Below the pieces are notes generated by a model. The model was not told where the DNA came from. It worked only from the letters and a program-made list of their open reading frames with translations, and made no database searches. A program made the position numbers and the translations under genes. A stretch of 34,037 nucleotides of DNA from Pseudanabaena sp. 'Roaring Creek' (GTDB taxonomy: Bacteria; Cyanobacteriota; Cyanobacteriia; Pseudanabaenales; Pseudanabaenaceae), in the NCBI RefSeq assembly GCF_001402795.1, contig NZ_LIRE01000739.1, positions 1-34,037 on the forward strand, in the 5' to 3' direction. This document shows positions 1-34,037 of this stretch, in pieces. Positions within the stretch are counted from its first letter, which is position 1, and every line of letters begins with the position of its first letter.

Positions 1-141
1 CAGCAATTCTCATTATGACTTTTGATTTGTCTAAGCCGTCAAATTTTGAACGAAAGCATCGGCTTTTTAAAGATCGCTATTGCGGCTATTCTCAATAGTT
101 GCCGCCAGATAAAGACAAAATTTTCATAATGAGAATTGCTG
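1..141. mobile_element. Inverted-repeat-bounded element (MITE or IS remnant)
   Basis: Positions 1-18 and 124-141 are perfect inverted repeats of 18 bp, beginning CAGCAATTCTCATTATG. They enclose 105 bp. One inside frame from the ATG at 15 stays open for 27 codons and stops just before the right repeat, so it could be the tail of a lost transposase; I do not recognise the family. The left flank is outside the window, so a target duplication cannot be tested. Either a MITE or an internally deleted insertion sequence would fit. Confidence 0.55.
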
Positions 142-161
142 TGATTTAGTAACCTCTATAT

Positions 162-190
162 TTGACTAGTTATATAAAATTTTGTATAAT
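162..190 (+). promoter_or_regulatory. Sigma-70 type promoter of the XRE antitoxin gene
   Basis: TTGACT at 162-167 and TATAAT at 185-190 are separated by 17 bp, an almost ideal vegetative promoter. It lies 21 bp right of the inverted-repeat element and 33 bp upstream of the antitoxin ATG at 223. It would therefore give the antitoxin its own strong transcript, independent of the convergent toxin gene. Confidence 0.7.
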
Positions 191-222
191 ATGTGATTAT
201 TGAATCTAAGTAGCAATCAATT

Positions 223-546
223 ATGACAATCACATTTTATGACAGTCCTTTCCATGCGATCGAGGAGCCTGAGATAGCTAGTAAGTCGGTTTTGAAGGCT
301 GATTTGACGATCATGATTCGCGACATAATCGAAAGTAAGGGTTGGACACAGACTGAAGCCGCAAAGAACTTGGCTGTTTCTCAGCCCCGTGTGTCTGATA
401 TTGTGAATGGCAAGATTGATAAGTTCACTTTGGATATGCTTTTTTCAATGCTTGATAAGCTTGGATTTAGGACTGAGTTTAGTTTTAGAAGTTTAGAGGA
501 AGCTTCGATAAAGATTCAAATTAAAGATTTCGCAAAAGTTGCCTAG
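223..546 (+). CDS. XRE-family HTH antitoxin (HigA-like, HTH_37 type)
   Basis: This is a 107-residue protein with a helix-turn-helix around residues 41-64 (WTQTEAAKNLAVSQPRVSDI) and the typical LDMLFSMLDKLGF tail of HTH_37 antitoxins. That family normally neutralises a RelE-fold Gp49/HigB toxin and represses the shared operon. Here the likely partner is the gene at 547-894 on the opposite strand: the two stop codons abut (TAG then CTA) with no base between. A strong promoter lies upstream at 162-190. The convergent layout is unusual, because family members are generally encoded just downstream of the toxin on the same strand. The family call is confident; the pairing is inferred from adjacency. 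Confidence 0.85.
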   Translation: MTITFYDSPFHAIEEPEIASKSVLKADLTIMIRDIIESKGWTQTEAAKNLAVSQPRVSDIVNGKIDKFTLDMLFSMLDKLGFRTEFSFRSLEEASIKIQIKDFAKVA

Positions 547-894
547 CTATTTCTGTTTTTTTATTTTGTCTAGTCCAGATTTCAGTTCTTTATACCTTTG
601 TTCAATGGTTTTCATAGCTTGCCGATCTACTCCATTAGTTGTTTTTTCAAAGGAATGTAGGACAAAGACAGTATCTAGAAATTTGGCTATATAGACACAC
701 CTAAAAGCTGGACTGCCATTGATTTTAAGTTCAACAATACCAGCGCCAATGCTACTGAGAAGCTGTATTGGTAAGAATGGCTTTTTATCGTCTTGGATAG
801 CTCTTAAACTAGTTCCAAATTGCTGTTGGATTTCTTTTGGAAAATCTTTGAATTCTCTTTCAGCAGCATCACTAACAAAGGCAAATTGTTTCAT
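547..894 (-). CDS. RelE/HigB-type toxin (phage Gp49-like family)
   Basis: This 115-residue protein matches the Gp49-like/HigB toxin family: a short basic protein opening KQFAFVSDAAEREFKDFP, a central strand pair (IVELKINGSPAFRCVYIAKF) carrying the conserved arginine, and VFVLHSFEKTTNGVDRQAMKTIEQRYKEL at the C-terminal end. Family members act as ribosome-dependent mRNA interferases. It has no same-strand antitoxin next to it. The XRE protein at 223-546 converges on it tail to tail. The NYN gene lies 89 bp upstream on the same strand, so read-through from there is possible. Stop TAG at 549-547, start ATG at 894-892. Confidence 0.85.
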   Translation of the reverse strand: MKQFAFVSDAAEREFKDFPKEIQQQFGTSLRAIQDDKKPFLPIQLLSSIGAGIVELKINGSPAFRCVYIAKFLDTVFVLHSFEKTTNGVDRQAMKTIEQRYKELKSGLDKIKKQK

Positions 895-931
895 ATTTAT
901 TTTCTTAAATCATTCTATTATTAAACTTAAA

Positions 932-969
932 CAGAGTAAGTCTCACAAGTTTTGAAGAAACTTACTCTG
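932..969. repeat. 10-bp inverted repeat between NYN gene and toxin gene
   Basis: CAGAGTAAGT at 932-941 and ACTTACTCTG at 960-969 form a perfect 10-bp stem with an 18-nt loop. It lies just after the NYN stop (984) and before the toxin start (894), both on the minus strand. No good T-run follows on the minus strand, so an operator or attenuator for the toxin is as plausible as a terminator. Confidence 0.5.
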
Positions 970-983
970 CTTTTGATGTGACC

Positions 984-1553
984 TTATGAGGCTTTGATAT
1001 CAAAAAGACTTTCCAAGTCAACATAGGAATTGGCAGCATTTTTGAGTAATGGACTTGTCATAGAGTTCAGTCCAACTACTACTACACACTTACCCATTTG
1101 CTTTAGGCGTTTAACAGCCCAGCAAAAATCACCATCACCACTCACGAGAATAACGACATCATAAGAATCAGCTTTGCTGCACATTGCCCACGTAATCTCT
1201 ACATCTAAGTTAGCCTTTCTAGTCCCGTCTAATCTTTGAACTATGGGTTTTGCATGAACATGAAAACTAATCCGCCTCAAAGAGCGGATTAGTTTTTTCT
1301 CTGTCTCACTTTCAGGATTTAAACTCATATAGATATATATGTCTTCTACGTTAAGCCTATTCCTCAAATCTTGGTATATTTTCAGATCCTTTCTGACTCT
1401 GATTTTTCTGAGAGCATAGAACAAGTTTGAGTCATCAACAAACATGACTATTCTTTCTCCACATAGCTTTAATGGTTTGCCAGTAAAGTTTCTAGGCATT
1501 TCCAAAAGACTATCCTTTGTGCTTACAACTAAATTTTGATGGACTGTAGTCAT
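984..1553 (-). CDS. NYN-domain protein, LabA/DUF88-like (PIN-like fold)
   Basis: I chose the ATG at 1553-1551 (189 residues); a GTG 13 codons upstream is the alternative. The protein has the acidic signature of NYN nucleases: IVMFVDDSN (D40, D41), KANLDVEITWAM (D117) and LVSGDGDF (D140, D142). The family has a PIN-like ribonuclease fold, and the cyanobacterial relative LabA takes part in circadian output. The gene is divergent from a half-HsdS/HsdM pair, with a palindrome in the shared promoter region, and is followed by the Gp49-like toxin. It could be an RNA-acting nuclease of a defence island, but its substrate cannot be read from sequence. Confidence 0.8.
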   Translation of the reverse strand: MTTVHQNLVVSTKDSLLEMPRNFTGKPLKLCGERIVMFVDDSNLFYALRKIRVRKDLKIYQDLRNRLNVEDIYIYMSLNPESETEKKLIRSLRRISFHVHAKPIVQRLDGTRKANLDVEITWAMCSKADSYDVVILVSGDGDFCWAVKRLKQMGKCVVVVGLNSMTSPLLKNAANSYVDLESLFDIKAS

Positions 1554-1596
1554 GGCAATCACTAATTTACAAGTACTACTATAAGGTAACACACAT

Positions 1597-1610
1597 TTGT
1601 AATATTACAA
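1597..1610. promoter_or_regulatory. Palindromic operator-like site between NYN gene and hsdS
   Basis: TTGTAATATTACAA is a perfect 14-bp palindrome centred between the divergent NYN (start 1553) and HsdS-like (start 1647) genes. Outer half-sites GTACTA (near 1573) and TAGTAC (near 1611) also mirror each other. It looks like a site for a dimeric repressor controlling both directions. The binding protein is unknown. Confidence 0.45.
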
Positions 1611-1646
1611 TAGTACAAAACAAATATTTTTTTGCAACATGGTATT

Positions 1647-2297
1647 ATGTTCTCAAGAAACTATAAACCGTCATCAAATAAAAACTACATGAAAAATACA
1701 GTGGCTAAACTTGACTGTCAGTATTCAGCAATTGAGCAAGTAGTAAATCTGACTCAAGGTATTCCTGTGAGGCGATATCAAAATGATAATGGGATGTCCT
1801 GTCATCTTATAAGTCCAAAACACTTAGACGGATTGACCCTTAAAGGAGACTTAGATGAAGTAAAGCTTGCAAATGTAGATCAAGGGAAATATGGTTTGCG
1901 CTTAAATGATATTGTCATGATTATTCGCTACAAGATTGGGGCAACTTCTTTAGTAACATCAGATTTTGTGGGTAGTATTGCTGATAACAACTTGGCTGTT
2001 CTCCGATGTAAAAATTCTTCTCAAATTTTGCCGAGCTATTTGGTCGCAATCTTAAACTCAGAATGGTTTTATCATAATCAGTTATCAGCAATCACAGGAT
2101 CATCTACAGTAATTTCAATCTCTTTATCTCAATTACGGAAATTAAAAATTCCTATACCGAGTTTAGAGAATCAATCTAAAATTGCAGATTTATTATTTGC
2201 GATGGATAGTTTAAGACAGACTTCTTTAAATGCTTTAAAAATACGACAGCAAATTACAGAACAGAGTTTGTTTCAGTTATTTGGAGAAAATGTATGA
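1647..2297 (+). CDS. hsdS: Type I restriction specificity subunit, single-TRD (half HsdS)
   Basis: The roughly 216-residue protein has one target-recognition domain followed by the conserved HsdS end IPIPSLENQSKIADLL and a helical spacer (IRQQITEQSLFQLF). Full HsdS proteins carry two such units and are about 400 residues, so this is a half-subunit that would need to dimerise. The start is uncertain: TTG at 1632, ATG at 1647 and ATG at 1689 are all in frame. Its stop overlaps the HsdM start in ATGA (2294-2297), so the two are translationally coupled. Its job is to choose the DNA sequence that HsdM methylates. No HsdR is present in the window. Confidence 0.8.
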   Translation: MFSRNYKPSSNKNYMKNTVAKLDCQYSAIEQVVNLTQGIPVRRYQNDNGMSCHLISPKHLDGLTLKGDLDEVKLANVDQGKYGLRLNDIVMIIRYKIGATSLVTSDFVGSIADNNLAVLRCKNSSQILPSYLVAILNSEWFYHNQLSAITGSSTVISISLSQLRKLKIPIPSLENQSKIADLLFAMDSLRQTSLNALKIRQQITEQSLFQLFGENV

Positions 2298-3721
2298 ATA
2301 CCAGTCAAGATTGGAAACTGTTAACAAAGGAGATATTTCAATTGAGAGAGACTTCAAGTCTTTCTACTCAAGATTGGTTATTGCATTGCTTAGCTCTATT
2401 GTTTTTAAAATATATATCTGATTTAACATATGCTCAGTCCAATCAAATTGATAAATATTTTACTCGAATGCCTAGCGATATCTGCTGGGACAACTTTGTG
2501 AAAGCTAGTAATCTGGGAGAGGTATTAGATAAGACTATTAATCAAATTAGTGATGCTAATCCAAAACTCAAGTGCATTTTGGGACAATCAAATTTTTCTA
2601 AAATCCCAGAAAGAATTCTCAACGCAATGATTTCAGGATTTAGTAATCCTAACATCGGAAAGAAAGGCTTTGACTTATTTTCGAGTTATGCTGAAATTGC
2701 GGAGAGTCTGATCGATTATGGGGCAGATGATGAAAAATTTTTAGGACAAAACTTTACTACAAAATGGATAACTCAATTACTAGCAAGATTAATTGATCCT
2801 CAAGAAAACTTGCCTATTCACGATCCTGTATGTGGAACAGGTGGACTACTAATTGAATGTGCAAAATTGGTAGTAAAGAAAAACAATGCAGTTCCAAAAT
2901 TTTACTTGTCTGGACAGGAAATAGTTGAACAGGTATATAAAATCTGCCAAATTAATCTTCTACTGCATGGACTTAATAACTTTGAAATCAAGAATGGGGA
3001 TACATTAAGAGATCCAAAATTTATTGCAGATAATAGATTAGATCAGTTTGAAATTGTCGTTGCTAATCCTCCATTTAACGCTAACGATTGGGGGTATGAA
3101 CAAATTAGTAGAAAAGATAAATTTGAGAGATTCCGCTATGGAATACCACCAAAAGCAAATGGAGATTTTGCTTTTGTTCAACATATTATAGCTAGTCTTG
3201 CATCTCCTTTCGGCAAGGCAGTTATACTTGTTTCGCCTGGAGTTTTATTCCGATCTGGTTTAGAACAAAATATTCGTGAAGATATTCTCAAATCAGATGT
3301 TGTTGAAGCAGCTATTGGATTATCTTCAAGCTTGCTATATAACACTAATATTTCTCCAGCAATTCTCATCTTAAACCGAAATAAACCTGAAGACAGAAAA
3401 AACAAAGTATTAGTTATTGATGCCAGCAATGAATATCACAAACTTAATAAAAAGACAAATTGCCTAGATAAAAAGAACATTGACAATATAGTTAAAGTCT
3501 TGCAAGATTTTGAGGAGAAACAAGGGGTATCAAAGATTATTTCCCTTGAAGAAATTAAAAAAAATGATTATCAATTAAATGCTAATCGTTATATTACTGC
3601 TATTAGAACAGCAATAGACATTCAGGAAAAAGCTAGGGAGTTAACTCAGCTTGAATGGGAACGATCTGACCTAGAAGACAAAATGGATCGAATCTTGAGA
3701 GAACTAGGAATAGATGCTTAA
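2294..3721 (+). CDS. hsdM: Type I N6-adenine DNA methyltransferase (HsdM)
   Basis: This 475-residue protein has the HsdM N-terminal helical region (LLFLKYISD), the GQNFTT element before the catalytic fold, SAM-binding motif I DPVCGTGG (177-184; usual form DPACGSGG) and the catalytic NPPF motif (258-261). It should methylate adenine at N6 within the site read by the upstream HsdS, to which it is coupled by a 4-bp overlap. The length is slightly under typical HsdM (about 500). The C-terminal coiled segment (LTQLEWERSDLEDKMDRIL) fits docking to HsdS. With no hsdR beside it the pair may act as a solitary methylase or pair with a nuclease encoded elsewhere. Confidence 0.92.
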   Translation: MNTSQDWKLLTKEIFQLRETSSLSTQDWLLHCLALLFLKYISDLTYAQSNQIDKYFTRMPSDICWDNFVKASNLGEVLDKTINQISDANPKLKCILGQSNFSKIPERILNAMISGFSNPNIGKKGFDLFSSYAEIAESLIDYGADDEKFLGQNFTTKWITQLLARLIDPQENLPIHDPVCGTGGLLIECAKLVVKKNNAVPKFYLSGQEIVEQVYKICQINLLLHGLNNFEIKNGDTLRDPKFIADNRLDQFEIVVANPPFNANDWGYEQISRKDKFERFRYGIPPKANGDFAFVQHIIASLASPFGKAVILVSPGVLFRSGLEQNIREDILKSDVVEAAIGLSSSLLYNTNISPAILILNRNKPEDRKNKVLVIDASNEYHKLNKKTNCLDKKNIDNIVKVLQDFEEKQGVSKIISLEEIKKNDYQLNANRYITAIRTAIDIQEKARELTQLEWERSDLEDKMDRILRELGIDA

Positions 3722-3778
3722 AAACTAGCGCAGCGATCTCTTTCTGCTTGATATTGGCAATAGGATATCTCCTAATTT

Positions 3779-3898
3779 ACCAAGTCTTTGCCACAAAATT
3801 CTGATCGTTGACGATCGCCACCGTATCCCCTGAAGGCTTAATCAGAAATAGCCCTTCCTGTGTGGCATATTCAGCTCATCCACCTTAATGCCAGCGAT
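3779..3898 (-). pseudogene. Decayed copy of the 3' end of the DUF3782 gene
   Basis: This stretch aligns with 4573-4699, the last 127 bp of the DUF3782-type gene, in the same orientation. I count about ten substitutions and one 7-bp deletion, which breaks the frame. Nothing upstream of this 3' segment is present. The VapBC-type pair (3925-4532) lies exactly between the remnant and the intact gene, so the two copies form direct repeats flanking the toxin-antitoxin module. Confidence 0.8.
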
Positions 3899-3924
3899 TA
3901 ATCATTTCAATTACATTGTCTATT

Positions 3925-4320
3925 TCAATCCCAGAGAGTTTTTATTTTAGATGAAGCTCTTAGCATCTCATCTCTCGTAATCAACGTTGTCTGATAATAA
4001 CTAGCCGTTGCCGCAATCACGCGATCGTGAATATCCCATTCTTTTGGTAATGTAAGCATCGCTTGAAAAACAGGGAAATCGAAAGCTACCACCGTAAAAC
4101 CATCTCCCTGATTAATTTGTTGCAAAATCTCCTCAACTGTTACCTTTACTTTACCTTTTTCCGCAATATGTGCAAGTTCAGCCAAAACAAGTGTCGGGAT
4201 TAAAATTTGAATATCGCCTTCTTGAGATTGATTAAGAATGTTCTCAGCTAAGGGTGATAAGCGTTTATCTTCAGCAATAAACCAAGCTAGAGCATGAGTA
4301 TCTACCAAATAAGTATCCAT
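3925..4320 (-). CDS. PIN-domain toxin, VapC type
   Basis: The 131-residue PIN protein has the four expected acidic positions: D7 (YLVDTHALAW), E48 (LAELA), D99 (WDIHDRVIAA) and D117 (LITRDE). VapC-type toxins are Mg-dependent ribonucleases that often cut tRNA or rRNA. The partner antitoxin ends 8 bp upstream on the same strand, the usual antitoxin-first order. The pair is bracketed by an intact DUF3782 gene and a broken copy of its 3' end. Confidence 0.9.
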   Translation of the reverse strand: MDTYLVDTHALAWFIAEDKRLSPLAENILNQSQEGDIQILIPTLVLAELAHIAEKGKVKVTVEEILQQINQGDGFTVVAFDFPVFQAMLTLPKEWDIHDRVIAATASYYQTTLITRDEMLRASSKIKTLWD

Positions 4321-4328
4321 TTGATTTG

Positions 4329-4532
4329 CTACTCTTGCCAGTTATTCGCATCTTTAAATATAGCCATTCGCGCATCGGTAAAATCCTCATCATAAATCTC
4401 AAAATTTTTCCATAGACCTTTGATAGAAGTTTTCTTGCGAGAAGTATGTAACAGTTGGGAACTAACAATCTTTTTTAAACTTTCAAGCTCTTCTTGAAGA
4501 GACTGAATACGAAGCAAAACATATTGACTCAT
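4329..4532 (-). CDS. VapB-like antitoxin of the first PIN pair
   Basis: This is a 67-residue protein with an amphipathic helical N-terminus (LRIQSLQEELESLKKIV) and a C-terminal stretch (KGLWKNFEIYDEDFTDARMAIF) resembling the toxin-wrapping tails of DUF2281-like VapB antitoxins. It precedes the PIN gene by 8 bp on the same strand. No classical DNA-binding motif is evident to me. The assignment rests mainly on size, position and tail pattern. Confidence 0.7.
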   Translation of the reverse strand: MSQYVLLRIQSLQEELESLKKIVSSQLLHTSRKKTSIKGLWKNFEIYDEDFTDARMAIFKDANNWQE

Positions 4533-4570
4533 AATAAGTTACCTCTTTAATAATCTAATTCTACAACCGT

Positions 4571-5197
4571 TCACCAAGTCTTTGCTACAAAATCCTGACC
4601 ATTAGCGATCGCTACCGTATCCCCTGAAGGCTTAATCAGGAATAGCCCTTCCTGTGTGGCATATTCATCGGCTCGCTCATCCACCTTAATGCCAGCAATC
4701 GCGCCATAGAGCTTGTAACTTTGATACTTAGGCAGAGCCTGTTTAAAACGATCTAAAGTGATTAAAAATCGCTTCACATCGCGAACTTCTAAATGAGACT
4801 TGACCTCAATCGCTACCACTTCATTAGTATTTTCGGCGAGAATATCAATTTCGATAGAACCATTTTCATCCTGAGCTTCCACTCGCAAGGCTGTAAAATG
4901 CACTTCAATCCCTTTATCGCGAAACATCCGCACCGCCGCAGGTCTAACTAAATTTTCGACAAATTCACCCCAGCGACTCGTAATCCCACCGACTTGCTTA
5001 TTTGTCTGTGCGACAATTTTTTTGAGTTCAGCCATTTCCTGCTCGGATGCGCTCTTGTACTTCTGCAAAGCTTCTTCTGAAGCTTGCTTATAGTTTTCTA
5101 AAGACTGAAGAACAACTTGTTGTTGTTCTTTGCGTTGGCGTTCACTTTCACGAAACAACTCAAAAATATCATCTATAGTTACAGGGCGTTGAGACAT
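4571..5197 (-). CDS. DUF3782-type PD-(D/E)XK nuclease-fold protein
   Basis: I start this at the ATG at 5197 (208 residues). A longer frame to 5278 exists, but its first residues are the translation of an intergenic palindrome. The N-terminus (about residues 10-65) is a charged coiled coil. The C-terminal half has the nuclease signature EIDILAENTNEVVAIEVKSH, with D118, E131 and K133 as the D...ExK triad. Such proteins are frequent in cyanobacteria and their function is unproven. A degenerate copy of the 3' end of this gene is found at 3779-3898, on the other side of the VapBC-like pair. Confidence 0.8.
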   Translation of the reverse strand: MSQRPVTIDDIFELFRESERQRKEQQQVVLQSLENYKQASEEALQKYKSASEQEMAELKKIVAQTNKQVGGITSRWGEFVENLVRPAAVRMFRDKGIEVHFTALRVEAQDENGSIEIDILAENTNEVVAIEVKSHLEVRDVKRFLITLDRFKQALPKYQSYKLYGAIAGIKVDERADEYATQEGLFLIKPSGDTVAIANGQDFVAKTW

Positions 5198-5247
5198 AGT
5201 TCTTAGCGATCGCATTAGATGTTGATAATGATTATAAACCCCCAACA

Positions 5248-5278
5248 ATGAGTGGCGGCGCGAAGCGCCGCCACTCAT
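5248..5278. repeat. Perfect 14-bp-arm palindrome, centre GCGAAGC
   Basis: The arms ATGAGTGGCGGCGC and GCGCCGCCACTCAT flank a GAA centre. It sits between divergent genes (DUF3782 start 5197, Uma2 start 5346), where a terminator is not expected. Its core, GGCGGCGC/GCGCCGCC, is the same as that of the palindrome at 16666-16720, with one base different at the centre. Confidence 0.85.
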
Positions 5279-5345
5279 CTTTTCTAGTAACTAGCGTAAA
5301 CTGTAAATAGCGATCGCTGGATGAGTAAAGTTAGGAGATACGCAG

Positions 5346-5990
5346 ATGACCACCCTATTACGAATCTCACAGATTGAAACCTTAGCAGGACAAAGCACAG
5401 TCCTCCATGAAATCGGCTGGCAACAATTTGAATCGATCCTCCAAGACCTTGGCGAAAAGCGCAGATCGAGAATTGCTTATTTAAATGGTGTATTAGAAAT
5501 TGCTTTGCCCTTACCTGAACATGAAAAAATTAAAGTCTTGATTGGAGATTTTGTAAAAGCACTTCTGGAGACAATGGAGATCGATTTTGAAGGGTTTGGC
5601 TCCACCACCTTCAAGCGCATTGACAAGCTTGCAGGACTAGAACCCGATGACTGCTTCTACATCCAAAACAATGTTGCTATGCGTGGTATCCGCAAACTAG
5701 ACATGACCATCGATCCACCGCCCGATTTAGCGATCGAGGTAGATGTAACTTCCAAAACTAAGTTTGATGTTTACCGCATCCTCGGCATACCTGAACTCTG
5801 GTTATACGCAGAGACATTGAAAATTTATATCCTGCGTGATAGCGATTATGTCGAATCGCAGTTCAGTTCTATCTTTGGTGATATTCCTATCCGCGATGTC
5901 ATACCGCAGTTTTTAGAAATGAGTCTTAGCCAAGGACGTAGCGCAGCAATGAAGGCTTTTCGGTTATGGATGCAAGAGAACTTATCATAA
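5346..5990 (+). CDS. Uma2 (DUF820) family PD-(D/E)XK nuclease-fold protein
   Basis: The 214-residue protein carries the Uma2 signature PPPDLAIEVDVTSKTKFDVY (D127, E131, D133) followed by GIPELWLY. The family has a restriction-endonuclease fold and is greatly expanded in cyanobacteria; catalytic activity and target are mostly unknown. The ATG at 5346 is preceded by AGGAG at 5333-5337 with 8-nt spacing, which supports this start. The gene is divergent from the DUF3782 protein, with a perfect palindrome between them. Confidence 0.88.
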   Translation: MTTLLRISQIETLAGQSTVLHEIGWQQFESILQDLGEKRRSRIAYLNGVLEIALPLPEHEKIKVLIGDFVKALLETMEIDFEGFGSTTFKRIDKLAGLEPDDCFYIQNNVAMRGIRKLDMTIDPPPDLAIEVDVTSKTKFDVYRILGIPELWLYAETLKIYILRDSDYVESQFSSIFGDIPIRDVIPQFLEMSLSQGRSAAMKAFRLWMQENLS

Positions 5991-6284
5991 CTAAATTCCT
6001 ATCAAACTATGCCCCATGCGACAGGCGATCTAGATCGGGTGTTAGGGCTATTGCAAGTCATTTTTCAAGAATGCCAGCAGAATTTGCTAAGATCTAGGTA
6101 AAGCTCTAAGTTAAATAAATATCTTTTCGACGCAAGATAACTAATTATCCGTATTGGAAAAACTATCTTAGCTAGTGACAGAAACTGGATATAGAAAAAT
6201 TTTTATCTCATTTCTCACTGCTCATCTTGTTCGTCCTCTTTTCGTAAACGAGTAACAACTGGATTATTTAGTCAATCACATATC
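5991..6284. other. Gene-free spacer before the STAND ATPase
   Basis: This stretch is about 294 bp, AT-rich, with no palindrome or repeat that I can see. A 30-codon open frame at 6009-6101 has no ribosome binding site or recognisable product. The promoter of the ATPase operon is presumably here, but I cannot pick convincing -35 and -10 boxes. Confidence 0.5.
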
Positions 6285-9221
6285 ATGGCTCATTCCACTC
6301 CTTACATTTCACGTCAACCGGCTGAGGATTTACAAAATTCCTTTGTCAGTGCTTTAGCTAATCCTGCCTTATATCCAGTAATGTTTTATATCTGGGGTAT
6401 AGGTGGTGTGGGTAAAACTACTCTTAAAGAACGATTAAAAGAAACCTATCGACAACAGGCTGATTTTACAGAAGTGTCGTTTGGATTAACTGAGCGGATT
6501 AATACGCCTATTGAGCTAATGGTGAAGCTTCACGAGCGGTTACCTCCATTGGGATTTTGGCAAGTAGATATACCAGCTAAAGATGATCCATTTCAGATGC
6601 TTTATAAGGAATATCAACAAATCGCCAATCAACTGCAAACTCAACCGATTGAGGGTAAAAATTCAGTAGAGAAAGAACAGCTAGATTTGGTAGAAAGCTT
6701 GCTCAAGCAAGGGGCAGGTGCAATAGCGGCTATATCGGGACTAAATAAACCGATGCTAGAGACAACGTTTGAAATTGCATTGAAAGGAAAAGATCTTTTG
6801 CGGAAGGTATTACAACAGCATCGAGCGACGAAGAAAAACACAGAATTGCAGGATTTGATGTTACATCCAATTCCTAAACTAACAAAAGCCTTTGTCGAAG
6901 CATTGGTATTGCGATCACAGAAAACTGGAAAGACAGTGGTTCTGGTTCTGGATACCTACGAAAAAGTCTTACCTGCTCTGGATTGTTGGCTATGGCAATC
7001 TTTGTTAGAAAATACAAAACTTCAGCAGCATCGGATACGGTTGGTGATGGCTGGTAGAAAAAGTTTATTGGATGAGGAGATGTGGCACAAGCTTCATCAG
7101 GATAGTAACCTCATTTTTGAGCTTAAGTTGAATCGATTTGATCAAAGCCAAACTCAGAGATATTTAAATAATATTGGCATTGAGGATGCGGCGGAAATCA
7201 CGAAGATCTTTAACTTTACAAAAGGATTGCCCTACTATCTCAATTTATATCGACAGCATCAGAAAAATGGTAAGCAGTTTAGCTTTGCTGAGGGCACTCA
7301 AAGTATTGTCAAGTTATTTCTACAGGGTTTGAATGATAGAGAGAAGCAAGCATTACAAATTGCTGCCTGTTGCAGGTGGTTTGATCGCCGATTAATTCAA
7401 CACTTGCTGGCTCAGCAATCTGAGTTGAACTGGGAAAATGGACAAAATTGCTATGATTGGTTGATCGATCGGAAAGATTTTGTGGAGTCGCTCCAAAGTT
7501 GTTATCGCCTTGATGATGTGGCGCGAGATGTTTTTCGAGAAGATCTATTTAAAGAATCGCGAGATAAATTCTATAAAATCCACCAAAATATTGCTCAATA
7601 CTTCTCAGAAGAAGCAGAGAAAGCAGTCTCTACTAGTGAACACATTACTGAAAAATATAATAGTTTAGAATGGCGTAATCACAAAAAAGAATATTTGTAT
7701 CACATTTCTTTTCTTAATGAGAGGGATTATCAAAAAATTTTTCTTACATATTTGTTTGAGTCTCATTATTTTCAGCAATTAGATATCGTTCAACAACCAG
7801 TTAAGAATATCTCATCTGAAGCCAACTTAGGTTTAGATAAATATGATTTACTGTCTGAGAAGGTGCGTAGATTTCTGAGCGATATTAAACCAGTGATTGA
7901 TTATGGACTTGAGATTATAGAAGAAGAGAAAAGTAATTGTTATTTTATTGCAATGGATGCTTTTATTAATAATTTTCATCTATTGTGTCAGCATTTGAAT
8001 AAAGTTGATGATGAAAATCTCAACAAATTATTTGATAAAAGCGATGAAGAAAAAAGTATAAGAGATTTAATTACTAACTTTTCAACTCAAATTCATACTT
8101 TTAGAGACTCATTTTATGATTTTTTATTGGGTCAGATAGAGCCAGCAAAGAAAATGATTTTCAGAAATGACTCTTTGGAAGGGTTAGCTAAGTTTGTTTT
8201 ATTAATTTATAAAGCTAGATGTATTTCAGAGACCAAAGATTTGAGCCTAAATGGAGCTAAGCAATGTGCAATATCGCTAAACAATAATAACGATTACAAG
8301 GAATTCACTGCCAATATATTTTTGATGCTTGGTAAGACTTATTTTATATTAGATATGTATGAAGATGCTTGTGATTCTTATCGTCATGCTATCGAAACTA
8401 ACCATAGTTATGAAGCTTTGTGCTCGATGGCTCTTTGTCTTGATATCCAAGGAAAGTATGAAGAAGCCCATGACTTTCACAGCCGTGCTTTGACTAGAAA
8501 CCGTGATGAGAGAGCCAAAATAGTTCTTTTTTTTAATGATATAAAGAATCTATTAGATTTATTTCATGGCAATAAAAAAGAAGCGTTTAGCAACTATCTA
8601 GAGAATAGATTAATCCAATATTTGCCTAACATTAAAGAAGCGGAATATGCTACTGGAATAGCTTCTATACTTAGTTTACTTGGCTGGCATGATGAAGCAA
8701 TTTCTTTTTTGAATAAATGCCTATTAAACAATTCTGAATCCTATGAAATATGGTATAGGAAAGGTCATATATTCCTTCAATTAGCTAGATACGAAGAAGC
8801 TGTCTTATCCTTTAATAAAGCAATTTTTATTAAATCTGACTACTACTCTGCATGGAACGAGCAAGGTTTTGCTTTAAGACAATTAGGCAGATATGAAGAA
8901 GCTATTTTATCCCATAACAAAGCCTTAGAAATCAATCCTGACGACAATAATGCATTGAGTCATCGAGGTTATGCTTTCTTAAGATTGGGAAGACTGGATG
9001 AGGCTTTTGCTGATTTTGAAAGACAAATGGAATTTAGTAAGGGCAGTTCTTATTATGACAAAGCCTGTTTCTATGCAGTACAGAATCAAATTGATGAAGC
9101 TATTCCCAATCTACAAAAAGCTATTGAGATAGATAGTGAGGAATATTCTAGCAGAGCAAAGACAGACTTCGATTTTGACAACATCCGTCACGATCCACGC
9201 TTTCAAGCCTTAATACAATAG
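6285..9221 (+). CDS. STAND-like NTPase with C-terminal TPR repeats
   Basis: This is a 978-residue protein. The Walker A motif GIGGVGKTT lies at residues 38-46, the Walker B-like VVLVLDTYEKV near 215-225, and RLVMAGRKSLLDE downstream is consistent with a STAND/NB-ARC-like module. The C-terminal third has tetratricopeptide-like units (for example residues near 820-930: AWNEQGFALRQLGRYEEAILSHNKALEINP in two pieces), ending DPRFQALIQ. STAND proteins are switch ATPases, and several bacterial ones sense phage proteins with their repeats. Only 37 residues precede the P-loop, so no N-terminal effector domain is fused. A PIN toxin-antitoxin pair follows after 11 bp in an apparent operon. HIP1 octamers are absent. 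The defence role is inference. Confidence 0.8.
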   Translation: MAHSTPYISRQPAEDLQNSFVSALANPALYPVMFYIWGIGGVGKTTLKERLKETYRQQADFTEVSFGLTERINTPIELMVKLHERLPPLGFWQVDIPAKDDPFQMLYKEYQQIANQLQTQPIEGKNSVEKEQLDLVESLLKQGAGAIAAISGLNKPMLETTFEIALKGKDLLRKVLQQHRATKKNTELQDLMLHPIPKLTKAFVEALVLRSQKTGKTVVLVLDTYEKVLPALDCWLWQSLLENTKLQQHRIRLVMAGRKSLLDEEMWHKLHQDSNLIFELKLNRFDQSQTQRYLNNIGIEDAAEITKIFNFTKGLPYYLNLYRQHQKNGKQFSFAEGTQSIVKLFLQGLNDREKQALQIAACCRWFDRRLIQHLLAQQSELNWENGQNCYDWLIDRKDFVESLQSCYRLDDVARDVFREDLFKESRDKFYKIHQNIAQYFSEEAEKAVSTSEHITEKYNSLEWRNHKKEYLYHISFLNERDYQKIFLTYLFESHYFQQLDIVQQPVKNISSEANLGLDKYDLLSEKVRRFLSDIKPVIDYGLEIIEEEKSNCYFIAMDAFINNFHLLCQHLNKVDDENLNKLFDKSDEEKSIRDLITNFSTQIHTFRDSFYDFLLGQIEPAKKMIFRNDSLEGLAKFVLLIYKARCISETKDLSLNGAKQCAISLNNNNDYKEFTANIFLMLGKTYFILDMYEDACDSYRHAIETNHSYEALCSMALCLDIQGKYEEAHDFHSRALTRNRDERAKIVLFFNDIKNLLDLFHGNKKEAFSNYLENRLIQYLPNIKEAEYATGIASILSLLGWHDEAISFLNKCLLNNSESYEIWYRKGHIFLQLARYEEAVLSFNKAIFIKSDYYSAWNEQGFALRQLGRYEEAILSHNKALEINPDDNNALSHRGYAFLRLGRLDEAFADFERQMEFSKGSSYYDKACFYAVQNQIDEAIPNLQKAIEIDSEEYSSRAKTDFDFDNIRHDPRFQALIQ

Positions 9222-9224
9222 GAG
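9220..9224 (+). promoter_or_regulatory. Ribosome binding site overlapping the ATPase stop codon
   Basis: AGGAG at 9220-9224 shares its first two bases with the TAG stop (9219-9221) of the STAND-like ATPase and lies 8 nt before the antitoxin ATG at 9233. Ribosomes finishing the ATPase would be placed to start the antitoxin, which argues for co-transcription and coupling. Confidence 0.65.
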
Positions 9225-9232
9225 AAAACACC

Positions 9233-9487
9233 ATGACTACCCTACTCGAACAAGCCTTTACCGCCGCTACTCAACTCTCCCAAGAGAGACAAGACCAACT
9301 AGCACAGCTAATCCTGCAAGAAATTTCACGACCACAGCATCAACAAGTCAATAAAATACAAAAAAGTCCCCTCCAAATATTTACAGAACTTGGCTTAGTT
9401 GGATGTATTGAAGGAGAGCCAGATCTCTCAGTTAACTACAAATCCATAGTCAAATCCTACATTCTCAAAAAGCATGATCATCATTGA
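9233..9487 (+). CDS. Antitoxin-like protein of the second PIN pair
   Basis: This 84-residue protein has a helical N-terminus of the type LLEQAFTAATQLSQERQDQLAQLILQEI and a variable tail, similar to DUF2281/VapB-like antitoxins next to PIN toxins in cyanobacteria. It overlaps the PIN gene by 14 bp and follows the STAND-like ATPase by 11 bp, with AGGAG overlapping that gene's stop. Antitoxin assignment comes from size and position. No DNA-binding motif is clear. Confidence 0.75.
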   Translation: MTTLLEQAFTAATQLSQERQDQLAQLILQEISRPQHQQVNKIQKSPLQIFTELGLVGCIEGEPDLSVNYKSIVKSYILKKHDHH

Positions 9488-9884
9488 TACAGGAGCTTTT
9501 GTCGCACTTTTCAATCGTCGCGATTCTGCCCATCTAGCAGCACAAAGAGCCTTTGAGACAATCCAAGAACCAATGATTACGACATTCCCTGTCATTACCG
9601 AAACCTGCTACTTCCTAGCCGCAACAGTCAGCCACACCGCCCAATCCAACTTTCTTAAAAGCTTTGTCCTAGGAGCCTTTCAAATATTCGACCTTGAACC
9701 AACTCACATCGATCGCATGATTGTTCTCATGGAAAAATATGCAGATCTTCCAATGGATATGGCAGATGCCTCTTTAGTTGTTTTAGCCGAGCAGTTAAAA
9801 AGTGGACGTATATTAACCGTCGATCGCCGAGACTTCACTGTCTATCGCTGGAACAACAAACCATTTGAGAACCTTTTGACGTAA
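9474..9884 (+). CDS. PIN-domain toxin, VapC-like
   Basis: The 136-residue PIN protein shows D5 (IIIDTGAFVALF), E43 (VITETCYFL), D98 (MDMADASLVVLAE) and acidic residues in ILTVDRRDF (D117, D120), a full set for a metal-dependent ribonuclease. The start ATG at 9474 lies inside the antitoxin gene (14-bp overlap). The pair appears to be the tail of an operon led by the STAND-like ATPase. Just after the stop is a short decayed copy of that ATPase gene's 3' end. Confidence 0.9.
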   Translation: MIIIDTGAFVALFNRRDSAHLAAQRAFETIQEPMITTFPVITETCYFLAATVSHTAQSNFLKSFVLGAFQIFDLEPTHIDRMIVLMEKYADLPMDMADASLVVLAEQLKSGRILTVDRRDFTVYRWNNKPFENLLT

Positions 9885-9886
9885 AG

Positions 9887-9922
9887 CCGTGATCGCCACA
9901 TTCAAGCCTTGATACAATATAG
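9887..9922 (+). pseudogene. Short decayed copy of the STAND gene 3' end
   Basis: This 36-bp stretch aligns with 9185-9222, the last codons (DPRFQALIQ, stop) of the ATPase. The block TTCAAGCCTTRATACAATA is shared with one substitution, and CCGT..GATC..CCAC precedes it in both copies with small gaps. The match is short, so chance cannot be excluded. The layout repeats that of the first PIN pair: intact gene, antitoxin, toxin, then a broken 3' end of the intact gene. Confidence 0.5.
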
Positions 9923-9951
9923 TTACTAGAGCTTTGCTTAGCTATTTCTGC

Positions 9952-10968
9952 TTACCCGCTTAGCAATTCCCCAACTGCTTGGCGAATGAACTTCTCATCT
10001 TCAGGATTTTGATAGGGATTACCCGCACGATGTCCCCAGATTGAAGGAATGGGAAGATATGAACTATGGGGAATTAGAGCCGCCTCGCGATCGCAATCTT
10101 CGGGGGTGAAATACAAATCCGTAGTGCCGGGCATGACTAGGGTTTTCGCTTGAATCGACCGCATGGCAAGTTCATAATCTTTTTGATAAATAGGATTATC
10201 GCTGACATCGCACCTGAGCCAAGTATCAAGCATCGCCATCAAATTTCGCGGATCGCGCTTGCGATAACCAGCTTCCCAACCACGCAAGAGATAATCTTCG
10301 AGAGATTCATAACCGAATTGATAATACAAACCTTCACGATAAAAGGCTTGGGATGCTGCCCAACTAGCGTAAATTCTGGCAAAGGTGCGAAATCCGCGAT
10401 CGGGAATTCCATCAAAATTAGTTCCATTCCAAGTTGGATCGCCAGTTAGAGAATAGCGTAAACTCTCTAAGAAAATGCGATTATGATCGGTGGTTTTCGC
10501 CGTGCCGCAAATGGCGGCGATACGTTCGACGCGATCGCTATATAACGCACCCCAATGATAGGCTTGCTGAGCACCCATCGACCAGCCATAAACTAGGGCT
10601 AAGCGCTCAATCCCAAAGACTTCACGCAGCAATTGCTCTTGAGCCGTAACATTATCTAGATGGGTAAACCAGAAACCCTGCTCAGCTAAGCCACATTCAG
10701 CGCAATTGCTGGGCGAACTCGATAGTCCATTCCCAAACATATTGATGATAATCACGAACCACTTTGTCGGATCGAGAATGCCATCAGGTCGCACTAGCCA
10801 CTCAATATCAGGGTGTTGCGCTCCGTAGGAGGTGGGATAGAGAATTACATTGGAGCGATCGCTATTTAGTTCGCCGTAGGTTTGATACACCAATTGTGCT
10901 TTTGGCAAAACCGCACCGCACTGAAGCTGAAAGTTCTTAATTTCAAAAACATTTCCAAAAACATTCAT
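9952..10968 (-). CDS. Alpha/beta hydrolase, MetX (homoserine acetyltransferase) superfamily
   Basis: The 338-residue protein has the nucleophile elbow YGWSMGAQQAY (S130), an acid in PGTTDLYFTPED (D284) and a histidine in IWGHRAGNP (H313), a complete catalytic triad. The N-terminal region (LVYQTYGELNSDRSNVILYP) is typical of the MetX superfamily. True MetX enzymes have GGSMGGMQ at the elbow, so an acyltransferase role in methionine synthesis is doubtful; a hydrolase or other acyl transfer is possible. The start ATG overlaps the stop of the upstream desaturase gene by 4 bp (10965-10968), suggesting a coupled pair. Confidence 0.82.
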   Translation of the reverse strand: MNVFGNVFEIKNFQLQCGAVLPKAQLVYQTYGELNSDRSNVILYPTSYGAQHPDIEWLVRPDGILDPTKWFVIIINMFGNGLSSSPSNCAECGLAEQGFWFTHLDNVTAQEQLLREVFGIERLALVYGWSMGAQQAYHWGALYSDRVERIAAICGTAKTTDHNRIFLESLRYSLTGDPTWNGTNFDGIPDRGFRTFARIYASWAASQAFYREGLYYQFGYESLEDYLLRGWEAGYRKRDPRNLMAMLDTWLRCDVSDNPIYQKDYELAMRSIQAKTLVMPGTTDLYFTPEDCDREAALIPHSSYLPIPSIWGHRAGNPYQNPEDEKFIRQAVGELLSG

Positions 10969-12005
10969 GCTGCCGAGTTCCCAGTCTTCTCACCAAAATT
11001 AGCGGTGATTTGCCGATGGACATTGAAGTAGCCCTTTTCAACACATTCAAAATGGGAACCTAGTTTTGCATGGGCTGCGCCTAATTGATGGAAGGGAATG
11101 GAAGCATAGAGATGATGCTCGGCATGGTAGGAGATATTCCAAATCAAGAATCGCAGGGGCGCAAGGGTGAGCGTGGTGCGGGTATTGGCGAGCATATTGT
11201 CGGTATTGGGGCGATCGGTATGCTCGGCTAGGAGCAAAAATCGCAAAATTGGCTGACCGACTGCGAGGGGCAGCATCCAATAGGTGATAAACCAAGGCTG
11301 CTGGAAGTATACAGAAATCGCGATCGCCACGGCATAAACCAATAGCTGTAAACGGTTCGAGCGAATCACTTCGGCATAGGAACTTTCGGGAATAAAGGGA
11401 CAGTTCTCGAAGTTGCCGATCGCTGTAAGAAAATGTCTCTTAAACTTACCAATCCACCAAGTAATCCCGCTAATTTCGATGATATATTCCTTGAGATTAG
11501 TCGGCTTGCGATCGCTGAGTTCGGGATCTTTATCGAGAATCTGTGTATAGCGATGATGCCACTTGTGATAGAGGCGATAGAAGGTACTATTGTAAAAAGA
11601 TAAAAGTCCTGCAAACCAACAAAGGACATCATTGGCGCGATTATTGGTAAAAACAGTACGATGGGAGGATTCGTGCAGTGGCGCAAACATAATCGCAAAG
11701 CTAAATCCATAAAGCACGAGGGCAGGTATTGCTATAAACCAGCGATCGCTCAGATTCCCCATATTTGTGCCCCAGAGATAGCCACTACCAGCCATCACGA
11801 TAAGATGTCCTAGTAATTGCAAAGTTCCTTTGACATTCGACTTGACATTTAAAGCGCTTAATTCTTGAGGAGAAAGAAGTTGATTCGGTTTTAGAACGGG
11901 TTTTCCTAAATTTAATTTCAAATTCATTTCAGGGTTAATTTCATTCGGTGATAGAGAAATTACATCTGCTTCACTATCAATATTTTTAACATCACTGGAA
12001 AACAT
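10965..12005 (-). CDS. Membrane fatty-acid desaturase family protein
   Basis: The 346-residue integral membrane protein has three histidine boxes: HESSH (111-115), HKWHH (147-151) and HAEHH (294-298). Hydrophobic segments lie around residues 62-80, 88-108 and 215-260. Histidine boxes of this kind hold the di-iron centre of acyl-lipid desaturases and related hydroxylases or ketolases. The roughly 60-residue N-terminus is hydrophilic and of low complexity. The gene is first in a two-gene operon with the MetX-like hydrolase and is divergent from the creatininase gene. I cannot assign the double-bond position. Confidence 0.85.
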   Translation of the reverse strand: MFSSDVKNIDSEADVISLSPNEINPEMNLKLNLGKPVLKPNQLLSPQELSALNVKSNVKGTLQLLGHLIVMAGSGYLWGTNMGNLSDRWFIAIPALVLYGFSFAIMFAPLHESSHRTVFTNNRANDVLCWFAGLLSFYNSTFYRLYHKWHHRYTQILDKDPELSDRKPTNLKEYIIEISGITWWIGKFKRHFLTAIGNFENCPFIPESSYAEVIRSNRLQLLVYAVAIAISVYFQQPWFITYWMLPLAVGQPILRFLLLAEHTDRPNTDNMLANTRTTLTLAPLRFLIWNISYHAEHHLYASIPFHQLGAAHAKLGSHFECVEKGYFNVHRQITANFGEKTGNSAA

Positions 12006-12141
12006 GATTAAAAACTCATTATGTACTTACATTATGGCATTTGGCTTTTCATGCCGTTATAACCTATCAGTATCGCGCCAAAAAGTTTTTGAATAAGTCA
12101 AAGTTAATACTAAACAATTAAAATCTATACAATTAAAATCT

Positions 12142-12864
12142 ATGCTCTTACATTTATCCACATGGCAAGAAGTCGAAGCTTACCTAAAGCGATCGCCAGC
12201 GGTAATTATTCCCATCGGCTCCACCGAGCAGCATGGACCCACAGGCTTAATCGGGACTGATTTTATTTGCGCCGAAGCGATCGCCCGTGCGGTTGGGGAA
12301 AAAGCCGATGCTTTGGTTACCTCGACGCTGACTCTGGGCATGGCGGAACATCATACGGGCTTTGCAGGTACGATTAGCCTCAAGCCATCTACCCTTAACT
12401 TAGTAATTCATGATGTGGTGCGATCGCTCGCCAAACATGGATTTAAACGTTTTTTCTTTCTCAATGGTCATGGTGGCAATATTGCCGTACTGAAAAATGC
12501 CTTTACCGAGATTGCTAACGAACTGCCCGATACAAGCTTTCGGCTCGGTAACTGGTGGGCAAGTAACGAAATTTATAAGCTGGTGAAAGAGTTATATGGC
12601 AATCAAGAAGGCTACCATGCCACACCTAGCGAAATTGCGGTAACCATGTATCTTTACCCTGACTCGATTAAGAACGCACCGCTCAGCCAATCGGTCAATA
12701 AGGATAGCCGTATCTATAGCCCTGAAGAATTTCGTCAACGCTATCCCGATGGACGGATGGGTTCAAATCCAGCCCTTGCCACAGTCGAGCATGGGAAACA
12801 ACTTTTTGAACTAGCCGTCAAAGAGCTAGTCAGCCAGTACAACGATTTTCTTGCCGAGGCTTAA
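12142..12864 (+). CDS. Creatininase-family amidohydrolase
   Basis: The 240-residue protein shows the family's metal-site motifs: PIGSTEQHGPTG with GTDF, then FLNGHGGN, and GYHATPSE in place of the usual HAGETETS segment. The family includes creatinine amidohydrolase, MftE-type peptidases and riboflavin or F420 pathway hydrolases; cyanobacterial members are uncharacterised. The length (240) is normal. It is followed by a 340-bp gap full of palindromic repeat elements. Confidence 0.87.
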   Translation: MLLHLSTWQEVEAYLKRSPAVIIPIGSTEQHGPTGLIGTDFICAEAIARAVGEKADALVTSTLTLGMAEHHTGFAGTISLKPSTLNLVIHDVVRSLAKHGFKRFFFLNGHGGNIAVLKNAFTEIANELPDTSFRLGNWWASNEIYKLVKELYGNQEGYHATPSEIAVTMYLYPDSIKNAPLSQSVNKDSRIYSPEEFRQRYPDGRMGSNPALATVEHGKQLFELAVKELVSQYNDFLAEA

Positions 12865-12869
12865 TATGT

Positions 12870-12958
12870 AAGTAGCTAAGCATATCTAGAAGAGCGTACC
12901 GCCTGCGTAGCGGGCGGTACGCTCTCTGGTTTTGGTTTTTAATTATGCCCAGCTACTT
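12870..12958. mobile_element. Repeat element, family D copy 1
   Basis: Outer inverted repeats AAGTAGCTAAGCATA (12870-12884) and TATGCCCAGCTACTT (12944-12958) enclose a palindrome at 12891-12925. That palindrome has 13-bp arms (AGAGCGTACCGCC) and centre GCGTAGC. The right arm continues into AATTAAAAACC-like sequence shared with the copy at 21194-21301. It lies 6 bp after the creatininase stop. Confidence 0.7.
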
Positions 12959-12966
12959 ATATGGAC

Positions 12967-13167
12967 TAATACCAATTCACGAAAGTGTGGCAACACTTTT
13001 GTGAATTAAAAACCAAACCTAGTAGTCTGCCACGAGAACTTTGACTAGTTGGGGGTTATTGAAACGAGCGAAGCTCGTTTCAATAACCCCGCAAATTTCC
13101 TTTGGTAGACTACTAGTAAGGGTTTGAAAAGCTAAAAATGGCGTAGCCATTTTTAGCTTTGGTATAA
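12967..13167. mobile_element. Composite repeat element, family A copy 1 (interrupted by B)
   Basis: The ends are TAATACCAA (left) and TTGGTATAA (right). Inside are a left hairpin at 12974-13007 (arms AATTCAC.AAAGTGT) and a right palindrome at 13128-13160 with 15-bp arms and centre GCGTAGC. A second copy at 21016-21187 has the same order of parts. Between the two hairpins a separate element (13022-13113) has been inserted. Confidence 0.75.
13022..13113. mobile_element. Repeat element B inserted at a TA in element A
   Basis: Terminal inverted repeats GTAGTCTGCCA and TGGTAGACTAC bound 92 bp, flanked on both sides by TA (13020-13021 and 13114-13115). Inside is a perfect 18-bp-arm palindrome at 13052-13090 (GGGGTTATTGAAACGAGC arms, centre GCGAAGC). 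Removing the element and one TA restores the sequence found in the uninterrupted A copy near 21090. Confidence 0.75.
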
Positions 13168-13211
13168 AGCAAGATTAAGTCATTTACAGCAACGCGTAAA
13201 ATCACTAATCG

Positions 13212-13814
13212 TTGTATGCTGATCAACTTAAACATCAAAAGTACTTGCATTTTGGCATCATGCTCGATCGTGCAGCGATAACCGTAGCTATCTCCCTATG
13301 CCCTGAAGAAGCAGTTTGCTACTTAGCGAGGGTCTATACAACCTTAGTGGTTTTCAATCCCCCTGAATTTATCAAAACATCCGTTGGCAGCAGAGTGCTA
13401 ATTCATTCGCTTGGATATCCCGATAATCCCGAATCTGCTTATATATGCAAACAACTGATGGATGAATTTGGCTTTGATACCGAAACTTTTCCTGCAACTG
13501 CTCTACAGGGGCTAGCGACGATCGATTCGATATTTCCCTGCGATCGCCAAAACCTAGAAGTAGATTTTGAAATAGATCGCCAGCTAGATATTGCGCCCAC
13601 AAGTCTCATTGATATTCAATCAAGGGTAGAAGATCGCGGACAATCAGCATGGTTAGTACAACTAAAAGAAACCTACTTTCTGCAAGAACCAATTTACGAT
13701 GTTTTGCCTCCCATCAATACCGAAACAGGCAATGTTTGGCTACCACAACATAAATCCCATTTAGAAGATTTTCGCAAAGCTCTAAGGCGAGACATTCTCC
13801 GCAGCAAGGTTTAA
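13212..13814 (+). CDS. Hypothetical protein, about 200 residues
   Basis: I do not recognise this family. The frame opens at a TTG (13212) directly after an in-frame stop; the first ATG is at 13260 and would give 184 residues. The protein is soluble and mildly acidic, with no membrane segment or obvious nucleotide-binding motif. It ends in a basic helix (LEDFRKALRRDILRSKV). It is flanked by an element-filled gap on the left and a short terminator-like hairpin on the right, so it is probably transcribed alone. Confidence 0.65.
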   Translation: MYADQLKHQKYLHFGIMLDRAAITVAISLCPEEAVCYLARVYTTLVVFNPPEFIKTSVGSRVLIHSLGYPDNPESAYICKQLMDEFGFDTETFPATALQGLATIDSIFPCDRQNLEVDFEIDRQLDIAPTSLIDIQSRVEDRGQSAWLVQLKETYFLQEPIYDVLPPINTETGNVWLPQHKSHLEDFRKALRRDILRSKV

Positions 13815-13820
13815 AGATAG

Positions 13821-13845
13821 AAAGGCTTCGCTTTGCGAAGCCTTT
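13821..13845. terminator. Bidirectional terminator hairpin between convergent genes
   Basis: AAAGGCTTCGC and GCGAAGCCTTT are perfect 11-bp arms around TTT, followed by T residues. It lies 6 bp after the hypothetical gene and 8 bp before the stop of the convergent PQQ-like gene. The centre, GCTTTGC, fits the GC-NNN-GC pattern of the window's other palindromes. Confidence 0.8.
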
Positions 13846-13852
13846 TTAGGTT

Positions 13853-15184
13853 TTAGGGAATAAGAAAAGATTGCACTTTACTACTATTTTCTGCTCTTGA
13901 GAAACTGCTAGCAAAAATCAAACGTTTTGGGGATGATGCTTTACTAATGATAGCTGCATGGTAGATATGGCTATTGAGTAAAGTTGGAGTTCTCCATACC
14001 AATTTGCCAGATTTATCGTCAAATGCACTTACCCAGCTATTGTTATCGGCAGAACCATAAAAGCCAAAGGTTGCATTTTTGATTTCCATATCAGGTGCGT
14101 AAATCAGACCATCTGACCAAGTTAAATTTTCAGGTTCATTGTAATAGACACGAGGAAGTTTAAATTTGCGTGAAAATTTGCCCGTTTCCTTATCTAGCAC
14201 TACAAAATTATTGCCAACATTACCCTCAGATTGCCAAACAAGGACTTCGCGATCGCTTACAGCTTTGACCTTACCAGTGATGACATATGACCACTTTTCC
14301 TTACCTGTTTTCAGGTCGATCGCTCTAATGATTCCTGAGGGTTGCATATCACCATTGCCAAAGACGGAAGTATAAATCGTATCTCCAAAAATCTTTGCTG
14401 ACCATAATCCATCAGGTTCTTGAGGCGCTTCCCATTTCCAAAGGACTTTACCTGATGTCACATCAATCACTGTAAATTGTTCGATGCGTCCTGATGGAGT
14501 GTCATTAAAATTAGGTAAAAATAGCAGCCCATTCTGGACGATTGGCTCTATAAAATCATGGGCTACAGAAATACCGATTAGCCCATTAGCTTTAGGTTTA
14601 TACGACCAAATAGTTTTATGGTTACTAATGCCAAATATCCATATTCTGTTTCTGCTGCTATTGTCGTTACCCCCATTAGACAACTTGGAATCACCATATA
14701 CAGCGATATCCTGATATATTCCCATCGTCTTGCGGAATATGCTTTGATCCACTCTTTTTTCATACTGAAACGATGACTTAGGAGAGCCAGTCTTAGGCTC
14801 AAATCCTACAATTCCATCGTCATAACTAGCATAAATAGTTCCATTCTCTAGAAATAATTTTCGACGTTCTGAGCTATGATTCGCTGGTAATAAATTCTGC
14901 CATTGTAATTTTCCAGAAGCAATATCGATCGCAGACAGGTTTTCCGAAAAATCCTTAACGGACTTCTGATTGCCAATGACAAACAATTGCTTATCGGTGG
15001 TAATGAGCTCGCTATTTGCTTCTAAATTAGCACTCCATTCAGGTTGAATGATCGTCTCAGGATTATTACCATATGCCAAAACATGAAAACTAGTCATCAG
15101 CAATAAAGCAATTAAGAAATATTTAAAAAAATCACCGATTTTTTTTGAATACCTCAGTTTAGATATTGATGGTATTACTTGCAT
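13853..15184 (-). CDS. Exported PQQ-like beta-propeller protein
   Basis: I chose the ATG at 15184 (443 residues); an in-frame GTG lies 4 codons upstream. A hydrophobic stretch with a signal-peptide look (FLIALLLMTSFHVLAYG) ends near residue 40, so export is likely. Repeats of the form SGKLQWQNLLP, SGKVLWKWEAP, TGKEKWSYVITG and SGKLVWRTPT are the tryptophan-docking blades of PQQ-binding-like propellers. No dehydrogenase catalytic residues are obvious, so a BamB-like or other scaffold role is as likely as an enzyme. It is convergent with the hypothetical gene and ends at a shared terminator hairpin. Confidence 0.82.
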   Translation of the reverse strand: MQVIPSISKLRYSKKIGDFFKYFLIALLLMTSFHVLAYGNNPETIIQPEWSANLEANSELITTDKQLFVIGNQKSVKDFSENLSAIDIASGKLQWQNLLPANHSSERRKLFLENGTIYASYDDGIVGFEPKTGSPKSSFQYEKRVDQSIFRKTMGIYQDIAVYGDSKLSNGGNDNSSRNRIWIFGISNHKTIWSYKPKANGLIGISVAHDFIEPIVQNGLLFLPNFNDTPSGRIEQFTVIDVTSGKVLWKWEAPQEPDGLWSAKIFGDTIYTSVFGNGDMQPSGIIRAIDLKTGKEKWSYVITGKVKAVSDREVLVWQSEGNVGNNFVVLDKETGKFSRKFKLPRVYYNEPENLTWSDGLIYAPDMEIKNATFGFYGSADNNSWVSAFDDKSGKLVWRTPTLLNSHIYHAAIISKASSPKRLIFASSFSRAENSSKVQSFLIP

Positions 15185-15222
15185 AACGGCGATCACTATA
15201 ATTTTTTAACAAAGCTAAAGAT

Positions 15223-15422
15223 AATAATTTACCTTACTTTTCCCGTTATTTTCCTGTTATTTTTATTATTCCAGCGTAACCGTCAATATTTCTAACGCCA
15301 CAAGCATTATTCTAGTGTCGTGCATTATCATTAAGCGGAGCTTATTGCAAATAGGTTCGATTTTGAAACTATTGTACAGAGCGAGTTTCAGAGATAACGG
15401 GAAAAGCAAGAATAATTTACCT
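15223..15422. mobile_element. Candidate small element with inverted and direct repeats
   Basis: CTTTTCCCGTTAT (15237-15249) and ATAACGGGAAAAG (15394-15406) are perfect inverted repeats. Just outside them a 12-bp direct repeat, AATAATTTACCT, occurs at 15223-15234 and 15411-15422. The inside, about 145 bp, has no gene. This looks like a non-autonomous insertion with a target duplication, though 12 bp is long for one. Confidence 0.45.
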
Positions 15423-15460
15423 GTTGTCTTTGCTTTAAATTCATAAACAACATTAATTAT

Positions 15461-15515
15461 TAAAATCAAAATTAAAATCAAAATTAAAATCAAAATTAAA
15501 ATCAAATCAAAATTA
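15461..15515. repeat. 12-bp tandem repeat, A-rich
   Basis: Three identical copies of TAAAATCAAAAT (15461-15496) are followed by degenerate copies. It lies about 90 bp upstream of prk. It makes a spurious Ile-Leu repeat frame on the minus strand. Confidence 0.85.
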
Positions 15516-15603
15516 AACTTGTACGTAGATCATTGTTTTGGTAGATTGGAGGTTGGGAAATAAGTAATGATAAATACATTTTTATAAAGATTGGTTCAGA
15601 AAT

Positions 15604-16602
15604 ATGAGCAGTAAGACCAACCGTGTTGTGGTAATCGGAGTTGCAGGTGATTCTGGTTGTGGGAAATCCACATTTTTAGGAAGACTCAAGGATCTGTTTG
15701 GCGAAGAATTTATGACCGTGATTTGTCTAGATGACTATCATAGTCTCGATCGCAAACAGCGAAAGGCAACTGGGATTACTGCTCTTGATCCTCGTGCCAA
15801 CAATTTTGATCTGATGTACGAGCAAATTAAGGCTCTCAAGGAAGGAAAATCGGTGATGAAGCCGGTCTACAACCATGAAACAGGTTTAATCGATCCGCCT
15901 GAGTTGATCGAACCCAATAAAGTCATTGTGATCGAAGGTCTGCATCCGATCTATGACGAGCGCGTGCGCAAACTGCTTGATTTCAGCATTTATCTCGATC
16001 TCAGCGATGAAGTCAAGATTGCTTGGAAGATTCAACGGGACATGGCTGAACGCGGTCATACCCTCGGCGATGTCATGCAGGCGATCGCCTCCCGAAGACC
16101 AGACTTTGAAGCCTATATCGATCCGCAAAAAGCCCATGCTGATGTTGTCATTCAGATCCTCCCCACAAATCTGATTGCAAATGATACCGAGCGAAAAGTA
16201 TTGCGGGTGCGTTTAATCCAGCGCAGTGGCGTTGAGGGGTTAGAGCCAGCTTATCTATTTGATGAAGGGTCAACGATTTCTTGGATTCCCTGCGGTACCA
16301 AACTGACCTGCTCCTATCCTGGCATTAAGCTATTTTCGGGACCCGATAGCTGGCTCGGTCAACCCGTCAGTGTCTTGGAAATTGACGGACAATTCGATCG
16401 CCTTGAAGAGATGGTCTATATCGAAAATCATCTCAGTAGTATCAATACCAAGTTTTACGGAGAATTGACGCAACTCCTACTCAAGCATCCCGACTATCCA
16501 GGTTCTAACAATGGTACGGGTTTGTTGCAAATCATTGTGGGGCTAAAGATGCGGACAACCTTTGAGAGACTGACACAATCGGTAGAACCTGTCACTGTGT
16601 AG
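15604..16602 (+). CDS. prk: Phosphoribulokinase
   Basis: The 332-residue protein phosphorylates ribulose 5-phosphate with ATP to give ribulose 1,5-bisphosphate, the CO2 acceptor of Rubisco in the Calvin cycle. The P-loop is GDSGCGKST (15-23). C19 and C41 (TVICLDDYH) are the pair oxidised in the dark and reduced by thioredoxin. C230 and C236 (WIPCGTKLTC) form the second pair seen in cyanobacterial and plant enzymes that bind CP12 and GAPDH. VIVIEGLHPI is the Walker B region. All key residues are present. An A-rich tandem repeat precedes it and two repeat elements follow. It is convergent with the DUF2996 gene. Confidence 0.97.
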   Translation: MSSKTNRVVVIGVAGDSGCGKSTFLGRLKDLFGEEFMTVICLDDYHSLDRKQRKATGITALDPRANNFDLMYEQIKALKEGKSVMKPVYNHETGLIDPPELIEPNKVIVIEGLHPIYDERVRKLLDFSIYLDLSDEVKIAWKIQRDMAERGHTLGDVMQAIASRRPDFEAYIDPQKAHADVVIQILPTNLIANDTERKVLRVRLIQRSGVEGLEPAYLFDEGSTISWIPCGTKLTCSYPGIKLFSGPDSWLGQPVSVLEIDGQFDRLEEMVYIENHLSSINTKFYGELTQLLLKHPDYPGSNNGTGLLQIIVGLKMRTTFERLTQSVEPVTV

Positions 16603-16633
16603 GGATGCGATCGCAGTTATCGCTGTCTCCATT

Positions 16634-16749
16634 TATAGCTACAGTCACTTGAATTAGGACAAATCAAAACCCAAGAATTAATTGGCGGCGCAAAGCGCCG
16701 CCAATTAATTCTTGGGTTTTATGTCCTAGTACACTTGGCGACAGCTATA
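16634..16749. mobile_element. Repeat element, family C
   Basis: Imperfect terminal repeats of about 28 bp begin TATAGCT at 16634 and end AGCTATA near 16749; both carry an AAGTG/CACTT block and TAGGACA. They enclose the longest perfect palindrome of the window, 16666-16720. Its arms are 26 bp, running from AAAACCCAAGAATTAATTGG inward to CGGCGC, with an AAA centre. It lies between convergent prk and DUF2996 genes and could also end transcription from both. Confidence 0.75.
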
Positions 16750-16802
16750 AAACCTGGAATCAAAACCTGTAGCGTAAGCACAGCATGCGCTATAGGTTTT
16801 AT
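16746..16802. repeat. Dispersed repeat, family F copy 1
   Basis: Positions 16746-16774 match 21215-21243 at 27 of 29 positions (TATAAAACC..GAATC.. CTGTAGCG). A hairpin at 16762-16800 follows, with arms AAAACCTGTAGCG and CGCTATAGGTTTT and centre GC-ACA-GC. It abuts element C, sharing TATA. It stands 10 bp from the DUF2996 stop, so it may serve as that gene's terminator. Confidence 0.7.
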
Positions 16803-16811
16803 TGAGGGAAT

Positions 16812-17219
16812 TTAATTTGGTTGCAGCCATTTCTGGGCGGTTAGGCGCTGAATTACACCAAATACCAATAAATCTAAAGGAGCTTTACGCTCATCGATCA
16901 AAAACGGCTCGATTGTACTAGGCGATCGCCCAGCATCAGCACAGGAAAAAGCCTTCTGAGCATTGAGATCTGCTTTAGAAAAATAAACTGTAAACTGGCG
17001 TAAGCCTTGAGCCCAAGTTCCACGTACTTGAAAATTAGCAAACTCCAGATGCAAATCCGTGACTCCATTTTTCCCAAAGGCTTTGGTTAAAGCTGGCAGG
17101 TAGTGAATATTGATAAATTCTTCAAAGGGTAACTCCTCGATCGCAGGAGGTTTTTCAGCTTTAGGCTTGGCGGCAGGTTTTACCTGAGTCTCTTCAGAGG
17201 TTGGTACGGTTTCAGACAT
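16812..17219 (-). CDS. DUF2996 protein
   Basis: I chose the ATG at 17219 (135 residues); a TTG at 17243 is in frame. The first 30 residues are Pro/Lys/Glu-rich and probably disordered. The rest matches the DUF2996 family found in cyanobacteria and plastids: IEELPFEEFINIHYLPALTKAF, then FANFQVRGTWAQGLRQFTVYF. Function is not established from sequence. It lies 63 bp downstream of ndhM on the same strand and is probably co-transcribed with it. Confidence 0.82.
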   Translation of the reverse strand: MSETVPTSEETQVKPAAKPKAEKPPAIEELPFEEFINIHYLPALTKAFGKNGVTDLHLEFANFQVRGTWAQGLRQFTVYFSKADLNAQKAFSCADAGRSPSTIEPFLIDERKAPLDLLVFGVIQRLTAQKWLQPN

Positions 17220-17282
17220 AGTTTTGGAAATATTGCATTGCAAAATAATTAGGAGAGATGAGAGTCAGCAATACCATAGCCA

Positions 17283-17633
17283 CTATTGGGCTTCGGTATT
17301 AATAATCTGAGGTAAGCCCATGCTGTAGTTAAGCGATCGGTGATTGAGATTGTAGGTAACTTCACCCTCCTGCAATAGCGATCGCACAAAATGCTCTAGA
17401 TCGGAACCAATGCGTCGCAAATTATAATCAGTCAGGTCAGCCCCTTTATAGTCAGCCACTAACAGATCGAACTTGCGATACACCTTTTGGAGAGCCGCCT
17501 CTGTCCAGTTCAGCTCATTATCGGGATCGACATCTAATGTAAGCATATTCTCGCTGTCGATCAGTTCATCATTCTGCTCTTCAATAATGGCAGCATAAAT
17601 CTGAATATGACGGGTTGTAGATTTGAGCGGCAT
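17283..17633 (-). CDS. ndhM: NAD(P)H-quinone oxidoreductase subunit M
   Basis: The 116-residue protein corresponds to the oxygenic-photosynthesis-specific NdhM subunit: KSTTRHIQIYAAIIE at the start, then DNELNWTEAALQKVYRKFDLLVADYKGADLTDYNLRRIGSDLEHFVRSLLQ in short blocks. NdhM sits on the stromal or cytoplasmic arm of NDH-1, which carries cyclic electron flow and respiration at the thylakoid. It has no membrane segment, as expected. The DUF2996 gene follows after 63 bp and the sigma factor gene precedes it by 135 bp on the same strand. Confidence 0.92.
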   Translation of the reverse strand: MPLKSTTRHIQIYAAIIEEQNDELIDSENMLTLDVDPDNELNWTEAALQKVYRKFDLLVADYKGADLTDYNLRRIGSDLEHFVRSLLQEGEVTYNLNHRSLNYSMGLPQIINTEAQ

Positions 17634-17734
17634 AGAGGTTTGTAAATTTGGTGAGTGAGTATCGAAGAACTAACAATAGATTATTGCAAATTTTTAGAGA
17701 TCCCAAACCAAACAATTTCTCTATACATATGGAA

Positions 17735-17759
17735 AGAGGAGACGCGATGCATCTCCTCT
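17735..17759. terminator. Hairpin after the sigma factor gene
   Basis: AGAGGAGA and TCTCCTCT arms (8 bp), one mismatch, then GC-GAT-GC at the centre. It begins 9 bp past the sigma factor stop on the minus strand and precedes ndhM. The T-run is on the plus-strand side, so termination of the sigma transcript is plausible but not certain. Confidence 0.55.
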
Positions 17760-17768
17760 GTTTGTTTT

Positions 17769-18779
17769 TTAGCTAGCTAAATATTCCTGCATACGGGCTT
17801 TCCGTTTACGGAGATAATCCATTGCTTGGCGTTCTAATTGCCTTACCTGCTCACGACTGAGATCCATGCGCTTACTAATGCTCGCGAGGGACATCTCTTG
17901 ACCATCTTCTAGCCCATAGCGTAACACCATGACTTGGCGCTGCTTTTCAGGCAATTCCTTGAGTAAGCTTTGAATATCGGTGCGTAGAGACTCCCGCTCG
18001 ACATAGTTGTCAGGAGAACGTCCAGTATCTTCTAAAAGCTCGGCAAGCTCAGTATCTTGGTTGTCCCCAATGCGCAGGTCAAGGGAAATAGGCTGCCGCG
18101 ATAACGATAAACATTCACGAACTTGATCGGTTTTTATCTTCAACTCATGGGCAATTTCCGCTACAGTGGCGACTCGTCCTAGATCCTGTGACAGTTGACG
18201 TTGGGCTTTTTTGATTTTGTTAAGCTTTTCGGTAATATGCACTGGTAAGCGAATTGTTCGCGCTTGCTGAGCGATCGCGCGGGTAATTGCTTGACGAATC
18301 CACCAATAGGCATAGGTAGAGAATTTAAAGCCTTTAGTTGGGTCGAACTTATCTACAGCGCGTTCTAATCCAAGAGTTCCTTCCTGCACTAAGTCCAGAA
18401 GTTCTAAGTTCCGCTTTTGATATTTCTTCGCAACGGAGACGACTAGGCGGAGATTCGCCTCAATCATTTTGCGTTTAGCTCTTGTTCCAATCCGAATATT
18501 GCTATGCAAAATCTCTGGCTCAAGACCAACCGCTTCCGCCCACTCTTGCTCAGTTGGTAAGCGATCGCTGTCATGGGCAATTTTTTCTTGCACCTCAAAC
18601 AGTAACATCATCTGCTGCACTTGCTTACCGTACACAATCTCCTCCTCATTGCTGAGTAGAGGGATTTTGCCAATTTCATGCAAATACGTGCGAACCATGT
18701 CAGCAGACAGACCGACCTGCTTGTTAGCTTGCCTATCCACTGTCTTTGGTGTGGGTTGGGTCAATGGTTCTTCAGACAT
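17769..18779 (-). CDS. Group 2 RpoD-type sigma factor
   Basis: The start is ATG at 18779, preceded by GAGGAG with good spacing (336 residues). Region 1.2 is DMVRTYLHEIGKIPLLSNEEE. Region 2 includes LRLVVSVAKKYQKRNLELLDLVQEG and FKFSTYAYWWIRQAITRAI. Region 3 follows, and region 4 ends with LSREQVRQLERQAMDYLRKRK, which reads the -35 box. Region 1.1 is lacking, as in the non-essential SigB/SigD-like group 2 factors of cyanobacteria used in light and stress responses. I cannot decide which letter it is. The upstream gap of more than 1.4 kb is unusually long. Confidence 0.93.
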   Translation of the reverse strand: MSEEPLTQPTPKTVDRQANKQVGLSADMVRTYLHEIGKIPLLSNEEEIVYGKQVQQMMLLFEVQEKIAHDSDRLPTEQEWAEAVGLEPEILHSNIRIGTRAKRKMIEANLRLVVSVAKKYQKRNLELLDLVQEGTLGLERAVDKFDPTKGFKFSTYAYWWIRQAITRAIAQQARTIRLPVHITEKLNKIKKAQRQLSQDLGRVATVAEIAHELKIKTDQVRECLSLSRQPISLDLRIGDNQDTELAELLEDTGRSPDNYVERESLRTDIQSLLKELPEKQRQVMVLRYGLEDGQEMSLASISKRMDLSREQVRQLERQAMDYLRKRKARMQEYLAS

Positions 18780-19893
18780 ATCGCTCCTCAAATTTTTAAA
18801 CTAAGCGTTTTCAAGAGTGCTTCTCCAAGACTAGAAGTCTGAAACAAAGAAGACCTTATAACTTTAAAATTTAAACGTAGTAGCTTAACAGCTAAAAATC
18901 ATAATCTTTAAGTTTTATAAATTCAGTCTATAAATGCGTCAAATGCTCCAAGGTTGATTTGTATAATACAGGGTTAACCTTTTAATCTCTTGCGTCTGGA
19001 GTTACATATTATTACAAATTAACTAAAAAAGTCAAAGGGTGGATATTACTATCTATCTCAAGATTTAGTTGGGTTTTGACTTGAATTTTGGCGCGAATTT
19101 CGACTTGAATTTTGACTAAGTATTTACACCTATTAAACTGCCCTTTTAAATTGCTCTTTTAAATTCTCAATTTGCTCACCCAATTGTTATTAATACAACT
19201 ACAAAGCCTTACTGCTAGAAGCCAATCCTAAACTCTAGACATCCTCAAAAAAATCAATCTATAATAAAATTACGTATGTAAGCCCTAGTTTGGATTTAGA
19301 AAGTTTCCAAGAATACTATTCTTTAAAGGGATTATTTTTAGAGGGATTATTTTAGAGGGATTATTTGGATGTCAATTTGGCAGAAAAATGAGAAAGGAAA
19401 AACTGAATCTCGGATCGCTAAACATGAATTGTGATGGTTAAGTCACATCCAAAATCAGAACAGTCTTAGCTGATAGAGATGAATGCCATGCTTAATTACA
19501 CTGACTGCTAGAGTGCAAAAGACGAATATTAGAAACCTGAGGTTCCCTATAATTACTTCTTTAGAATTAACTATAAACTTTTGCTTACGAGTGAACTTCT
19601 CAACACCAACACCAAAGTAATTATTCCCTGTGTGGGCTTTTTCTTATCTTTAATTTTGTTTAAGAAAGTTAATTAAGTCGATCCTTACGAGTAATAAATT
19701 CTATGGGTGAAGACTAGGATTAATTGTCTTAAAAACTGCATTTGCGCGATCGCATAGACTAATAATCTTTATTGTGAGAGGAAAGTCGCAAAATGCAATC
19801 ACTCATTTGGATGAAGTCAAACATTAAAACAAACGATCCCCATCTAGTTACCTTGATACTATGAAAGCAATCTATCGAGATTTGATTAAGAAT
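18780..19893. other. 1.1-kb gene-poor region upstream of the sigma factor gene
   Basis: No convincing gene. The content is AT-rich with short direct repeats: TTGACTTGAATTTT-like blocks at 19074-19120, TTTTAAATT blocks at 19144-19168, and three units of AGAGGGATTATTTT at 19325-19366. CTTACGAGT occurs twice (near 19585 and 19685). A 23-codon frame at 19793-19864 is preceded by GAGAGGAAAG and might encode a peptide. The sigma promoter and possibly an unrecognised small RNA could lie here. Confidence 0.5.
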
Positions 19894-20048
19894 AATTAAC
19901 GTTAATTCTGGATAATTTGAAACGGACTTTGAGAAAGGTTTTGCGTCGCAAACCCTTTCTCAAAGTCCAAAAGTAAAAGCCTTGCTTCGCAAGGCTTTTA
20001 CTTTTGGACTTTTGAAATTTGCTATCCTAACCCGAACTGACGTTAATT
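19894..20048. mobile_element. Repeat element, family E with two linked hairpins
   Basis: Outer inverted repeats AATTAACGTTAATTC and GAACTGACGTTAATT bound 155 bp. Inside are a 19924-19968 palindrome (15-bp arms plus inner stem, centre GC-GTC-GC) and a perfect 24-bp-arm palindrome at 19962-20012 (centre GC-TTC-GC). The two share AAAGTCC (19962-19968), so only one can form fully at a time. It lies upstream of the DUF928 gene, not at a gene end. Confidence 0.75.
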
Positions 20049-20204
20049 TAGATTTAAAGACCTGAAATATTAAAGTTTGACTAGTTAGGGAACTTCTGAG
20101 GACAATTATTCGATCTGAAAATTAGAATCAGCTTTTAATAGGGTGGGTACTCTATATAAAACTGGTAAAAGTAACTAGGATCATTCAACTAGGATTATTC
20201 AACA

Positions 20205-21014
20205 ATGATTTTATCTGGGATCAAAAAGATCGCGTTTGGTACAATTACGGTAGCTGCTCTTGCAAGCTCAACGATTTTTGTGCCTTCAGCCTTTGCCCAG
20301 TATGGCTTAGGCTTGTCAAAATCCGCAGGTACTGGTGGGGCAACTAGAGGCAGTTTACCACAAATAACGATGCTCGTTCCTGAAGATGGAGCAAAGACTG
20401 TGGCGGCTCGTCCGACATTTTACTGGTACATTGCACCTCCGACGATCGCCTCCAACGATTCTTCAACTGAATCAGCTCCCGTTCCTAGTGTTGCTGTTAA
20501 AATTCCGTTCAAAATAACAGTGTTTTTGCGCGATGGCAATGAAAAATCCTCAAAATCAATTTTCACAGCCTTGGGAAAGGGTGAAGAGTCAGGGCTATAT
20601 AAACTAACATTGCCTGAGAATGCTCCCGAACTTGTCAAAGGAAAAATCTATCGATTGCAGATTCGTCTAGAATCGCCAGACAATCTAATTAATGTTAGTA
20701 CGACGATTCGTCGCGATGACGATACAGTGCAATTAAAAGAAATTGCCTCAGCCCAAAACGATCTGGAAAAAGCAAGGATCTATGTAAGAAACGCATATTG
20801 GTATGATGCGATTGATGCCTATACCAATTGGTTATCTCAAAACCCCCAAGATGAAGTGGCGCGTGCCGAACGCAATGATTTATTAAAAGCGGGAATGAAG
20901 GATAACACTGCTTTTAGCAATGAAAGACAGAGCAGTTTAATGACGTTGATACACACGTTGGAAGAGAGCCAAAAGGCGATCGCTATTGTCTTGTATCCTA
21001 AAATCCTGCAATAA
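20205..21014 (+). CDS. DUF928 exported protein
   Basis: The 269-residue protein has a signal peptide: basic start, hydrophobic ITVAALASSTIFV, then SAFA before QYG (cleavage near residue 31). Past a Gly/Ser-rich linker comes the DUF928 pattern LPQITMLVPEDGAKTVAARPTFYWYI. The C-terminal helices (LEKARIYVRNAYWYDAIDAYTNWLSQNP) resemble a single TPR-like pair. The family is cyanobacterial and uncharacterised, often next to CHASE2 or CHAT proteins, neither of which is here. An E-family element precedes it and an A-family element starts right after the stop. Confidence 0.85.
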   Translation: MILSGIKKIAFGTITVAALASSTIFVPSAFAQYGLGLSKSAGTGGATRGSLPQITMLVPEDGAKTVAARPTFYWYIAPPTIASNDSSTESAPVPSVAVKIPFKITVFLRDGNEKSSKSIFTALGKGEESGLYKLTLPENAPELVKGKIYRLQIRLESPDNLINVSTTIRRDDDTVQLKEIASAQNDLEKARIYVRNAYWYDAIDAYTNWLSQNPQDEVARAERNDLLKAGMKDNTAFSNERQSSLMTLIHTLEESQKAIAIVLYPKILQ

Positions 21015-21015
21015 G

Positions 21016-21187
21016 TGATACCAATTCACGCTAATTCACGAAAGTATGACAACCCTTTTGTGAATTAAATTTGTGAATTAAAAACTAAACCTACTAAGGA
21101 TTTTCAAGTAAGGATTTTCAAGTAAGGATTTTCAAGTAAGGATTTTCAAGTTCAGAAATGGCGTAGCCATTTCTGAACTTGGCATTA
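21016..21187. mobile_element. Composite repeat element, family A copy 2
   Basis: The ends are TGATACCAA and TTGGCATTA. The left hairpin is the same as at 12974-13007 but both arms carry an extra unit (AATTCACGCT on the left, AAATTTGTGAATT on the right). The right palindrome is 21147-21181 (16-bp arms, centre GCGTAGC). Between them is a 14-bp tandem repeat instead of the inserted element B. It starts 2 bp after the DUF928 stop. Confidence 0.75.
21095..21150. repeat. 14-bp tandem repeat, four copies
   Basis: TAAGGATTTTCAAG is repeated four times without change (56 bp) inside repeat element A copy 2. The unit corresponds to a single-copy segment (TAAGGGTTTGAAAAG) in copy 1, so the expansion happened in this copy only. 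Confidence 0.95.
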
Positions 21188-21193
21188 GATGTG

Positions 21194-21301
21194 AAGTAGC
21201 TAGGCGCAATTAAATATAAAACCCAGAATCAAAACCTGTAGCGCACGCTCAGCCTGCGCTACAGGTTTCGAGGTTTTATATTTAATTGCATCTAGCTACT
21301 T
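21194..21301. mobile_element. Repeat element, family D copy 2, carrying F core
   Basis: Long outer arms begin AAGTAGCTAGGCGCAATT at 21194 and end with AATTGCATCTAGCTACTT at 21301; they pair over nearly 30 bp through TAAATATAAAACC. Inside is a hairpin at 21232-21268 (14-bp arms AAACCTGTAGCGCA, centre GC-TCA-GC). Positions 21215-21243 match family F at 16746-16774. It separates DUF928 from the kinase fusion gene. Confidence 0.75.
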
Positions 21302-21344
21302 AGCTATTAGCCAACTACTAACTTCACAAATTACCAATTCCCCT

Positions 21345-22865
21345 ATGTCCTTACCGCCAATTATCGAGCAAATGCTCGCGCCCGAATTTTACGATCATCC
21401 TGTTGTTGAGCCGATTCAACTTCTGCAAACGCATATTTCCTTTGTGCTATTGACAGGAGACTATGCCTATAAAGTCAAGAAACCCATGAATTTTGGCTTT
21501 CTCGATTTTTCGACCTTGGCAAAGCGCAAATATTTCTGTGAAGAGGAACTCCGCCTCAATCGCCGCCTTGCTCCCGATCTGTATCTCTCGGTTTTGCCCA
21601 TTGGGGAAACCGATGGGAAATATCATTTTGATCGCTCTGGCGAAAAAACGGCAGTCGAATATGCGATCGCTATGCCAGAGTTTTCGCAAGAGGATTTGTT
21701 AATTGAGATGTTTGCCTCAGGTCGGCTGACGGTCGATCATGTAAAACAAATTGGCGAACAATTGGCGGCTTTTCATCAACAGGCGCTAACTAACGATCAT
21801 ATCAATACTTTTGGCACAGCCGAAGCAGTACGCGCCGTCGCCAATGATAACTATGCTTCTACGGAGAAGTATATCGGGCTAGCTCAAACCGCCGAGTATT
21901 TCGAGCAAACTCGCGCCTATACCGAGAAATTCTTTGCCGAAAATGCTGACTTATTTAGCGATCGCATTGCTAAGGGCAAGGTGCGGGAATGTCATGGTGA
22001 TGTGCATTTAAAAAATATTTGTCTCTATCAAGATAAAATTCAAATTTTTGATTGTATCGAATTTAATGAACCATTCCGAAATAGTGATGTACTGTACGAT
22101 GCTGCCTTCCTACTAATGGATTTGCAATTTCGCGGCAGAAGAGATCTCGCCAATATCTTCCTCAATACCTACCTAGAACGTACTGGCGATTACGAGGGTG
22201 CCGTGCTGTTACCTCTGCATTGCAGTATGCGTGCCTATGTGCGGGCTAAGGTGACATCATTCCTGCTCGACGACCCCAATATTCCTGCGGATGTGAAAGC
22301 GAATGCTCAAACGGAAGCTGCCGCCTATTACAAATTGGCTTGGGAATATACGCAACCCAAACAGGGCAAATTGATCGTCATGTCGGGGGTGTCTGGCTCT
22401 GGCAAAAGTACGACCGCAAGGGCGATCGCTTCTGAACAGGATGCGATTTATCTGCGATCGGATGCTATCCGCAAGCAAATTGCGGGAATCGATTTGATGG
22501 AACGCGGTAGTGATGAGATCTATACGCCAGAGATGACGGCGAAAACCTATGCCAGATTAGCGGAATTAGGTTCGCTATTAGCCAGCAAAGGCTTTACGGT
22601 CATTCTCGATGCGAAGTACGATCGCATTAGTTTACGCAGTCAAGCGATCGCTGCCGCGCAAGCTCAAAATATCCCTGTAGAGATTATTTACTGCACTGCA
22701 CCTGTGGAAGTTTTAGAGCAACGTTTACGCGATCGCGCTGCGGCAAATAATGACATTGCTGATGCCACGGTTGAGCTATTAGCCAGTCAGCAAGCTGCCT
22801 TTGAAGATTTCACGACTGAGGAATTGGTCTTAGTGAAGAAAGGTGAAAGAAACATAGCCATTTAG
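21345..22865 (+). CDS. APH-like kinase fused to a P-loop kinase (AAA_33)
   Basis: The 506-residue two-domain protein has an N-terminal aminoglycoside-phosphotransferase-like fold with the catalytic loop HGDVHLKNICL (H217, D219) and the metal-binding IFDCIEFNEPFRNSD. The C-terminal domain starts MSGVSGSGKSTTARAIA (P-loop 348-356) and continues with YLRSDAIRKQIAGI and VILDAKYDR, like gluconate/polynucleotide or zeta-type kinases. The fusion is common in proteobacteria and cyanobacteria, and its substrate is unknown; antibiotic resistance should not be assumed. HIP1 octamers inside the gene show it is long resident. Confidence 0.88.
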   Translation: MSLPPIIEQMLAPEFYDHPVVEPIQLLQTHISFVLLTGDYAYKVKKPMNFGFLDFSTLAKRKYFCEEELRLNRRLAPDLYLSVLPIGETDGKYHFDRSGEKTAVEYAIAMPEFSQEDLLIEMFASGRLTVDHVKQIGEQLAAFHQQALTNDHINTFGTAEAVRAVANDNYASTEKYIGLAQTAEYFEQTRAYTEKFFAENADLFSDRIAKGKVRECHGDVHLKNICLYQDKIQIFDCIEFNEPFRNSDVLYDAAFLLMDLQFRGRRDLANIFLNTYLERTGDYEGAVLLPLHCSMRAYVRAKVTSFLLDDPNIPADVKANAQTEAAAYYKLAWEYTQPKQGKLIVMSGVSGSGKSTTARAIASEQDAIYLRSDAIRKQIAGIDLMERGSDEIYTPEMTAKTYARLAELGSLLASKGFTVILDAKYDRISLRSQAIAAAQAQNIPVEIIYCTAPVEVLEQRLRDRAAANNDIADATVELLASQQAAFEDFTTEELVLVKKGERNIAI

Positions 22866-22871
22866 CTACTC

Positions 22872-22906
22872 ACGATTTATGCTGTGGTTTACGCAGCATA
22901 AATCGT
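22872..22906. terminator. Hairpin after the kinase fusion gene
   Basis: ACGATTTATGCTG and CAGCATAAATCGT are perfect 13-bp arms around TGGTTTACG. It starts 7 bp after the TAG stop. Unlike the other palindromes here, its centre is not GC-NNN-GC. There is no long T-run, so termination would be weak or the hairpin may protect the 3' end. Confidence 0.6.
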
Positions 22907-23017
22907 AAACAAACTCATGATTTTCTTTCATCTCGGTTCATCAATTAATCCGTTAATATATAAACACTAACCTTTCATTAAAAAAAATATTGCAGCAATT
23001 ATCGATCAAGCGAACTA

Positions 23018-23068
23018 CAAGGAAGTTTTTGAAAGCCTTGCTTAGCAAGGCTTTCAAAAACTTCCTTG
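23018..23068. repeat. Perfect 24-bp-arm palindrome, centre GC-TTA-GC
   Basis: The arms start CAAGGAAGTTTTTGAAAGCC and run inward to TTGC; the centre is TTA. It lies between convergent genes (kinase fusion and small membrane protein), 52 bp from the stop of the latter. It is likely to fold in RNA from either strand. Confidence 0.85.
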
Positions 23069-23119
23069 GTTTGGGTTTGAGCGCAAAGCGCTGTATGTCC
23101 GATCGCAGTTTATATTTAT

Positions 23120-23647
23120 CTAGTTTTCTGAATTAGTCGGGTGATATCGAGAGCGGAAAGCATTGCCGATCGCAGGAGTCAACAAAATAGCAAGAGCGAT
23201 CGCACTGCCAATAGCTATATAGGGATTTAAAACCATCAATCGCGAGATCGGTTCCTTGGTGTCGATACTGAGCGCATCATCAAAAACATTGGGGATTTGT
23301 AAAAGCTTGGTTGCTGAAGGTGGTGAAATCCAATGGAAGGAAGCAGCAGTTGCGGGAAACATTACTGAGCTGTAGAGGCAAATGCTGAGAAACCTAGCCC
23401 AAGACTTTAAATTCCATAGTCCGATCGCCAAAAAAATTGGGACTATGCCAAATCCTAAAAAGGCAATTCCTGAAACTACTTGTAAATTAATGGAATTACC
23501 CCCATCTACTAAAGGTGTATCACCTTCTAGAATGCGATAAATATAGAAGTTTAATAGGCGATCGAGGATCAGCACAATGCTCGTTCCAATCATTGTGGTA
23601 GCGAGAATCGTAATCGCGATCGGACGTTTATGAACTTTAGATTTCAT
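23120..23647 (-). CDS. Small integral membrane protein, hypothetical
   Basis: I chose the ATG at 23647 (175 residues); a TTG at 23737 is in frame but would abut the upstream gene. Four hydrophobic segments are visible: ITILATTMIGTSIVLIL, VVSGIAFLGFGIVPIFLAIGLW, a segment around LSICLYSSVMFPATAA, and YIAIGSAIALAILLTPAIG. The middle WNLKSWARFLSI resembles small membrane proteins with an LKxWAR motif. It follows the CtpE-like ATPase by 90 bp on the same strand, so an operon is possible. I cannot assign a function. Confidence 0.7.
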   Translation of the reverse strand: MKSKVHKRPIAITILATTMIGTSIVLILDRLLNFYIYRILEGDTPLVDGGNSINLQVVSGIAFLGFGIVPIFLAIGLWNLKSWARFLSICLYSSVMFPATAASFHWISPPSATKLLQIPNVFDDALSIDTKEPISRLMVLNPYIAIGSAIALAILLTPAIGNAFRSRYHPTNSEN

Positions 23648-23737
23648 AGTTTTTAGGTTCTCAAAAGATATAGCATTTGCACAATTTTTTAGAAATCGTT
23701 GAAATCTTTTTAAAGATAGTTTCCATCTTCTAGCCAA

Positions 23738-26266
23738 CTAAGGCTGACTGAGATAGCGAGGTAAATTACGCAATAGCTTGCTTGAATGCAGCATTCTTAA
23801 GAGATAATAGCTAGAGGTCGGTAAGAAAATTACCATCGTCCAGCCAAATTGATCGGGAATTTCCACTTGAAAGAAAGAAGGAAATATCAACATCAAGGCA
23901 ACAGATAGACCTACGGCGACGATGCCCAGAATTGCGGCAGTAGAGTTTTTGAAGAGCGTGCGTATTTTCCAGATGGAGATATCCGTTAGCGTCCAAAACA
24001 CCAATAGCACGAAGAAGATGCCAATAAAAGTGCTGACGCATTGTGCTTGACCCTTAGCAATATCTTGGAAAGTATCGGAATTGAGCATGGCAGAGCTGTA
24101 GGGAACCTTGAGAAGTGCCCACCCGCTGATGTAGTAGGACAAAACATATCCTGTCGTCATGGCGATCGCGCCAAAAATTCCAGCGATACAGCTATAGCCC
24201 AATACATCCCGCAGAAAATTCTCAAGACGTTTGGGTTTTAACCATCCAAACGAGATCCAAATTGTCGGCAAGCCTACGACTGCCATCGTTAATACAGTCA
24301 TATGGCGAGGCTCCACAGGAAAAGGAAGTTGCACAAACCCTGCAAAAGCAATGGTCAGGATCACCATAATATTTTTGGTGAGATAGAGCAGGGATGAAGC
24401 CAGAATCTTTTGTTTAATCGAATCCCCTGCGGCGAAAGCCTGTGGTAATGCCGATAGATTGTTATCTAATAGCACAATATCTGCAACGTCTTTACTGATC
24501 TGCGCCCCATCGTTCATGGCGATCGCCAGTTGAGCCTCCTTAAATGCAGGCACATCATTGACTCCATCGCCGACCATGCCTACATAGCCGCCACGTTTTA
24601 CCATAACGGAAATCAAACGCCGTTTCATATCGGGGGTGATTCTTCCAAAGACTGCCCCAGAAGCCGCCGCTCGACTAAAGGTTTGGTTATCCATAGCCTC
24701 TAAGGTCTTTTGGGTAAATATGGCATCATCGGGAACGGCGATTCCTGCTTGGCGGGCGATCGAGGCGACGGTTTCGACACTATCCCCTGAAATGACCTTC
24801 AGCCTGACATTGAGAGCTTGTAGCTGGGCGATCGTATCGACTACATCGGGACGTAGGCTGTCCTCCAGCAAAACTAAGCCCCGTTCGCGTCGAGCATCGG
24901 GTAGTTGGGGATTCTTCTCGGCATCGATGCTGTTTTCACTTGTAACTACAGCGATCGCTCGTAACCCTTGACGGGCATATTGTTTAGCTTGTTCCTGCAT
25001 TTCGGCATTGGCAAACAAGATCTCTGGCGCACCGACCATAATAGTTGTGCCAATATCAATGGCGATCGCTCCCCATTTACGACTAGAGCTAAAGGGAATT
25101 TCGCTGACGAGTTGAGATGGCGATCGCGGCTTATCTGTAAATGCTGCCATCGCCTTGGCACTGCTATTTTGCGTTCCCATTAAATTTGTGTAGAGGGCGA
25201 TTAACTCCCGCAAGGAATCCTCATCCGTATCGCCTAAAGGCACAATTGCCTTGACTAATAGTTTGTTTTGCGTGAGGGTTCCCGTTTTATCAGTACATAA
25301 AATTCTCACGCTATTCATCGAATCAACGGCATTGATTTTTTGAATTAAAGTGCGCCGCTTGCTGATCTCGACCGCGCCGATCGCAAAGGCAACGCTAATG
25401 GAGAGAATCAATCCCGCAGGCACAAAGCTATTAATAATTACCGAAGCATAGCGAATGATATCTACTACCGATCGCCCTGAATTCAGACTAGACGATAGAT
25501 ATAAAAAGGCCGCAACAATTAGGACGAGAATGAAAATTTCGACTAACGTATCAATCTTTTTCTGTAAGGGCGTAAATACTCGCTTATAGACCCTTGAAGA
25601 CTGGGATAGTTTGACCGCATAGCTTTCATTGCCAATCTTGTTGGCTCGAAATACACAACTTCCCGCCAAGCAGAACGAACCCGACAGCACTATATCATCG
25701 ATCTGTTTGGCAACGGGATCGGATTCTCCCGTCAGAAGCGATTCATCCATTTCCACATTTTGCGAAACCAGTACTGGTCCATCGACGGGAGCGCGATCGC
25801 CAGGATTAAGCTCGATGAGATCGTCACGGACTAACTCGCCCACGGGAATCTCCTGTGATTCCCCATTGCGTCTTACCTTGACCTTTTGTACCGATAGCAA
25901 AGCCAGCTTATCAAGAGTCAATTTTGCTTGGATTTCCTGTGCTACCCCTACCAGAATATTCATAAATACGGAAAATCCCGAAAATAAAGCATCGGTGATC
26001 TGCCCGAGCACCATCATCAGCACTAAAATTACGCCAAAGGTAACGTTAAATAGGGTAAAAACGTTTTCCTTGAAGATATCCTGATAGGTACGGCTGGAAC
26101 GCAAGACAATGGTATTAATATCACCACGACGCTTGCGATCTCCAACTTCATTGTCACTAAGTCCAGTTTCAAGATTAATTTCAGGATTAATTTCAGGATT
26201 AACTGTGACGTTTAGAGAATCGCTCGTTATTAAGTCTGGCGTATTTGCTGAGTTAGGTTGGGGCAT
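23738..26266 (-). CDS. P-type cation ATPase, CtpE-like
   Basis: I chose the ATG at 26266 (842 residues; a TTG lies 14 codons upstream). Visible motifs are LTGES of the actuator domain, the phosphorylation motif CTDKTGTLTQ (D326) and the hinge MVGDGVNDVPAFKEA. The early part, ENVFTLFNVTFGVILVLMMV with QEIQAKLTLDKLALL, resembles CtpE-type ATPases, which in mycobacteria are linked to calcium uptake. No N-terminal metal-binding CxxC or His cluster is present, which argues against a Cu/Zn exporter. Residues around 25-35 repeat NPEI from a 12-bp DNA repeat. Eight to ten membrane segments are expected. It is divergent from thiS. Confidence 0.88.
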   Translation of the reverse strand: MPQPNSANTPDLITSDSLNVTVNPEINPEINLETGLSDNEVGDRKRRGDINTIVLRSSRTYQDIFKENVFTLFNVTFGVILVLMMVLGQITDALFSGFSVFMNILVGVAQEIQAKLTLDKLALLSVQKVKVRRNGESQEIPVGELVRDDLIELNPGDRAPVDGPVLVSQNVEMDESLLTGESDPVAKQIDDIVLSGSFCLAGSCVFRANKIGNESYAVKLSQSSRVYKRVFTPLQKKIDTLVEIFILVLIVAAFLYLSSSLNSGRSVVDIIRYASVIINSFVPAGLILSISVAFAIGAVEISKRRTLIQKINAVDSMNSVRILCTDKTGTLTQNKLLVKAIVPLGDTDEDSLRELIALYTNLMGTQNSSAKAMAAFTDKPRSPSQLVSEIPFSSSRKWGAIAIDIGTTIMVGAPEILFANAEMQEQAKQYARQGLRAIAVVTSENSIDAEKNPQLPDARRERGLVLLEDSLRPDVVDTIAQLQALNVRLKVISGDSVETVASIARQAGIAVPDDAIFTQKTLEAMDNQTFSRAAASGAVFGRITPDMKRRLISVMVKRGGYVGMVGDGVNDVPAFKEAQLAIAMNDGAQISKDVADIVLLDNNLSALPQAFAAGDSIKQKILASSLLYLTKNIMVILTIAFAGFVQLPFPVEPRHMTVLTMAVVGLPTIWISFGWLKPKRLENFLRDVLGYSCIAGIFGAIAMTTGYVLSYYISGWALLKVPYSSAMLNSDTFQDIAKGQAQCVSTFIGIFFVLLVFWTLTDISIWKIRTLFKNSTAAILGIVAVGLSVALMLIFPSFFQVEIPDQFGWTMVIFLPTSSYYLLRMLHSSKLLRNLPRYLSQP

Positions 26267-26386
26267 AGACACACAGATATTATTTTTAGTAAGAAGTATA
26301 GCAACCAATCTTTCTAATTTTGTTTTTGGACTTGGTGGTACTGAAAACTTTAGAATCAGTAGGGAAACTTAATCAAAAACAAAAGA

Positions 26387-26590
26387 ATGATTACTGTGCA
26401 AGTCAATGGTGATAATCGCATATCCGAGGCAAATCTCACGATGATCGAATTGCTGAAATACTTAGGATTAAATCCGCGTCTGGTTGCTGTGGAATACAAT
26501 GGTGAAATTTTACATCGCCAACTATGGGAAACGACATTTATCCAAAATAGCGATCGCTTAGAAATTGTTACTATTGTCGGTGGTGGCTAA
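26387..26590 (+). CDS. thiS: Sulfur carrier protein ThiS
   Basis: The 67-residue ubiquitin-like protein ends IVTIVGGG; the terminal Gly-Gly is adenylated and then thiocarboxylated to donate sulfur for the thiamine thiazole ring. Strands MITVQVNGD and LVAVEYNGEIL and the helix MIELLKYLGL match the family. No other thi gene is adjacent, and I see no TPP riboswitch in the 120-bp divergent gap to the P-type ATPase. Many cyanobacteria encode ThiS fused to or beside ThiG or ThiE; here it stands alone. Confidence 0.92.
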   Translation: MITVQVNGDNRISEANLTMIELLKYLGLNPRLVAVEYNGEILHRQLWETTFIQNSDRLEIVTIVGGG

Positions 26591-26592
26591 AT

Positions 26593-26662
26593 ATTTAAAT
26601 AGAGCGATTTAAATAGAGCGATTTAAATAGAGCGATTTAGATAAAACGATTTAAATAGAGCG
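26593..26662. repeat. 14-bp tandem repeat, five copies
   Basis: ATTTAAATAGAGCG is repeated five times; the fourth copy is diverged (ATTTAGATAAAACG). It begins 2 bp after the thiS stop. The period equals that of the tandem repeat at 21095-21150 although the sequence is unrelated. Confidence 0.95.
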
Positions 26663-26714
26663 AGCTTCTAAAGACTTAACATTAAACTTAGCTCCTTCTC
26701 TATCTGCAAAGTTC

Positions 26715-26749
26715 ATGGAAGAATCTGCCCTTTAGGTATATTCTTCCAT
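26715..26749. repeat. 10-bp stem hairpin in the thiS to kinase gap
   Basis: ATGGAAGAAT (26715-26724) and ATTCTTCCAT (26740-26749) flank a 15-nt loop. It lies between thiS and the hybrid kinase, 165 bp before the latter. A thiS terminator or a leader structure are both possible. The remaining 26750-26914 shows nothing I can name. Confidence 0.55.
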
Positions 26750-26914
26750 AAGATTGAGCAGTTTTTAAAGCATGAAATTGGTTTATTATTTAAGTGTCAA
26801 AGATAACTAAAGATAACTTATGAATCCTAATATGGATCTTAATAAGTTAAGCCAAAGTTAAAAGCGTTTGACCATAAGTTTGACTATAAAGATTGCTATT
26901 TTATCAGATTAAAA

Positions 26915-29900
26915 ATGACTGAAGATATAGATAGTCAAAAAAAACTGACATTTAGAAGGATTTCGATTCGCTCGCTGATGACTTTTCCTTTTATTTTTCA
27001 GATTATTGTGGCTTTGGGGATTGTTGGTTATTTCTCATTTCAAAATTCGCAAAAGATCGTTAATGAGAATAGTAATAAAAGTAGAATAAAATCAATACTA
27101 TCCCTAAAACATAGTATTTCAGACTATTTACTCCCACCAATGCAAGTTGTGCGGATGAATGCTAAGGTTCCCACCGATCGTTCTCTTAATACTAAAAACT
27201 CTAGTGAAATCATTCAAAAATTTAAGATTCTACTCACGGTATTTCCACAAGTACAGGAAATATTTTTAGGTGACAGTGCGGGAGATTTTGTTGGTGTCGT
27301 AAGGCAAGAAGAGCAGCAGTTTGCTGTCAAAGTTACTGAGAAATTTTCCACTCAAAACTGGTATCGGTTTGATGCTCAAGGCAATTTAGGTGATTTATTT
27401 AAAACTGAAAAATCTGACGATCTGCGATCGCATCCTTGGTATCAGCCAGCGCTGGAAAATAAGCAGGCAGTCTGGAGCGAAGTTTATCCTCTAGACCGTA
27501 ATAATTTAGGCATTGCTGCAACTCAAGCTATTTTTGACGCTCAAGGCAAGCCTCTTTATACCATCAACGCTAGTCTAAATCTGGGAAGAATTAATGAGTT
27601 TATCGAAAACAATCGAGTAAGTGCAAAAAGCGAAATTTTCATCGTGGAGCGATCGGGACTGTTGGTAGCTACGTCCAGCAAAGAATCGCTATTTACAATC
27701 GATTTCCAAGGTAATATCCAAAGACTAAAAGCCGACGCTAGCAAAAACCCTTTTATTCAAACCACGATTATTGAATCGTCTAGACGTTTTGGGGAAATAG
27801 GGAATATTCATGACATTGAAAATTTTGATATTGATATCGACCGCAAGTCTAACGGTAAAATAGAGCGAGAAAGGCAATTTATTGAAATATCTCCCTATCA
27901 GGACGAAGCGGGTATCGATTGGTACATTTTCATTGTTACCCCAGAGTCTGATATTTTGGTGCAAACTCATCAAGATGTAATTACACTCATTGGACTATGT
28001 GTCCTTGTAGGGATATGCCTGAGTTTGCTAGGGATACAAACAGCCCGATGGATTGTCAGCCCAATCTTTCGATTGCGCGATGCTAGCATCAAGATCGCCA
28101 GTCAAAATTTTGAGCAACCTGTCCTTGACACTTGGATTGAGGAGATAGGCGATCTGACATCTGCTTTTAATCAAATGCAGCGCCAACTATTGCAATCCCA
28201 GTCTTCTTTGCAGGAATATTCGCGATCGCTCGAACTCAAAGTCGAAGAAAGAACTAGTGAATTGGCAAAGGAAATTAGCGATCGCATTGCCATTCAGCAG
28301 GAACTAGAAGAAAAAGCCGTTATCTTAAGCCATCATTATCGGGTACTAAATGAGCTTGTTAAGGATCAATCAATGCGCCAAGGCAATTTGATTGATAACG
28401 TCAAACAATTAACCGAAGTCGCAGCTCAAACCTTAGAAGTTGCCCGTAGTAGCGTCTGGCTAGTTACTACAGACCGTGTTAAATGGAGTTGTTTAGACTT
28501 GTTTTTACTGGATTCGGGCAACCACGTTGTGGAAGCAGATTTTTCGGCAAGTTCCTTTCCTAAGTATATTGGTAAGTTACAAACAGAATTAGCAGTTTCC
28601 GTTGATGATGCCCTTAACGATAGTCGCACAAATGAATTAACTGACACCTATCTAATTCAACTTGGTATAACTTCTATTTTAGAAATTCCTTTGCGACAGA
28701 ATAATGAAATAGTGGGAATGCTTAGTTTGGAACATACAGGCAAACCAAGATCTTGGACTTTGCTAGAGCAAAGCTTTGCGCGATCTATTGGCGATCTAGT
28801 GGCGCTATCGATCGAGTCCTACAGTCGCAAGCTGGTCGAGCAGCAATTAAAAGATAGTGAAGAGCGTTGGCATCTCGCCTTGGAAGGCAGTAACGATGGG
28901 ATCTGGGATTGGAATTGCAAAACTAATGAGGTCTTTTTTTCCGCAAGGTATAAATCGATGTTGGGATACGGAGATGATGAACTCCCCCCCAATATTGACT
29001 CTTGGCTTCATCTCATTCATCCCGATGATAGCAATCAGGTTATGACCATTGTTGAGAAGTATTGGGCAGGGGAGATTCCCCAATATATTGCGGAGCATCG
29101 AATCCGATGTAAAGACGGTTCCTATCGTTGGATGCTGGCTAGAGGGATCGCTCTTTTCGATCTAGATGGAACGCCTAACCGAATGATTGGCTCGCATACA
29201 GATATTACCGAACGCAAGCGGTTTGAGATCGATCTGTCTCAAGCCAAAGAAGAGGCTGACTCTGCAAATAAAGCAAAAAGTGAATTTTTGGCGAACATGA
29301 GTCACGAACTAAGAACACCACTTAATGGGATTCTCGGTTATGTCCAAATTCTGCAGCGTGATCGCAATTTAACACCAAAGCAAATCGAGGGGATTAACGT
29401 TATAAAACAATGCAGCAATCATCTTCTAAATTTAATTGCCGATATTCTCGATCTTTCCAAGATTGAGGCTCAAAAAATGGAGTTAATCGAAACTGACTTT
29501 CATTTCCAAAACTTCCTGCAAGGGGTAGTTGAGGTCTGTGCGGTGAGATCCATTCAAAAAGGCATTACTTTTACCTACTTGCCCTCAGCGAATTTACCGA
29601 TCGGGATTTTTGCTGATGATAAGCGACTGCGTCAAGTTTTGCTCAACCTGCTGGGAAATGCAATCAAATTTACTCAAGATGGGGGAGTTACCTTTAAAGT
29701 TGATGCGATCGCCTTAAATATTCCTTACTCAGAGCTGAAACCCGACGGCAATAGCGATGATCGAGAGCGCCCCAGTTTCTCGATTATGCATCTAATTAGA
29801 TTCCAGATCGAAGATACAGGTATCGGTATTAGCCCAGAGCAGATAGAGAAAATCTTTTTTCCCTTCGAGCAGGCGGGTGGAGCTTTAGTCAATGCTGAGG

Positions 29901-30748
29901 GTACTGGTTTGGGATTGGCAATCAGCCAAAAGATTGTCGAAATCATGGGCAGTACCATTCAGGTAAAGAGTGAGAGGGGAAAAGGCAGTATCTTCTGGAT
30001 CGATTTAAATTTAAAAGCAGCAACGGAAATGATTGACTGGGCTCAAGTCAATGAAAATTTCATCCAACGGAAAACAGTTGGATTTGCTGGGGAAAATAGA
30101 ACAATTCTTGTAGTTGATGATAAATGGGAAAATAGAACTGTATTGGTGAAACTGCTCGAGGAAATCGGGTTTAATATCCTAGAGGCTGCCAATGGTAGAG
30201 ATGCCATAGCATTAGCCCTTGAGCAAAAGGTCGATCTGGTGATTACCGATTTAGTTATGCCTGTCATGGATGGCTTTGAGATGATCAGACAATTTCGGCG
30301 ATCGCCAGATTTACAAAATATTGTGATTATTGTTACTTCTGCCAGTGCTTTTAGCAAAAATGAAGCAGAAAGCCTAGAAACTGGAGGTAATGATTTCTTG
30401 TCTAAGCCAATTTGTTTTGATACTTTACTCTCGAAAATTGCCAAGCACCTTAAAATTCAATGGATTTACGAAGAGATCTTCGCGTCTTCCCCTCCGATAT
30501 ACCTTGAGGAAAATACTCAAGTTCCCAATCACACCCCCATGCTCGCACCATCCCACGAAGAAATTGAAGCTCTTTGGGAATTAGTAATGCAAGGCAACAT
30601 TAATGTTATTAATGAACGAGCCAATCAGTTTGAACAGCAAGATGTTAACCTAGTCCCTTTTGCTAAAGAATTACAAAAATTGGCTGGCGAATTTCAAGTC
30701 AAAAAGATTAAAGAATTGATTAAATCCTTTCGAGGTAACTCTAGTTAG
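26915..30748 (+). CDS. Hybrid sensor histidine kinase (Cache-HAMP-GAF-PAS-HisKA-HATPase-REC)
   Basis: This 1277-residue membrane kinase has a first membrane segment at about 25-43, a periplasmic Cache-like sensor domain to about 350, a second segment at about 355-375, HAMP to about 430, coiled coil, a GAF domain (about 485-645), and a PAS domain (about 650-765, GSNDGIWDWN). HisKA has the phospho-accepting H797 in MSHELRTPLNGIL. The ATPase has the N box LLNLLGNAIKFT and GTGLGLAISQKIVEIM. The receiver domain carries phospho-Asp D1112 (ITDLVMPVMDG). About 100 residues follow it without an HPt histidine motif. The REC-GGDEF-EAL gene begins 11 bp after the stop, so the kinase probably controls cyclic-di-GMP. 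Confidence 0.93.
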   Translation: MTEDIDSQKKLTFRRISIRSLMTFPFIFQIIVALGIVGYFSFQNSQKIVNENSNKSRIKSILSLKHSISDYLLPPMQVVRMNAKVPTDRSLNTKNSSEIIQKFKILLTVFPQVQEIFLGDSAGDFVGVVRQEEQQFAVKVTEKFSTQNWYRFDAQGNLGDLFKTEKSDDLRSHPWYQPALENKQAVWSEVYPLDRNNLGIAATQAIFDAQGKPLYTINASLNLGRINEFIENNRVSAKSEIFIVERSGLLVATSSKESLFTIDFQGNIQRLKADASKNPFIQTTIIESSRRFGEIGNIHDIENFDIDIDRKSNGKIERERQFIEISPYQDEAGIDWYIFIVTPESDILVQTHQDVITLIGLCVLVGICLSLLGIQTARWIVSPIFRLRDASIKIASQNFEQPVLDTWIEEIGDLTSAFNQMQRQLLQSQSSLQEYSRSLELKVEERTSELAKEISDRIAIQQELEEKAVILSHHYRVLNELVKDQSMRQGNLIDNVKQLTEVAAQTLEVARSSVWLVTTDRVKWSCLDLFLLDSGNHVVEADFSASSFPKYIGKLQTELAVSVDDALNDSRTNELTDTYLIQLGITSILEIPLRQNNEIVGMLSLEHTGKPRSWTLLEQSFARSIGDLVALSIESYSRKLVEQQLKDSEERWHLALEGSNDGIWDWNCKTNEVFFSARYKSMLGYGDDELPPNIDSWLHLIHPDDSNQVMTIVEKYWAGEIPQYIAEHRIRCKDGSYRWMLARGIALFDLDGTPNRMIGSHTDITERKRFEIDLSQAKEEADSANKAKSEFLANMSHELRTPLNGILGYVQILQRDRNLTPKQIEGINVIKQCSNHLLNLIADILDLSKIEAQKMELIETDFHFQNFLQGVVEVCAVRSIQKGITFTYLPSANLPIGIFADDKRLRQVLLNLLGNAIKFTQDGGVTFKVDAIALNIPYSELKPDGNSDDRERPSFSIMHLIRFQIEDTGIGISPEQIEKIFFPFEQAGGALVNAEGTGLGLAISQKIVEIMGSTIQVKSERGKGSIFWIDLNLKAATEMIDWAQVNENFIQRKTVGFAGENRTILVVDDKWENRTVLVKLLEEIGFNILEAANGRDAIALALEQKVDLVITDLVMPVMDGFEMIRQFRRSPDLQNIVIIVTSASAFSKNEAESLETGGNDFLSKPICFDTLLSKIAKHLKIQWIYEEIFASSPPIYLEENTQVPNHTPMLAPSHEEIEALWELVMQGNINVINERANQFEQQDVNLVPFAKELQKLAGEFQVKKIKELIKSFRGNSS

Positions 30749-30759
30749 ATGGCAATTAG

Positions 30760-32694
30760 ATGTTTTTGGTTAGCTACTATAAGCAAACACCAACGAAGGA
30801 GCAAACTCTCGCAGAATTTTTTATTAAAACTTTTGAATTTAAGGTCATGATCGCAGAAGTTTACCCTAAGAGTAAGATCTTAATAGTTGATGATAATCCC
30901 AATAATCTCAAGGTTTTATCTGGAACCTTAGATGGTTGTAATTGGGATATCTTAGTTGCCGTTGATGGGGAAAGTGCGATCGAGCAGGCGATCTACGTGA
31001 AACCAGATTTAATCTTTTTAGATGTCATGATGCCTATCATGGATGGGTTTGCAGCTTGTCAAATCCTGAAGAATACTGTAGAAACCTGCAACATCCCGAT
31101 TATTTTCATGACTTCGCTCTCAGATACGTTAGATAAAGTCAAGGGATTTGAGTTAGGCGCTGTGGACTATATCACCAAGCCTTTCGATCGGGATGAAGTC
31201 ATCGCTAGAGTCAAAACTCATCTGCAAATTAGTAGCTTGACTAAACAAATACAGGAAAAGAATGCCCAATTGGAGGATTTTACGCAAGAATTAGAAAATC
31301 GCGTTCGAGCTCGTACCGCAGAATTGTCAGAAACTCTTGCTGATTTGCAAAAAGTACAAATGCAGCTATTACAAAGAGAGCAACGCCTTGCCTACGAAGC
31401 TTGTCATGATGCGCTTACCGACCTGCCTAATCGGGCTTGGCTGATGCAAAGATTGCAATACTTAACCACCGCAAAATCCCGTTATGCAGTTTTATTTGCC
31501 GATCTCGATCGCTTTAAAGTAATTAACGATAGCCTCGGACATTTGGTCGGAGACGAACTGCTCAAACAAGCTACCCATAGGCTGAGATCGGTTCTATGCG
31601 ATCGCGCCACTGTCGCTAGATTTGGTGGTGATGAATTTGTGATTCTCTTTGAAGATATTGAAAGTATTGATGAAGTCATCAACCTTGCCGATCGAATTCA
31701 ATTGGAATTAGAACTTCCTTTTAAACTGGAAGATTACGAATTATTTGTCAGTATCAGCATTGGAATCGCTCTCAGCGCTGAGGATTATCTATTGCCTGAG
31801 GATATCCTTCGGGATGCGGATATTGCGATGTATCAGGCAAAGCACAAAGGACGAGGTCGATACGATGTCTTTAATCCGCTTACCCGTGAAGCCGCGATCG
31901 CCAGATTAGAAATGGAAAACGATCTGCGGAGAGCGATCGAGCGTGAAGAGTTTTGCATGTATTATCAACCGATTTATAGTCTACAAACCGATCGCATCTG
32001 TGGTTTTGAATCCCTCGTCCGCTGGAATCATTCTTCTGGGAAATTGATATCTCCGATTCACTTTATTCCGATTGCCGAGGAAATAGGTTTAATTAATGCT
32101 TTGGGTTTGTGGATCTTGAAGCAGTCTCTACACCAAATGAAAATTTGGTATCAACAATTTAGCGATCGCCCTAGCGATCGCAGTTTATGGATGAATGTCA
32201 ATATCTCCCCGATCCAGCTCAAACAAATTGATTTCGCTCAAAATGTTCAAAAGGCATTAGAGGAATCAGGCTTACCGAGTAATTGTCTAAAACTAGAAAT
32301 TACGGAAAGTTGCCTTTTAGATTTTGCTGATTCGGAAATATCTGTTTTGGAACAATTAAAGAATTTAGATATTAAGCTTTGCATTGATGATTTCGGAACG
32401 GGATACTCGTCACTTAGCCGATTGCATGAATTACCCATCCATACCTTGAAAATCGATCGCTCGTTCGTCCAAAAGTTGGCAACCAGTAATAAAAATAGTA
32501 TGGTATCCACGATTATTAACTTAGCCCACGGACTGAGTATGGATGTTGTGGCTGAAGGCGTAGAAACAGAATCCCAAAAACAAATCTTGCGGTCTCTGAA
32601 TTGCAATTATGGGCAAGGTTACTTCATGTCACTTCCATTAGATTCCAAAGCCGCAACTTCTTTAATTGAGTATAATGATTTGCATTACAGGTAA
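30760..32694 (+). CDS. Response regulator with GGDEF and EAL domains
   Basis: The frame gives 644 residues from ATG 30760; ATG 30847 (615 residues) is also possible because the receiver domain starts just after it (SKILIVDDN). Receiver D88 (FLDVMMPIMDG) accepts phosphate. A coiled linker leads to the cyclase domain with an intact GGDEF (289-293). The RxxD inhibitory site expected just upstream is absent (CDRATVARF). The phosphodiesterase domain has ESL at 417-419 in place of EAL but keeps ITESCLLD, DDFGTGYSSL and LKIDRSFV. Both making and breaking of cyclic-di-GMP are therefore possible. It is probably co-transcribed with the upstream hybrid kinase. Confidence 0.93.
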   Translation: MFLVSYYKQTPTKEQTLAEFFIKTFEFKVMIAEVYPKSKILIVDDNPNNLKVLSGTLDGCNWDILVAVDGESAIEQAIYVKPDLIFLDVMMPIMDGFAACQILKNTVETCNIPIIFMTSLSDTLDKVKGFELGAVDYITKPFDRDEVIARVKTHLQISSLTKQIQEKNAQLEDFTQELENRVRARTAELSETLADLQKVQMQLLQREQRLAYEACHDALTDLPNRAWLMQRLQYLTTAKSRYAVLFADLDRFKVINDSLGHLVGDELLKQATHRLRSVLCDRATVARFGGDEFVILFEDIESIDEVINLADRIQLELELPFKLEDYELFVSISIGIALSAEDYLLPEDILRDADIAMYQAKHKGRGRYDVFNPLTREAAIARLEMENDLRRAIEREEFCMYYQPIYSLQTDRICGFESLVRWNHSSGKLISPIHFIPIAEEIGLINALGLWILKQSLHQMKIWYQQFSDRPSDRSLWMNVNISPIQLKQIDFAQNVQKALEESGLPSNCLKLEITESCLLDFADSEISVLEQLKNLDIKLCIDDFGTGYSSLSRLHELPIHTLKIDRSFVQKLATSNKNSMVSTIINLAHGLSMDVVAEGVETESQKQILRSLNCNYGQGYFMSLPLDSKAATSLIEYNDLHYR

Positions 32695-32715
32695 TACAGG
32701 TAATTGATATAGGCT

Positions 32716-33786
32716 ATGATCGCAACTGAAAAAATTCCCGCTACCGTCCTCACAGGCTTTCTTGGTGCAGGAAAAACGACATTACTCAACCACATCCTTA
32801 CCGCAGAGCATGGCAAAAAAGTTGCCGTCATAGTCAATGAGTTCGGCGAAATCGGTATCGATCAACAACTAGTGATCGGTGCTGATGAAGAAATTTTTGA
32901 AATGAATAATGGCTGTATTTGTTGCACTGTGCGCGGCGATCTCATTCGGATTATTGGCAATCTCATGCGCCGCCGTCATAAGTTCGATCATCTCTTGATC
33001 GAAACCACTGGTCTCGCCGATCCTGGTCCTGTGATTCAGACTTTTTTTATGGATGAAGACATTCATCGTCAGGTCGATCTGGATGCGGTGGTGACTGTAG
33101 TTGATGCTAAGCATGTCCAACAGCATTGGGGCGATCGCGAAGTTCTTGAACAGATTGGCTTTGCTGATGTAATTCTGTTGAATAAAACCGATCTCGTAAC
33201 TAAGGTTGAACTGGATGAACTGGAAGCGAAAATCAAGCATCTCAACGTTCTGGCAAAGGTCTCTCGCGTTCAACTTAATCAAGACAAGGTTGAAGATAGT
33301 GTTAACAAAGTGATTAACGTTGGCGGTTTTGATTTAAACCGTATCCTCGAAAAAAATCCTGAGTTTGTTACCCCTAAAGGAGAAGCATCTCACGATCATC
33401 ATGACCACGATCATCATGACCATGAGCATCACGACCACGAGCATCACGATCATAAGCATGATCACGATCATCATCACCATATCCATGATGAAGAGGTTGG
33501 CTCTGTGAGTATTGTAGAGACAGGATCCGTAAATCCATACAAATTTCAAGAATGGATTAACGAACTGTTAAAAACCCAAGGTCAAGATATCTTTCGTTCT
33601 AAGGGAATTATCAATCTTTCGGGTGCAGAGGAGCGACTGGTATTTCAAGGCGTACATATGCAGTTTGACGCAACTCGCGATCGCCCTTGGAAAAAAGATG
33701 AACTTCGGAAAAACCAATTGGTGTTTATCGGCAGACACCTTGAGGCAGATAAACTGCGCAACAGTTTCCGTCTTTGTTTGGTATAG
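32716..33786 (+). CDS. CobW/COG0523-family GTPase with His-rich linker
   Basis: The 356-residue G3E-family GTPase has Walker A GFLGAGKTT (14-22), the metal-binding CICC (67-70), ETTGLADP, and the NKTD guanine-specificity motif. Between the GTPase and the C-terminal CobW_C domain lies a His/Asp-rich run (about residues 225-260), built from repeated HDHHDHEHH-like units, well suited to bind Zn. The family includes zinc metallochaperones (ZNG1/ZigA) and nitrile hydratase activators. With no cobalamin genes nearby, a zinc-handling role is the likelier choice. It starts 21 bp after the EAL gene and converges with psbA. I saw no Zur site. Confidence 0.92.
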   Translation: MIATEKIPATVLTGFLGAGKTTLLNHILTAEHGKKVAVIVNEFGEIGIDQQLVIGADEEIFEMNNGCICCTVRGDLIRIIGNLMRRRHKFDHLLIETTGLADPGPVIQTFFMDEDIHRQVDLDAVVTVVDAKHVQQHWGDREVLEQIGFADVILLNKTDLVTKVELDELEAKIKHLNVLAKVSRVQLNQDKVEDSVNKVINVGGFDLNRILEKNPEFVTPKGEASHDHHDHDHHDHEHHDHEHHDHKHDHDHHHHIHDEEVGSVSIVETGSVNPYKFQEWINELLKTQGQDIFRSKGIINLSGAEERLVFQGVHMQFDATRDRPWKKDELRKNQLVFIGRHLEADKLRNSFRLCLV

Positions 33787-33797
33787 TTTTCGCCAAG

Positions 33798-33844
33798 TTA
33801 TACCAAAGCTCAAAATGGCGTAGCCATTTTGAGCTTTGGTATAA
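33798..33844. repeat. Family A end unit, perfect 22-bp-arm palindrome
   Basis: The ends TTATACCAA and TTGGTATAA are those of the A elements, and the core AAAATGGCGTAGCCATTTT is almost the same as at 13128-13160. The arms are 22 bp and perfect; the centre is GTA. It lies 11 bp after the CobW-family stop and probably ends that transcript or protects its 3' end. Confidence 0.85.
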
Positions 33845-33881
33845 AAGAGGATGACTGCGCTTTGTGCAGCCATCCTCTTTT
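33843..33881. repeat. Hairpin adjoining the family A palindrome
   Basis: AAAAGAGGATG and CATCCTCTTTT are 11-bp arms, then one mismatch, an inner 6-bp stem including a G-T pair, and TTT at the centre. It overlaps the previous palindrome by 2 bp. T residues follow on both strands, so it could terminate in either direction. Confidence 0.75.
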
Positions 33882-33897
33882 AAGTTTTTTAGACAAT

Positions 33898-33927
33898 AAA
33901 AAAGCTCCCCTTACGGAGAGCTTTTTT
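33898..33927. terminator. Intrinsic terminator of psbA, bidirectional
   Basis: AAAAAAGCTC and GAGCTTTTTT are perfect 10-bp arms with a GC-rich inner part (CCC..GG) and T-runs on both strands. It is 36 bp past the psbA stop on the minus strand and is the third hairpin in a row between the convergent CobW-family gene and psbA. Confidence 0.9.
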
Positions 33928-33962
33928 ATTTATCTAGATTTGGACTAGAACATCACTCGGAA

Positions 33963-34037
33963 TTAACCGTTGATAGCAGGAGCAGCCATTGCAACAGGTG
34001 CTACATCAACAGCAGCCAAATCGAGAGGGAAGTTGTG
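33963..34037 (-). CDS. psbA: Photosystem II D1 protein, C-terminal end (partial)
   Basis: The last 24 codons read HNFPLDLAAVDVAPVAMAAP then AING and stop. The piece LDLA|AVDV is the D1 C-terminus: CtpA cuts after that alanine (Ala344 in the mature protein) to free the carboxylate ligand of the manganese cluster. The gene runs off the right edge of the window. Which psbA copy or D1 form it is cannot be told from this end. Confidence 0.97.
   Translation of the reverse strand, partial: HNFPLDLAAVDVAPVAMAAPAING

Follow-up and report, generated by a model that had tools for sequence, protein, structure and literature searches.

Positions 12967–13167 of the 34,037-nucleotide contig NZ_LIRE01000739.1 of Pseudanabaena sp. 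'Roaring Creek', which was analysed at full length and is referred to here as the window, almost certainly hold two different non-coding MITEs nested by transposition: element A, inserted first at a TAA, and element B, inserted later in a CTAG of the linker of A, with the ends of two IS630 branches. Both insertions are marked by target duplications that are still in place, and the ends of both elements are shared with elements that bear a transposase. The nesting event itself is ordinary. It provides relative dates for the two insertions, and it identifies the abundant palindromic repeat A of Pseudanabaena as a transposed element that is also a landing site for others.

Layout of the nest

The outer element A lies downstream of a creatininase-family gene (12142–12864), starts with TACCAATT, ends with TTGGTA and has TAA on each side. 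It is composed of two hairpins and a linker of the form AAAACCAAACCCAGTAAGG, in which B is placed. With B and one TA subtracted, A is 101 bp long, the commonest length of complete copies (25/30). The inner element B is a single long hairpin consisting of inverted ends and an 18-bp perfect core palindrome, and folding of the whole element as single-stranded DNA gives a z of about -9 to -11. The right end of B reads GTAGTCTACCA on the reverse strand and is identical to the left end at 10/11 positions. The features of the nest and of a second A copy in the window are:

12967–12969 (no strand): left TAA target duplication of A, a TNA as in the two-ended A copies with identical flanks (43/57)
12970–13164 (+ strand): element A, a two-hairpin MITE interrupted by B; the orthologue in P. 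biceps PCC 7429 is uninterrupted
13020–13021 (no strand): left TA of the B target duplication, inside CTAG 13019–13022
13022–13113 (+ strand): element B, a 92-bp IS630-type MITE with ends GTAGTCTGCCA / TGGTAGACTAC, delimited by its repeat copies and borders
13052–13090 (no strand): central palindrome of B with 18-bp arms and the 3-nt loop GAA, from the palindrome scan and folding z
13114–13115 (no strand): right TA of the B target duplication, inside CTAG 13113–13116
13128–13160 (no strand): second hairpin of A with 15-bp perfect arms and a paired change relative to the PCC 7429 orthologue
13165–13167 (no strand): right TAA target duplication of A, from the flank comparison
21019–21184 (+ strand): second, diverged A copy without B, with linker CCTACTAAGG, flanks TGA/TTA and a 14-bp tandem repeat

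The first-pass annotation, made from the sequence alone, had described an element at 12967–13167 interrupted by a 92-bp insert with inverted ends and TA borders. This description is borne out, and its range corresponds to A plus the TAA duplication; the annotation had missed that A is a MITE too, one whose duplication differs in being 3 bp long. In the second hairpin of A, comparison with the PCC 7429 orthologue (L113) displays a G-C to A-T change on both sides together with loop changes, as if the stem were kept.

Element B and its candidate mover

A search of 58 genomes, including P. biceps PCC 7429 (G014) and P. galeata CCNP1313 (G022), identified ten B loci in three of them: three in the own genome, six in P. 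galeata and one in PCC 7429. The copy at own contig C187 exhibits 96% identity over 98 bases. Fragments of B are present in G019, G001 and G002, and a weak match in G046 is probably coding sequence. The plasmid search for B returned a single record, from P. galeata, and neither the phage search (A with B) nor the viral-contig search (B core) provided a match. The strong evidence for B is its repetition at three loci of its own genome. Within the window, GTAGTCTRCCA with at most one mismatch has two matches, both exact, against 0.47 expected; as two were reached in 7/100 shuffles, the motif by itself is weak there.

The ten loci provide 19 readable borders, one end of the copy at C676 being lost at a contig end. 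TA is kept at 18/19 of these borders, the exception being the damaged right end of the P. galeata copy at G022:2760062, so the B copies lacking TA that the first-pass annotation had named as counter-evidence did not appear. CTAG is found at 17/19 borders, with TTAG at one (PCC 7429 C304) and TA gone at one, the damaged end just described. The intact B sites are all CTAG, so that a 2-bp TA duplication and a 4-bp CTAG duplication are indistinguishable from the sites themselves. It is conceivable, though unlikely, that the enzyme of B duplicates the four bases CTAG, in which case B would start at TAGTCTGCCA; this agrees with the CTAG borders and with restored sites that hold CTAG once, and both readings give the same letters. 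Against it, IS630 reportedly prefers TA in CTAG, to judge from the title of Tenzen and Ohtsubo 1991, and two other IS630 families in P. galeata have TA on both sides in 7/7 and 11/11 copies (18/18). ISY100 of Synechocystis, which belongs to the IS630 family, is likewise described as excised by double-strand cuts and inserted at TA, which it duplicates (PMC2170065). B is read here as duplicating TA.

An inverted repeat (score at least 13, at most 70 bp from the restored site) accompanies 6/8 two-border B copies against 8/117 window CTAG sites (Fisher p 1.6e-5). A hairpin preference of B was nevertheless dropped as a candidate, with p 0.04 against intergenic CTAG sites only (8/26) and a score cut-off picked after the scores were seen. 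Several variants among the B copies were also observed. The core palindrome carries T-A or C-G on both arms, depending on the species, and the 3-base core loop can face either way in copies that are alike in other respects (L002, L047, L053–L058), reading GAA/TTC in the own genome and TTT/AAA in P. galeata, as if the core flips. Two P. galeata copies (L058 at 3620944 and L059 at 2760062) have one flank in common and the other different, the second lacking the right TA; this pattern points either to copies that rearranged with each other or to a repetitive flank.

Within the genus, CTAGTAGTCTNCCA is matched 11 times in six genomes, and every match falls on a B copy, a B fragment or an IS630 element. 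The own genome accounts for six of them (two from the window B, two from the C187 B, one from the C676 B and one from the C378 relic); G001 and G019 each have a single match, in a B fragment, and G008, G014 and G016 each have a single match next to an IS630-type transposase. Four more matches occur outside the genus, in other families, and the reversed control has three matches in the 58 genomes. PF13358 (DDE_3) has four matches in the own genome, one of which (C378:2504–2626) falls within a 0.44-kb relic with the ends CTAG-TAGTCCGCCAAG and CTAG-TAGTCTACCAAG. The IS630-type transposase with GTAGTCTRCCA ends that had been suggested as a check is present as this relic and, in better copies, in the three related genomes G008, G014 and G016. 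In the G016 element, a helix-turn-helix frame (HTH_32, hand translation) precedes a DDE_3 frame; the scores of the latter are 144.2 bits against NF033545 transpos_IS630 (cut-off 100) and 100.6 bits against DDE_3. Relatives in G040, G024 and G046 have C-TA-G at both ends.

Because of the TA/CTAG borders and the ends it has in common with IS630 transposase elements, B is assigned as an IS630-type MITE, a new representative of a type of element already known. The same assignment and the TA duplication, proposed in the first-pass annotation, are supported further by the empty site in PCC 7429 given below. An IS630-family transposase with HTH and DDE_3 domains would cut B at its GTAGTCTRCCA ends and paste it into the TA of CTAG. 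Past their first 11 bases, the ends of B match known IS ends at 19–21/27 positions, and with this moderate match the direct parent of B was not found. A handedness, with each end of B matching its counterpart in the IS, was dropped because either end of the IS is matched about equally well (19–21/27). Within the own genome, a draft of 770 contigs in which repeats are interrupted at contig ends, PF13358 revealed no intact matching transposase for B, only the decayed 0.44-kb relic. In G022, no B-type transposase was matched at E <= 0.001 despite six B loci, so these copies are without a known helper there now. A further IS630 family of the own genome is broken at contig ends (L091/L065 on C176, L067/L109 on C381), with a transposase end ...ACTTGACTGCCTACTAG or ...ACTTAACTGCCTACTAG, again with CTAG.

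B resembles IS630/Tc1-mariner IS and MITEs such as ISY100 in its TA duplication, in inverted repeats common to a DDE_3, IS630-model transposase and in its cyanobacterial host (PMC2170065), and it differs from ISY100, beside which it is set by description, in having no gene, a length of 92 bp, a structure that is mostly one hairpin and intact sites that are always CTAG. REP/GTAG palindromes are described as short hairpins with a GTAG tag at one end and an IS200/IS605-type RAYT partner (PMC3733652); such an identity for B was ruled out by the inverted GTAG at both ends, the target duplication and the DDE_3 partner.

Element A and the TNA duplication

The 24-base head of A has 226 matches in the own genome at up to two mismatches, and its reversed control has 0. 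The A sample contains 84 distinct heads out of 90 loci, with right ends assigned by regular expressions, and is composed of 52 standard copies, seven single-hairpin copies of about 42 bp, four long (nested) copies and 21 without a recognised right end. The last two classes were excluded from flank scoring and 2/59 were short of flank, leaving 57 copies. Identical flanking trinucleotides are present in 43/57, all of the form TNA (TTA 24, TAA 16, TCA 2, TGA 1), against a mean of 21.4 and a maximum of 33 in 2000 random re-pairings of the flanks. A four-base flank match was found in 0 copies. Three insertions have exact empty sites with one trinucleotide copy left, namely L252 (paralogues GGTTTTAAGTTTACTTATGC), L254 and L031 (A within A); self-matches and looser joins were set aside from this list. 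A does not follow the canonical 2-bp TA duplication, and its 3-bp TNA duplication ties it to an IS630-like transposase branch other than the canonical TA group. The 42-bp single-hairpin form (7/84 heads; L033, L035, L241, L256, L270, L280) mostly has TWA flanks of its own.

An IS630-type element of 1143 bp in P. galeata (L322) has TTA on both sides and a left end that agrees with the head of A at 21/26 positions. Its transposase scores 129.8 bits to NF033545 transpos_IS630 and 61 bits to DDE_3. Relatives of L322 were collected on plasmids (8 records by blastn, 33 by tblastn), from which 25 loci were taken, giving 26 with L322. TACC ends were assigned in 19/26 and none were obtained for 7/26; end assignment favoured TACC starts, so the 19 are selected for TACC, and the flanks were no part of the choice. 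Identical TNA flanks are present in 17/19 (TTA 8, TAA 4, TGA 3, TCA 2) and the flanks are unequal in L327 and L338. The TACC set includes ISAcma28 and an element of Trichormus variabilis ATCC 29413, the left end of which starts with TACCAATTCACGAAA, the same 15 bases as A. ISAcma28, an IS630-like element of Acaryochloris marina annotated in NZ_AP026077.1, is similar to A in its TACCAATT ends and TTA/TTA flanks and its transposase is related to that of the P. galeata A-type element, but unlike A it carries the transposase gene and is 1134 bp long.

TNA or TWA duplication is a feature of the IS5/IS1031 and PIF/Harbinger groups. An enzyme of this kind could have moved A, with the likeness to IS630 ends arising by chance, and the own genome does contain an IS5-type element (PF13340; L285, C73) with TTA on both sides. 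The ends of that element (GAGCGTGTTTGAGAAG) are unlike those of A, and 17 of the 19 IS630-type elements with TACC ends have the TNA duplication, one sharing the first 15 bases of A, which makes an IS5-type mover very improbable. The L285 element itself is apparently intact. An IS630-type mover of A is favoured: with TNA in 17/19 A-like elements against TA in 18/18 copies of the other families, two IS630 branches appear to have built the nest, one of them off the TA rule. We consider it likely that a cyanobacterial IS630 branch with TACCAATT ends went from a TA spacing of its cuts (2 bp) to a TNA spacing (3 bp) and gave rise to the abundant Pseudanabaena repeat A, so that the nest brings together, in one genome, two branches of IS630 that follow different rules for their targets. 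A transposase of this branch would recognise the ends of A and duplicate TNA, and both A and B would be cut and pasted by helper transposases acting in trans. A tree was built from 38 transposase fragments, with the short row L087 dropped. In it the B-type clade has support 1.0 and is separate from the A-type group; the A-type node has support 0.396, and because its tips had all been collected through their similarity to a single query, this grouping carries no independent weight. PF13358 detected no A-type transposase in the own draft genome of 770 contigs. As no intact helper was found there, A and B may now be immobile in the own genome. Since related transposases of one genus differ in duplicating TA or TNA, what sets the strand-transfer stagger in IS630/Tc1-mariner can be tested directly.

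Zator/TP36 elements may have a 3-bp duplication. Their transposases are described as related to IS630 (PMC7386202), and they resemble the A branch, by description alone, in having IS630-related transposases and possibly a 3-bp duplication. MITEs are known in cyanobacteria (PMC10969869). One of them, Nezha, has ISNpu3-like elements as its proposed mover (PMC3049150); A is likened to it, by description alone, as a cyanobacterial non-coding inverted-repeat element with a proposed IS partner. A literature search on Pseudanabaena MITEs found no paper, and none naming A or B was found on nested or TA-type cyanobacterial MITEs, as judged mostly from listings. Among the papers listed in a literature search on the point, none was seen to describe a TNA or 3-bp duplication in IS630. 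Such a duplication may already be recorded in the IS database, since at least one member of the A branch bears an IS name.

Order of insertion and neighbouring repeats

The creatininase-family gene was scanned over the genome collection, giving 80 loci, and the downstream region was compared in eight Pseudanabaena-group loci (L113–L118, L120, L150). At the orthologous locus of P. biceps PCC 7429 (L113), A is present without B, with 96% identity over 736 bp downstream; A is absent at that position in the remaining seven. The PCC 7429 orthologue contains the exact empty site AAACCTAGTAAGG, and deletion of B plus one TA from the window produces the same sequence (join AAACCAAACCTAGTAAGG in PCC 7429, AAACCAAACCTAG...[B]...CTAGTAAGG in the window). 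The restoration of the PCC 7429 site dates the insertion of B after the split from that lineage, and A without B in PCC 7429 along with seven loci without A gives the order A, lineage split, B. In this order, A inserted at a TAA downstream of the creatininase-family gene and duplicated it, the lineage then split from PCC 7429, and B entered the CTAG in the linker of A and duplicated its TA.

The first-pass annotation had taken the copy at 21016–21187 as a natural empty site for B. It is indeed a relative of A without B (21019–21184), but its linker, CCTACTAAGG, is one base off the restored CCTAGTAAGG (wider reading CTACTAAGG), with CTAC in place of CTAG. This difference and the unequal flanks (TGA/TTA) identify it as a diverged paralogue and not a true empty site. 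Part of its linker (21095–21150) has grown into a 14-bp tandem repeat, TAAGGATTTTCAAG, present four times. Empty sites are also available for other B copies: the host palindrome of the C187 copy occurs without B in PCC 7429 C133 (TGTCCTAGTACATTTGG) and also in the own genome, where contig C194 ends, and for P. galeata 4710952 the opposite palindrome arm serves as the empty site.

It is highly improbable that B was ancestral within A and was precisely excised from the other copies, a loss that would also yield CCTAGTAAGG. B stands alone at unrelated sites and is inside only 1/84 A heads (CTAG is present in the linker region of eight others), leaving 83/84 without it, and the usual 101-bp length of A (25/30 copies) excludes B; A copies that always contain B, also named beforehand as counter-evidence, were thus not what was found. 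An assembly artefact is scarcely credible either, for although the genome is a draft of 770 contigs and some contigs end in A/B repeats, the nest is in the interior of a 34-kb contig, the sequence on either side of A agrees with PCC 7429 and the duplications are exact. Insertion of B into an existing A is the preferred reading of the nest.

Other repeats are present in the window. A repeat of about 155 bp (19893–20048) has dozens of PCC 7429 matches at roughly 83–91% identity. Large palindromic repeats at 12866–12962 and 21195–21300, both with AGTAGCTA-like ends, and at 22986–23099 are also matched many times in PCC 7429, and palindromes of this kind are hosts for A and B elsewhere.
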